From: Magnetospirillum sp. WYHS-4
GTDB taxonomy: Bacteria > Pseudomonadota > Alphaproteobacteria > Rhodospirillales > GLO-3
DNA length: 47,600 bases
Assembly (NCBI GenBank): GCA_039908345.1
Contig: JAMOBD010000016.1
Span: 1-47,600, forward strand
Reading direction: 5' to 3'
A program made the translations under genes and the position numbers. Of the stretch, positions 1-47,600 are shown in pieces. The notes under the pieces are model-generated. The model had not been told where the DNA came from. It made no database searches and saw only the letters and a list, made by a program, of their open reading frames with translations. Each line of letters opens with the position of its first letter. Position 1 is the stretch's first letter.

Positions 1-1
1 T

Positions 2-1873
2 CCTGCGGCAACGGCGGCGCCGGCCGCCCCGGCCGCCCCGCCCGATGCCCTGGCCGCCGCCTACGACAGCTTCCAGACTCTGCTGGACGCCTTGCCGATT
101 CCCATCTGGCTACGCGACGGGAGCCTGGATGTCGCTTTCACCAACCGCGCCTGCCAGCCGGACCTGGTTGCCGACCTGACCGGCGGCGATCTGGCGGCGC
201 GGGCCCGCGATGGCGGCACGGCGCAGGTCGAGCCGAGGCGTATCGGCTCGGGCGGCGAGGCCATGGTGCTCGACGTGACCGAAACCCCGGTGCGCGGTTG
301 GGTCGGGACCGCGGGCTTCGCCCGGGAACGCCCGGCACCGCCGCCGCCCCCTCCTCCTCCGGGCCTGCCGGAGGATATCCTGGAGGGCCTGGAAACCGCG
401 GTCGCCATCTTCGCCCCCGACACTCGGCTGATCCGGGCCAACGGGGCCTACACCCGCCTCTGGGGCCTGGACCCGGAGCGTCTGACGGGCCGGCCCGGCC
501 TGGGTGAAATTCTCGACGAGGCGCGCGAGCGCCGCCGGCTGCCCGAGCCGGCCGACTTCAAGGCCTTCAAGGAAGGCCTGCTGGAACGGTTCGGCAAGCC
601 GGAAGCGATCAGCGGCCCGTGGCATCTGCCCGACGGGCGCACGGTGCGCGTTTCCTTCACGCCCCGCGACGCCGGTGGCCTGATTATGGCCTGCGACGAC
701 GTCTCCGAACGTCTCGCCCTGCAACGGGACCTGCATACCCTGGAAGCGGTGCGGCGCGAGACCCTGGACAATCTGCACGAAGGCATCGCCGTCTTCGGCG
801 GCGACGGCCGGCTACGCCTGACCAATCCGGCCTTCCGCCGCATCTGGCACCTGGCGCCCGAGGACTTGGCTCCGGGGGCCCACGTTTCCGATTTCGTCGA
901 GCGGACCCGGCCCTTCGTTCAGGTGGCCGGCGCCTGGGAACAGCACCGTGCCCGCGTGGTCGCCCGCATCGCCGGTCGCGAGCCGCATCGTGGCCGCTTG
1001 GTACGCGGCGACGGCAGCATCCTCGATTTCGCCAATGTGCCGCTGCCCGACGGTGCCGTGCTGCTCAGCTACCTGGACGCCACCGACAGCGCCCAGGTGG
1101 AAATGGCACTACGCGAACGTGCCACCGCGTTGGACGAGGCCAACCGCCTGAAATCGGCCTTCATCGCCAACGTCAGCCACGAAATCCGGACGCCGATGAC
1201 CACCATCGTCGGCTTCGCCGAGACCTTGACCCAGGAATATTTCGGCAAGCTCAATCGCCGGCAACTCGAATACAGCCAGGGCATCCTGGATGCCTCCCAG
1301 GGCCTGATGCGGGTGGTCAGCGACATCCTGGACCTGGCATCCATCGAAGCCGGCCTGTTGCGCCTGGAATTGGACACGGTGGACCTGCACGCCATGCTGA
1401 TCGGCGTCCTGGGCCTGGTCCGAGAACGGGCCAAGCGCCAGAACCTGAAGCTGGAATTCGACTGCCCGGCGGACATCGGCTGGATCGTCGCCGACGAAAG
1501 GCGCTTGCGCCAAGTCTTCTTCGGCCTGCTGGGCAACGCGCTCAAGTTCACCCCGGCCCGCGGGACGGTTCTGTTGGCGGCCCGGCGCGGCGATACCGAG
1601 GTGGCGATCCTGGTGGCCGACACCGGAGTCGGCATTCCTCAGGCCGACCTGGACCGGGTGTTCGGCAGCTTCGAGCGCGCGGCGCCGCCGGTGGATGCCG
1701 AACCGGCCGGGGCAGGCCTGGGCCTGTCGATCGTCAAGCAGTTCGTGGAGTTGCATGGGGGCCGGGTTGAAATCCGCTCCGTCCCCGGCAAGGGGACCAC
1801 GGTAACCTGCCACTTGCCGGCCGGCGGAACCGCCGACGACGTTCCGATGTTCCCGACGCCGGGGCTGGGGTGA
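2..1873 (+). CDS. PAS-domain sensor histidine kinase (5' end outside window)
   Basis: The reading frame is open to the left edge, so the N-terminus is missing. An Ala/Pro-rich linker (about bases 2-60) is followed by PAS-like segments (about 90-300, 380-700 and 750-1080). Next comes a HisKA domain with an H-box HEIRTPM whose phospho-acceptor His codon is at 1178-1180, then an HATPase domain with an N-box NALKFTP, a G1 box DTGVGIP and a G2 box GAGLGLS. No receiver domain follows, so a separate response regulator is expected; none is adjacent. No membrane segment is visible in the part present, so it may be a cytoplasmic sensor, but the missing N-terminus could hold one. The input signal is unknown. 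It is separated by 97 bases from the next gene, so co-transcription is uncertain. The kinase call is firm; the biological role is open. Confidence 0.93.
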   Translation, partial: PAATAAPAAPAAPPDALAAAYDSFQTLLDALPIPIWLRDGSLDVAFTNRACQPDLVADLTGGDLAARARDGGTAQVEPRRIGSGGEAMVLDVTETPVRGWVGTAGFARERPAPPPPPPPPGLPEDILEGLETAVAIFAPDTRLIRANGAYTRLWGLDPERLTGRPGLGEILDEARERRRLPEPADFKAFKEGLLERFGKPEAISGPWHLPDGRTVRVSFTPRDAGGLIMACDDVSERLALQRDLHTLEAVRRETLDNLHEGIAVFGGDGRLRLTNPAFRRIWHLAPEDLAPGAHVSDFVERTRPFVQVAGAWEQHRARVVARIAGREPHRGRLVRGDGSILDFANVPLPDGAVLLSYLDATDSAQVEMALRERATALDEANRLKSAFIANVSHEIRTPMTTIVGFAETLTQEYFGKLNRRQLEYSQGILDASQGLMRVVSDILDLASIEAGLLRLELDTVDLHAMLIGVLGLVRERAKRQNLKLEFDCPADIGWIVADERRLRQVFFGLLGNALKFTPARGTVLLAARRGDTEVAILVADTGVGIPQADLDRVFGSFERAAPPVDAEPAGAGLGLSIVKQFVELHGGRVEIRSVPGKGTTVTCHLPAGGTADDVPMFPTPGLG

Positions 1874-1883
1874 ATCCTCCCCG

Positions 1884-1915
1884 TTGACCCGGCCGGCGTA
1901 ATCCCGTTTTATCTA
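1884..1915 (+). promoter_or_regulatory. weak candidate sigma-70 promoter upstream of the binding-protein gene
   Basis: TTGACC at 1884-1889 is followed by TATCTA at 1910-1915. The 20-base spacer is longer than optimal, so this is only a candidate. It is the best match in the 97-base gap between the kinase stop and the binding-protein start. Confidence 0.25.
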
Positions 1916-1970
1916 ACGGCCCTTTCGGGCGGGGAATTCGACAGGCACAGGCTGACATAGGGGGATACCC

Positions 1971-3119
1971 ATGACTCGTTCTATCTTCAAGCGTGGCGCG
2001 GTAGCCGCGGCTGCGCTACTGGCCTTCACCGGCATGGCCTCGGCCAAGGAGCCGATCAAGATCGGCGCCTTTCTCTCGGTCACCGGCCCGGCGTCCTTCC
2101 TGGGCGATCCGGAACTGAAGACCCTGCAGATGATGCTGGAGGAGATCAACAAGGGCGGCGTGCTGGGCCGCAAGGTGGAACTGGTCCACTACGACACGGC
2201 GGGCGACGCGGAAAAGGCCAAGACGGCCGCCAAGCGCCTGATCGACAGCGACAAGGTCGACGTGATCGTCGGCGGCTCGACCACCGGCGAGACCATGGCG
2301 GTGATTCCGCTGGCCGAGGAGGCGGGCGTTCCCTTCATCTCGCTGGCCGGCGGCGTGCCCATCGTCGAACCGGTGAAGAAGTGGGTCTTCAAGACCCCGC
2401 ACACCGACAAGATGGCCTGCGCCAAGATCTTCGTCGACATGCAGAAGCGCGGCCTGTCCAAGGTGGCCCTGATCTCGGGCACCGGCGGCTTCGGCAAGTC
2501 CATGCATGGCGAATGCGAGAAGCTGGCGCCCGCCTACGGCATCGATCTGGTGGCCAAGGAGACCTACGGCCCCAAGGACACCGACATGACGCCGCAGCTC
2601 ACCAAGATCAAGGGCACGGCGGGCGTGCAGGCGATTCTCAACGCCGACTTCGGCCAGGGGCCGGCCATCGTGACCAAGAACATCAAGCAGCTCGGCATCG
2701 CCTTGCCGGTCTATCAGTCGCACGGCGTAGCCTCGAAGAAGTACATCGAACTGGCCGGCGATGCGGCGGAAGGCATCCGCCTGCCCGCCGCCGCGGTGCT
2801 GGTGGCCGACAAGCTGGCCGGCAACGATCCGCAGAAGCTGGTCGCCATGAAGTTCAAGACCGAGTTCGAGGGCCGCTTCAAGGCCGAGGTTTCCACCTTC
2901 GGCGGCCATGCCTTCGACGGATTGAACATGGCGCTGGCCGCCATGGCGCGGGCGGGCGGAACCGACAAGGCCAAGGTGCGCGACGAGATCGAGAAGACCT
3001 CCGGCTATATCGGCACCGGCGGCATCGTCAACATGAGCCCCACCGACCACATGGGGCTTGATCTTTCCTCCTTCCGGATGCTTGAAATCCGCAAGGGCGA
3101 CTGGACGCTGGCCGACTAA
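1971..3119 (+). CDS. ABC transporter periplasmic binding protein, branched-chain amino-acid (LivJ/Peripla_BP_6) type
   Basis: The 382-residue protein starts with a classic Sec signal peptide: a basic MTRSIFKR stretch, an Ala-rich hydrophobic core, and a likely signal peptidase I cut after GMASA (about residue 25). The mature part begins KEPIKIGAFLSVTGP, the usual opening of Leu/Ile/Val-type binding proteins. The conserved GGSTTGETMAVIPLAEEAGVPF region of the ligand cleft follows. A purine-rich GGGGGATACCC precedes the ATG. Family members deliver amino acids, amides, urea or aromatic acids to Liv-type permeases. No permease or ATPase gene is adjacent, so this is an orphan subunit whose partners must be encoded elsewhere, or it may serve as a ligand sensor. 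The substrate cannot be read from the sequence. A strong terminator follows directly. Confidence 0.92.
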   Translation: MTRSIFKRGAVAAAALLAFTGMASAKEPIKIGAFLSVTGPASFLGDPELKTLQMMLEEINKGGVLGRKVELVHYDTAGDAEKAKTAAKRLIDSDKVDVIVGGSTTGETMAVIPLAEEAGVPFISLAGGVPIVEPVKKWVFKTPHTDKMACAKIFVDMQKRGLSKVALISGTGGFGKSMHGECEKLAPAYGIDLVAKETYGPKDTDMTPQLTKIKGTAGVQAILNADFGQGPAIVTKNIKQLGIALPVYQSHGVASKKYIELAGDAAEGIRLPAAAVLVADKLAGNDPQKLVAMKFKTEFEGRFKAEVSTFGGHAFDGLNMALAAMARAGGTDKAKVRDEIEKTSGYIGTGGIVNMSPTDHMGLDLSSFRMLEIRKGDWTLAD

Positions 3120-3141
3120 GTCGCGGACGGAACTGCAATCC

Positions 3142-3172
3142 GGGGGGCGCTTCCGGCGCCCCCCGTCGTTTT
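3142..3172 (+). terminator. Rho-independent terminator after the binding-protein gene
   Basis: A perfect 9-bp GC stem (3142-3150 with 3156-3164) encloses a 5-base loop TTCCG and is followed by GTCGTTTT. It lies 22 bases after the binding-protein stop and 18 bases before hisG, so it should insulate hisG from the upstream gene. Confidence 0.8.
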
Positions 3173-3189
3173 CCAGTGGGAGCGGAACG

Positions 3190-4068
3190 ATGGGCGACAA
3201 GCAACTGCGGCTGGGCATCCCCAAGGGCAGCCTGGAAGAAGCCACGGTCAGTCTGTTCGCGCAGGCAGGCTGGGATATCCGGTCGCGCTCGCGCAACTAT
3301 TTTCCCACCATCGACGATCCCGAGATCGCCTGCGCCCTGGTGCGGTCCCAGGAAATGGGCTCTTACGTGGCAGGCGGCACCCTGGACGCCGGACTGACCG
3401 GCATCGACTGGGTGATGGAGACCCAGGCCGACGTCGAGGTGGTGGCCGACTTGGTCTATTCCAAGGCGTCCGACCAGCCCTGCCGCTGGGTGCTGGTGGT
3501 CGACCGCGACTCGCCGATCCAGAAGGTCGAGGACCTGCAGGGCAAGACGGTGGCCACCGAGCTTCTGGGCTTCACCCGCCGCTACCTGGCGGAACGGGGC
3601 GTCGAGGCCAAGGTCGAGTTCTCCTGGGGCGCCACCGAGGCCAAGGTGGTCGAGGGCCTGGCCGACGCGGCGGTGGAGATCACGGAAACCGGCAGCACCA
3701 TCAAGGCCCACGGCCTGCGCATCGTCTGCGACCTGCTGCACACCCATACGGTGCTGGTCGCCAACAAGGAGGCCCTGAAGGACCCCTTCAAGAAGGCCAA
3801 GATCGACCAGATCGCCTTGATGCTGCAAAGCGCGCTGGCCGCCCGCCATCGGGTTCTGCTGAAGCTCAACGCGCCGACGGCGAAGCTGGACGACGTTTCC
3901 AAGCTACTGCCCAGCCTGCACGCCCCGACGATCTCGCACCTCACCGACCCGGCCTGGGTGGCGGTGGAAACCGTGGTCGAACGGCGCAGCGTGCGCGATC
4001 TCATTCCCCGTCTGCGCGCGGCGGGCGCCGAAGGCATCCTGGAAATCGATCTCAAGAACGTCTGCTGA
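3190..4068 (+). CDS. hisG: ATP phosphoribosyltransferase, long form (HisG)
   Basis: This enzyme catalyses the first step of histidine synthesis, joining ATP and PRPP to give phosphoribosyl-ATP in the cytoplasm. The 292-residue product begins LRLGIPKGSLEEATVSLF. It contains the phosphate-binding stretch VEITETGSTIKAHGLRI and a C-terminal ACT-like regulatory region, matching the roughly 290-300 residue long form that is feedback-inhibited by histidine and needs no HisZ. The start at 3190 follows a GGGAGCGG purine stretch; the frame is open further upstream, but that part overlaps the binding-protein gene and has no homology. Its last 17 bases overlap the 3' end of the convergent reductase gene. 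No other his genes are nearby. Confidence 0.95.
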   Translation: MGDKQLRLGIPKGSLEEATVSLFAQAGWDIRSRSRNYFPTIDDPEIACALVRSQEMGSYVAGGTLDAGLTGIDWVMETQADVEVVADLVYSKASDQPCRWVLVVDRDSPIQKVEDLQGKTVATELLGFTRRYLAERGVEAKVEFSWGATEAKVVEGLADAAVEITETGSTIKAHGLRIVCDLLHTHTVLVANKEALKDPFKKAKIDQIALMLQSALAARHRVLLKLNAPTAKLDDVSKLLPSLHAPTISHLTDPAWVAVETVVERRSVRDLIPRLRAAGAEGILEIDLKNVC

Positions 4069-4918
4069 GGGCGCCGGGGGCTTCCTCGGTCGCGCAGTAT
4101 TCGGCCAGGGCCTCCCGCCAGGGGCGCAGCGGCGGGAGCTTGGTCATGCGGAGCGGAGTCGTCGTGCTGCGCCGGGCCGGGGCGGGAAAGTCGGCGAGCG
4201 TCGCCTTTTCCACATCCGCCTCCAACCCCAGCATCCGCAAGGCTTCGACGGTCAGTTCGTAGAGGGAGGCCTGGCCGGTGTTGGCCAAGTGATAAAGTCC
4301 GTAGGGCCGCCGCTCGTCCAGCACCCTGCTAACCGTCGCGGCTACGTCCTTGGCGTAGGCCGGCGTCCCGATCATGTCGGTCACCACCTTGAGCCGGCGT
4401 TCCCCCGCCCGGACCCGGTCCAGCATGCGTTCCAGGAACTGGGTGCGCCGGCCGCCGCCGCCGAACAGCACCGGCAGGCGGAAAATATAGTGGGCTTCCA
4501 GGGCTTCGCGCACCACGACCTCGGACATGTACTTGGTGAAGCCGTAGGTGCTGACCGGATCGGGGAGGTCGTCCTCCGTGAGGAAGTCGCCCTTGGCGCC
4601 GCTGAATACCGAATCGGTGCTGAAATGGATCAGGCGGAAACCCCGGCTCGCCCCCAGGCGGGCGAGATGTTGCGGGAACAGGGTATTGATCCGGAAGGCT
4701 TCGGACGGGGCCCGTTCGCAGTCGTCGAGACGAACCTGGGCGATGGTGTTGACGACCGCTTCGGGCTTCGTCTCCGCGATCAGGCGGGTCACGGCGGCGA
4801 AATCGGCGGCGTCGAAGTCGCCGGAGGCACGTCCCATGACCTCGTGGCCGGCCGCCAGTTCGCGGTCCAGCGCCGTTCCCATCTTGCCCGTATGCCCCAG
4901 CAGAAGAATCCGTGCCAT
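4052..4918 (-). CDS. RmlD-like NAD(P)-dependent sugar-nucleotide reductase (extended SDR)
   Basis: The 288-residue protein has an N-terminal glycine-rich cofactor loop GHTGKMG. The substrate-side signatures are HFSTDSVFSG and the catalytic Tyr/Lys pair in YGFTKYM, with RLPVLFGGGG further on. These are hallmarks of dTDP-4-dehydrorhamnose reductase-like enzymes. I chose the ATG at 4918 because homology begins there; an in-frame ATG at 4972 would add 18 residues that look non-conserved. It is divergent from the methyltransferase (77-base gap) and convergent with hisG. It is a clear paralogue of the reductase at 34790-35620: both share GKMGTAL, LTEDD, KYM, FRLPVLFG and YHLAN-GQASLYEL. Likely role: reduction of an activated deoxysugar for a surface glycan. 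The exact substrate is unknown. Confidence 0.85.
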   Translation of the reverse strand: MARILLLGHTGKMGTALDRELAAGHEVMGRASGDFDAADFAAVTRLIAETKPEAVVNTIAQVRLDDCERAPSEAFRINTLFPQHLARLGASRGFRLIHFSTDSVFSGAKGDFLTEDDLPDPVSTYGFTKYMSEVVVREALEAHYIFRLPVLFGGGGRRTQFLERMLDRVRAGERRLKVVTDMIGTPAYAKDVAATVSRVLDERRPYGLYHLANTGQASLYELTVEALRMLGLEADVEKATLADFPAPARRSTTTPLRMTKLPPLRPWREALAEYCATEEAPGALSRRS

Positions 4919-4995
4919 GCCCAAGCTTTGGCACAGCCGCCCCCTGACCTCAAGCCGCATGTCTGCTACCATCGGCCCGGATCAAGGAGATCGCC

Positions 4996-5658
4996 ATGCC
5001 CTACCTCGATTTCGTCCAGGACCTGCACCGGCGGACGGCGCGCGACTACATCGGCCGGGTGACCGCCCACGACAAGGCGGAATGCGCCGCCCTGGCCGGC
5101 CGCTTCGGCGAGGAATACTGGGACGGGCCCCGGCATCTGGGCTACGGGGGCTACCGTTACGACGGCCGTTGGCGCCCAGTGGCCGACCGCATGGCGGCCC
5201 ATTACGGACTGAAGGCGGGAGACCGGGTGCTGGATGTGGGTTGCGGCAAGGGATTCCTTCTCTACGAACTCGCCCAGGCGGTGCCGGGGCTCGAAATCGC
5301 AGGCCTCGACATTTCCGGCTACGCCATCGCCCATGCCAAGGAGGAGGTGCGGCCCCATCTGGTCCAGGGCACGGCCTCCGACCTGCCCTGGCCCGACCGC
5401 TCCTTCGACTTCGTGGTCAGCTTGACCGCCCTGCACAACCTGTTCCTGCCTGACCTTTGGCGGGCTTTGGGCGAACTGGAGCGGGTGGCCAAAGGTGGCC
5501 GCTACCTGAGCGTCGAGGCTTACCGGGACGAGAAGGAAAAGGCGAACCTGCTCTACTGGCAGCTTACCTGCCGCGCCTTCCATACGCCCGCCGAATGGGA
5601 ATGGCTGTTCGCCAAGGCCGGCTATACGGGCGATTTCGGCTTCATCTATTTCGAATGA
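4996..5658 (+). CDS. class I SAM-dependent methyltransferase
   Basis: The 220-residue protein has the SAM-binding motif I DVGCGKGFLL (about residues 80-89), an acidic residue after strand beta-2 in AGLDISG, and a motif IV-like SFDFVVSLTALHN. This is the Methyltransf_11 type fold. An AAGGAG ribosome binding site sits just ahead of the ATG. The gene is transcribed alone on the plus strand, between a reductase and a glycosyltransferase both on the minus strand. It ends by overlapping the glycosyltransferase 3' end by 17 bases, antisense. The context suggests methylation of a sugar or other small molecule in the same glycan pathway, but family-level sequence cannot give the substrate. Confidence 0.88.
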   Translation: MPYLDFVQDLHRRTARDYIGRVTAHDKAECAALAGRFGEEYWDGPRHLGYGGYRYDGRWRPVADRMAAHYGLKAGDRVLDVGCGKGFLLYELAQAVPGLEIAGLDISGYAIAHAKEEVRPHLVQGTASDLPWPDRSFDFVVSLTALHNLFLPDLWRALGELERVAKGGRYLSVEAYRDEKEKANLLYWQLTCRAFHTPAEWEWLFAKAGYTGDFGFIYFE

Positions 5659-7126
5659 TTTCGTCGTAGAGGCCGATCAGGCGGAAGATCTCCTTATCCA
5701 TCCCGTGGGCCTCGTTGTAGCGGCGCACGTTGGCCGCCAGGGCGTCGCGGTCGGTCCGCCCGAGAACCTCCGCCAGCCGGGGAATATCCTTGGCCGGCAG
5801 GCCGAGGCCCATGCCGTGGTCTTCCAGCAGCCTGGTCATGTCGCCGTATTCGGCGATGACGATGCCGGGCAGCCCCGCTTCCAGGTAGGAAAAGAACCGG
5901 GTCGGCATGACGCCTTGCATCCACAAGGGATCGAGACGCAGGACCCGGGGGTCGAAATCGAAGAGGTGAATCCCGTAGTCGTAGCCGGAAATGGCTTCGG
6001 CGAAGCGGTCGGGGGCGATGCCGGGCAACAGGCGGAAGCGGTCGCATTCCCTCTCCAGGCGGCGGTAAGGCTCGAACTGCGGGCCCAGCTTGGCCGGATC
6101 GACCTGGGGCGGGTGGTAGATATCCACGGCGAAGCCCTGGTCCAGCAGGCTGCGGAACACGCCGGGCATGGAGACCTCTGGGAACAACGAGGGCGGATGG
6201 TCCTTGTCGGGCGGCAGGAAGGAACCGGCATAGACCAGCCGGATCGGCCCGTCTTCGCGCGGGGCGCCGGGGTGACCGAACTCGGGGCAGGGGTAGGGCT
6301 GGAATTCCAGATAGCGGGGTCGGGCTCCCTGGCGCTCCGCCCAGGCGGCGGCGACGGCGGGCGAATAGCGCGACACGACGGCATCGGCATGGCGGAGGAT
6401 GAAGGCCTCCAGGGTGATATCGAAGTCGATCAGCCGCCGGTCCCATTTTATGGCCATGTCGGCGGGCGCGGCGAAAAGCGAGGTGGCGTCGTAGAATTCG
6501 CAGACCACGGCGGCGTCGGGACAGGACTCGATGGCCAGTCGGCCCAGGACGTACATCCACATCCAGCATTGGACATGGACCACATCGGGCCTGAGGGCCG
6601 CCAGGACGGCCCGCATCAGGCGAAAGCTGTTGCGGGTATCGGCCAAGCCGTCGAAATGTGCCGCGAACATCGCCGACAGGTTCTGGGGCAGGGGCGACAG
6701 GGAGAGCAGGAATACCTTATGCCCGTTCCGCCTCAGATACATGGCCTCGCGCAGGATGACGAAGTAGGGCGTGGTGGCGACGAACAGGACGCGGCGGCAT
6801 CCGTCGGGATCGGGCCGGTTGACCGCCTCGACGAAAGGCCGCAGCGGACCGGCCAGGATGCGGGCGTCGTGGGCGGCGAAGCATTCGGCCAGCCCGCCCT
6901 CGCGGGCCAGGGTTGCGACTCTTCCCAGAATGTCCGGCTGTCCGGTCTGCGGCGTTCCGGGGCGAAAGAGCGGCAAAATCTGTTGCTCGATCAGGGCGCG
7001 CTGGGCGAAGGGCGAGGCGGCCGCCGCGTCGGCCAGAAAGGCCCTGGCGGCGTCGATGTCGCAATAGGGTAGGGAGGACTCCTCGAAAAAGGCCTCGTAG
7101 AGTCTTGCGTCCGCTTGGCCGGTCAC
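5642..7126 (-). CDS. GT-B type glycosyltransferase (GT4-like)
   Basis: The 494-residue protein has an N-terminal extension of about 120 residues, then a Rossmann-like GT-B half starting RRVLFVATTPYFVI. The hinge and second half begin at RLVYAGSFLPPDKDHP. Near the C-terminus are YDYGIHLFDFD and a region with SYLEAGLPGIV, resembling the nucleotide-sugar binding E-rich helix of GT4-like enzymes. The start is GTG at 7126 behind a GGGGGG stretch. It lies 9 bases downstream of the radical SAM gene, so the two are very probably one operon. The N-terminal extension does not resemble a known domain to me. Donor and acceptor are unknown. Confidence 0.75.
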   Translation of the reverse strand: MTGQADARLYEAFFEESSLPYCDIDAARAFLADAAAASPFAQRALIEQQILPLFRPGTPQTGQPDILGRVATLAREGGLAECFAAHDARILAGPLRPFVEAVNRPDPDGCRRVLFVATTPYFVILREAMYLRRNGHKVFLLSLSPLPQNLSAMFAAHFDGLADTRNSFRLMRAVLAALRPDVVHVQCWMWMYVLGRLAIESCPDAAVVCEFYDATSLFAAPADMAIKWDRRLIDFDITLEAFILRHADAVVSRYSPAVAAAWAERQGARPRYLEFQPYPCPEFGHPGAPREDGPIRLVYAGSFLPPDKDHPPSLFPEVSMPGVFRSLLDQGFAVDIYHPPQVDPAKLGPQFEPYRRLERECDRFRLLPGIAPDRFAEAISGYDYGIHLFDFDPRVLRLDPLWMQGVMPTRFFSYLEAGLPGIVIAEYGDMTRLLEDHGMGLGLPAKDIPRLAEVLGRTDRDALAANVRRYNEAHGMDKEIFRLIGLYDEIIRNR

Positions 7127-7135
7127 ATTACCCCC

Positions 7136-8272
7136 CTAGACGAACGCCAGATGGTCCTCGTCGGTGGCCAGGAAGTCGGTCACCAGCATGTTCTTCTGGT
7201 GGCTGGCGCAGTTGTGCGGGCAGTGGATCGAGGGATCGACCGCATAGGCCCGGCGCCGGTTCTCTTCCGAGAACCAGAATTCCCGGAACGAACGGTCCTT
7301 GATCGATCCCAGCTTGCCGGCTTCCGTATAGGCCTTGTCCTGGCAGGTATAGACCATGCAGTCGGCGCCGATCACCGGGGTGAACTGGATGGTCGGGCAG
7401 ACGTGGTAGGGATGTTCGAACCGCTCGGTGACCAGGTGATAGTGGTTGACCACCTGGAACCCGTCGCCGCGAAGTTCCATGGCGCGTTCGATCTCTTCGT
7501 TGACCCGGGGCGCCAAGCGGCGGTGATAGGCGTTGGTCTCGCGGCCGTCGTTGCTGGTGATGACGGCGGCCAGCTTGACCTGCTGCAGGCCGGTCGCCTT
7601 CAGCCGGCGGCAGAGATCGAAAAGATGTTCGTGATTGCCCTCGCCAATGATGATCGAAGCCCCCAGGACGCAATGGCTGCCGCGCGCCGCGAAGGATTCC
7701 ATGTTGGCGATCAACTTGTCGAAGGCGTCCTCGGCCACGTGGCGGGCCTTGGCATAGCTGGGGCCGTCCCAGCCGTCGATGGAAACCCGCACCCAGGTGG
7801 CATGGGCGGCGAAGGCGTCGGCGACCCGGCCTTTCAGGTTGGAGCCGTTGGTCAGGGCGCCCACCCGCACCCCGCCCGCCGCCAGACGCTCGATACAGTC
7901 GGGCAGGGGTTTGTAGATCAAGGGCTCCCCGCCGCCGGAAAACGTCACCGCCTTAACCCCCATGGCGACGATGTCGGCCACGATCTCCATCATCTTGGCG
8001 GGCGGGATGGCGTCGCGCTCATCCATGTCCTGGCCCAGTTGCAGGTTGCCGACCCGATAGGCGCAGTACCAGCAATCGTGGTTGCAGTGGTTGATCGGCT
8101 TGATCCGGATGTTCACCGGTGCGGCCAAACGGCCGTGCCTGAGGGCGTCCAGGCGATCCGGGAAGGCCAGGGCCTTGAGATTGCTGTAGACCTGAACGGG
8201 AGCGGCTTCGCTGCCGCTCGTGTCGGCCGCCACCGGTTTCTCGGAGGCGGGCCGGGTGGAGGAGACTGTCAT
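7136..8272 (-). CDS. radical SAM protein with SPASM-like C-terminal cysteines
   Basis: The 378-residue protein contains the radical SAM cluster motif CNHDCWYC (CX3CX2C, about residues 60-67), a GGGEPL SAM-binding motif, and a Cys-rich C-terminal stretch (CPTIQ, GADCMVYTC, then HCPHNC) like the auxiliary Fe-S cluster region of SPASM/twitch enzymes. Such proteins modify peptides or carbohydrates. Next to a glycosyltransferase, a sugar-type reductase and a methyltransferase, a role in sugar modification (epimerization, dehydration or similar) is plausible. Peptide modification is less likely because no precursor peptide gene is visible. It is the first gene of a two-gene minus-strand operon. A 13-bp inverted repeat lies just upstream. 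Confidence 0.85.
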   Translation of the reverse strand: MTVSSTRPASEKPVAADTSGSEAAPVQVYSNLKALAFPDRLDALRHGRLAAPVNIRIKPINHCNHDCWYCAYRVGNLQLGQDMDERDAIPPAKMMEIVADIVAMGVKAVTFSGGGEPLIYKPLPDCIERLAAGGVRVGALTNGSNLKGRVADAFAAHATWVRVSIDGWDGPSYAKARHVAEDAFDKLIANMESFAARGSHCVLGASIIIGEGNHEHLFDLCRRLKATGLQQVKLAAVITSNDGRETNAYHRRLAPRVNEEIERAMELRGDGFQVVNHYHLVTERFEHPYHVCPTIQFTPVIGADCMVYTCQDKAYTEAGKLGSIKDRSFREFWFSEENRRRAYAVDPSIHCPHNCASHQKNMLVTDFLATDEDHLAFV

Positions 8273-8293
8273 CTGTCCTCGCCGAAGTCATTC

Positions 8294-8324
8294 TGACCGG
8301 TGGCGCCACTCGCGCCACTGGTCA
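8294..8324. repeat. inverted repeat (hairpin) upstream of the radical SAM gene
   Basis: The arms 8294-8306 and 8312-8324 are complementary over 13 bases with one G/T wobble, enclosing a 5-base spacer CACTC. It lies between the radical SAM start and the IS scar. There is no U-run after it, so it is not a typical terminator. It could be an operator or a remnant of a mobile element. Confidence 0.6.
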
Positions 8325-8370
8325 TTCTACATCATGCGGACCCAGGGCGGAAGCGGCCTCAGGCGCAGCC

Positions 8371-8740
8371 CAGGGCGAACCCATGAATCGTTAACGGCCA
8401 ATGAGGGCGGCCTTGAGGCGTTTGCGCTTGAGGGGGAGCTTGCAGGACTTGTCCTGCTTGACGAGATTGAGGGCGATTTTGCGGACGAGAGCGAGGTTCA
8501 GGGGTGCATTGTCCTTGCGGGATCGGCAGGCATTCTCGCGGAAGGTGACGTCGAGGGTCCAGTGGAGATTGTTCTCGATGCCCCAAGGGTGCGGCTGGTG
8601 TCGAGAATGCGCTTGGCCTTGGGCGGCAGGGAGGCGATGTAGAGCCGCGTTTCGCTGGCCGTCCGTCCGGTTTTCTTGTCGGTGCGGGCGCAGATGACGG
8701 CGGCGATGCTGCGCAGGCCGCATCGATAATCGCCGCGTCC
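8371..8740 (-). pseudogene. ISAs1-family transposase remnant (3' part, frameshifted)
   Basis: On the minus strand the conserved ISAs1 C-terminal signature is readable: WGIENNLHWTLDVTFREN, then RKDNAPLNLALVRKIALNL and KRKRLKAAL, ending at a stop at 8391. The upstream part (VICARTDKKTGRTASETRLYI) is in another frame, so there is a frameshift near 8580-8590. The N-terminal catalytic part is absent. The sequence CAGGGCGAACCCATGAA at 8371 resembles the terminal repeat of this family and probably marks the old right end. The element is dead. A longer open frame reaching 8945 only runs through into the neighbouring IS5 remnant. Confidence 0.82.
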
Positions 8741-8750
8741 GGTTCTTTAG

Positions 8751-8985
8751 TACGACGCAGATGCCTTGATTGAAGTCCTGGTCGAGCGCGAAATTACCCC
8801 CGTCATTCCGCCCAAAGCCAACCGCCTCATAAGACGCGAAACCGACTTCGCCCTCTATCGAGAGCGGAACCTTGTTGAACGCTTCTTCTGCAAACTCAAA
8901 GGCTTCCGGGCGATCGCAACTCGCTATTTCCTCGCGGCAGTTCAACTCGTCTCGGTGCTATTCTGGCTCAACTGACGACACGCCC
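8751..8985 (+). pseudogene. IS5-family (IS427-like) transposase remnant, C-terminal part
   Basis: The plus-strand frame from 8751 reads YDADALIEVL, then PPKANRLIRRETDFALYRER and NLVERFFCKLKGFRAIATRY, ending at the stop at 8973-8975. This is the conserved C-terminus of IS427-group IS5 transposases, including the catalytic Glu of the DDE triad in the NLVERFF block. A TAG stop directly precedes the surviving part, and the N-terminal two thirds are missing. ACGACACGCCC after the stop, followed by TA, may be the old right terminal repeat and target site. Base use is more AT-rich than in the neighbours. It abuts the ISAs1 remnant. Confidence 0.8.
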
Positions 8986-9010
8986 TAGGAGCCGTTGATA
9001 AATTACCGCT

Positions 9011-9529
9011 TTAGCCGAGGAAGTTGTCGATCGCCGACTGGTCCATGGTCTTCTCGCTGCCGTGGATGATTGCCGAAGCATGGTCGGTCAACTTCTGCAG
9101 CATCTGGGTGGCGGCCGAGACGGATTCCTGCAACGGGCCGGGATTCCCGGCTTCCAGTTCCTTTTCCACGCGACTGATGGCGGCGGCGACGATGTGGGCC
9201 ATCTGGGTGATCGTCCGTTCGAAGGCGATGCGGAACTTCTTCGGCACGTGCTTGTAGGCTTCGATGGCCAGTTCCCTGTCGGAGAACGTGCTGTCACGGA
9301 AGTGTTCGGCATAGGTTTTCGGCTTCCAGGCCTTCGCCTCCTCCAGCAACTCCGGCATCATCGGTATCATGTCGAGGGTCATCACGATTTCATTGAAATG
9401 ATTCAAATAATCCGTTGCAAGCAAGGTGTTGCGGTTGATGTTCGTGCCTTCCACCCGCTTCTGGAATTCCAGGAAGTCCGACTTTTCTTCCATCGTCAGA
9501 CCGTCAAGAATGTCGATATCGTCAGCCAT
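9011..9529 (-). CDS. hypothetical all-helical protein
   Basis: The 172-residue acidic protein starts MADDIDILDGLTMEEKSDF and is predicted mostly helical, with no signal peptide, membrane segment or cysteine motif. I do not recognise the family. The start at 9529 is preceded by a GGGCGGGGG purine stretch; the frame continues upstream, but that part is low-complexity and Cys/Arg-rich and unlikely to be coding. Codon use is like the neighbouring genes, so it appears to be a resident gene. It sits between the IS scar and the divergent hprK operon, 133 bases from hprK. Divergent placement next to the PTS regulatory genes is the only functional hint. Confidence 0.7.
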   Translation of the reverse strand: MADDIDILDGLTMEEKSDFLEFQKRVEGTNINRNTLLATDYLNHFNEIVMTLDMIPMMPELLEEAKAWKPKTYAEHFRDSTFSDRELAIEAYKHVPKKFRIAFERTITQMAHIVAAAISRVEKELEAGNPGPLQESVSAATQMLQKLTDHASAIIHGSEKTMDQSAIDNFLG

Positions 9530-9596
9530 CCGGCAGCCCCCGCCCGGTGCCATTCCCGCCAATGTAACATACTGCCGACGACGCCTTTCGCCAAGC

Positions 9597-9626
9597 GAAC
9601 AAAGACACGGGGAACAAAGACACGGG
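9597..9626. repeat. two-copy 15-bp perfect tandem repeat
   Basis: GAACAAAGACACGGG occurs twice head to tail (9597-9611 and 9612-9626), immediately before a TTGACA hexamer at 9627-9632. It lies in the 133-base divergent region between the hypothetical gene and hprK. It may be an operator or a replication-slippage product. Confidence 0.8.
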
Positions 9627-9662
9627 TTGACAGCCGGGCCGGACGGCTCCAACCTCCGCCCC

Positions 9663-10100
9663 ATGCAAAGGGTTCATGTCACTTGCGTAGCCCTGGACGG
9701 GGTCGGCCTGCTGTTGCGGGGACCGTCGGGTGGCGGAAAGTCGGACCTTGCCTTGCGCCTGATCGATGCGGGCGCGCGCCTGGTCGCCGACGACTACGCC
9801 GACCTGGAGGTCAAGGGCGGCCGGCTGGTGGCGACCGCGCCGGAGACCATTGCCGGGCTGATCGAGGTCCGCGGCATCGGTGTTTTGCGCGTCGGCTGCC
9901 TGCCCGAGGCGCCGGTGGCCCTGGTCGTCGATCTGGTTCCGGCCGGGGCTGTCGACCGCCTGCCCGAGCCAGCCGTCTGCACCGATTACGGCTTGGCCCT
10001 GCCCTTGGTCCGGCTGGACCCTTTCCAATCCTCGGCTCCGGCCAAGCTGCGCCTCGCGTTGCGGCTGGCTCGGGGCGATCTGGCTCGCGCCGATGGTTGA
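9663..10100 (+). CDS. hprK: HPr kinase/phosphorylase, short alphaproteobacterial form
   Basis: The 145-residue protein carries the P-loop GPSGGGKS (residues 20-27), then LVADDYADL and EVRGIGVLRV, the HPr kinase catalytic-domain signatures. It lacks the N-terminal domain of Firmicute HprK, as is normal for alphaproteobacteria. It is expected to phosphorylate and dephosphorylate HPr on a serine (S52 of the HPr encoded at 11409). I chose the ATG at 9663 because homology starts there and the length fits the family; the frame is open further upstream. It overlaps rapZ by 8 bases and heads the five-gene operon hprK-rapZ-EIIA-HPr-EI. Confidence 0.92.
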   Translation: MQRVHVTCVALDGVGLLLRGPSGGGKSDLALRLIDAGARLVADDYADLEVKGGRLVATAPETIAGLIEVRGIGVLRVGCLPEAPVALVVDLVPAGAVDRLPEPAVCTDYGLALPLVRLDPFQSSAPAKLRLALRLARGDLARADG

Positions 10101-10965
10101 CGAGTTCCGCTCCTCCTGCTCCGTGGTGCTGGTCACCGGGATGTCGGGGGCCGGGAGGACCAGCGCCTTGAAGGCCTTCGAAGACCTGGGATTCGAGGCC
10201 CTGGACAATCTCCCGCTGTCGCTTCTGGAACGGCTGGTCACACCCTTGCCGCGGCCCTTGGCCATCGGCGTCGATATCCGGACCCGCGATTTCGGCATCG
10301 AATCCTTCGTGCGGGGCATCGGCCACTTGGCGGCCGACGGACAGGTCAAGGTCCAAGTGTTGTTCCTCGATTGCGACGATGAGGAACTGCGTCGCCGCTA
10401 CGCCGAGACCCGCCACCGTCATCCCTTGGCCGGCGACCGGCCGGTGGAGGACGGCATTGCCCGCGAGCGCGCCGCCATTTCCCCGCTACGCGACCGGGCC
10501 GATCTGGTGATCGACACCACGGGCTTGGCGCCCGGCGACCTGAAACGCATCCTGGCCGGGCATTTCGGGCAGGGCGGCCCACGCGGGCTCGCGGTCTTCG
10601 TCACGTCCTTCGGTTTCAAGCGCGGCCTGCCACGCGAGGCCGATCTGGTCTTCGACGTGCGCTTTCTCGCCAATCCCCACTACGATCCGGCCCTGCGGCC
10701 CTTGACGGGGCAGGACTCCAAAGTGGCCGAATTCGTGGCGCGCGATCCGGATTTCCAACGCTTCTTCGACGGACTGACAGCCCTTCTGCTGCCGCTCTTG
10801 CCCCGCTACGCGGCGGAGGGCAAGAGCTATCTGACCATCGCGGTGGGCTGCACCGGAGGTCGTCATCGCTCGGTTTTCGTCGCCGAACGGCTGGCCGCCT
10901 GGATGAGAGATCGCGGCCAACCGGTACAACTGCGCCATCGGGACTTGGAACCTTCGGCCGCTTGA
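10093..10965 (+). CDS. rapZ: RapZ-family nucleotide-binding protein (RNase adapter / YvcJ-like)
   Basis: The 290-residue protein has an N-terminal P-loop region GMSGAGRTSALKAF, the family block GFEALDNLPLSLL, and the strongly conserved C-terminal block GCTGGRHRSVFVAERLA. In enterobacteria RapZ recruits RNase E to the small RNA GlmZ and controls GlmS; in other bacteria its role is less clear. The P-loop Lys is replaced by Arg (R22), so nucleotide handling may differ. The start overlaps the end of hprK by 8 bases, implying translational coupling. Its place in the PTS operon fits the known linkage of this family to nitrogen-type PTS genes. Confidence 0.93.
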   Translation: MVDEFRSSCSVVLVTGMSGAGRTSALKAFEDLGFEALDNLPLSLLERLVTPLPRPLAIGVDIRTRDFGIESFVRGIGHLAADGQVKVQVLFLDCDDEELRRRYAETRHRHPLAGDRPVEDGIARERAAISPLRDRADLVIDTTGLAPGDLKRILAGHFGQGGPRGLAVFVTSFGFKRGLPREADLVFDVRFLANPHYDPALRPLTGQDSKVAEFVARDPDFQRFFDGLTALLLPLLPRYAAEGKSYLTIAVGCTGGRHRSVFVAERLAAWMRDRGQPVQLRHRDLEPSAA

Positions 10966-11001
10966 GGCATGCTCCGGCCAGTTCCGGGAGGGAAAAGAAC
11001 A

Positions 11002-11412
11002 ATGATCGGAATGGTGCTCGTAACCCACGGCAGGCTGGCGGAGGAACTGATCCTCGCCCTCGAGCATGTCGTCGGCCCCCAGCCCAGCACGGTGGCCGTC
11101 TGCATCGGCCCCGAGGACGACATGGAACAGAGGCGCCGCGACATCCTCGAATCGGTGGCTCGCGTCAACCAGGGCCAAGGCGTCATCGTGCTGACCGACA
11201 TGTTCGGCGGCACGCCGTCCAATCTGGCGATCTCGATCATGGACAAGGCCAACGTCGAGGTCATCGCTGGCGTCAACCTGCCCATGCTGGTCAAGCTGGC
11301 CAGTGCCTGCAAGTCGGCGACCCTGGATTCGGCAGCGACCTGTGCCCAGGAGGCGGGACGCAAATACATCAATATCGCGTCTCATCTGCTGACCCAGGAA
11401 GGCAAGAAATGA
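11002..11412 (+). CDS. PTS EIIA component, mannose family
   Basis: The 136-residue protein starts MIGMVLVTHGRLAEEL, with the phospho-acceptor His at residue 9 (VTHG). It has the family block LTDMFGGTPSNLA and the typical NLPMLVKL segment. There are no EIIB, EIIC or EIID genes, so it is a regulatory rather than sugar-transporting EIIA, as usual in alphaproteobacterial PTS-Ntr-like operons. The GGGAGGG ribosome binding site before the ATG at 11002 settles the start over an upstream in-frame ATG at 10969. Its stop overlaps the HPr start as ATGA. Confidence 0.93.
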   Translation: MIGMVLVTHGRLAEELILALEHVVGPQPSTVAVCIGPEDDMEQRRRDILESVARVNQGQGVIVLTDMFGGTPSNLAISIMDKANVEVIAGVNLPMLVKLASACKSATLDSAATCAQEAGRKYINIASHLLTQEGKK

Positions 11413-11696
11413 ACGGCGACGAGGGAACCCTCCGCCGTAGCGCCACCATCCGCAATCAGCGTGGCTTGCATGCCCGCGCCGCCGCCAAGTTCGCCAAGCT
11501 GGCCGGAAACTTCCAGGCGGAAATCCAGGTGTCGCGCAACGGGACGTCCGTATCCGGGGTTTCCATCATGGGCCTGATGATGCTGGCCGCCGCCATCGGC
11601 GTCGAGATCGACCTGGAGGCCAGGGGCCCTCAGGCCCAGGGGGCCTTGGATGCCTTGGTAGCTCTGATCGACGCCCGTTTCGACGAGGAAGAATAG
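11409..11696 (+). CDS. HPr phosphocarrier protein
   Basis: The 95-residue HPr carries the active-site signature RGLHARAAAKFA with the catalytic His at residue 21. It also has the regulatory serine region GVSIMGLMML (S52, equivalent to Ser46), the target of the HprK encoded two genes upstream. It relays phosphate from EI to the EIIA of the same operon. The start overlaps the EIIA stop (ATGA). The slight N-terminal extension relative to canonical HPr is common in alphaproteobacteria. It could be called ptsH or npr; I leave the symbol empty because the two cannot be told apart here. Confidence 0.94.
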   Translation: MNGDEGTLRRSATIRNQRGLHARAAAKFAKLAGNFQAEIQVSRNGTSVSGVSIMGLMMLAAAIGVEIDLEARGPQAQGALDALVALIDARFDEEE

Positions 11697-11704
11697 GGAC
11701 CCCC

Positions 11705-13462
11705 ATGATCGATGGCGCCGCCGAGATGGTCTTCGAGGGGCTTGGCGTATCGCCGGGCATCGGGGTCGGCGTGGCTTTCGTGCGCGAGGCCGGCATGATG
11801 TCGGCTCCCGAGTACCGTATCGCGGCGGCCCGGGTGCCCAAGGAACTGGACCGCTTCCGCGCGGCCCAGGCCCGCGCTCGGCGCCAGATCGGTCAACTGC
11901 GCTCCAAGGCCCGCGCCGCCAAGGGATCGCAAGAGGACCTGCAGGACCTGCTGGACGCCTATATCCAAATGCTCAAGGATTCGCGGCTGGTGCGCGGCGT
12001 GCTGGTACGCATCGAACGCGACCGGGTGAACGCCGAATCGGCGGTGCAGGCGGAACTGGCCGACATCGCCGAGCAGTTCTCGGCCATGGACGACCCTTAC
12101 ATCAAGGCCCGGGTGGAAGACATCCGCGCCGTCGCCCAGCGTCTACAGCACAACCTGCACGAGGCGCCGCGCAATCCCTTCGCCAACCTGCCGAAGAACA
12201 GCATCGTGGTGGCCGAGGACCTGTCGCCGGCCGACACGGCGCAGCTCGACCCCGCCAACGTCGTGGGCTTCGCCACCCTGCTGGGCGGTGCCGAAGGCCA
12301 TACGGCGATCATGGCGCGGGCCCTGGGAATTCCGGCGGTGCTGGGCGTGGCGGGCCTGATGCGCGGGGTGCGGGCCGGCACCCTCCTGATCGTCGACGGC
12401 GCCCAGGGACGGGTGATCCTCAATCCCTCGGCCGACACCTTGGAAGCCTACCGTCGCCGCAAGTCGGAGGGCCTGCGCGAGGAACGGACTCTGGCCCGCC
12501 TGCGCCGCCAGCCCTCGGTGACCCGGGACGGGATACCGGTCACCCTGATGGCCAATGTGGAATTGCCCATACAGATGGGTGGCGTCGTCCAGGTGGGGGC
12601 CGCCGGTATCGGGCTGTTGCGTAGCGAGTTCCTGTTCATGAACCGCGAGACCATCCCGACCGAGGACGAGCAGTACGAATTGCTGCGCGGCGTGGTCGAG
12701 CGGATGGACGGCAAGCCGGTGACCGTGCGCACCCTGGACGTGGGCGGGGAGAAGACGTCGGCGGCCCTTATGGGAGATTACGCCGACACCGCTTCGTCGG
12801 CCCTGGGCCTGCGCGGCATCCGCTTGTCCCTGGTGTTGGAAGAAGTGCTGGAGACCCAGTTCCGCGCCGTCCTCAGGGCGGGTGCCCACGGGCCGGTACG
12901 CATCCTGCTGCCCATGGTGACCACGGTATCCGAGGTGCGGCGGGCGCGCGACGTGCTGGCCCGCGCCGTCAAGCGCCTGAAGCGGCGCAAGGCCAGTTTC
13001 GCCAATCCCCTGCCGCCGCTGGGGGTGATGATCGAGGTGCCGGGCGCGGCGCTTTCCGCCGACAGCCTCGCTCGGGCCTGCGACTTCTTTTCCATCGGGT
13101 CCAACGACCTGACCATGTATACGTTGGCCATCGACCGCACCGACGAACACGTGGCGCACCTTTACGATCCCCTGAATCCGGCGGTGCTGCGCCTGATTCA
13201 GTTCGCCGCCACCGCCGCCCACCGGGCCGGCATACCGATCGGGATTTGCGGCGAGATCGCGGGCGATCCCCGCTACACGGCGCTGCTGCTGGGTCTTGGC
13301 TTGCGTGAACTCAGCATGACCGCCAGTTCCATCCCGCGGGTCAAGCAACGCCTGCACACCCTTGACGTCGAAGCGGCCATCCGCCGCGCCACCCTGATTA
13401 TGGACCAGGTGGATTCCGGCCGCATCACCATGCTGCTGGAAGATTTCAACGCCCTGGCCTGA
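11705..13462 (+). CDS. phosphoenolpyruvate-protein phosphotransferase (PTS Enzyme I)
   Basis: The 585-residue enzyme transfers phosphate from PEP to HPr. It has the active-site His in GGAEGHTAIMARALG (H199), the PEP-binding domain blocks SSALGLRGIRLSL and MIEVPGAAL, GSNDLTMY, and the catalytic Cys in GICGEIAGD (C515). The length matches canonical EI. There is no N-terminal GAF domain, so it is ptsI-like rather than the GAF-containing EI-Ntr (PtsP). It starts 8 bases after the HPr stop and ends directly against the convergent YhdP-like gene (13462/13463). With EIIA and HPr it forms a complete phosphorelay lacking sugar permeases. Confidence 0.95.
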   Translation: MIDGAAEMVFEGLGVSPGIGVGVAFVREAGMMSAPEYRIAAARVPKELDRFRAAQARARRQIGQLRSKARAAKGSQEDLQDLLDAYIQMLKDSRLVRGVLVRIERDRVNAESAVQAELADIAEQFSAMDDPYIKARVEDIRAVAQRLQHNLHEAPRNPFANLPKNSIVVAEDLSPADTAQLDPANVVGFATLLGGAEGHTAIMARALGIPAVLGVAGLMRGVRAGTLLIVDGAQGRVILNPSADTLEAYRRRKSEGLREERTLARLRRQPSVTRDGIPVTLMANVELPIQMGGVVQVGAAGIGLLRSEFLFMNRETIPTEDEQYELLRGVVERMDGKPVTVRTLDVGGEKTSAALMGDYADTASSALGLRGIRLSLVLEEVLETQFRAVLRAGAHGPVRILLPMVTTVSEVRRARDVLARAVKRLKRRKASFANPLPPLGVMIEVPGAALSADSLARACDFFSIGSNDLTMYTLAIDRTDEHVAHLYDPLNPAVLRLIQFAATAAHRAGIPIGICGEIAGDPRYTALLLGLGLRELSMTASSIPRVKQRLHTLDVEAAIRRATLIMDQVDSGRITMLLEDFNALA

Positions 13463-16400
13463 TCAAAGGCCGCCCGAGGGAGCTTCCTTGCCCTGGGGGG
13501 CCTTCTTTTCGGGAGTCTTGGCCTTGGGGTCGTCGAAGATGTCGAACAAGTTGCGCAGGAAGCCGGGCGTCAGGGCGGAAAGCGGGTTGACCGTCGCCTC
13601 GGGCTTGTCCGAAGGCCCGCTGATCCGGTAGCGGGCCGCGAAGACGCCGCCGCCCTTTTCTCCTCCCGTCAGGATCTCGCCCAGGATCGGCACGTTGCCA
13701 AGGAAGGTGTTGAGGGCATAGGCGGGGACGATGGTCCCTTGCATGTCCAAGGTATCGTGGACGGTATCGATGCGTCCCGAGGCGGTGAAGCCCAGCGATA
13801 CCCCGGAGCTTTTCGCCTCGTTCACCTCGGCGATGCCGTCGCGGTAGACGAAGGGGGCTTCCAGCTTGAGGAAGCCGATGCCTTCCCCCTGCAGGCCGTC
13901 GAGGATGCCCGTGATCGCCGCCAGGCTGACGAGATGAGCGAGCAGATGGGCATTGCGGACCCGGTAGTCCTTGATTTCCAGGGTTCCCGCCAGGGGCGAA
14001 GCGGCATCGGTGTCGTCGTACCGCCCTTGGATGTCCAGGGTTCCACCGATCATGTTCTCGTAGAAACCCAGCGTCTTCAGGAAGGAGCCGGCGTCGTCGG
14101 CATGGACGGTCAGGGCCCGCTTGCCAGCCGTCTCGGGCACCACGCGGATGCGAAAGGCCTGGCCGCCCTCGTCGCGTCCTTCCAGGCCGACCGACCGCCA
14201 AAGTTCGCGGGCCCGGTTCAGGCTTCCCTTGATGCGCCGGAGCTTGTGGTCCTTCGACACCCAGATGGTGTCGAGATCGACGTCGACGGTGAGGGCCAGG
14301 CTGTCCCAGGGTTGCTGGTCGGGCTTGGCCGTCGCGCCGTGGGGCTTGTCCTCCAGGGCCGGGGCGAGATCGAAGGCGGCGCCGGACAACGCCACTTTCC
14401 AGCCGCCGTCGGGCTGAGGCGTCAAGGTTCCCTTCATGTCGGTACGGCCGTTGCCGTAGGCCAAGCGGGTGAAGCGCAGCCGATCCAGACCGGTGCCGGC
14501 CTTGGAATAGACGGCGTCGCCGGTCACCACCAGGTTGGAGGCGACGATCGAGAACTCCTCGATGTCGGTCACCGTCTCGCCCTGAAGGACCAAGCCAAGG
14601 TCGGCCTTGCCCTCCACGCCCATCGATTTGTACCAGTTGATGGCCGGGATATCGACCGAAAGGTCCTTCAGGTCCGCGCTGGCTTTGAGCCGGTTGCGGC
14701 CGCCCTTGAACTGGGTGAACTGCAGGGCGATGTCGGCCGCCCCGCGCACATAGTTTCCGGCGAAGGGGCCAAGGCCCAAGCCCAGATCCTCGGTGTTGCG
14801 GACGTCGGGAATACGACCCCGCAGGTCGTAATGGCTGACCACGGCGGCCTTGTCGCCGAAATTGCGTCGCCAGAGCAGGGTTGCCGGAACGCCGGCCAAG
14901 CGGATGTTGCCCCGGACGTCCATGCCCTGCTTGTCGACCTTCAGGTCCAACTCGCCATCGCCGACTTCGCGTCCCAGGACCGCATTGGCCAGGCGCAGGC
15001 CCTTCAGGGCCGCTTCCGCCGCCACGTCCACCTGATCCATGGTCACGGTCTTTTCGAGGATGAAGTCGAGCTTCAGGCGAGTATGGGCGGTGCCCCGCGC
15101 CCCCGCCGGCAGGACGCCCAGCGCGCTGGCGAATCCCAAAGGCTTATGGTCCACCAGTTCCAGGGCGCCGCGCACCGGCCCGTCGATGAAGAGTTCGATG
15201 TCGGCGAATTGATCGCGTTGGTCGAGGCCGGTCAGGAAGACCGTGCCCTTGCGCACCGCCAAGTCGCGGACTTCTCCGCGTGACAGAACGATGTCGAAGC
15301 GCTGGGGATTGAAGGTGGCCCGGCCATAGGCCTTGCGCGCCTTGGGCATGGGCGGCAGGTAGTCGACGGTGACGTTCTCGATGTCCATGTCGCCGGTCAG
15401 CGATTCCAGGGCGACCTTTCCATCGGGCAGGAAACGCAGGGCGATGTCGGCCTCGGCGCGGGGGACCCCGCCCTCGGACATGTGGGTGGTTACCCAGGCA
15501 TGGGCATCGCTGCCCCAGGCTTTCGGCCAATAGCGCTTGAGGTCATCGGTTCGGGTGCCGGCCAGAAGGGCATGGGCGGTTACCGTGGTGCCGGGAGCGC
15601 TCGCGATGCCTTCCGCCCGTCCTGCAACGCTCAGGCGGGGACCGGAGAGGTCGATTTCCAGGAGCGAGATGTCGGCCGTTCTGGCCTGCCCCGAATAAAC
15701 GCCCGCCGCCCGCAGGGTGCGGATGGGCATCTCGTGGTTGGTGGGGGCCGGCAGCAGCAGGCGGGCTCCATCGACGAAGTCGATGCCCAGGTGCTCGACG
15801 ATCAGGTTCTCGTCGGGTCCTCCGGCCCGTCCCTTCAGCGTGACGGCCTTCACGGCGATCCGCTGGGCGAAGGGATCGGGCAAGGCCAAGTGCCCGTCGC
15901 TGCCCTTGATATCGAAGCCGACCGCCTCGATCTGGCCGGTCTTGTCGAGGCTCAGGCTGGCCGTGCCGTGGACCGGCAACTCAAGCGCCGCCACCGGTGC
16001 CAGGGCCGGAGCAAGACGGGAGAAGAGGGCGGGGCGCAGGCCGTCGAACTCAAGGCCCAAATCCAGGCGTCGGTCCTGGGTGCGGTAATCGCCCAGCAGG
16101 GCCAGGTGCGCCTTGTGTCCCTCGACGGCGAGGTCGAAGGACAGTTCGCCCCTCAGGCCCGCGTCGTCCCGTCTGAGGTGCAGGCGTGCCGCCGGGGCCC
16201 GCCATGATACCCCCAGCATGTGGTCGATCAGCGTCAGGTCCGCCTCGATCACGTCGATGCGCGCCAAGTAGCTGAGCGGCAGTTCCGGCCGGGGGGGCTC
16301 GGTCAACTGCTCCAGCATGCGGGTGAGCGCCGTGCCCTGCTCGGGGGCCTCTTCGCCCTCGCCGACGGCGGCGTCCCCGCCGAGCGAGACCTGCAGGCGG

Positions 16401-16792
16401 CCGTCCTTCATCCGGACCAGGGTCAGGGACGGATGAATGAGTTCGAGTCGCCGGGGGGCGGCGACGCCGCGCGCCAAGGCGGCGACGCTCAGCGACAAGG
16501 ACAACTCGGGCACCCGGGCCAGCACGGTCTCCAGCGGGTCGATGGCGCGGGCGTTGACCACCCGGATGTCGAGGGCCCGCTGCCAGCCACCCCAGGTCAG
16601 GATGGTATCGTCCAGCCGCACCCGGATATCTGGATGCGCCTCGCTCAGGATGCGTTCCAGGTGTGGCGTCAGGAAGGTCAATGAGATCGGTCCCGACGAC
16701 AAGCGCCACGCGGCCAGGGCCGTGACGATCGCCAGGCCCGCGCCGAGTCCGCCCAGGATCTGGATCAGTCCCCGGAAAGTCCTTTTGATCAC
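13463..16792 (-). CDS. YhdP/AsmA-like envelope protein (DUF3971 type)
   Basis: The very long 1109-residue protein has a single N-terminal membrane anchor (about residues 8-32, ILGGLGAGLAIVTALAAW) followed by a large beta-rich periplasmic body. C-terminal AsmA-like blocks appear in KLEAPFVYRDGIAEVNEAKS and TLDMQGTIVPAYALN, with a Lys/Pro-rich tail. Family members (YhdP, TamB, AsmA) form bridge-like proteins that move phospholipid between inner and outer membranes. The start is GTG at 16792 with AAGGA eight bases upstream. It is divergent from glnE (79-base gap). The fold-level call is sound; the lipid-transfer role is from the family. Confidence 0.85.
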   Translation of the reverse strand: MIKRTFRGLIQILGGLGAGLAIVTALAAWRLSSGPISLTFLTPHLERILSEAHPDIRVRLDDTILTWGGWQRALDIRVVNARAIDPLETVLARVPELSLSLSVAALARGVAAPRRLELIHPSLTLVRMKDGRLQVSLGGDAAVGEGEEAPEQGTALTRMLEQLTEPPRPELPLSYLARIDVIEADLTLIDHMLGVSWRAPAARLHLRRDDAGLRGELSFDLAVEGHKAHLALLGDYRTQDRRLDLGLEFDGLRPALFSRLAPALAPVAALELPVHGTASLSLDKTGQIEAVGFDIKGSDGHLALPDPFAQRIAVKAVTLKGRAGGPDENLIVEHLGIDFVDGARLLLPAPTNHEMPIRTLRAAGVYSGQARTADISLLEIDLSGPRLSVAGRAEGIASAPGTTVTAHALLAGTRTDDLKRYWPKAWGSDAHAWVTTHMSEGGVPRAEADIALRFLPDGKVALESLTGDMDIENVTVDYLPPMPKARKAYGRATFNPQRFDIVLSRGEVRDLAVRKGTVFLTGLDQRDQFADIELFIDGPVRGALELVDHKPLGFASALGVLPAGARGTAHTRLKLDFILEKTVTMDQVDVAAEAALKGLRLANAVLGREVGDGELDLKVDKQGMDVRGNIRLAGVPATLLWRRNFGDKAAVVSHYDLRGRIPDVRNTEDLGLGLGPFAGNYVRGAADIALQFTQFKGGRNRLKASADLKDLSVDIPAINWYKSMGVEGKADLGLVLQGETVTDIEEFSIVASNLVVTGDAVYSKAGTGLDRLRFTRLAYGNGRTDMKGTLTPQPDGGWKVALSGAAFDLAPALEDKPHGATAKPDQQPWDSLALTVDVDLDTIWVSKDHKLRRIKGSLNRARELWRSVGLEGRDEGGQAFRIRVVPETAGKRALTVHADDAGSFLKTLGFYENMIGGTLDIQGRYDDTDAASPLAGTLEIKDYRVRNAHLLAHLVSLAAITGILDGLQGEGIGFLKLEAPFVYRDGIAEVNEAKSSGVSLGFTASGRIDTVHDTLDMQGTIVPAYALNTFLGNVPILGEILTGGEKGGGVFAARYRISGPSDKPEATVNPLSALTPGFLRNLFDIFDDPKAKTPEKKAPQGKEAPSGGL

Positions 16793-16871
16793 CGACGATC
16801 CTTTTCCGCCCCGTCGCCCTTGACCACCCCCTTAACGTTGCGCAGTGTGCGTGAAAACGGAGTTAATTCAA

Positions 16872-19800
16872 ATGGACCTTTTCGGCCATCCCGTCGACCT
16901 TGCCGGACTTCCCCGCCCAGCCGAAAGGGAGGCGGCCCGCATCGGGATCGAGCGCTGGCTGGAAGCCGCCCGCGAAGACGGGGATGCCGGGCTTGCCGAC
17001 AGAGCGGCGGCGACCATCGCAAACCCCCGGCTCCGCAAGCTTTTGGAAGGGGTGTTCGGCAACAGTCCCTATCTGACATTTTGCGCCGAGCGGGACCCCG
17101 GAAGTCTCTTACGGGTACTGGGAGAGGGGCCGGACAAGGTGGTCGGCGAGGTGAGCGGCGAACTGGATGGCCTGCGCCGCCGTGCCATCGAGGAGGCCGA
17201 ACTTTCCGCCGCCCTCAGGCGTGCCAAGCGGCGAATCGCCCTGGCGGTGGCCTTCGCCGACATCGCCGGCTTGTGGGGCTTGAAGCGGGTCACCGAGGCC
17301 CTGTCCGATTTCGCGGCCCAGGCCGCCTCCTGTGCCGCCGCCCATGCCTTGCGGGTCCAGGCGGCGCGCGGCGCCTTCACGCTCCGGCATCCGGACGATC
17401 CGGAACGGGATTCGGGCTACATCCTGATCGGCATGGGCAAATTGGGGGCGCGGGAACTCAACTATTCCAGCGATATCGACCTGATCGTGCTGTTCGATCC
17501 GGAAAAGGTCGCCACCGACGATCCGGACGCCCTGCAAGGCCACTTCGTACGCGTCACCAAGACCCTGGTGCGGTTGCTCGACGACCGCACGGAGGAAGGC
17601 TACGTCTTCCGCACCGACCTGCGCTTGAGACCCGACCCCGGCTCGACGCCCATTGCCATTTCGGTGCTGGCCGCCGAACTCTATTACGAAAGCGTCGGCC
17701 AGAACTGGGAACGCCTGGCCATGATAAAGGCCCGCCCGGTGGCCGGCGACCTGGAAGCCGGCCAAGCCTTCGTGGCCGGCCTGAAGCCTTTCGTCTGGCG
17801 GCGTAGCCTGGATTTCGCCACCATCCAGGACGTGCACGCCGTCAAGCGCCAGATCAACGCCCACAAGGGCGGCGCCAGCATCGCCGTGGCCGGTCACAAC
17901 ATCAAGCTGGGCCGGGGCGGTATCCGCGAGATCGAGTTTTTCGCCCAGACCCAGCAGTTGATTTTCGGCGGCCGCGAGCCCCGGCTCCGCCAGACCGGCA
18001 CCGAGAAGGCCCTGATGGCCCTGGCGGCCGAAGGCCGGACGTCCCACGAGGCGGCGGGAGAGATGATTTCCGCCTACCACTACCTGCGGCGCCTCGAACA
18101 CCGCCTGCAAATGATCAACGACGAACAAACTCAGACCCTGCCGGAGACGGACGAAGGACTGGACCGTCTGGCCGCCTTCATGGGTTACGACGACCGGCGG
18201 GCCCTGGCCCAGGACCTGGTCGGCCACCTGCGCAAGGTCGAACAGCGCTACGCCGAACTGTTCGAGGACTCGCCGGCGCTCTCGGGCATGGACGATATCC
18301 CCGGCAACCTGGTCTTCACCGGCAGCGACCCCGATCCCGACACCTACCGCACCCTGGAAACCATGGGCTACCGCCATCCGGCGGTCGTCGACGCCACGGT
18401 GCGGGGTTGGCACCATGCCCGCTACCGGGCGACCAGCACCCGCAAGGCCTGCGAGATCCTTACCGAATTCATGCCCCGCCTGCTCAAGGCCCTGGCGGCG
18501 ACCCCGGATGCCGACGCCGCCTTCCTGAAGTTCGACGAATTCCTGTCGCGCCTGCCGGCCGGGGTGCAGCTCTTTTCGATGATTAGGGTCAATCCCCATC
18601 TGCTCGACCTGCTCGCCGAGATCATGGGAGCGGCTCCCAAGCTGGCCGAGCATCTGGCCCACCGGCCGCAGGTACTCGAAAGCGTCCTGGCCCCCGGCTT
18701 CTTCGAACCGCCGCCGCCGGTGGAAACACTGCTGGAGGAGATGGACCGGGTGCTCAGCCAGGCCATTAGTTTCGAGGACCTGCTCGATCTGGCACGGCGC
18801 TGGGTCGCCGACCGCAAGTTCCAGATCGGGGTGCAGAGCCTCAAAGGTCTGATTGCCCCGCGCGCCGCCGCCCTGGCCCTCAGTACCGTCGCGGAAGCTG
18901 CGCTGGCCCGCTTGTATCCGCATGTCGAGGGCGACTTCGCCAAGATCCACGGCCGCTTTCCCGGCCGGGGCATGGCGATACTGGCCATGGGCAAGTTGGG
19001 TGGGCGCGAAATGACGCCGGCCTCCGACCTGGACCTGATCTTCGTCTATGATACCGGCGGGGCCGAGGCTTCGGACGGCCTCCGGCCGATCGCTCCCAGC
19101 CAGTACTTCGCCCGCCTGAGCCAACGCTTCATCAACGCCATCACCGCCCAGACGGCGGAAGGGGCGCTCTACGAGGTGGACATGCGCCTCCGGCCATCGG
19201 GCAAGGCCGGGCCCATCGCGGTCAGCCTGGAAGCCTTCGCCAAGTACCAGCGCGAGGAGGCCTGGACCTGGGAGCACATGGCGCTCACGCGGGCCCGGGC
19301 GATTTCCGCCCCACCCGAACTGGGCGACGCGGTCAAGGCCATCATCCGCGAGGTCCTGACCCGGCCGCGCGAAGCCGACCGGTTGCTGCGGGACGTTGCC
19401 GACATGCGGCGGCGCATGGATGCGGAGCACCACACGGATTTCATCTGGGAGGTCAAACACCTGCGCGGCGGCTTGGTGGATATCGAGTTCCTCACCCAAT
19501 ACCTGCAGCTTCGCCACGGCCAAGTCCAGCCAGAGGCCCTGTCCCAGAACACCCACCTGGCGCTGGAGCGTCTGCGGGACGCCGGCTGTCTGGCACCGGC
19601 CCTGGCCGGAACGCTGTTGGAAGCCCTGGATCTCTGGCAGGCTTTGCAGGGCCTGCTGCGCCTAACCATTCCCGGCTATTTCGTCCAGGGCAGGGAAAAG
19701 GATGTTCCGGAGGCCCTGCGTGGTATGCTGGCGCGCCTCGGCGATTGTCCCGATTTCGGGGCGCTGGAGAACCGCATACGGCAAACCTCGGCGAAGGTTC

Positions 19801-19874
19801 ACGACATCTTCAAGGAAATGATCGAAAATCCGGCCGCCAGCCTGCCACCCCCCAAGGAGGACCATTCCCCATGA
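16872..19874 (+). CDS. glnE: bifunctional glutamine synthetase adenylyltransferase / adenylyl-removing enzyme
   Basis: The 1000-residue protein contains two nucleotidyltransferase domains. The N-terminal deadenylylase has GMGKLGARELNYSSDIDL (about residue 190), and the C-terminal adenylyltransferase has AMGKLGGREMTPASDLDL (about residue 704). Each is followed by a helical PII-binding type domain (GGIREIEFF and GGLVDIEFL). It switches glutamine synthetase off and on by AMP addition and removal in response to nitrogen. I prefer the ATG at 16872, which has CGGAG nine bases before it; an in-frame GTG at 16845 is possible. The ATGA overlap with the peroxiredoxin shows co-transcription. Glutamine synthetase control fits a nitrogen-fixing organism. 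Confidence 0.96.
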   Translation: MDLFGHPVDLAGLPRPAEREAARIGIERWLEAAREDGDAGLADRAAATIANPRLRKLLEGVFGNSPYLTFCAERDPGSLLRVLGEGPDKVVGEVSGELDGLRRRAIEEAELSAALRRAKRRIALAVAFADIAGLWGLKRVTEALSDFAAQAASCAAAHALRVQAARGAFTLRHPDDPERDSGYILIGMGKLGARELNYSSDIDLIVLFDPEKVATDDPDALQGHFVRVTKTLVRLLDDRTEEGYVFRTDLRLRPDPGSTPIAISVLAAELYYESVGQNWERLAMIKARPVAGDLEAGQAFVAGLKPFVWRRSLDFATIQDVHAVKRQINAHKGGASIAVAGHNIKLGRGGIREIEFFAQTQQLIFGGREPRLRQTGTEKALMALAAEGRTSHEAAGEMISAYHYLRRLEHRLQMINDEQTQTLPETDEGLDRLAAFMGYDDRRALAQDLVGHLRKVEQRYAELFEDSPALSGMDDIPGNLVFTGSDPDPDTYRTLETMGYRHPAVVDATVRGWHHARYRATSTRKACEILTEFMPRLLKALAATPDADAAFLKFDEFLSRLPAGVQLFSMIRVNPHLLDLLAEIMGAAPKLAEHLAHRPQVLESVLAPGFFEPPPPVETLLEEMDRVLSQAISFEDLLDLARRWVADRKFQIGVQSLKGLIAPRAAALALSTVAEAALARLYPHVEGDFAKIHGRFPGRGMAILAMGKLGGREMTPASDLDLIFVYDTGGAEASDGLRPIAPSQYFARLSQRFINAITAQTAEGALYEVDMRLRPSGKAGPIAVSLEAFAKYQREEAWTWEHMALTRARAISAPPELGDAVKAIIREVLTRPREADRLLRDVADMRRRMDAEHHTDFIWEVKHLRGGLVDIEFLTQYLQLRHGQVQPEALSQNTHLALERLRDAGCLAPALAGTLLEALDLWQALQGLLRLTIPGYFVQGREKDVPEALRGMLARLGDCPDFGALENRIRQTSAKVHDIFKEMIENPAASLPPPKEDHSP

Positions 19875-20335
19875 CCGTTGGACCCGGCGATCCCGCTCCA
19901 TCCTGCCCTTTGCCGGTCGACGGCGGCGGCAACTTGGCTCTGTCCGATCTGAAGGGCCGGGTCGTGGTGCTCTATTTCTATCCCAAGGACAACACGCCGG
20001 GCTGCACCCGCGAGGCCATCGACTTCCGCGACCGCAAGGCCGCCTTCGACGCCGTCGGCGCGGTGGTGGTCGGGGTGTCCCGCGACTCCATCAAGAGCCA
20101 CAAGGGCTTCAAGAAGAAGCAGGAACTGAACTTCGTCCTGCTCGCCGACGAGGAAGCGTCGCTCTGCCAAGCCTACGAGGTGTGGAAGGAAAAGAAGCAG
20201 TACGGACGCAGCTTCATGGGCATCGAGCGGTCCACCTTCCTCATCGACCGCCAGGGCGTCATCCGCCGCGAATGGCGCAAGGTGAAGGTGGAGGGCCATG
20301 CCGACGAGGTGTTGAAGGCGGCGCGGGAGTTGTAA
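19871..20335 (+). CDS. bcp: thioredoxin-dependent peroxiredoxin, Bcp/PrxQ family
   Basis: The 154-residue protein reduces hydrogen peroxide and organic peroxides. The peroxidatic Cys is C45 in YPKDNTPGCTREA, with the conserved FRD block after it. The resolving Cys found five residues later in E. coli Bcp is absent (Ile here), so it would act as a one-Cys or alternative two-Cys type. The remaining cysteines are C12 and one in SLCQAYEVW. The start overlaps the glnE stop as ATGA. The peroxiredoxin link to glnE is conserved in several alphaproteobacteria as far as I recall, but is not functionally explained. Confidence 0.93.
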   Translation: MTVGPGDPAPSCPLPVDGGGNLALSDLKGRVVVLYFYPKDNTPGCTREAIDFRDRKAAFDAVGAVVVGVSRDSIKSHKGFKKKQELNFVLLADEEASLCQAYEVWKEKKQYGRSFMGIERSTFLIDRQGVIRREWRKVKVEGHADEVLKAAREL

Positions 20336-20389
20336 CCGGGGGACGGCTCTGGTTGAATGGGGGCCGGGGTCGGGCAAGGGACACAGGGC

Positions 20390-20905
20390 ATGGTCAAGGA
20401 CCTGGAAGAAGACGACGGAGAAGACGCCGGTCCCGCAAAGGGAAAGGGCGGCAAGAAAAAGCTGATCGTCATCGTGGCGGCGGCCCTGGTGGTTCTTTTG
20501 GCCGGTGGCGGCGCGGCGTTCTTTTTCTTGGGCGGGAAAAAGGCTCCCGGCGAACAGGCCGGAGAGGAGAAGATCGACCCCAACGCCGCCCTCAAGCCGC
20601 CGCTCATGCACGAAATGGCCGATATCGTGGTCGACCTGAAGACCGACCAGTGCCGGACGCCCTTCCTCAAGCTCAAGGTCCGCTTGGCGGTGACCGACGA
20701 GAAGGACGTGACCATCCTGAAGGAAATCGAACCCTTTCTGATCGACAAGCTGAAGGTCCACCTGCGCGACCTGACGGCCAACGATCTCCGCGGCGCGGCG
20801 GGGTCGGAGAAGCTGCGCTTTGACATCGCCAACATGATCGTCGTTTCGGGCGGCAAGCCGGTGAAGTTGCGCGCCGTGCTGTTCAAGGAATTCCTGCTGC
20901 AATGA
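20390..20905 (+). CDS. fliL: flagellar basal body-associated protein FliL
   Basis: The 171-residue protein has an acidic then Lys-rich cytoplasmic N-terminus, one membrane helix (about residues 25-47, LIVIVAAALVVLLAGGGAAF), and a periplasmic FliL domain ending VKLRAVLFKEFLLQ. FliL forms rings around the stator and supports motor torque. I chose 20390 because AAGGGA lies eight bases before it; an in-frame ATG at 20357 would add 11 weakly coding residues. No other flagellar genes are near, so it is an orphan copy, possibly a second FliL. It shares ATGA with the next gene. Confidence 0.87.
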   Translation: MVKDLEEDDGEDAGPAKGKGGKKKLIVIVAAALVVLLAGGGAAFFFLGGKKAPGEQAGEEKIDPNAALKPPLMHEMADIVVDLKTDQCRTPFLKLKVRLAVTDEKDVTILKEIEPFLIDKLKVHLRDLTANDLRGAAGSEKLRFDIANMIVVSGGKPVKLRAVLFKEFLLQ

Positions 20906-21735
20906 CCACGGCCGAACGGGTTCCCGAAGCCAGCCTGATCCATCGCGGCCTGGGGCGGGTGGAATTCTTCGACCTCACGGATGCGGAAATCGCCGGCCTG
21001 GACGGCATTCTTTCGGACTTGGCCGGGGAAGGACGGCGGGCGGTCAGCTTCCATGTTCCCGTTCATCGTCCGGACTGGTTCCCCCAGGTGGGTGTAACCT
21101 GCTATTTCCTCTCCGAGGACGCGGCGAAGCGGGAACGGTCCTTCCGGTTGGTCGAACACACCCTGGACCTGGCGGAGCGCTTCGGCGCGGAGTACTTGGT
21201 CACCCACCTGACCTTCGGCCCCACCGATACCCATGATCCGGTCCGGGCCCGCGACCTGGCCGTGGAGGCTTGCGCCCGCTTCGCCCGCCTGAGCCGCGAA
21301 CGCGGCCTGCCCATCGACGTGGAATTCGCCGCCTATACCGATTCCTACAACGACCCCGCCACCTTCGCCGCGGCCGTCACGGCGCATCCGGAACTGGGGC
21401 TTTGCATCGACGTGGGCCATACCTTCCTGGGGGCGCTGAAGCGGGAACGGGACTTCCTGGGCGACATCCGGGTCCTGGCGCCCCATGCCCGGTCCCTGCA
21501 TCTCTGGAACAGCACGGGGCCGGAACATACCCGGCTCCACCACCACACACCCCTCCATCCTTCCCAGCATCCCAGGGATGGCTGGATCGACTTGGCGGCC
21601 GTGATGGAAATCGTCCTTGTCGCCAATCCCCGGCCGCCCAAGGTGATCTTCGAATACCCGGTGGCGGAGGTCACCCCGGAAATCCAGGCCGGCTACGACT
21701 GGGTGGCGGGGATGATGGGAGCCCGAATCCCCTAA
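20902..21735 (+). CDS. TIM-barrel sugar phosphate isomerase/epimerase-like protein (AP endonuclease 2 fold)
   Basis: The 277-residue protein resembles xylose isomerase-like TIM barrels: YLVTHLTFGP on one strand, a metal-ligand-like Glu in IDVEFAAY, LCIDVGHTFLG with Asp and His, and LHLWNSTGPEH near the C-terminal metal site. Members include hydroxypyruvate isomerase, inosose dehydratase and endonuclease IV relatives. The substrate cannot be assigned. It overlaps fliL by four bases (ATGA) and is the last gene of the glnE-bcp-fliL run. It ends in a 4-base overlap with the convergent Cas2/SinR-like gene. Confidence 0.75.
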   Translation: MTTAERVPEASLIHRGLGRVEFFDLTDAEIAGLDGILSDLAGEGRRAVSFHVPVHRPDWFPQVGVTCYFLSEDAAKRERSFRLVEHTLDLAERFGAEYLVTHLTFGPTDTHDPVRARDLAVEACARFARLSRERGLPIDVEFAAYTDSYNDPATFAAAVTAHPELGLCIDVGHTFLGALKRERDFLGDIRVLAPHARSLHLWNSTGPEHTRLHHHTPLHPSQHPRDGWIDLAAVMEIVLVANPRPPKVIFEYPVAEVTPEIQAGYDWVAGMMGARIP

Positions 21736-22004
21736 ATCCAAAGCTTGCGAACCTGGGGGGTGGCGGTGAGCAGATCGCGGTAGGTGCCGCTGGGGGATTC
21801 GGCCACCAGGAGCCGGTCGGCGGTCCCCATGACCGAATTGAGGTGTTCGTAGATCTGTTCGCCCGACATGCGGCTTTTGATCAGCCAGACCCGGTCGAGC
21901 AGCTTGGCCGTACCGGCCGCCTTGAGGGCGTCGATGCGGTGCTCGACCTCGGACACGGAGGGCTTCTTTCCGGCAAGGTCGAAGCAGACGATGAATTGCT
22001 GCAT
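21732..22004 (-). CDS. small Cas2/SinR-like ferredoxin-fold protein at the end of the nif accessory operon
   Basis: The 90-residue protein reads MQQFIVCFDLAGKKPS, then LDRVWLIKSRMSGEQIYEHL and TADRLLVAES. This alternation (beta strand with a Tyr/Phe-Asp-Leu end, helix, WL-K strand, S-AEQI helix, DRLLV strand) resembles the SinR-like proteins related to Cas2 and VapD. The Cas2 family includes metal-dependent nucleases and structural adaptors, but no cas genes or repeats are nearby. It follows nifW by 16 bases with AAGGA before its ATG, so it belongs to the iscA-nifV-nifW operon. A function in nitrogen fixation is only suggested by position. Confidence 0.65.
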   Translation of the reverse strand: MQQFIVCFDLAGKKPSVSEVEHRIDALKAAGTAKLLDRVWLIKSRMSGEQIYEHLNSVMGTADRLLVAESPSGTYRDLLTATPQVRKLWI

Positions 22005-22020
22005 GGGATGGTCCTTTCAA

Positions 22021-22353
22021 TCAGCTCTTGGTCTGGGAGTGGAGGCTGGATAGCGGCACGAAGCCGGTGGCTTGGCGCAGGACCTTGAAGCCCCGGCTTT
22101 CGAGAGGACCGGCTACCTCGAAGTCCCGGTAGGCCCGCTCCAGGGTCTCCTTGCAGGTGCGCCAGAGAGTCGCGTCGTCCATGCTGTCGGTGTTGTCGAG
22201 GTGCAGGTAATCGGCCATGCGCTTCAGGATGTGCAGGCGCGCGACGTCGAGGCGGTGCTGCTCGAAGGGAACCTCGAAGAAGCGGAAGAAATCCTCGGCC
22301 GCCGACAGGTCCTTCAGGCCTTTCCGGACATCGCACAGGCGGGCATCGCACAT
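22021..22353 (-). CDS. nifW: nitrogenase-stabilizing/protective protein NifW
   Basis: The 110-residue protein has the NifW signatures LKDLSAAEDFFRFFEVPFEQ and VARLHILKRMADYL near the N-terminus, and FKVLRQATGFVPLSSL at the C-terminus. NifW protects the nitrogenase MoFe protein from oxygen damage and is only found with nif genes. A strong AGAGGAG precedes its ATG, and it starts 17 bases after nifV. Its presence implies the organism fixes nitrogen with structural nif genes elsewhere in the genome. Confidence 0.92.
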   Translation of the reverse strand: MCDARLCDVRKGLKDLSAAEDFFRFFEVPFEQHRLDVARLHILKRMADYLHLDNTDSMDDATLWRTCKETLERAYRDFEVAGPLESRGFKVLRQATGFVPLSSLHSQTKS

Positions 22354-22370
22354 GGCTCTTCTCCTCTTGC

Positions 22371-23537
22371 TCAGTTCAGCAGGGCCGGGCCGGCCAGGGA
22401 CGCCAAGCCGCCGGCGAGGCCGGGAATGCCGGCGGTTTCGATGAGAAAGCGGTGCAGGTCCTCGGTAGAAGGCGCATGCTTGGTATCCTGGGCGTGGGTC
22501 CGGATGCGCGCCAGGATGGCCCGCGCCTGGGCCGGAGCGACGGCGAGCCCCAGGTCACGATAGGCGTTGACCACCGCGCTGACGCCGGAATGCTTGCCCA
22601 GCACGAAGCGGTGGCGGCGCCCGAACTTGGCGGGATCGAGGGCCTGGTAGGTGCGTGGATCGCGCAGCAGGCCATGCACGTGCAGGCCGGATTCATGAGT
22701 GAAGACGGCCTCGCCGACGATGCTCTTGTTGGCCGGGACCGGGTGCCCGGACGCCTCGGCGACGAGCCGCGAGACATCGCCCAGGGACCGGGCGTCGATG
22801 CCGGAGGCCAAGCCGTGGATTTGTTCCAGGGCGACGGCGACTTCTTCCAGGGGCGCGTTTCCGGCCCGCTCGCCCAAGCCGTTTACGGTTGTGCTGACGT
22901 GAGTCGCGCCGCCCAGAACCGCCCCTAAGGAATTGGCGGTCGCCAGGCCCAGATCGTCATGGGCGTGGATTTCCAATTCGATATCGGTGGTTCGCCGCAG
23001 GGCGGCGAACAATTCCCGGGTCCGGAAGGGGTCGAGGATGCCCAGCGTATCGGCGAACCGGAAGCGCCGGGCGCCGACTGCCGCCACGGTGCGCACCACA
23101 TCGGCAAGGAAGGCCGGATCGGCGCGGGAGGAGTCTTCCCCACCGACGGAAACATCGAGGCCGCGGAACAGGGCGAGCGGCACGATCTCGCGGATGCGCC
23201 GCAGGCACCAAGACCGATCACGGCCCAACTTGCCGGCCAACTGGGTGTCGGAAACCGGGATCGACAGGTTGACCATGGTGACGCCGGTGGCCAGGGCGGC
23301 GGCCAGGTCGTCCTCGCGCATCCGGCACCAGGCGATGGGTCGCGCCGCGAGCCCGAGGCCGACGATGGCCCGGATGTCATCCTGTTCCTCCGGCCCCATG
23401 GCCGGGATGCCCACTTCCATCTCGGGGACGCCGGCGGCATCCAAGGCGCGGGCGATCGCCAGCTTCTCCGGGCGAGTGAAGGCAACACCGGCCGTCTGTT
23501 CCCCGTCGCGCAGCGTCGTGTCGTTCATGACGACCAT
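22371..23537 (-). CDS. nifV: homocitrate synthase NifV
   Basis: The 388-residue protein joins acetyl-CoA and 2-oxoglutarate to give homocitrate, the organic ligand of FeMo-cofactor. It has [16 protein letters not shown] (HMGL-like catalytic start with the metal-binding Asp), the metal-ligand [18 protein letters not shown], and GKHSGVSAV in the C-terminal region. It looks like NifV rather than LeuA because it is short, lacks the regulatory domain, and lies between a nif-type iscA and nifW. GGAAGGAG precedes the ATG at 23537; an in-frame ATG lies three codons later. Confidence 0.95.
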
Positions 23538-23550
23538 GGCCGCTCCTTCC

Positions 23551-23874
23551 TCAGCAGGCGAAGGACTTGCCGCAGCCGCACTTGCCCTGGGCCTTGGGGT
23601 TGTCGAAAGTGAAGCCCGCCCCTTCCAGGCGAGTCACGAAATCGATGGTGACGCCGTCCAGCAAGAGGGCGCTCGCCGGGTCGACGAAGACCTTCAGGCC
23701 TTGGCAGTCGACGACGGTGTCATCGTCTTGGGGGGCGGGTTCGAAGCCCATGGCATAGCGCAGGCCGGCGCAGCCGCCCGACTGGACGGCCACACGCAGC
23801 CCGGCTTCCGTGCCCTCGCCGTCCGCCATGGCGGATCGAGCGGCCAGGACGGCATTGGGAGTCATCGCCAGCAT
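23551..23874 (-). CDS. nif-associated IscA/HesB-type Fe-S carrier
   Basis: The 107-residue A-type carrier has the three conserved Cys positions: SGGCAGLRY and the C-terminal CGCGKSF. Length and features match IscA-nif, which helps assemble or deliver Fe-S clusters for nitrogenase. The start at 23874 is set by a very strong GAGGAGGA ribosome binding site; the frame is open about 20 codons upstream, but that part overlaps the promoter region. It is the first gene of the operon iscA-nifV-nifW-SinR-like and lies about 33 bases after the predicted sigma-54 transcription start. Confidence 0.92.
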
Positions 23875-23918
23875 GTCATCCTCCTCGGGCGCCTCTTGTG
23901 GCGTCCCAAGGAGGATAC

Positions 23919-23933
23919 GCAAGCTGCGGGCCA
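23919..23933 (-). promoter_or_regulatory. sigma-54 (-24/-12) promoter of the nif accessory operon
   Basis: Reading on the minus strand, TGGCCCGCAGCTTGC matches the TGGCACG-N4-TTGC consensus at all positions but one (A to C), with the invariant GG and GC ten bases apart. Transcription should begin near 23907. Confidence 0.85.
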
Positions 23934-23976
23934 AGTCTAACTCATTGGTAAAGCACGAATTATGCTTTGTCGACGT

Positions 23977-23992
23977 TGTCGGCTTCGCGACA
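23977..23992. promoter_or_regulatory. NifA upstream activator site
   Basis: TGT-N10-ACA (TGTCGGCTTCGCGACA), the exact NifA consensus, is part of a wider palindrome. It is centred about 78 bases upstream of the predicted start of the nif operon transcript, a normal distance for NifA acting on sigma-54. Confidence 0.8.
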
Positions 23993-24010
23993 AGGCTTGT
24001 CGGGATCGTC

Positions 24011-24301
24011 TTATCCCAGGCGACCTTCGAAATCGCATTCGGATTTCAAGTCATGGCCCATTTTCGGCATATGGGCGTCGCTCGGGAATTCCTGGTGGCC
24101 GGTGTCCACCGAATAGAGGGTCTTGCCGGTGGCGCCGGCCGTTTCGATGGCGGCCACGCCGTCCCAGATGCCCTCGAAGCGGACATGGTCGAGAACGTCG
24201 GCCTCGTCGGCGCCATCCCGCTTCTCGCAAAGCAGGCTGTGGATATTGCCGTCGCCTTGGGCGACGTGCTCCGTATGGCGGATGGTGACATTGTAGGTCA
24301 T
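24011..24301 (-). CDS. small hypothetical protein upstream of the nif operon
   Basis: The 96-residue protein starts MTYNVTIRHTEHVAQGDG. It is rich in His and Asp, has two Cys (in SLLCEKRD and KSECDFEG), and has no signal peptide or membrane segment. I do not recognise it. A perfect AGGAGG precedes the ATG at 24301, so translation is likely. It ends about 78 bases before the sigma-54 promoter of the iscA-nifV-nifW operon, so the NifA site lies just after its stop. It has no visible -24/-12 promoter of its own. Co-regulation with nif is possible but unproven. Confidence 0.7.
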   Translation of the reverse strand: MTYNVTIRHTEHVAQGDGNIHSLLCEKRDGADEADVLDHVRFEGIWDGVAAIETAGATGKTLYSVDTGHQEFPSDAHMPKMGHDLKSECDFEGRLG

Positions 24302-24454
24302 GGGGAACCTCCTGGGTCCGGTTGCTCTTCCATATGGGGAGTCCCGAGCCGAATGCCAGCCCAGGGCAATTCGATTGGCTCCAGAGTCCATTGCCAGGCG
24401 ACCGGGGAGGGGATATGCCTGGAGTGTCGGGCGTGGGGCGTAGGATGCAGGGCG

Positions 24455-24874
24455 ATGGTGCACTCGAAACTCGATTTGATTCACCTGCTGGCCCAGGCCG
24501 AGTCCAAGGCCGCGAAACTGGCCGAGGAAAACCGGCAGTTGGCCCAGGCCTTCGATCAGGTCTTGCAGGCCCAACACCTGGAGGCCCTGCAACTGGCCGA
24601 GGTGAGCGAGCAGCTTTGGGCGGCGCAGGAGGCCTTGGCCAACGCCAGTGCCGACCGCGAGAAGGTGCTGGCGGCGCTGGCCACGATGAGCGGCAAGCTC
24701 ACCCGCATCCAGACCCAGGTCAAGGAAACCCAGGATGCCGCCGTCAAGGGGGTTTCGGGGCTGGAACTCCAGGCGCGCCTCTACGAGATCAAGGCCGCGG
24801 TCGAGATCGACCCCCTTGAGGAAATGGTTCGCGCCTACAACGAGAAACTGATGGCCCAAGGGCCCAAGGGCTGA
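24455..24874 (+). CDS. hypothetical coiled-coil protein
   Basis: The 139-residue protein has a long amphipathic heptad region (about residues 5-100; KLDLIHLLAQAESKAAKLAE then LAQAFDQVLQAQ and so on), rich in Ala, Leu, Glu and Gln, with no membrane segment. I do not recognise the family. The start at 24455 is the first ATG in the coding-like part, but its ribosome binding site is weak. It lies divergently from the small nif-adjacent gene (153-base gap) and convergent with the next small gene (4-base gap). Codon use is native. Confidence 0.6.
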   Translation: MVHSKLDLIHLLAQAESKAAKLAEENRQLAQAFDQVLQAQHLEALQLAEVSEQLWAAQEALANASADREKVLAALATMSGKLTRIQTQVKETQDAAVKGVSGLELQARLYEIKAAVEIDPLEEMVRAYNEKLMAQGPKG

Positions 24875-24878
24875 CGGC

Positions 24879-25193
24879 CTACTTCCTGAAGGGCGCAAGC
24901 ATCCGTTCGATCAGCGTTGGCTTTTTCGGCGCCTTGGCCTTGGGCTTGGCGGCCGGCGCTGCCTTTTTGGCCGGTCCCGCGCCGCATTCCGGATTGGCGA
25001 ACGTATAGAAACAGCGGAAGGTGCCGCTGTCGCCCAGGGCATAATAGGCCACCTTCTGGATCGTCTTGTCGCGGCGGCAGCGGGCCTTGGCATCGGCTTC
25101 CGCCGCATCCTTGTCGGCGATCGAATCGCTGTATTCCAGCTTGCCTTCCTTGAGGCTCTGGCCCGGCCTGCAGATGTAGATTTCGGTTGCCAT
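24879..25193 (-). CDS. small hypothetical protein with Ala/Lys/Pro-rich linker
   Basis: The 104-residue protein has a compact N-terminal part with four Cys (in YICRPGQ, KARCRRD, FRCFYTF and NPECG), then a low-complexity AKPKAKAPKK linker and a short basic helix TLIERMLAPFRK. It is not recognised. It starts 11 bases after the stop of the upstream histidine kinase on the same strand, so the two are probably one transcript. The Cys pattern could bind metal or form disulfides, but no export signal is seen. Confidence 0.65.
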   Translation of the reverse strand: MATEIYICRPGQSLKEGKLEYSDSIADKDAAEADAKARCRRDKTIQKVAYYALGDSGTFRCFYTFANPECGAGPAKKAAPAAKPKAKAPKKPTLIERMLAPFRK

Positions 25194-25204
25194 CGCCTGA
25201 CCGC

Positions 25205-27181
25205 CTACATGCGGGGAAAGAGTAGCGAGACGGTGGTCCCGCTACCCGGTGCGCTGTCGATGGCGAGGCTCCCGCCGTGCATCTCCACCAGGGCCCGGGT
25301 AATTGCCAGCCCGAGACCGGTGCTGTCGTCGGTGGCGTTCGCGGTCGACAGCGAACGGACGAAAGGGTTGGCAAGCTTCGGCAGGTCCTCGGCCGGGATG
25401 CCGATGCCGGTATCGCGCACCCGGATGGCCTGCCACATGTCCAAACGGTCGGCGGACAGGGTCACCGACCCGCCGGACGGGGTGAACTTGATGCCGTTGG
25501 ACAGCAGGTTGACGAGGCATTGCTTGACCGCGCGCCGATCCGCCGAGAGGGGCTCCGAACCCACGGGTACCGTGTTGACCAGGACGACACCCTGCTTCTC
25601 CGCCTGCTCGTAGACCAGGCGCAGGCATTCGTCGGCGATCGCGCGCGGGTCGATGGTCTCGCGGACCAGTTCCTTGCGGCCCGCCTCGATGCGCGACATG
25701 TCGAGCACGTCGTTGATCAACTGCAGAAGGTGCTGGCCGCTGTCGTAGATGTCCTTGGCGTATTGCAGGTAGCGGTCCGATCCCAGCGGTCCGAACAATT
25801 CCAGCTTCAGCATCTCGGCGAAGCCCAGGATGGCGTTCATCGGGGTGCGCAATTCGTGGCTCAGGTTGGCCAGGAATTGGGTCTTGCGCAGGCTGGCCTG
25901 CTCCGCCTTCTCCTTTTCCTGGAACAGGTCCTCGGCAAGGCGGACCAGGGCGGCCCCCTGCTTTTCCAGGCGCGAACGGGTGATGAAGATCTCGTCCATG
26001 TAGCGGCGGTAGTATTCGCCTTCCATGCGGGCGCGGATTTCTTCCTTTTTCAGCTCCGTGATGTCGCTTTGGAAGGAGACGACGCCGCCGTCCCGGGTAC
26101 GGCGTTCGCTTGCCTGTATCCAGCGTCCGTCGCCCATCTGCATCTCGAAATAGCCTTCGCCCGATTCGGCCACGTGGCTGGCCATGCGGCGGGCAAGCCA
26201 AGCCTCGGGATTTTCCTCCTCCAGGCGGATCTGGCCTTGTTCAAGGGCCGCCTGCAGGAACTGGCGAAAGGAAACGCCGGCCACCAGCCGGTCGGCCACC
26301 TTGGGCACCACGCGCCGATATTCGTCGTTGCACAGCACGAGGCGATCCGCCGGGTCCCAGAGCGCGAACCCTCCCGATGTGCTGTGCAAGGCGTCGCGAA
26401 TACGGTTTTCCGCCACTTTGACCCCGGTGACGTCGCTCCATAGGCAGACGGTGCCGCCTTCGCGGGTCTTGCGGGCGGTGGCGCGGAGCCAGCGGTTGTC
26501 TTTGTATTCGATCTCGCAAGGGACGGCATCGTCGTTGAACTGATCGATCTTCTCCGACAGCCACTGGTCGATACGCCCGCGAGCGGCGGGAAACATGTCC
26601 TGTTCCGCGGCGGACCGGAGGATGCCGGCGATGGTCGATCCCGGCTGGAGCGGCTCCTTGCCGTTCCCCAGGATGTCGCGGAAGCGCCGGTTGCAGATCA
26701 CCAGGCGCCCGCCGGGATCGAACAGGCCGAACCCGTCGTCGAGGGTGTCGATAGCCTCGCCCAGGCAGGCGGCGGCGGACAGGACCTCGCCATCCTCCTT
26801 CAGGCGGCTGACATCGCAAAGCGTCGCCACCGCGCCCCCGTCGTAAGGCTGGATGGACAGTCGAAGCCACAGGGTCCGGTGGCTGTCGACGATGCATTCG
26901 ACGCATTCGACGGGCTTGCCGTCGGCAAGAACGGCGGCCAGGCGGGGCAGAAGGCCAGGAATTCGTTGGAGGGCGGCCGTACCGGCCGGGGTTGCGGCCA
27001 TCAGATCGGCCGCAGCCACCCCCAACAGCCGACCGGCGGCCATGTTGGCGAAGACCACGCGGAGAGGCCCCGGGGCCTTCGCTTCCTGGTCGGCGGCTAC
27101 GGCCAAGACCGCATCGGGCACGGATTCCAGTATCCGCATCCCGAGGCCCAGCCCGTCCGTCATATCGACCCCTCGCGCCAT
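25205..27181 (-). CDS. multi-PAS sensor histidine kinase
   Basis: The roughly 658-residue cytoplasmic kinase has about three PAS/PAS-like regions: one starting MRILESVPDAVLAVA, one with DTLDDGFGLFDPGGRLVICN, and one with SGGFALWDPADRLVLCN. A short coiled coil follows, then a HisKA domain with an H-box NLSHELRTPM (His about residue 442) and an HATPase domain with N-box NLLSNGIKFTPSGG, DTGIGIP and GLGLAITRALVEMHGG. There is no transmembrane segment and no receiver domain. The start is uncertain: 27181 has AGGGA eight bases before it, while 27247 and 27163 are in-frame alternatives. The PAS type suggests redox, oxygen or small-molecule sensing. The partner regulator is not adjacent. Confidence 0.9.
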   Translation of the reverse strand: MARGVDMTDGLGLGMRILESVPDAVLAVAADQEAKAPGPLRVVFANMAAGRLLGVAAADLMAATPAGTAALQRIPGLLPRLAAVLADGKPVECVECIVDSHRTLWLRLSIQPYDGGAVATLCDVSRLKEDGEVLSAAACLGEAIDTLDDGFGLFDPGGRLVICNRRFRDILGNGKEPLQPGSTIAGILRSAAEQDMFPAARGRIDQWLSEKIDQFNDDAVPCEIEYKDNRWLRATARKTREGGTVCLWSDVTGVKVAENRIRDALHSTSGGFALWDPADRLVLCNDEYRRVVPKVADRLVAGVSFRQFLQAALEQGQIRLEEENPEAWLARRMASHVAESGEGYFEMQMGDGRWIQASERRTRDGGVVSFQSDITELKKEEIRARMEGEYYRRYMDEIFITRSRLEKQGAALVRLAEDLFQEKEKAEQASLRKTQFLANLSHELRTPMNAILGFAEMLKLELFGPLGSDRYLQYAKDIYDSGQHLLQLINDVLDMSRIEAGRKELVRETIDPRAIADECLRLVYEQAEKQGVVLVNTVPVGSEPLSADRRAVKQCLVNLLSNGIKFTPSGGSVTLSADRLDMWQAIRVRDTGIGIPAEDLPKLANPFVRSLSTANATDDSTGLGLAITRALVEMHGGSLAIDSAPGSGTTVSLLFPRM

Positions 27182-27377
27182 GCCACTTTCCCTGCCGGCC
27201 TGCCGCGAACGGCGGGCATCGGAACTTCCCTCCGATTCATAGTCCATTCCCGCCGCATCATCAATGTCGGCGCTTGGCCCTTGGGCGGATCGAATGCCAT
27301 TCGTCGATGGCGGCCTGGAGGGCTGATTGCTCCATCGATTCATTGGCCGGGCGGTATAATAGGTCCGGACCCTAGCC

Positions 27378-28757
27378 CTACCTCGTCTTCGCCTGCCGTC
27401 TTTTCGGCTTGCCGGGGAAGCTGGACTTGGCGGCCTGCTTGGTGGCGAGCGAGCCCCAAAGGTCGACCGCGTCGGCATGCTCGATGGTCGCATGGACTTT
27501 ATCGCCCGGCTTCAAGTGAATTTCTCCATTCAGGAAGACGTTGCCGTCGATTTCAGGGGAATCGGCGAAGCTCCGGCCAAAGGCGCCTTCCTCGTCCACT
27601 TCGTCGATCAGCACGTCCAGCGTCCGTCCGATCAGCCGTTCCATACGGCGGGCGGCAACGCGCCCCTGGCCTTCCATCAGGCGCTTCCACCGTTCGTCCT
27701 TGACCTCCTCCGGCACCGGGTCCGGCAGGGCGTTGGCCGCGGCTCCCTGGACGGCCTCGTAGCGGAAGCAGCCGACCCGGTCCAGTTCCGCCTCCTCCAA
27801 CCAAGCCAGCAGATTCTCGAAATCGGCGTCGGTCTCGCCGGGAAAGCCGACGATGAAGGCGGACCGGATAGCGAGATCCGGGCATTCCCGGCGCCAGGCG
27901 CGGATGCGTTCCAAGGTCTTTTCCTGGTGGCCGGGACGGCGCATGGCCTTCAGCACCGCCGGGCTGGCGTGCTGGAAGGGGATGTCCAGGTAGGGGAGGA
28001 TCTGGCCTGCCGCCATCAAGGGAATAACCTCGTCCACCTGAGGATAGGGGTAGACGTAGTGCAGACGGACCCAGACCCCCAGGTCGGACAGGGCTTCGGC
28101 CAGTTCGGTCAGCCGTGCCTTGACCGGCCGCCCGCGCCAAGCGCTTTCCGCGTGGCGCAGGTCGAACCCGTAGGCGCCGGTGTCCTGGGAAATGACCAGA
28201 ATCTCCTTCACCCCGGCCTGGACCAGAGCTTCCGCCTCGGCCAGCACGTCGGCAGCCGTCCGGCTGACCAAGCGACCGCGCAGGGCGGGAATGATGCAGA
28301 AGGTGCAGCCGTGGTCGCAGCCTTCGGAAATCTTGAGATAAGCGTAGTGCCTGGGGGTGAGCCGCAGGCCCTGGGGCGGAACCAGGTTCAGGAAGGGCTT
28401 GTGGGCGGGCGGCACCGCCTCGTGGACGGCCTCGACGACCGCGTCATACTGCTGTGGGCCGCTTACCGACAGGACCTCGGGGAACAGGCGGCGGATGGCG
28501 TCTTCCTCGTTGCCCATGCAGCCGGTGACGATTACCCGGCCGTTTTCCGCCATAGCCTCGCCGATGGCGTCCAGGGATTCCTTCTTGGCGCTGTCAAGGA
28601 AGCCGCAGGTATTGACCAGCACGACGTCGGCCCCTTCGTAGGTCGGCGAGATATCGTAGCCTTCGGCCTTCAGGCGGGTCAGGATGCGTTCGGAATCCAC
28701 CAGGGCCTTGGGGCAACCGAGGCTCACGATGCCGACGCGGGATGGCGGTTTGCTCAT
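27378..28757 (-). CDS. rimO: ribosomal protein uS12 methylthiotransferase RimO
   Basis: The 459-residue radical SAM enzyme adds a methylthio group to the conserved Asp of ribosomal protein uS12. The N-terminal UPF0004 domain begins [16 protein letters not shown] and carries its three cluster Cys (GCPK, TCGF, GCMG). The radical SAM motif is [12 protein letters not shown], and a C-terminal TRAM domain follows. The block [12 protein letters not shown] separates RimO from MiaB. The Lys/Arg-rich tail is ordinary. It starts 191 bases from the divergent epimerase gene; TATATA at about 28764-28769 may be part of its promoter. Confidence 0.95.
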
Positions 28758-28948
28758 GGGCGACTATATAGGCCCGGCGGCGCCATCCCCGCCAGCCCGG
28801 ATTTTCCGCCCCGCAGGAGACTTATCCGCCGTGGCGAACCGTGCTATCATGCCGACCCGGCACCGGAAGACCGAAGAACGCGGGTCCGGCGCCGCCCGCC
28901 CCTTCGTCGTGACGCCGTGCAGAACCGCACCAGCCATGGACCTCGATC

Positions 28949-29965
28949 GTGACTAGAACCCCTCGCAAGACCCTGGTAACCGGCGGTGCCGGCTTCATCG
29001 GCAGCCATCTCGTCGAGCGTCTGCTGGCCGACGGCCACCGGGTAGTGGCGATCGACAACTTCGCCGGCGGGTCCGAAGAGAACCTGGCCCATCTGGCGGG
29101 CGATTCGCGCCTGACCTTGCATCGGGCCGATATCGCCGACCGCGGGGCCATCGCGCCCCTGTTCGAAGGGGTGGACTGGGTCTTCCACTTGGCGGCCATG
29201 GCCGACATCGTGCCCTCCATCGTCGATCCGACCGTCTATCACCGCTCCAACGTGGACGGCACCTTCGCCGTCCTGGAAAGCGCCCGCGCCGCCGGCGTCA
29301 AGCGCCTGGTCTACGCCGCGTCGTCCTCCTGCTACGGCATCCCGGACGTCCATCCCACGCCGGAAGGCGCCGAGATGCGGCCCATGTACCCCTACGCGCT
29401 GACCAAGTACGTCGGCGAGGAATACGTCCGCCATTGGAACAAGACCTATGGCCTGCCGACGGTTTCCTTGCGCATGTTCAACGTCTACGGGCCGCGCGCC
29501 CGGACCGCCGGTACCTACGGCGCGGTTTTTGGCGTGTTCCTGGCCCAGAAGCTGGCCGGCAAGCCCTTCACCGTGGTTGGCGACGGCACCCAGACCCGCG
29601 ACTTCACCTTCGTTACCGACGTGGTGGCAGCCTTCGTGATGGCTGCCGAATCCGATCTGTCGGGGGCGGTGATGAACGTGGGTTCCGACAACACCTACAG
29701 CGTCAATCGGCTGGTGGAACTGCTGGGCGGGCCGGTAACCTACATCCCCAAGCGCCCCGGCGAGCCCGACTGCACCTTCGCCGACACCCGGCGCATCAAG
29801 GCACTGCTGGGCTGGAAGCCCAAGGTTTCCTTCGAGGAAGGGGTGGAAATCATGCTGGGAAACATCGACTACTGGCGCCAGGCGGTAGTCTGGGAACCCG
29901 AATCCATCAAGGGCGCCACCGCCGACTGGTTCCGCTACCTGGGCAAGGAGGGGGACGGGAAATGA
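28949..29965 (+). CDS. NAD-dependent sugar-nucleotide epimerase/dehydratase (UDP-glucose 4-epimerase-like)
   Basis: The 338-residue extended SDR protein has the cofactor loop [21 protein letters not shown] after strand 2, catalytic Ser and the YXXXK pair in [19 protein letters not shown], and the substrate-binding [14 protein letters not shown]. These are the signatures of UDP-glucose/glucuronate 4-epimerases and GDP-sugar dehydratase relatives. GTG at 28949 is the only suitable start and has no clear ribosome binding site. It is the first gene of a tight seven-gene operon (ATGA overlap with the next) and probably makes or interconverts the nucleotide sugar at the end of that pathway. Confidence 0.9.
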
Positions 29966-31506
29966 GCGAGGACAACGGCCTGCGCGGCAAGCTCAAGACC
30001 CTGGACGAACTGTCCGCCCTCAGCCGCCAGGCTCGCGACGCCGGCCGCACCGTGGTGCAATGCCATGGCACTTTCGACCTGCTGCACGTGGGGCACCTCA
30101 GGCACCTGCGCTCGGCCCGCGCCGAAGGCGACCTGCTGATCGTCACCCTGACCGGCGACGCCCACGTCAACAAGGGGCCGGGCCGGCCCGCCTTCGCCGA
30201 ACCGATGCGGGCCGAGATGCTGGCCGCCCTGGAATGCGTCGACTACGTCGGCATCTGCCAGTTCCCGCTGGCGGTGGAGGCCATCGAGGCCATCCGCCCC
30301 GCCGTCTACGCCAAGGGCAAGGAGTACGAGAAATCCGAGGAGGACGTGACCGGCGGCATCGTCGACGAGCGCCGCGCCGTGGAAGCCCACGGCGGCCGTC
30401 TGGTCTTCACCGACGACGCCACCTTCTCGTCGTCGTCGCTCATCAACCGCTATCTGTCGGTCTTCGATCCCAATCTGGACGAATACCTGCAGGGGCAGCG
30501 CGCCCGCCACCGCCTGGCCGAGTACACGGAACTGCTGGACCGCATCAAGGACTACCGGGTCCTGATGATCGGCGATGCCATCATCGATGATTACAAGTAC
30601 GTTTCCGCCATCGGCAAGTCGCCGAAGGAACACATCATCGCCACCCAGTTTTCCAGCCGCGAGGTCTTCGCGGGCGGCGTCTTCGCCGCCGCCAACCACG
30701 TGGCCGACTTCTGCCGCGAGGTGGAGGTGGTGACCACCATCGGGCGGCACTGGGAATACGAAAAGGTGATCCGCGATTCCATGCGCTGGAACGTCAAGCT
30801 GCACATGTTCCGCCGCGAGACCGCCCCCACCACCCGCAAGACCCGCTACGTCGACCGCAGCTATCTGCGCAAGATGTTCGAGGTCTACCACATGGACGAC
30901 ACGCCGACGGCACCCGACTTCGAACGCGAAATCGTCAGCCTGATCGAGAACCGGGGTCCCGAATTCGATCTGGTGATCGTCACCGATTTCGGCCACGGCC
31001 TGATTACGCCGTCGACCATCGCGGCGCTGGAGCGTTCGGCCCGCTTTCTTGCGGTCAATACCCAGTCCAACAGCGCCAACATGGGCTACAACCTGATTAC
31101 CAGGTATCCGCGCGCCGACTACGTCTGTATCGACGCCCCGGAAGCCCGCCTGGCGGTATCCGACCGCCTGTCCGACATCGCCGAGGTGGTGGGCCGCATC
31201 CTGCCGTCGCGCATCGATTGCCCGCGCATCGTGGTGACCACCGGGCGCGAGGGCTGCCTGGGCTATACGAAGGGCGAGAAGACCTTGTCCAAGGCGCCGG
31301 CCTTCACCAAGACCGTGGTCGACACGGTGGGGGCCGGCGACGCCTTCTTCGTGCTGACCGCACCCTTGGCGGCGGCGGGCGCCTCCATGGAACAGATGAC
31401 CTTCGTCGGCAACGCGGTGGGGGCGATCAAGGTCGGCATCGTCGGCCATCGCCGGTCGGTGGAACGTATCCCGCTGGTGAAGTTCATGACCACCTTGTTG
31501 AAGTGA
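29962..31506 (+). CDS. HldE-like bifunctional nucleotidyltransferase / PfkB-family sugar kinase, domains in reverse order
   Basis: The 514-residue fusion has an N-terminal cytidylyltransferase-like domain (about residues 1-150) with the nucleotide-binding GTFDLLHVGHLRHL (HXGH) and SSSSLINRYL. A C-terminal PfkB/ribokinase domain (about 195-514) has FAGGVFAAANHVA and the catalytic-base block DTVGAGDAFF. E. coli HldE, which phosphorylates and adenylylates heptose for LPS, carries the kinase first and the transferase last; here the order is swapped. The reaction is probably kinase plus NDP-sugar formation on a heptose or related sugar, but the substrate is not shown. ATGA overlap with the epimerase upstream. 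Confidence 0.9.
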   Translation: MSEDNGLRGKLKTLDELSALSRQARDAGRTVVQCHGTFDLLHVGHLRHLRSARAEGDLLIVTLTGDAHVNKGPGRPAFAEPMRAEMLAALECVDYVGICQFPLAVEAIEAIRPAVYAKGKEYEKSEEDVTGGIVDERRAVEAHGGRLVFTDDATFSSSSLINRYLSVFDPNLDEYLQGQRARHRLAEYTELLDRIKDYRVLMIGDAIIDDYKYVSAIGKSPKEHIIATQFSSREVFAGGVFAAANHVADFCREVEVVTTIGRHWEYEKVIRDSMRWNVKLHMFRRETAPTTRKTRYVDRSYLRKMFEVYHMDDTPTAPDFEREIVSLIENRGPEFDLVIVTDFGHGLITPSTIAALERSARFLAVNTQSNSANMGYNLITRYPRADYVCIDAPEARLAVSDRLSDIAEVVGRILPSRIDCPRIVVTTGREGCLGYTKGEKTLSKAPAFTKTVVDTVGAGDAFFVLTAPLAAAGASMEQMTFVGNAVGAIKVGIVGHRRSVERIPLVKFMTTLLK

Positions 31507-31514
31507 GGACGGGA

Positions 31515-32072
31515 GTGCGGGTCGGTATCGATTTCGACAATACCCTGGCCGGCTACGACGCCGTCTTCCGCGACGAAGCCGTCGCGCTGGGCCTGTTGCC
31601 CCCAGGTTTCGCGGGCGGCAAGACCGAGGTCAAGGCTGCGCTCTCCGATTCCGACTGGCAGCGCCTGCAAGGCCAAGCCTACGGCCGTCTGATGCCCCGG
31701 GCCGACCTGATCGCCGGGGCGGACCATTTCCTCATCCGCTGTCGGCGGAAGGGCGCCCGGGTCTTCGTGGTCAGCCACAAGACCCGCTTCGGCCATTTCG
31801 ATCCGGCCCGCGTCGATCTGCGCGCGGCCGCCCGCGCCTGGATGGAAGCCAAGGGCTTCTTCTCCGTTCTCGATGTCGATCGCGACGACGTGTTCTTCGA
31901 GGAGACCCGCGAGGCCAAGATCGCCCGCATCGCGGCGCTTCGTCTCGATCATTTCGTCGACGACCTCAAGGAGGTGCTGGACGATCCCGGGTTTCCGCCG
32001 GGACCCCGGCGCCACTGGTTCACCGGCGACTGGCCGGCCATCGAACGGGAGGTCTTCGCCGATGCTGCCTGA
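31515..32072 (+). CDS. HAD-superfamily-like hydrolase
   Basis: The 185-residue protein begins RVGIDFDNTLAGYD, an exact HAD motif I (DXDXT) with nucleophile Asp. VFVVSHKTR has a motif II-like Ser, and HFVDDLKEVLDD resembles motif IV (DD). The size suggests a small sugar phosphatase, perhaps removing a phosphate between kinase and nucleotidyltransferase steps, as GmhB does in the heptose pathway. Start GTG at 31515 with GAGGAC just before. It overlaps the next gene by 11 bases. Phosphatase activity is inferred. Confidence 0.8.
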   Translation: MRVGIDFDNTLAGYDAVFRDEAVALGLLPPGFAGGKTEVKAALSDSDWQRLQGQAYGRLMPRADLIAGADHFLIRCRRKGARVFVVSHKTRFGHFDPARVDLRAAARAWMEAKGFFSVLDVDRDDVFFEETREAKIARIAALRLDHFVDDLKEVLDDPGFPPGPRRHWFTGDWPAIEREVFADAA

Positions 32073-33057
32073 ACCTTCCGAGGATGAAGTCCTGGCGCTT
32101 GGCACCCGGCTGGCCGGACGGCCGGTGGTGGGCGTCCGGCCGGTGCGGATCGGCGGCAACAACCGTATCTGGCGTCTGGACTGCGATGGCGCCACGTTCG
32201 CCCTCAAGGTCTATCCGCCCCAGGAGGAAGATCCCCGCGATCGTCTGGGCGTCGAGTGGCGGGCCCTGACCTTTCTGGCCGAAAGCGGCATCGACTCGGT
32301 GCCCAGGCCCGTGGCCCGCGAAGGCCACGCCGCCCTCCACGAATGGATCGAGGGAACCGCCATCGGCGATCCCTCGCCGGACGACATTGACCGGTTGGCC
32401 GATTTTTTGCTCGTCCTCCAAGGCCTGCGGGAAGGCGCCACGGGGATCGGGCCAGCCTCGGCGGCATGCCTGGCCCCGGCGGACGCGGTGGTGCAGGCCG
32501 CCGAGCGCCTGGGCCGCCTGACCGAGGTCTGCGATGACGTCCCGGAACTGGAAGGGTTCCTGCAACAGCGGGTGGTGCCGGCCATGGATGGCATCGTGAC
32601 CCGAGTCTTTCAGGCCTTTCCCGGAGCCGCCAGCCGCCTGCCCGAGGACCGGTTGGCCTTGAGCCCGTCGGATTTCGGTTTCCACAACGCGCTTCGGCGC
32701 CCCGACGGGCGTCTGGCCTTTCTCGACTTCGAATACTTCGGCTGGGATGATCCGGCCAAGGCGATTGCCGACGTCATGCTGCACGGCGGCATGGATCTTT
32801 CGCCGTCCCTGGGTGAACGCTTCCGCGACCGGGTGGCCCCCGCCTTCGCGGTCCGCGACCCGGACTTTGCCCATCGCCTGGACGTGCTTTATCCCTTGTA
32901 CGGCCTGATCTGGTGCCTGATCCTGCTCAACGAATTCCGCGCCGACCGGTGGCAGCGCCGCAACCTGGGTGGCCGGGTGCCCGACGCGGAGGCGGCGCGC
33001 GCCCGCCAACTGGCTCGTGCCAAGGCACGACTGGAGACCCTTTGGAAGACCCATTGA
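32062..33057 (+). CDS. aminoglycoside phosphotransferase (APH)-fold kinase
   Basis: The 331-residue protein has a kinase N-lobe (GGNNRIWRLDCDGATFALKVYPP, with the ATP-binding Lys in FALKVY). The C-lobe has SPSDFGFHNALRR in the position of the catalytic HGDLHPGN loop and LDFEYFGWDD for the metal-binding Asp. The catalytic His-Gly-Asp is SPSD here, a divergent version seen in several sugar-cluster APH-like kinases. In this operon it is more likely a sugar or alcohol kinase than a resistance enzyme. It overlaps the HAD gene by 11 bases and the transketolase by 16. Confidence 0.8.
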   Translation: MLPEPSEDEVLALGTRLAGRPVVGVRPVRIGGNNRIWRLDCDGATFALKVYPPQEEDPRDRLGVEWRALTFLAESGIDSVPRPVAREGHAALHEWIEGTAIGDPSPDDIDRLADFLLVLQGLREGATGIGPASAACLAPADAVVQAAERLGRLTEVCDDVPELEGFLQQRVVPAMDGIVTRVFQAFPGAASRLPEDRLALSPSDFGFHNALRRPDGRLAFLDFEYFGWDDPAKAIADVMLHGGMDLSPSLGERFRDRVAPAFAVRDPDFAHRLDVLYPLYGLIWCLILLNEFRADRWQRRNLGGRVPDAEAARARQLARAKARLETLWKTH

Positions 33058-33881
33058 ACACGCCGCTCGACGAGCGCTCGCGGGCGTTGCGCTGGATGGT
33101 GGTGGACGCCATGGTCGCAGCCGGACGGGGCCATCTGGGCCCGGCTCTGTCGCTGATCGAGATCCTGCGGGTGCTCTACGACGAGGTGCTGCGCCTGCGG
33201 CCCGGCGAGCCCGACTGGCCGGATCGCGACCGCTGCATTCTCAGCAAGGGTCACGGCTGCCTGGCGCTTTATGCCATGCTGGCCGACAAGGGCTTCTTCC
33301 CGGTGGCCGAACTGGCTGGATTCTGCGGTGCCGACAGCATTCTGGGCGGCCATCCGGAACGTGGCCTGGTTCCCGGCGTCGAGGCGTCGACCGGGGCCCT
33401 CGGCCACGGCCTGTCCATCGGCGTCGGCATGGCCCTGGCGCAGCGCATGAAGGGTCGCGACGCGCGCGTCTTCGTGGTCATGGGCGACGGCGAACTGAAC
33501 GAGGGCTCGGTCTGGGAGGCCGCCATGGCGGCCGGCAAGCACCGCCTCGCCAACCTGACGGCGGTCATCGACTACAACAAGCTGCAGTCCTACGGCCCGA
33601 CCACCCTGGTGATGGACCTGGAACCCCTGGCCGACAAGTGGCGGAGCTTCGGTTTCGCGGTCGCCGAGGCCAACGGCCACGATCTGGAATCGCTGCGCGC
33701 CGCGTTCTCCCGCCTGCCGCTGGACCCGGGCAGGCCGTCGGCGGTCATCTGCCATACGGTGAAGGGCAAGGGGGTGCCGATGGCCGAGAACAATCCCGAC
33801 TGGCACCACAAGAACAAGCTGAAGGACGTCGAGATGGAGTCCATCCGCGCCGCATTGGGCGCCCCGGACGTGGAGGACTGA
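33042..33881 (+). CDS. transketolase, N-terminal (TPP-binding) subunit
   Basis: The 279-residue subunit of a split transketolase has SKGHGCLALYAML, GHPERG and TGALGHGLSIGVGMAL. Its TPP-binding motif is GDGELNEGSVWEAAM, with the closing Asn in YNKLQSYG. It moves a two-carbon ketol unit between sugars. The most likely start is TTG at 33042, which has GGAGA six bases before it; a TTG at 33054 is an alternative, and no ATG fits. It overlaps the APH-like gene by 16 bases. The pyrimidine-binding half is the next gene. Placement in a sugar operon suggests a dedicated, not housekeeping, transketolase. Confidence 0.92.
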   Translation: MEDPLNTPLDERSRALRWMVVDAMVAAGRGHLGPALSLIEILRVLYDEVLRLRPGEPDWPDRDRCILSKGHGCLALYAMLADKGFFPVAELAGFCGADSILGGHPERGLVPGVEASTGALGHGLSIGVGMALAQRMKGRDARVFVVMGDGELNEGSVWEAAMAAGKHRLANLTAVIDYNKLQSYGPTTLVMDLEPLADKWRSFGFAVAEANGHDLESLRAAFSRLPLDPGRPSAVICHTVKGKGVPMAENNPDWHHKNKLKDVEMESIRAALGAPDVED

Positions 33882-33884
33882 GCC

Positions 33885-34793
33885 ATGCGCAAGGCTGCCC
33901 TCGACATGGTGCACCAGTTGGCCCGGCGGGACGAACGGGTGGTCTATATCGGTTCCGACCCCGGCGCGGGCACCCTGGACGCCATGAAGGCGGAATTCCC
34001 CGATCGCTTCTTCATCGAAGGCATCGCCGAAGCCAACGTTGTCGGCATGGCGGCGGGCTTGGCGATGGAAGGCTACATCCCCTACGTCAATACCATCGCC
34101 ACCTTCCTGACCCGCCGCTGTTTCGAGCAGGTGGCGGTGGACGTTTGCCTGCACGGCCTGCCGGTGCGCCTGATCGGCAACGGCGGCGGCCTGGTCTACG
34201 CCCCCCTCGGGCCGACCCATACGGCCATCGAGGACATGGCGATCATGCGGGCCCTGCCCGGCATGGCGGTGGTGGCCGTGGCGGATGCCGACGAGATGCG
34301 GCGCATGATGGCCTGCACCCTGGATTGGCGGGGACCGATCTACATCCGCCTGGGGAAGGGGGGCGACCCGGTGGTCTCGAAGGAAGAAGGCGGCTTCACC
34401 CTCGGCCGGGGGATTCCCATGCGGGATGGCGGCGACGTGCTGATCGTTTCCACCGGCGTGATGACGGCCAAGGCCTTGCAGGCGGCGGATGTTCTGGATG
34501 CGGCGGTGCTGCATCTGCCGACCGTCAAGCCCTTGGACACCGCCGCCCTCTTCCGGCTGGCGGAAGGAAGGCGGCTGGTGGCGACGGTGGAGGAACACAT
34601 CCGCACCGGCGGCCTGGGCAGCGCGGTGCTGGAAGCCTTCGCCGACCGTGAGGCGATGCCGGTACCGCGCCTCTTGCGCCTCGCTTTGCCGGATGCCTTC
34701 GTGCACAACTACGGCTCCCAGGACGGTCTGCTGGCCCGCTTCGGGCTCGATTCCGCAGGCATCGCGAAATCGGTACGGGAGGCCCTGGCATGA
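33885..34793 (+). CDS. transketolase, C-terminal (pyrimidine-binding) subunit
   Basis: The 302-residue partner of the preceding gene carries the catalytic Glu in FIEGIAEANVVGMAAGLA, the substrate-binding GGGLVYAPLGPTHTAIEDMAIMRALPGM, and the C-terminal transketolase domain (LHLPTVKPLDTAAL, EEHIRTGGLGSAV). Split transketolases of this size also occur with DXPS-like enzymes; the HT-AIED block is transketolase-like. It starts 3 bases after its partner ends and overlaps the following reductase by four bases (ATGA). Confidence 0.92.
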   Translation: MRKAALDMVHQLARRDERVVYIGSDPGAGTLDAMKAEFPDRFFIEGIAEANVVGMAAGLAMEGYIPYVNTIATFLTRRCFEQVAVDVCLHGLPVRLIGNGGGLVYAPLGPTHTAIEDMAIMRALPGMAVVAVADADEMRRMMACTLDWRGPIYIRLGKGGDPVVSKEEGGFTLGRGIPMRDGGDVLIVSTGVMTAKALQAADVLDAAVLHLPTVKPLDTAALFRLAEGRRLVATVEEHIRTGGLGSAVLEAFADREAMPVPRLLRLALPDAFVHNYGSQDGLLARFGLDSAGIAKSVREALA

Positions 34794-35620
34794 AAACGGT
34801 CCTGCTTTTCGGGGCCAGCGGCAAGATGGGCACGGCACTGTCGCGGGCGCTGGCCGGCAGCTACCGGGTGACCGGGCTATCCTCGGCCGACCTGGACGCC
34901 CGCGATTTCGCCGCGGTGCGGGCACGGGTGGAAAGGGATAAGCCCGACATCGCGATCAACGCGGTGGCCATGCTGGGCATCGACGCCTGCGAAAAGGACC
35001 CCAACGCCGCCTGCCGACTGAACGCCTATCTGCCGCGCCTGCTGGCCCGCCTGATGGCGGACAGCGGCGGGACGATGGTGCATTTTTCCACCGAGACGGT
35101 ATTTTCCGGCGCCCTCGGCCGGCCCTTGACCGAGGACGACGAGCCCGACCCGGTCAACGTCTACGGCCATTCCAAGTACATGGGCGACCTGCTGGTCCGG
35201 GATGCCACGCCCCGCCACTACCTGTTCCGCCTGCCGGTGCTTTTCGGGCCCTCGGCCAAGCGCAACCAGTTGCTGGAGCGCATGCTGGACAAGGCGCGGG
35301 CCGGCGAGCCGATATTGCGCCTGGCCGCCGACATCGTCACCAGCCCGACGCTCAGCCTGGATGTGGCCCACGCGGTGCGCCGGGCCCTGGACGACGGCTG
35401 GGACCACGGGCTCTACCACTTGGCCAACGCCGGCCAGGCCTCGCTTTACGAGTTGGTGTCGGAAGCCGTCCGCCAGGCCGGCCTCGCCACCCGCGTCGAG
35501 CCCGCTTCCTGCCACGACTTTCCTTCGCTGGGGAAGAAGAACACGGTCACTCCGCTGGTGTCGCGAAAGCGCCCGCCGTTGCGGTCGTGGCAAGAGGCGC
35601 TGGGGGCGATGGAGGCGTAG
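34790..35620 (+). CDS. RmlD-like NAD(P)-dependent reductase, second paralogue
   Basis: The 276-residue extended SDR protein has the cofactor loop FGASGKMGTAL, HFSTETVFSG, the catalytic pair in YGHSKYM, FRLPVLFGPS, and a C-terminal YHLANAGQASLYELV. It is a clear paralogue of the reductase at 4052-4918, about 30 kb away in this window. It is the last gene of the seven-gene operon and should perform a late reduction of the keto sugar. It ends 11 bases from the convergent MoaB-like gene. The exact sugar is unknown. Confidence 0.88.
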   Translation: MKTVLLFGASGKMGTALSRALAGSYRVTGLSSADLDARDFAAVRARVERDKPDIAINAVAMLGIDACEKDPNAACRLNAYLPRLLARLMADSGGTMVHFSTETVFSGALGRPLTEDDEPDPVNVYGHSKYMGDLLVRDATPRHYLFRLPVLFGPSAKRNQLLERMLDKARAGEPILRLAADIVTSPTLSLDVAHAVRRALDDGWDHGLYHLANAGQASLYELVSEAVRQAGLATRVEPASCHDFPSLGKKNTVTPLVSRKRPPLRSWQEALGAMEA

Positions 35621-35631
35621 CCGTCAACCGG

Positions 35632-36219
35632 CTACTTGCGCTTCGGCGCGTCGTGGGAATGATCGTGGCGATGGCCTCCGTCCGCCGTCAGGTGCTCCTT
35701 CAGGCGCGGCATCAGTTCGACGAAATTGCAGGGGGGGCAGCGGGAATCGAGCTGGTTCACCAGGATATCGTCCCAGGCGTCGCGGCAAGCCCCGGTGGAG
35801 CCAGGGAGGGCGAACAGGTAGGTCCCGTTGGCCAAGCCGGCCAGGGCGCGGGACTGGATGGCCGCGGTGCCGATCTTCTGGAAGGACAGCATACGGAACA
35901 ACTCGCCGAAACCGGGAATTTCCTTTTCGAAGACCTGCCGAAAGGCCTCGGGCGTCACGTCGCGCCCGGTGACGCCGGTACCGCCGGTGGCGATCACCAC
36001 GTCGATGGCCGGATCGTCGATCCAGGCCTTGACCCGAGCGACGATGCGGTCGACGTCGTCGGTGACGATGTCGCGGTCGGCGACGACGTGACCGGCCGCC
36101 CCGATGCGATCGGCAAGGGTCTGGCCGGACTTGTCGTTATCCAACGTACGGCTGTCGGATACCGTCAGGACCGCGATATGGACCGGAAGGAAATCCCGGT
36201 GCCCTTCAATCTTCGCCAT
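35632..36219 (-). CDS. moaB: molybdenum cofactor biosynthesis protein B (MoaB/Mog family)
   Basis: The 195-residue protein has the MPT-binding signatures [19 protein letters not shown] and [19 protein letters not shown]. It adenylylates molybdopterin or acts as its relative in Moco assembly, which supplies molybdoenzymes. The C-terminus is His-rich ([10 protein letters not shown]), possibly metal-binding. The start at 36219 is chosen because homology begins there and GGCGGAAA precedes it. It overlaps the end of the upstream lytic transglycosylase gene by 14 bases, implying coupling. Confidence 0.9.
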
Positions 36220-38068
36220 TTTCCGCCACCACGACCATGGATTCGTCGAGGCGGGTATAGATCGGACGTTCGCCCGACGCAATGGCGTCGAGTTCCGGTA
36301 TCGCCTGACCCAGACGGTGGCGGTAGACCCAGAGGTTGGTGAGAATCTTCTCGATGAACTCGCGGGTCTCGCGCACCGGGATCGATTCGATGAACAGCAG
36401 CGGATCGTCCTGATGGTTGCCGCGCCGCACCCAACGGTCCAGGTTGCCGGACCCGCCGTTCCACGCGGCGGCGAGTTGGAACATGTCGCCCTGCACGGCC
36501 GGATCGTCGAGCAGCCGCCCGATCAGTTTCTGGCCCAGGTAGAGGTTCAGGTCCGCATCCAGCAGGTCGCTGCGATTCTTGCCGCGGTAGCGGCGGTCGT
36601 TGGCGACGAAGCTGGCGGTGCCGGGCATGATCTGCATCAGGCCCTGGGCGCCGGCCGGGCTCTGGGCGCGGGGGTTGAATCCCGATTCCTGGCGGACGAT
36701 GGCGAAGACCAGGGCGCGGTCCGCCTTGGAGCCGCCGGGAGCGTTCCAATTCATCAGCGGAAAGGCGGCGGCGTCGAAGCCGCCATTGTCCCGATGCAGG
36801 ATGTTGTCCAGCCGCATGGCCAAGCCGGCCAAGTTGTAGTGCATGGCGACGACGAGGATGTCGCGCCGGGTCTCGTCCCCGGCCGATGCGGCCAGGATAC
36901 GCAGTTCCTGATCGGCGGTTTCGGTCCGCCCGACCTGCAGCAGGGCCAGGGCGCGCTTGCCCTGGGGCGTGGCGGCCAAGCCGGCCGCCAATTCCGCAGT
37001 CAGGGCCGGCACTTCCCAATTGAAGGGCAGCGGATGCCCCTGCACCCGCGCCGCCAGAATGCCGTAGAAGGTGCGTGGGTAGGACGCGGCCTTGGACAGC
37101 CAGCGGTTCACCTTTTCCGGCCGGCCGCTAATCATATAGGTGCGCGCCGCCCAGAAGGCCGCCGCCGAGATGGCCCACTGCGACTGGCCGGCGACTTCCG
37201 CCGCCCGCTCGAACTGACGACCCGCCTCGTCGAGGCGGCCCATGCGCCAATAGCTGAGCCCGGCGATCCAATGGGCGTCGGGGATGTAGGCGCCGGACCG
37301 CTGGGCGACCGGCAGCACCCATTCCAGTGCCTTGTCGTCCAGGCCGTCGACGAAGTAGCCGGTTCCCAGCTTGAGCCGGTAGCGGTCGTAGTCGACGGTG
37401 CTGAGCAGGCTCTTGGCCCGGTCCTCTTCCAGGACGCCGCGGACGTTCTTGGTCGCGCCCTTGCGGGAAAGCGCGGCCACCTTGCCCATCAGCTTCTCGG
37501 CTTCCGCCTTTTCGGCGGCCGAGAGCCTCTTGGCCGGAGCCTTGGGAGCGCCATAGATACGTTCGCCCGAATGGCCGCCCCCCACCAGGTAGCCGCCCGA
37601 AGGCGCGCGCAACCCCTTGGGAGCCTTGCCCTTGGCCGGGTGGGCGGCCTTGTGGATGGCCCGTGCGTCGCCCTGGTCGTGGAACGAGTCCATCCAGGAC
37701 TTCAACTCCTCGGCCGTCGGCTTGTAGCGGGGATGAAGATAGCGCTGGGCCTGTAAGGCACCCAGCAGCAGCTTGTCGTCGACCTTGCGGATCAGGGTGT
37801 CCGCGATCCGCCAGTCCCCGTTCTCCTGGGCGGCGAAGATCTGTTGATAGATTTCGGCATCGGCCTCGGACAGGATCTGCAGACGGACCGATTCCTCGAC
37901 GGCCGGCGCGGCGGCAGAAGGAAGGGAGGCGGTGGCAACGGGAGCGGTGACGGTATCCTCGTCCTCGGCATACGCCGAAGCGCCCGCCCCGACCAGAGCG
38001 GCGGACAGCAGAAGAGCGGGAATGAATCGGTAACGGCGCACTTGCGCTTGGCCGTGGTCGAATGGCAC
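36206..38068 (-). CDS. soluble lytic murein transglycosylase (Slt70-like)
   Basis: The 620-residue periplasmic protein has a signal peptide ([24 protein letters not shown]), a long alpha-helical superhelical domain, and a C-terminal SLT domain. That domain has the catalytic Glu in [28 protein letters not shown], and an [14 protein letters not shown] block. It cleaves peptidoglycan with formation of anhydro-muropeptides. The start GTG at 38068 is set by GGGGGAGA; an open frame continues to 38155 but has no homology. The upstream region carries a CtrA-type box and a candidate promoter, so expression may be tied to the cell cycle or flagellar programme. Confidence 0.93.
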
Positions 38069-38103
38069 GCGGCTGTCTCCCCCAGGAAATCCCCGGAAAT
38101 CCG

Positions 38104-38118
38104 TTAACCCTCTATTAA
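38104..38118. promoter_or_regulatory. CtrA-type box TTAA-N7-TTAA
   Basis: TTAACCCTCTATTAA (38104-38118) followed by CCC matches the full CtrA consensus TTAA-N7-TTAAC exactly. It lies 36 bases upstream of the lytic transglycosylase GTG and overlaps the predicted transcription start, a position that would favour repression. Confidence 0.6.
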
Positions 38119-38120
38119 CC

Positions 38121-38148
38121 CTATAACCCATCGAAAGCGCGATGACAA
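38121..38148 (-). promoter_or_regulatory. candidate sigma-70 promoter of the lytic transglycosylase gene
   Basis: On the minus strand TTGTCA (38143-38148) and TTATAG (38121-38126) are separated by 16 bases. Transcription would start near 38114, about 46 bases before the GTG start. Confidence 0.45.
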
Positions 38149-38208
38149 CCGTCATAATTTGTAAGCATTCGCAGCTTTAGTGGGAGTGCCCCCTGCAATA
38201 CCCCACGC

Positions 38209-39015
38209 CTAGTGGATATGAAGCTCATCCAACTTTCGACGGATGTCCAGGAGGTCCCGCCAGGCCAGCCGCTTCTGGGCCGGCGACCGCAAAAGATAGG
38301 CGGGATGGAACAAGGCCGTGGCCTGGATCGGGTGGGACAACCGGGCGGTCGAATAGCCGAACCAGCGGCCGCGCAACTGGCTGATGCCCGCGCCTTGCGC
38401 CAACAGGGCCTTGGCCGCCGGGCCACCCAAGGCGACCAACACCAATGGATCGACCAGTTCGACCAGCCGTTCGACGAAGGGCATGCAGACCGCGGTTTCC
38501 GATGTGGTGGGCGTGCGGTTCCCGGGCGGGCGCCAGAAAACGGTATTGGAGATCAGCACCCCATCCCGATCAAGGCCGATGGAGGCCAGCATGCGGTCGA
38601 GCAGCTTGCCCGAGGCGCCGACGAAGGGCAGTCCCTGGCGGTCTTCCTCGGCCCCCGGCGCTTCGCCGATCAGCAGGACGCGGGCCTGGGGATTGCCGTC
38701 GGTGAAGACCAGCTTGGTGGCGGTCTTGCGCAAGGGGCAGCCGTCGAAGGTCTCCAGCGCCTGGCGGAGTTCGGGCAGCGAGCGGGCGTTGGCGGCGGCG
38801 GCCACGGCGCCTTTGACGGCCGCGTCACCGGTGGGCGGCAGGGCGGGAGTCGCCAAGGCGACGAGCGGCGGGGCCGGCAACGGTGGCGGAGAGGAGGCGA
38901 CGACGGGCATGATCGCCGCCGCATAACGGTCGACCGCCGTCTCGCCGATGGTCTCGTCGACCCCTGCGGCCAGGTAGAATTCCATCAGGGCGCGGACGGA
39001 TAGGACTTCGGCCAT
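38209..39015 (-). CDS. uracil-DNA glycosylase, family 4 type (Fe-S cluster)
   Basis: The 268-residue protein removes uracil from DNA. The catalytic half has GEAPGAEEDRQGLPFVGASGKLLDRML (active-site loop) and ISNTVFWRPPGNRTPT, and it ends with the DNA-intercalating loop ALFHPAYLLRSP. Cys residues flanking these (GCPLRKT and AVCMPF among others) fit the 4Fe-4S cluster of family 4. The N-terminal 80 residues form an Ala/Pro-rich extension typical of alphaproteobacterial members. It lies 140 bases upstream of the transglycosylase on the same strand. The sigma-54 regulator gene lies just upstream. Confidence 0.93.
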   Translation of the reverse strand: MAEVLSVRALMEFYLAAGVDETIGETAVDRYAAAIMPVVASSPPPLPAPPLVALATPALPPTGDAAVKGAVAAAANARSLPELRQALETFDGCPLRKTATKLVFTDGNPQARVLLIGEAPGAEEDRQGLPFVGASGKLLDRMLASIGLDRDGVLISNTVFWRPPGNRTPTTSETAVCMPFVERLVELVDPLVLVALGGPAAKALLAQGAGISQLRGRWFGYSTARLSHPIQATALFHPAYLLRSPAQKRLAWRDLLDIRRKLDELHIH

Positions 39016-39047
39016 GGCCCCGTCTTAGCAGGAAACGGCTTTTCAGC

Positions 39048-40396
<1,349 letters not shown>

Positions 40397-40400
<4 letters not shown>

Positions 40401-41848
40401 GGCGCGGCCTCCCCGGGAACCGGCAGCCAGACATGGAAGGCCGCGCCGCCTCCGGGCGGGCTGTCGACGGCGATGCAGCCTTCGTGCTCTTCCACGATCT
40501 CGTGGGCGATGTAGAGCCCGAGCCCCGAGCCCTTGCCCACCGGCTTGGTGGTGAAGAAGGGATCGAAGATGCGCGCCAAGACCTCGGACGGGATGCCGGG
40601 ACCGTCGTCGGCCACGGCGATTTCCACCATGGCCCGTCCGGCCGCGCAGGCGACCTGCGGCGCGGCATGGCGGCGGGCGCTCACGACGATGCGACCGCTC
40701 TCGCCCAGGGCCTGGATGGCGTTCTTCACCAGGTTCAGCAACAGGTGCTGGAGTTGCTGGCGGTCGGCCGTCACCTCGAGGTCGGAAGGAATGTCGAACT
40801 CGACGGCGATCCGCGCCGGGAGTTCGCCCTTGAGGAAGCGCACCGCTTCTTCCGCCAATGGGGCCAGCGCCTGGGTCTCCTTCGACGTCTCGCGCTTGCG
40901 GGCGAAATCGAGTAGCGAACGGACGATGCCGCGGGCCCTCAAGGTCTGGTCGTCGATCTGGGCCAGCAGGGCCTGGAGGGTCCGAGGATCTGCCGCTTCC
41001 CCTTCCTCCAGCAGAATCTGGCAGGATGAGGAGATGTTTGACAAAGGGTTGTTCAGTTCGTGGGCCACGCCCGAAAGCAGGGTGCCCAGCGCCGCCAGCT
41101 TTTCCGTATGGGCCAGATGGCGCTGGCGGCGTTCCATCTCTTCCAGCATGCGGTTGAAGGCGCGGGTCAGCGAGACGATCTCGCGATCCTGACCTGGCAG
41201 ATCGATGCGGGCCAACTGGCCCCGCGCCACCGCGGTGGTGCTTTCCTCCACTTGGCCCAGGGCGCGAGCGACACGGCCGGCGACCAGACGGCCGACCAGC
41301 ACGGCCAGCAGAGTGATGACGACGATGGCGACGATCAGCACCTCGCGCTGGCGCTCCACCGAAGCGCCCAGCAGGCGGCGTTCCGCCGCCGCCAGTCCCT
41401 CGGCGATCGAGGCCACTTCCTTGCCCGCTTGGCGCAGGGGCGCCTGCTGGGCCGCCGCCCGCACGAAATCGCCGGCGCCATAGAGACGGGCGTAGCCCTC
41501 GAACAGGTCGGCATAGACCGCCAGCCCTTCTTGCAGCCGCCCGAGGCCAGCGTGGCCGGCCAGCGGCTCGAAGGCCTCGGGATGGTTGGCAAGCAGATGC
41601 TGGGCGGCCGAAACGTTCTCCAGGGTTTCCAGGTGGTCGGCACGCTCGTGGTAGAGCAGGTAATTCTTCTCGAAGCGGCGGATCTGCAATACGGCGTCGA
41701 ACAGTTCGGAAACCTTTTGTCCCTGCTGGATCTTCCGTTCGATCAGCACCGAATCGGCGGACGCCACCGCCGCCAGCCCGACGATCAGGCTGCCGATGGC
41801 ATAGAACGCGAACACGATCTTCTGGCGCAGGGAGCCAAGGAGCACCAC
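40397..41848 (-). CDS. membrane sensor histidine kinase, partner of the sigma-54 regulator
   Basis: The 483-residue protein has an N-terminal membrane helix (FAFYAIGSLIVGLAAVASA), a periplasmic helical sensor region, a second helix (EVLIVAIVVITLLAVLVGRLVAG) and a HAMP linker. The HisKA H-box is GVAHELNNPLSNI (His about residue 263), and the HATPase domain has VKNAIQAL, DDGPGIP and GSGLGLYIAHEI. This NtrB/ZraS-like type pairs with NtrC-family regulators. Start GTG at 41848 with GGGAGG before. It shares ATGA with the regulator. The signal is unknown; the membrane sensor suggests an envelope, periplasmic or small-molecule cue. Confidence 0.94.
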
Positions 41849-41899
41849 AGCCTCCCGAAGGCGGAAACGACGGTGTGAAACGACAAGGTCGGCCGCGAC

Positions 41900-41929
41900 A
41901 TCCTAGCAGGCAGCCGTTGCACAGTGCAA
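41900..41929 (-). promoter_or_regulatory. candidate promoter of the two-component operon
   Basis: On the minus strand TTGCAC (41924-41929) and TAGGAT (41900-41905) are 18 bases apart. The -35 hexamer lies inside the TTGC-N5-GCAA palindrome, so a regulator bound there would block this promoter. Weak candidate. Confidence 0.3.
41917..41929. promoter_or_regulatory. TTGC-N5-GCAA palindrome, upstream copy
   Basis: TTGCACAGTGCAA is a perfect 13-base palindrome. It is one of two TTGC-N5-GCAA motifs in the 344-base region between the two-component system and the SulP/Dab genes. Its centre is about 240 bases upstream of the predicted sigma-54 start, a normal enhancer distance. Confidence 0.6.
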
Positions 41930-41953
41930 TTGACTAGAGGGACACCGTTGCAA

Positions 41954-41969
41954 GGCGGAAATTTCCGCC
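41954..41969. repeat. 16-bp perfect palindrome in the control region
   Basis: GGCGGAAATTTCCGCC is a complete palindrome between the two TTGC-N5-GCAA motifs. It may bind a second dimeric regulator. It has no loop or U-run, so it is not a terminator. Confidence 0.65.
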
Positions 41970-42031
41970 GATCCCATTGTCATTCCGCGCCATATCACGC
42001 CGGAGGCTCCCTGCGGTCCGTGCCGAGCTGG

Positions 42032-42044
42032 TTGCCTTATGCAA
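42032..42044. promoter_or_regulatory. TTGC-N5-GCAA palindrome, downstream copy
   Basis: TTGCCTTATGCAA repeats the TTGC-N5-GCAA pattern (GTTGC and GCAAC arms). Its centre is 115 bases (about eleven helical turns) from the upstream copy and about 125 bases upstream of the predicted sigma-54 start. Confidence 0.6.
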
Positions 42045-42135
42045 CATCTTTTAGCTCCGCTCTATCGAATTGCCGAACGACAGTCGAACAAAATAATACG
42101 TAGATTCAACAGGTTGTTCCCGTGCCACGCCGTTC

Positions 42136-42151
42136 TGGCATGGGCCATGCA
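42136..42151 (+). promoter_or_regulatory. sigma-54 (-24/-12) promoter of the SulP/Dab operon
   Basis: TGGCATGGGCCATGCA fits the TGGCACG-N4-TTGCA consensus with two changes and the invariant GG and GC correctly spaced. It would start transcription near 42162, ahead of the small ORF at 42193. Confidence 0.8.
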
Positions 42152-42192
42152 CTACAGAAGTCGGTTTCACGTGAGCATAAGAGGAAAATGAA

Positions 42193-42339
42193 ATGCCCCG
42201 CCTGCCGACCCGCTTCGACGCCCTGATGATGGCCGTGACCTTCGCGGAGGCCGGCGAGCCGGGGACGGCCCTGGAATTTCTGAAGGAACCCGAGAACAAG
42301 CGGTCCGCTCCGCCGCCGCTGTCCCGGCCTGCCCGCTGA
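42193..42339 (+). CDS. small 48-residue ORF leading the SulP/Dab operon
   Basis: The ORF encodes MPRLPTRFDALMMAVTFAEA followed by GEPGTALEFLKEPENK and a Pro/Arg-rich tail. A GAGGAAAA ribosome binding site precedes the ATG, it is GC-rich at third codon positions, and it is the first ORF after the sigma-54 promoter. It begins about 31 bases after the predicted transcription start and ends 35 bases before sulP. It has one short amphipathic helix and no signal or membrane segment. It could be a regulatory small protein, a leader peptide coupling translation to sulP (which lacks a clear ribosome binding site), or a chance ORF. I do not recognise a family. Confidence 0.55.
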   Translation: MPRLPTRFDALMMAVTFAEAGEPGTALEFLKEPENKRSAPPPLSRPAR

Positions 42340-42374
42340 CCTTTCCTCTTCCCTCAGATCCCAGATTGGCGACC

Positions 42375-44120
42375 ATGAACAACATCAAGAAGTTCGTTCC
42401 CTTCCTCGGCTGGTTTCCGATGGGCGGCGCGGTCTTGCGCGCCGACCTGCTGGCCGGCGTCACCGTGGCCCTTGTCCTCATCCCCCAGTCCATGGCCTAT
42501 GCCCAGTTGGCCGGCCTGCCCGCCTATTACGGGCTCTACGCCGCCTTTCTGCCGGTGGCCATGGCCGCGTTGTTCGGCTCATCCAAGCAACTGGCGACGG
42601 GCCCGGTTGCCGTGGTCTCGCTGCTCACCGCTTCCGCCCTGATGCCCCATGCCCAGCCGGGCACCGCCGAATTCATCGGCTACGCCATCTTGATGTCGTT
42701 GCTGGTGGGCGCCGTGCAGTTGACCCTGGGCCTCTTGCGCCTGGGCGTGGTGGTCAACTTCCTGTCCCACCCGGTGATCGTCGGCTTCACCAATGCCGCC
42801 GCCATCATCATCGGCCTGTCGCAACTGTCCAAGATCTTCGGCGTCCCGATGGGCCGCAGCGAAAATTTCGCCCAGGACATCTGGGGCGTGCTGCAGCAGG
42901 TGGGCGCCACCCATTGGCCGACCTTCGCCTTCGGCATCGTCGCCTTCGCCATCATGTGGAGCCTGAAGAAATACCTGCCTCGCCTGCCCAACGTCCTGAT
43001 CGCCGTGGCGCTGACCACCGTCACCAGTTGGCTGATCGACTTCAAGGGCTTGGGCGGCGCCGTGGTCGGCGAAATCCCCCAAGGCCTGCCCAGCGTCGCC
43101 CTGCCCCGTCTCGACTTGGACATGATGGCCCAGCTTCTGCCCAGCGCGATCATCATCTCGCTGGTCGGCTTCATGGAAGCGATCTCCATCGCCAAGGCCA
43201 TGGCGGCCAAGACCCGGGACCGCATCGACCCCAACCAGGAACTGATCGGCCAGGGCCTCGCGAACTTGGTCGGCAGCCTGACCCAGGCCTATCCGGCCTC
43301 CGGCTCCTTCTCCCGGTCGGCGGTCAACCTGAACGCCGGCGCCAAGACCGGCATGTCGTCGGTCTTCACGGCGGCCATGGTGCTGGTGACGCTGCTGTTC
43401 CTGACGCCCTTGCTCTACAATCTCCCGCAGGCGGTGCTGGCGGCGGTGATCATGATGGCGGTGATCGGCCTGGTCAATTTCAAGGCCATTCGCCACGCTT
43501 GGCATGCCAACCGGCACGACGGTGCGGCCTCCGCGGTGACCTTCCTCGCCACCCTGGCCTTCGCGCCACACCTGGACAAGGGCATCATGGTCGGCGCCGG
43601 GCTGGCCATCGTGCTTTACCTCTACCGGACCATGCGCCCGCGCGTGGCGCAACTGGGCCGCTTCGAGGACGGAACGCTGCGCGACCTGGCGGTCTATCCC
43701 AACCTGCCCACCGACCCGCGCATCATCGTCATCCGCTTCGACGGCCAGCTCTATTTCGCCAACGTCTCCTACTTCGAGGACATGGTGCTGGCGGCGGTCG
43801 CCGCCCAGCCCGACGCCAAGTTCCTCCTGGTGGTGGGCGACGGCATCAACCAGTTGGACGCCTCCGGCGAGGAGGTGATCCATCACTTGGCCGAACGCCT
43901 TGAGGGCAACGGCATCGCCCTGGTCTTTTCCGGCCTAAAGCGGCAGGTGATCGAGGTGATGCACCATACCGGCCTGTTCGACCTGCTGGCCCAGGGGAAC
44001 ATCTTCCCCACCGAGGACATGGCCTTGGCCGCGATCTACGACCGCCTGGGCGGCGAGGCGACCTTCCGTCCCCTGATGCCCAAGCGGCCGGCCGATCCCG
44101 CTTTGGCGGCGGCTTCCTGA
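42375..44120 (+). CDS. SulP-family anion transporter with STAS domain
   Basis: The 581-residue inner-membrane protein has about eleven to twelve membrane helices in a SulP arrangement. ADLLAGVTVALVLIPQSMAYAQLAGLPAYYGLYAA is the family signature, and SGSFSRSAVNLNAGAKTGMSSV lies at the substrate site. A cytoplasmic STAS domain (about residues 440-565, IIVIRFDGQLYFANV and so on) follows. Family members carry sulfate, bicarbonate and other anions. Next to NuoM-like and DabA genes, bicarbonate is a strong candidate, while sulfate remains possible. The ATG at 42375 has no good ribosome binding site; an in-frame TTG at 42366 is an alternative. It is probably translated by coupling to the small ORF. 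Confidence 0.92.
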   Translation: MNNIKKFVPFLGWFPMGGAVLRADLLAGVTVALVLIPQSMAYAQLAGLPAYYGLYAAFLPVAMAALFGSSKQLATGPVAVVSLLTASALMPHAQPGTAEFIGYAILMSLLVGAVQLTLGLLRLGVVVNFLSHPVIVGFTNAAAIIIGLSQLSKIFGVPMGRSENFAQDIWGVLQQVGATHWPTFAFGIVAFAIMWSLKKYLPRLPNVLIAVALTTVTSWLIDFKGLGGAVVGEIPQGLPSVALPRLDLDMMAQLLPSAIIISLVGFMEAISIAKAMAAKTRDRIDPNQELIGQGLANLVGSLTQAYPASGSFSRSAVNLNAGAKTGMSSVFTAAMVLVTLLFLTPLLYNLPQAVLAAVIMMAVIGLVNFKAIRHAWHANRHDGAASAVTFLATLAFAPHLDKGIMVGAGLAIVLYLYRTMRPRVAQLGRFEDGTLRDLAVYPNLPTDPRIIVIRFDGQLYFANVSYFEDMVLAAVAAQPDAKFLLVVGDGINQLDASGEEVIHHLAERLEGNGIALVFSGLKRQVIEVMHHTGLFDLLAQGNIFPTEDMALAAIYDRLGGEATFRPLMPKRPADPALAAAS

Positions 44121-44133
44121 GGGTTTGGCTTGC

Positions 44134-44147
44134 GGGGACGCGTCCCC
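44134..44147. repeat. intercistronic GC hairpin between sulP and the NuoM-like gene
   Basis: GGGGACGCGTCCCC is a perfect palindrome (5-bp stem with a CGCG loop as RNA) in the 46-base gap. It lacks a U-run and might act as an RNA stability or processing element. Confidence 0.5.
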
Positions 44148-44166
44148 TCGGGATATTGCAGGACTC

Positions 44167-45633
44167 ATGCAGCCGCTGACATTGCTCCTTCTGATGCCGG
44201 TTCTGGGAGCGGCGATCATCGCCGTCCTGCCCCGCCGAGCGGTTCGGCCGATCCGCGGTATCGCCCTGGCGGCCTCGGGCGCCGCCCTGGCGTCTGCCTG
44301 GGAATTGCTGCTTGCCTTTGATCGGAAGGCGGCCGGCCTGCAGTTCTTCGAGAAGATCCCCTGGCATCCCCGGCTGGGCAGCTACTATGCCCTGGGGGTG
44401 GACGGTTTTTCGTTTCCCATGGTGCTGCTGGCCACTCTGCTCTGCTTCGTCGCGCTGCTGGCGTCCACGGGCATCCGCGAGAAGCTCAAGGGCTACTACC
44501 TGTCCATGCTGCTGCTGGAAGCCGCCATGCTGGGCGTCTTCATGGCTCAGGATTGGTCGCTGTTCTACGTGTTCTGGGAACTGACTCTGCTGCCGCTGTT
44601 CTTCCTCATCAACCGCTGGGGCGGCGAACGGCGCAACCACGCGGCGCTCAACTTCGTGCTCTATACCATGGGCGGATCGGTCTTCATGCTGATCGCCCTG
44701 CTGCTGGCCTTCGACGAGGCTGCCGCCCATAGCTTCGCCATGGCCGAGATGACGACCGGCCTGAAGGCCCTGCCGCGCGAGACCCAGGTGCTGATCTTCC
44801 TCGGGTTCCTGATCGGCTTCGGCGTCAAGATGCCCATCTTTCCGCTGCACGGCTGGCTGCCCCTCGCCCATGTGGAAGCCCCCAGCCCGGTCAGCATCCT
44901 GCTGTCCGGAGTGCTGCTCAAGATGGGCTCCTACGGCTTGATCCGGGCCGGAGCCATGCTGCCCGAAGCCCTGATCGCCTTGCAGGGAACCCTGATGACC
45001 CTGGCTTTCGCCAGCCTGCTCTACGGCGCCGTGCTGGCCTGGCGCCAGAGCGACTTGAAGGCGATGATCGCCTATTCCTCCATCAGCCACATGGGGGTGG
45101 TGCTGTTGGGCATCGCCACTCTCAACGAGGCCGGCATGACCGGCGCCGTGATGCAGATGGTGGCCCACGGCCTGGTGGCCGGCTCGCTGTTCCTTCTGAT
45201 CGGGCTTTTGTACCAGCGCACCCATACCCGCGAGATTGCCGACTACAGTTCCCTGGTGCGGGTGACGCCGCGCTTCGCGTTCTTCACCTCGCTGGCCTTC
45301 GTGGCCGCCGTCGGCATGCCGGGCACGGCAGGTTTCATCGCCGAGCTGCATGCGATCATCGGCAGTTTCCAGCGCTGGGGCTGGCTGGCGGCGCTGCTCA
45401 GCGCCGGCATGCTGATCAGCGCAGCCTATTCGGTGCGTACCGTCGGACGCCTGTTCACCGGCCCGGTGCGCGAGACCATGCGCGACGTTCCCGACCTGCA
45501 ACGCCTGGAACTGGCGGCGGCGAGCCTGCTGGCGGTGGCCGTGGTGGGGCTGGGCATCGCTCCGGCCCCGGCCCTGGACCTGATGGCGGCGACGGTGGGC
45601 AAGTTCAGCGCCGCCTTCGCGGGCCGGATCTAG
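44167..45633 (+). CDS. NuoM-like antiporter-type membrane subunit (DabB role)
   Basis: The 488-residue protein has about 13-14 membrane helices and the NuoM/ND4 proton-channel signatures. These are the conserved Glu in FYVFWELTLLPLFFLINRWGG, the Lys in GVKMPIFPLHGWLPLAHVEA, the Lys in LLKMGSYGLIRAG, and SDLKAMIAYSSISHMGVV. It is not part of a nuo operon here. The next gene encodes DabA, whose partner in known DAB complexes is an NDH-family membrane subunit that couples an ion gradient to carbon uptake. Known DabB proteins are usually described as ND5/NuoL-like, so a NuoM-like partner is notable. The ATG at 44167 has AGGA only three bases away; the frame is open upstream. Confidence 0.9.
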   Translation: MQPLTLLLLMPVLGAAIIAVLPRRAVRPIRGIALAASGAALASAWELLLAFDRKAAGLQFFEKIPWHPRLGSYYALGVDGFSFPMVLLATLLCFVALLASTGIREKLKGYYLSMLLLEAAMLGVFMAQDWSLFYVFWELTLLPLFFLINRWGGERRNHAALNFVLYTMGGSVFMLIALLLAFDEAAAHSFAMAEMTTGLKALPRETQVLIFLGFLIGFGVKMPIFPLHGWLPLAHVEAPSPVSILLSGVLLKMGSYGLIRAGAMLPEALIALQGTLMTLAFASLLYGAVLAWRQSDLKAMIAYSSISHMGVVLLGIATLNEAGMTGAVMQMVAHGLVAGSLFLLIGLLYQRTHTREIADYSSLVRVTPRFAFFTSLAFVAAVGMPGTAGFIAELHAIIGSFQRWGWLAALLSAGMLISAAYSVRTVGRLFTGPVRETMRDVPDLQRLELAAASLLAVAVVGLGIAPAPALDLMAATVGKFSAAFAGRI

Positions 45634-45642
45634 GGGGGGCCG

Positions 45643-47600
45643 ATGGATCGTTCTTCCCTGCACGACCGCCTGCGCCACGCCATCCACCACCTGGAGCACG
45701 TGCTGCCCGGCCAGGCCTCGATCCGCGACTTCGTCCATCACAACACCCTGCACGGCTTCCAGCACCTGCCCTTTTCGGAAGCCCTGGCCGAGGCCCACCG
45801 GGTCAACGGCATCTTCGGCTTCCTGCCGCAGGCGGAATACCGGGCCTTCTTCCGCCAGGGCCGCATCACCCGCGGCGGGCTGGAGGAGGTCCTGTCCGAG
45901 GACGCGGACCTGGAAGCCGGCCGGCCTGTCGGGCCGCTCCGCCGCCTCGACGTCTATCGGACGGCCCTGCTGCACGACTTCAAGCCCCTGACCGCCTGCC
46001 AGTTGGCCTGGCAGATGGACGAGATGGGAGCGCTGGAGACCTGGCAGCCCGATCTGCCCGAGGACTTGCGCCGCGGCGGCCCAAAAGCCGTCGCCGCCCT
46101 TTGGGAGGCCTGCCTGGCGGCGCTGGGGCTGGAGCACGAACCTTCCCATGCCGAGGACCTGGTCGACTTGGCGCCCGAACGGGCGGAACGGCTGCTGGCC
46201 GGGCTGTCCTCGATCGAGGTCGAGGCGGAGCAGTTGCGCACCCACCACCTGATCCGCCACGAGGCCGACCGCCTGCTCGCCGCCCTGGAAGGCAAGGTGG
46301 GACGCGAGATCACCTTGCGCGGCCTGCTGTTCCGGCTCACCGGCCGCGACATCCTGGACGAGATGCGCCCCTACCTGCTGCGCCATCTGGCCTCGTTCCT
46401 CGACGAGGGGCTGGCGGCCTGGAACCTGCCCGGCCGCGACCGGGGCTTCTACGCCGCCTGGCGGCACAACGCCCGCACCGATGCCGGCCCGCGCCTGGAA
46501 GACTTCCCCGACTGGAAGGAAGCGGTCGACGACCTGCCCGACGAGCCGCTCGCCGCCATCTTGGAGGAACTCACCCTCCTGGGCCTGCCCGAGGACCGTT
46601 GGGACGCCTACCTGGAGCGCCTGGCCCTGGAACTGCCGGGATGGTCGGGCATGATGATGTGGCGGAGCCTTCGGCCCGGCTATCGCAAGCTGGCGCCCGA
46701 GCGGGTGGAGATGATGGACTACCTGGCGGTGCGCCTGGTCCTGGAACGCTTCTTCGCCCAGCGCCTCTGCCGCGCCGAATTCCGGGTCGAGCCGCGGCTC
46801 GACATGTTCCGCTGGCATTTCCGGCGGCGGCGGCCGGAACTGCTGGTCCGCTGGAGCCTGTTCAACGGCCGCCTGCCCGAATATCTGGCCAGTCAGGCCC
46901 AAGGCCTGCTTCGCCGTTCGCGCGAGGACCCGGCCGACGACGAGGACTGGCAGGGCCTGGCCCATCGCATCTGGACCTGGCGGCTGTCGCCGGCAGCCGA
47001 GAAATCCGTCGGCCACGGCGTATCTGGCAGCGGCTGGCGGCTGTTCCGCCTGACCCAGCACCTGGGCTTGTCCGCCGCCGACGTGGCGGCCGGCGGCCGG
47101 GACCTGGCGGAGGAATTGCTGGCCTGCCTGGACCGCCTGACGCCGGAACGGGCCGGGCACCTGTGGCTTCTGGCCTACGAGCGTCACTACCGCGACCATG
47201 TGCTGGGCGCCCTGGCCGCCAACCGCGGCCGGGGTCGCTGGGCGCGGCGCGACGAGCGGCCGGCCGCCCAAGCGGTCTTCTGCATGGACGACCGGGAGGA
47301 GGGCATCCGCCGCCACCTGGAGGAACGTAATCCGGACGTGGAAACCCTGGGCGCCGCCGGCTTCTTCGGCGTGCCCATCAACTGGCGGGGACTGGACGAC
47401 GAGGAAGTTTCCGCGCTCTGCCCGGTGGTGGTCACGCCCTCCCACGAGATCCGCGAGGAACCCCGGACGGGACAGGACGCCTTGCACGATGCCCATGCCA
47501 AGCGCCGGGCCCGGCGCCTGCGTTTGGGCGACCTGGTGTTCCGGGGCAGCCATCGCGGGCTGCTGAGCCCGGCCCTGGTGGCGGCGGCGGCGGCGCCGGG
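45643..47600 (+). CDS. dabA: DabA-like inorganic-carbon uptake subunit (DUF2309), 3' end outside window
   Basis: The frame from 45643 has no stop to the right edge (652 codons shown). DUF2309 signatures are present: IRDFVHHNTLHGFQHLPF near residue 27, VFCMDDREEGIRRHLEE with the C-X-D-X-R arrangement (C547, D549, R551) of the beta-carbonic-anhydrase-like zinc site, and LGAAGFFGVPINWRGLDD then LCPVVVTPSHE. In known DAB systems DabA is a cytoplasmic zinc subunit that converts CO2 to bicarbonate, coupled to DabB. The remaining zinc-binding His and Cys should lie beyond the window. It starts 9 bases after the NuoM-like gene with a GGGGGGG run before its ATG. Confidence 0.9.
   Translation, partial: MDRSSLHDRLRHAIHHLEHVLPGQASIRDFVHHNTLHGFQHLPFSEALAEAHRVNGIFGFLPQAEYRAFFRQGRITRGGLEEVLSEDADLEAGRPVGPLRRLDVYRTALLHDFKPLTACQLAWQMDEMGALETWQPDLPEDLRRGGPKAVAALWEACLAALGLEHEPSHAEDLVDLAPERAERLLAGLSSIEVEAEQLRTHHLIRHEADRLLAALEGKVGREITLRGLLFRLTGRDILDEMRPYLLRHLASFLDEGLAAWNLPGRDRGFYAAWRHNARTDAGPRLEDFPDWKEAVDDLPDEPLAAILEELTLLGLPEDRWDAYLERLALELPGWSGMMMWRSLRPGYRKLAPERVEMMDYLAVRLVLERFFAQRLCRAEFRVEPRLDMFRWHFRRRRPELLVRWSLFNGRLPEYLASQAQGLLRRSREDPADDEDWQGLAHRIWTWRLSPAAEKSVGHGVSGSGWRLFRLTQHLGLSAADVAAGGRDLAEELLACLDRLTPERAGHLWLLAYERHYRDHVLGALAANRGRGRWARRDERPAAQAVFCMDDREEGIRRHLEERNPDVETLGAAGFFGVPINWRGLDDEEVSALCPVVVTPSHEIREEPRTGQDALHDAHAKRRARRLRLGDLVFRGSHRGLLSPALVAAAAAP

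Follow-up and report, generated by a model that had tools for sequence, protein, structure and literature searches.

Two palindromes lie between two divergently transcribed operons in the 47.6-kb stretch of Magnetospirillum sp. WYHS-4 DNA analysed here (the window), and they very probably bind dimers of the NtrC-type regulator encoded beside them. Once phosphorylated, this regulator would activate a sigma-54 operon and down-regulate its own. The sites and promoter elements, their positions and their conservation were read directly from the DNA, and from these we infer regulator binding, activation and autorepression.

The intergenic region is bordered on one side by the minus-strand kinase-regulator operon and on the other by a plus-strand operon, sORF-SulP-DabB-DabA (42193-47598). 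Site 1, TTGCACAGTGCAA (41917-41929), is the predicted upstream enhancer site and overlies the presumed -35 from which the divergent kinase gene would be transcribed; site 2, TTGCCTTATGCAA (42032-42044), is the predicted promoter-proximal enhancer site. A first-pass annotation had described two TTGC-N5-GCAA palindromes 115 bp apart, and the sequence check found both to be exact and at this spacing. It had put them about 240 and 125 bases before the predicted start; recomputed from the centres (41923 and 42038) the positions are -239 and -124 relative to the predicted +1. Between both palindromes a half-site, TTGCAA, is present at 41948-41953. The -24/-12 promoter that had been claimed downstream of them was also found, as a good plus-strand sigma-54 element, TGGCATGGGCCATGCA (TGGCATG-GGCC-ATGCA), at 42136-42151. 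With the -12 placed at 42150, the +1 would be at about 42162. On a simple consensus scale the element scored 17.8 of 20.2, a value reached by 0.2% of 350-bp coding control stretches. The assembly also encodes rpoN (PF04552, 1.1e-67).

The response regulator (39048-40400, minus strand) is composed of a receiver, a sigma-54 AAA+ domain and a Fis-type HTH (PF00072, PF00158 and PF02954). It contains DVVLTDLRM at 50 with the phospho-acceptor Asp, the Walker A motif GESGTGKE at 173 and GAFTGA at 220. The receiver Asp, the GAFTGA and the Fis-type HTH are those of the NtrC family, and the palindromes, centred at -239 and -124, precede the -24/-12 by a distance within the family's range of about 80-250 bp. 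The regulator remains well short of the curated NCBIfam cut-offs, scoring 452 of 714 bits for AtoC, 400 of 760 for ZraR and 389 of 559 for NtrC. The recognition helix, GIDRVSLWRK, is nearly invariant in orthologs, and in the regulator tree the window falls among Pseudomonadota. The sensor histidine kinase (40397-41848, minus strand) comprises HAMP, HisKA and HATPase domains and a predicted periplasmic sensor. Its AlphaFold model (pLDDT 85) has helices at 7-66, 69-88, 90-124 and 128-208, and the sensor domain is predicted to be a four-helix bundle. Foldseek searches with the model gave the common kinase core as best matches. The first sensor helix carries an invariant RR-x-EKN; within it, residues 54-66 include a nearly invariant RRFEKNY, a candidate anion-binding surface.

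We propose that the four-helix periplasmic sensor of the divergently encoded kinase would detect a signal, leading to autophosphorylation and to phosphoryl transfer to the Asp of the regulator. The regulator would then oligomerise on site 1, the half-site and site 2 and, through a loop in the DNA, activate the sigma-54 polymerase at 42136-42151, so that sORF-sulP-dabB-dabA could be transcribed. Occupancy of site 1 would at the same time limit expression of the kinase-regulator operon.

The first gene after the sigma-54 promoter is a small ORF of 48 aa (MPRLPTRFDALMMAVTFAEAGEPGTALEFLKEPENKRS..., 42193-42339), preceded by the SD sequence AGAGGA. Homologues were found by tblastn (down to 1e-8) in Nitrospirota and deltaproteobacterial loci, several of them directly behind the same enhancer pair. 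No Pfam family was found for the small ORF or for the USP-like protein of related loci, and no NCBIfam family for the small ORF. The members of this family, in the window and in seven ortholog loci (L018, L022, L027, L028, L033, L037 and L068), have 45-60 aa and share F-x-x-LM-x-A-V-T-FAEAGE-x-x-TA-x-E; their gene often comes first behind the enhancer pair, and they are also found fused to the N-terminus of the USP-like protein. In the window the small ORF is followed by a SulP-family transporter with a STAS domain (42366-44120, alternative ATG at 42375; PF00916 1.7e-112, PF01740, NCBIfam sulP), a DabB-like NuoM-type antiporter subunit (44125-45633; PF00361 3e-68) and the inorganic-carbon transporter subunit DabA (45643-47598; PF10070 5e-99), which is cut by the contig end. 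The adjoining dabA and dabB (PF10070 and PF00361) are those of a DAB operon, and the whole operon is predicted from its gene content to serve inorganic-carbon uptake.

SulP-DabB-DabA was found as a sigma-54 operon in the window and in several orthologs. In two further loci (L128 and L136) SulP is followed by a complex-I/hydrogenase-4-like (Hyf-like) membrane module, and no DabA match to the window protein was found there. The operon of Nitrospirota and Thiobacillus runs from a small ORF or USP-like protein to TauE/SafE and then to UspA or a gamma-carbonic-anhydrase-like protein and another SulP. In deltaproteobacteria the same pair of sites, with a typical spacing of 87 bp, precedes a -24/-12-like element and an sORF/USP-like/TauE/UspA operon, away from the kinase-regulator genes.

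As to the signal, our guess is that a shortage of inorganic carbon, or some related anion cue, is the most likely one. Carbon limitation is favoured because dabA-dabB are present together with RuBisCO in the genome of the window. Some orthologs control TauE/SafE or occur in sulfate reducers, so carbon may not be what the loci have in common. A competing reading is a sulfur-oxyanion (sulfate or sulfite) switch, of which SulP and TauE would be the targets while DabA-DabB ride along; it competes only with the guessed signal and not with the reading of the binding sites. It is possible because TauE orthologs and sulfate-reducer hosts exist: TauE/SafE is among the ortholog targets in Nitrospirota, Thiobacillus and sulfate reducers, and the SulP family includes sulfate permeases (PMC5840216, PMC10880623). 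We nevertheless consider it unlikely, as the operon of the window contains dabA-dabB in a RuBisCO-bearing genome, several orthologs also have SulP-DabB-DabA, and a gamma-carbonic-anhydrase-like hexapeptide protein comes next after one Thiobacillus TauE operon.

The weight of the sites depends on how the motif is defined. The loose pattern TTGC-N5-GCAA was observed three times in the window against 0.62 expected. Genome-wide it showed no excess (28 matches versus 27 for the reversed control), and it was dropped as a genome-wide signal, being too loose to be significant alone. The refined motif, (G/A)TTGCA-N3-TGCAA(C/T), written as TTGCANNNTGCAA, had a single exact match in the 3.65-Mb assembly, namely site 1. 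When up to one mismatch was permitted 21 sites were found in the assembly; site 2, departing from the consensus at one position, is among them and 19 lie outside this region. The first-pass annotation had suggested looking for the motif at further sigma-54 promoters within this genome, and this search was unsuccessful: nearly all of the 19 sites are inside long open frames and none is beside a convincing -24/-12. We concluded that the regulator seems to act locally, on a single target region.

A scoring matrix was trained on 79 sites upstream of orthologous kinases, with the window sequence excluded. Over the 47.6-kb window it ranked site 2 first (19.2 bits) and site 1 second (17.4), the next best match reaching 4.2; the training sites were chosen by the consensus pattern, so that the matrix is not fully independent of the first inspection and the control counts given below are the safer statistic. 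Of 20,000 dinucleotide-shuffled versions of the intergenic region, 20 contained one site of at least 17 bits and none contained two.

For comparison 80 loci encoding relatives of the regulator (50-68% identity) were used, 65 of them with a kinase homologue. Of these 65 loci, 54 carry a site with no more than one mismatch in the 250 bp preceding the kinase, in most cases ahead of a sigma-54 promoter. The motif matched 79 times in the 16.2 kb that precede the 65 kinases, versus 15 times in 194.6 kb of coding control. The composite pattern of enhancer and -24/-12 gave 22 matches in 40 ortholog genomes versus 0 for the reversed control. Presence at orthologous loci had been the other check suggested for the motif, and it is found at most of them, where it overlies the kinase promoter and precedes a -24/-12. 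Within the same order a strong homologue of the regulator was detected in one of 39 other genomes, with TTGCGATAGGCAA just upstream of its kinase.

Two layouts were seen in the orthologs, and in them the spacing of enhancer and promoter is tightly conserved. In the first, a single palindrome is located about 78 bp (77-79, in some 90-91) before the -24; in the second, a pair mostly 87-89 bp apart (also 76, 85-86 or 96) has its second member 79-104 bp before the -24. The second site was seen in 25 loci. The window spacing of 115 falls outside those of the paired layout, and together with the distance of 104 from site 2 to the promoter it exceeds nearly all kinase-linked orthologs. In eight loci (L030, L032, L034, L053, L056, L059, L070 and L078) the regulator and SulP genes diverge, two palindromes are separated by about 119-123 bp, and no homologue of the window kinase was found in the flanks covered. 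Helical phasing as a conserved constraint was rejected, the spacings being 76, 85-89, 96, 115 and about 119-123. Of the eleven helical turns that had been proposed, the 115 bp is thus true for the window but is not conserved, 87-89 bp being the ortholog norm. A similar outcome was obtained for the half-site, which had been given as 41945-41952. TTGCAA does exist, at 41948-41953, but its offset of 32 from site 1 is 3 bp off the ortholog register: a TGCAA half-site occurs at offset 28-29 in 19 of 51 ortholog loci, every other offset being seen at most once. With the ortholog matrix it was ranked seventh in the window (-0.7 bits).

The palindromes could instead bind a different, unlinked global repressor or activator, with the neighbouring regulator acting elsewhere, and TTGCA-N3-TGCAA is indeed a simple palindrome of a type usable by many factors. 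We regard this as improbable. The sites track the regulator across Pseudomonadota, Nitrospirota and deltaproteobacteria: they are retained at loci that have the regulator and no kinase homologue, and they accompany the target operon to places where it is unlinked from the kinase-regulator genes. They also lie at enhancer distance from a -24/-12 and beside a sigma-54 activator, and the near absence of other such sites from the own genome argues against a global factor. Conservation in orthologs, position and movement with the target operon support the initial proposal that these are enhancer sites of the adjacent NtrC-type regulator, as far as sequence comparison can indicate.

Site 1 may have a second function. 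On the kinase strand it supplies a TTGCAN -35-like hexamer, and a putative sigma-70 promoter of the kinase-regulator operon can be drawn at 41900-41929 on the minus strand, with TTGCAC (41929-41924), N18 and TAGGAT (41905-41900). This promoter is weak in the window, its -10 matching at four of six positions, and a generic promoter scan of the window did not detect it. The overlap of site 1 with a divergent -35, which the first-pass annotation had noted, is thus plausible in the window and much clearer in the orthologs. There a -10-like hexamer (at least 4/6) follows the site-1 -35 by 15-19 bp in 69% of loci versus 8% in shuffles. The best kinase promoters read TTGCAA-N17-TATAAT (L031) and TTGCAA-N18-TACAAT (L027 and L028), and in the best orthologs the kinase start codon is 5-8 bases past the -10, which implies a leaderless mRNA. 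Unlike in these orthologs the window kinase is not leaderless, having a leader with GGGAGG before the GTG at 41848. Since site 1 covers its -35 region, the kinase-regulator operon would be down-regulated on occupancy, and autoregulation through this site is probable.

The location of site 1 on the kinase -35 in orthologs would also fit a reading by which the sites only autoregulate the kinase-regulator operon and the -24/-12 is a chance match. This is very improbable: site 2 lies well away from the kinase promoter and keeps a conserved distance to the -24/-12, dozens of ortholog loci have the -24/-12 at fixed positions, the composite pattern had no control matches, and unlinked copies precede target operons without a kinase nearby. 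That site 2 belongs to an intrinsic terminator, or that the palindromes are due to chance, is hardly credible and the terminator reading was rejected, for although GTTGCCTTATGCAAC with ATCTTTTAGC behind it was flagged as terminator-like by a generic scan, such matches were no more frequent than in shuffles (1 versus a mean of 0.6, sd 0.8), the orthologous sites retain the sequence and not the T-run, and both sites outscore all else in the window, with no shuffle giving two.

In many betaproteobacteria a second SulP gene is located after the regulator gene, and a palindrome starts two bases past its -10, as TAAAATG[TTGC-N5-GCAA]. This -10-proximal palindrome was observed in most of L055, L021, L008, L013, L041, L039 and others. 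A site immediately behind the -10 is a classical operator position. Because of this location the regulator probably represses the second SulP gene, so that in these betaproteobacteria it would activate one SulP operon and repress another. No palindrome was found at the one other SulP in the genome of the window (C4, 36% identity), nor at a weak second match to the small ORF (C42). A related site, TTGCAAATTGAAAGATTGC, was observed with a -24/-12 before a conserved operon in four loci of Thiobacillus/Gallionella-type genomes (L113, L118, L126 and L127); this operon encodes a small secreted Cys protein, a protein of about 160 aa and a porin-like protein.

The mechanism belongs to textbook NtrC-type control, and the arrangement in the window is an ordinary NtrC-style one. 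In NtrC/NtrB-type (glnA-type) control palindromes lie 100-250 bp upstream of a -24/-12, and autoregulation proceeds via a site on the regulator's own promoter. The system of the window resembles NtrC/NtrB-type systems, with AtoS/AtoC and ZraS/ZraR as sequence neighbours, in its kinase and its receiver-AAA+-Fis regulator. It differs from them in the palindrome (TTGCA-N3-TGCAA), the sensor and the inorganic-carbon/anion transport targets. CbbR is a LysR-type regulator and not a sigma-54 activator. What its control of CO2 fixation and uptake genes has in common with the present system is the regulation of inorganic-carbon assimilation in autotrophs, and CbbR has been discussed for the cbb operons of A. 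ferrooxidans (PMC6458275). With the DAB/DAC (MpsAB) inorganic-carbon accumulation systems the shared part is dabB-dabA, here in the target operon. TspS/TspR of Acidithiobacillus caldus is likewise a sigma-54 two-component system of a chemolithoautotroph that adjoins its target operon; its site is TGTCCCAAATGGGACA and its target sox (sox-II) (PMC6335251). The window sites do not correspond to this UAS, the published site differing from TTGCA-N3-TGCAA. In the open-access literature, to which our search was confined, we found neither sigma-54 two-component control of SulP/Dab operons nor a published description of the motif in a bacterial context.

We tentatively put forward, as a real possibility, that the loci together form a two-component regulon that spans phyla and has so far gone undescribed, its NtrC-type protein using one palindrome in what would be three roles. 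It would activate a sigma-54 inorganic-carbon-concentration operon (sORF/USP-like, SulP, Dab or complex-I-like modules, or TauE), repress its own leaderless promoter via the -35, and in many betaproteobacteria repress a second SulP via an operator behind the -10. If true, the three-role regulator would be a switch between two anion transporters, and an uncharacterised protein of about 48 aa would be a recurrent first gene. The induction of bicarbonate/CO2 uptake in chemolithoautotrophs is poorly known, and the picture given by the open-access papers is centred on CbbR and carboxysome-linked loci. With its defined operator sequence, its regulator pair and the predicted RpoN dependence of sulP-dabBA, such a carbon-uptake switch lends itself to direct testing. 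Betaproteobacteria, Nitrospirota and deltaproteobacteria share this operator code, and it is the regulon, rather than the window, that is the interesting part.
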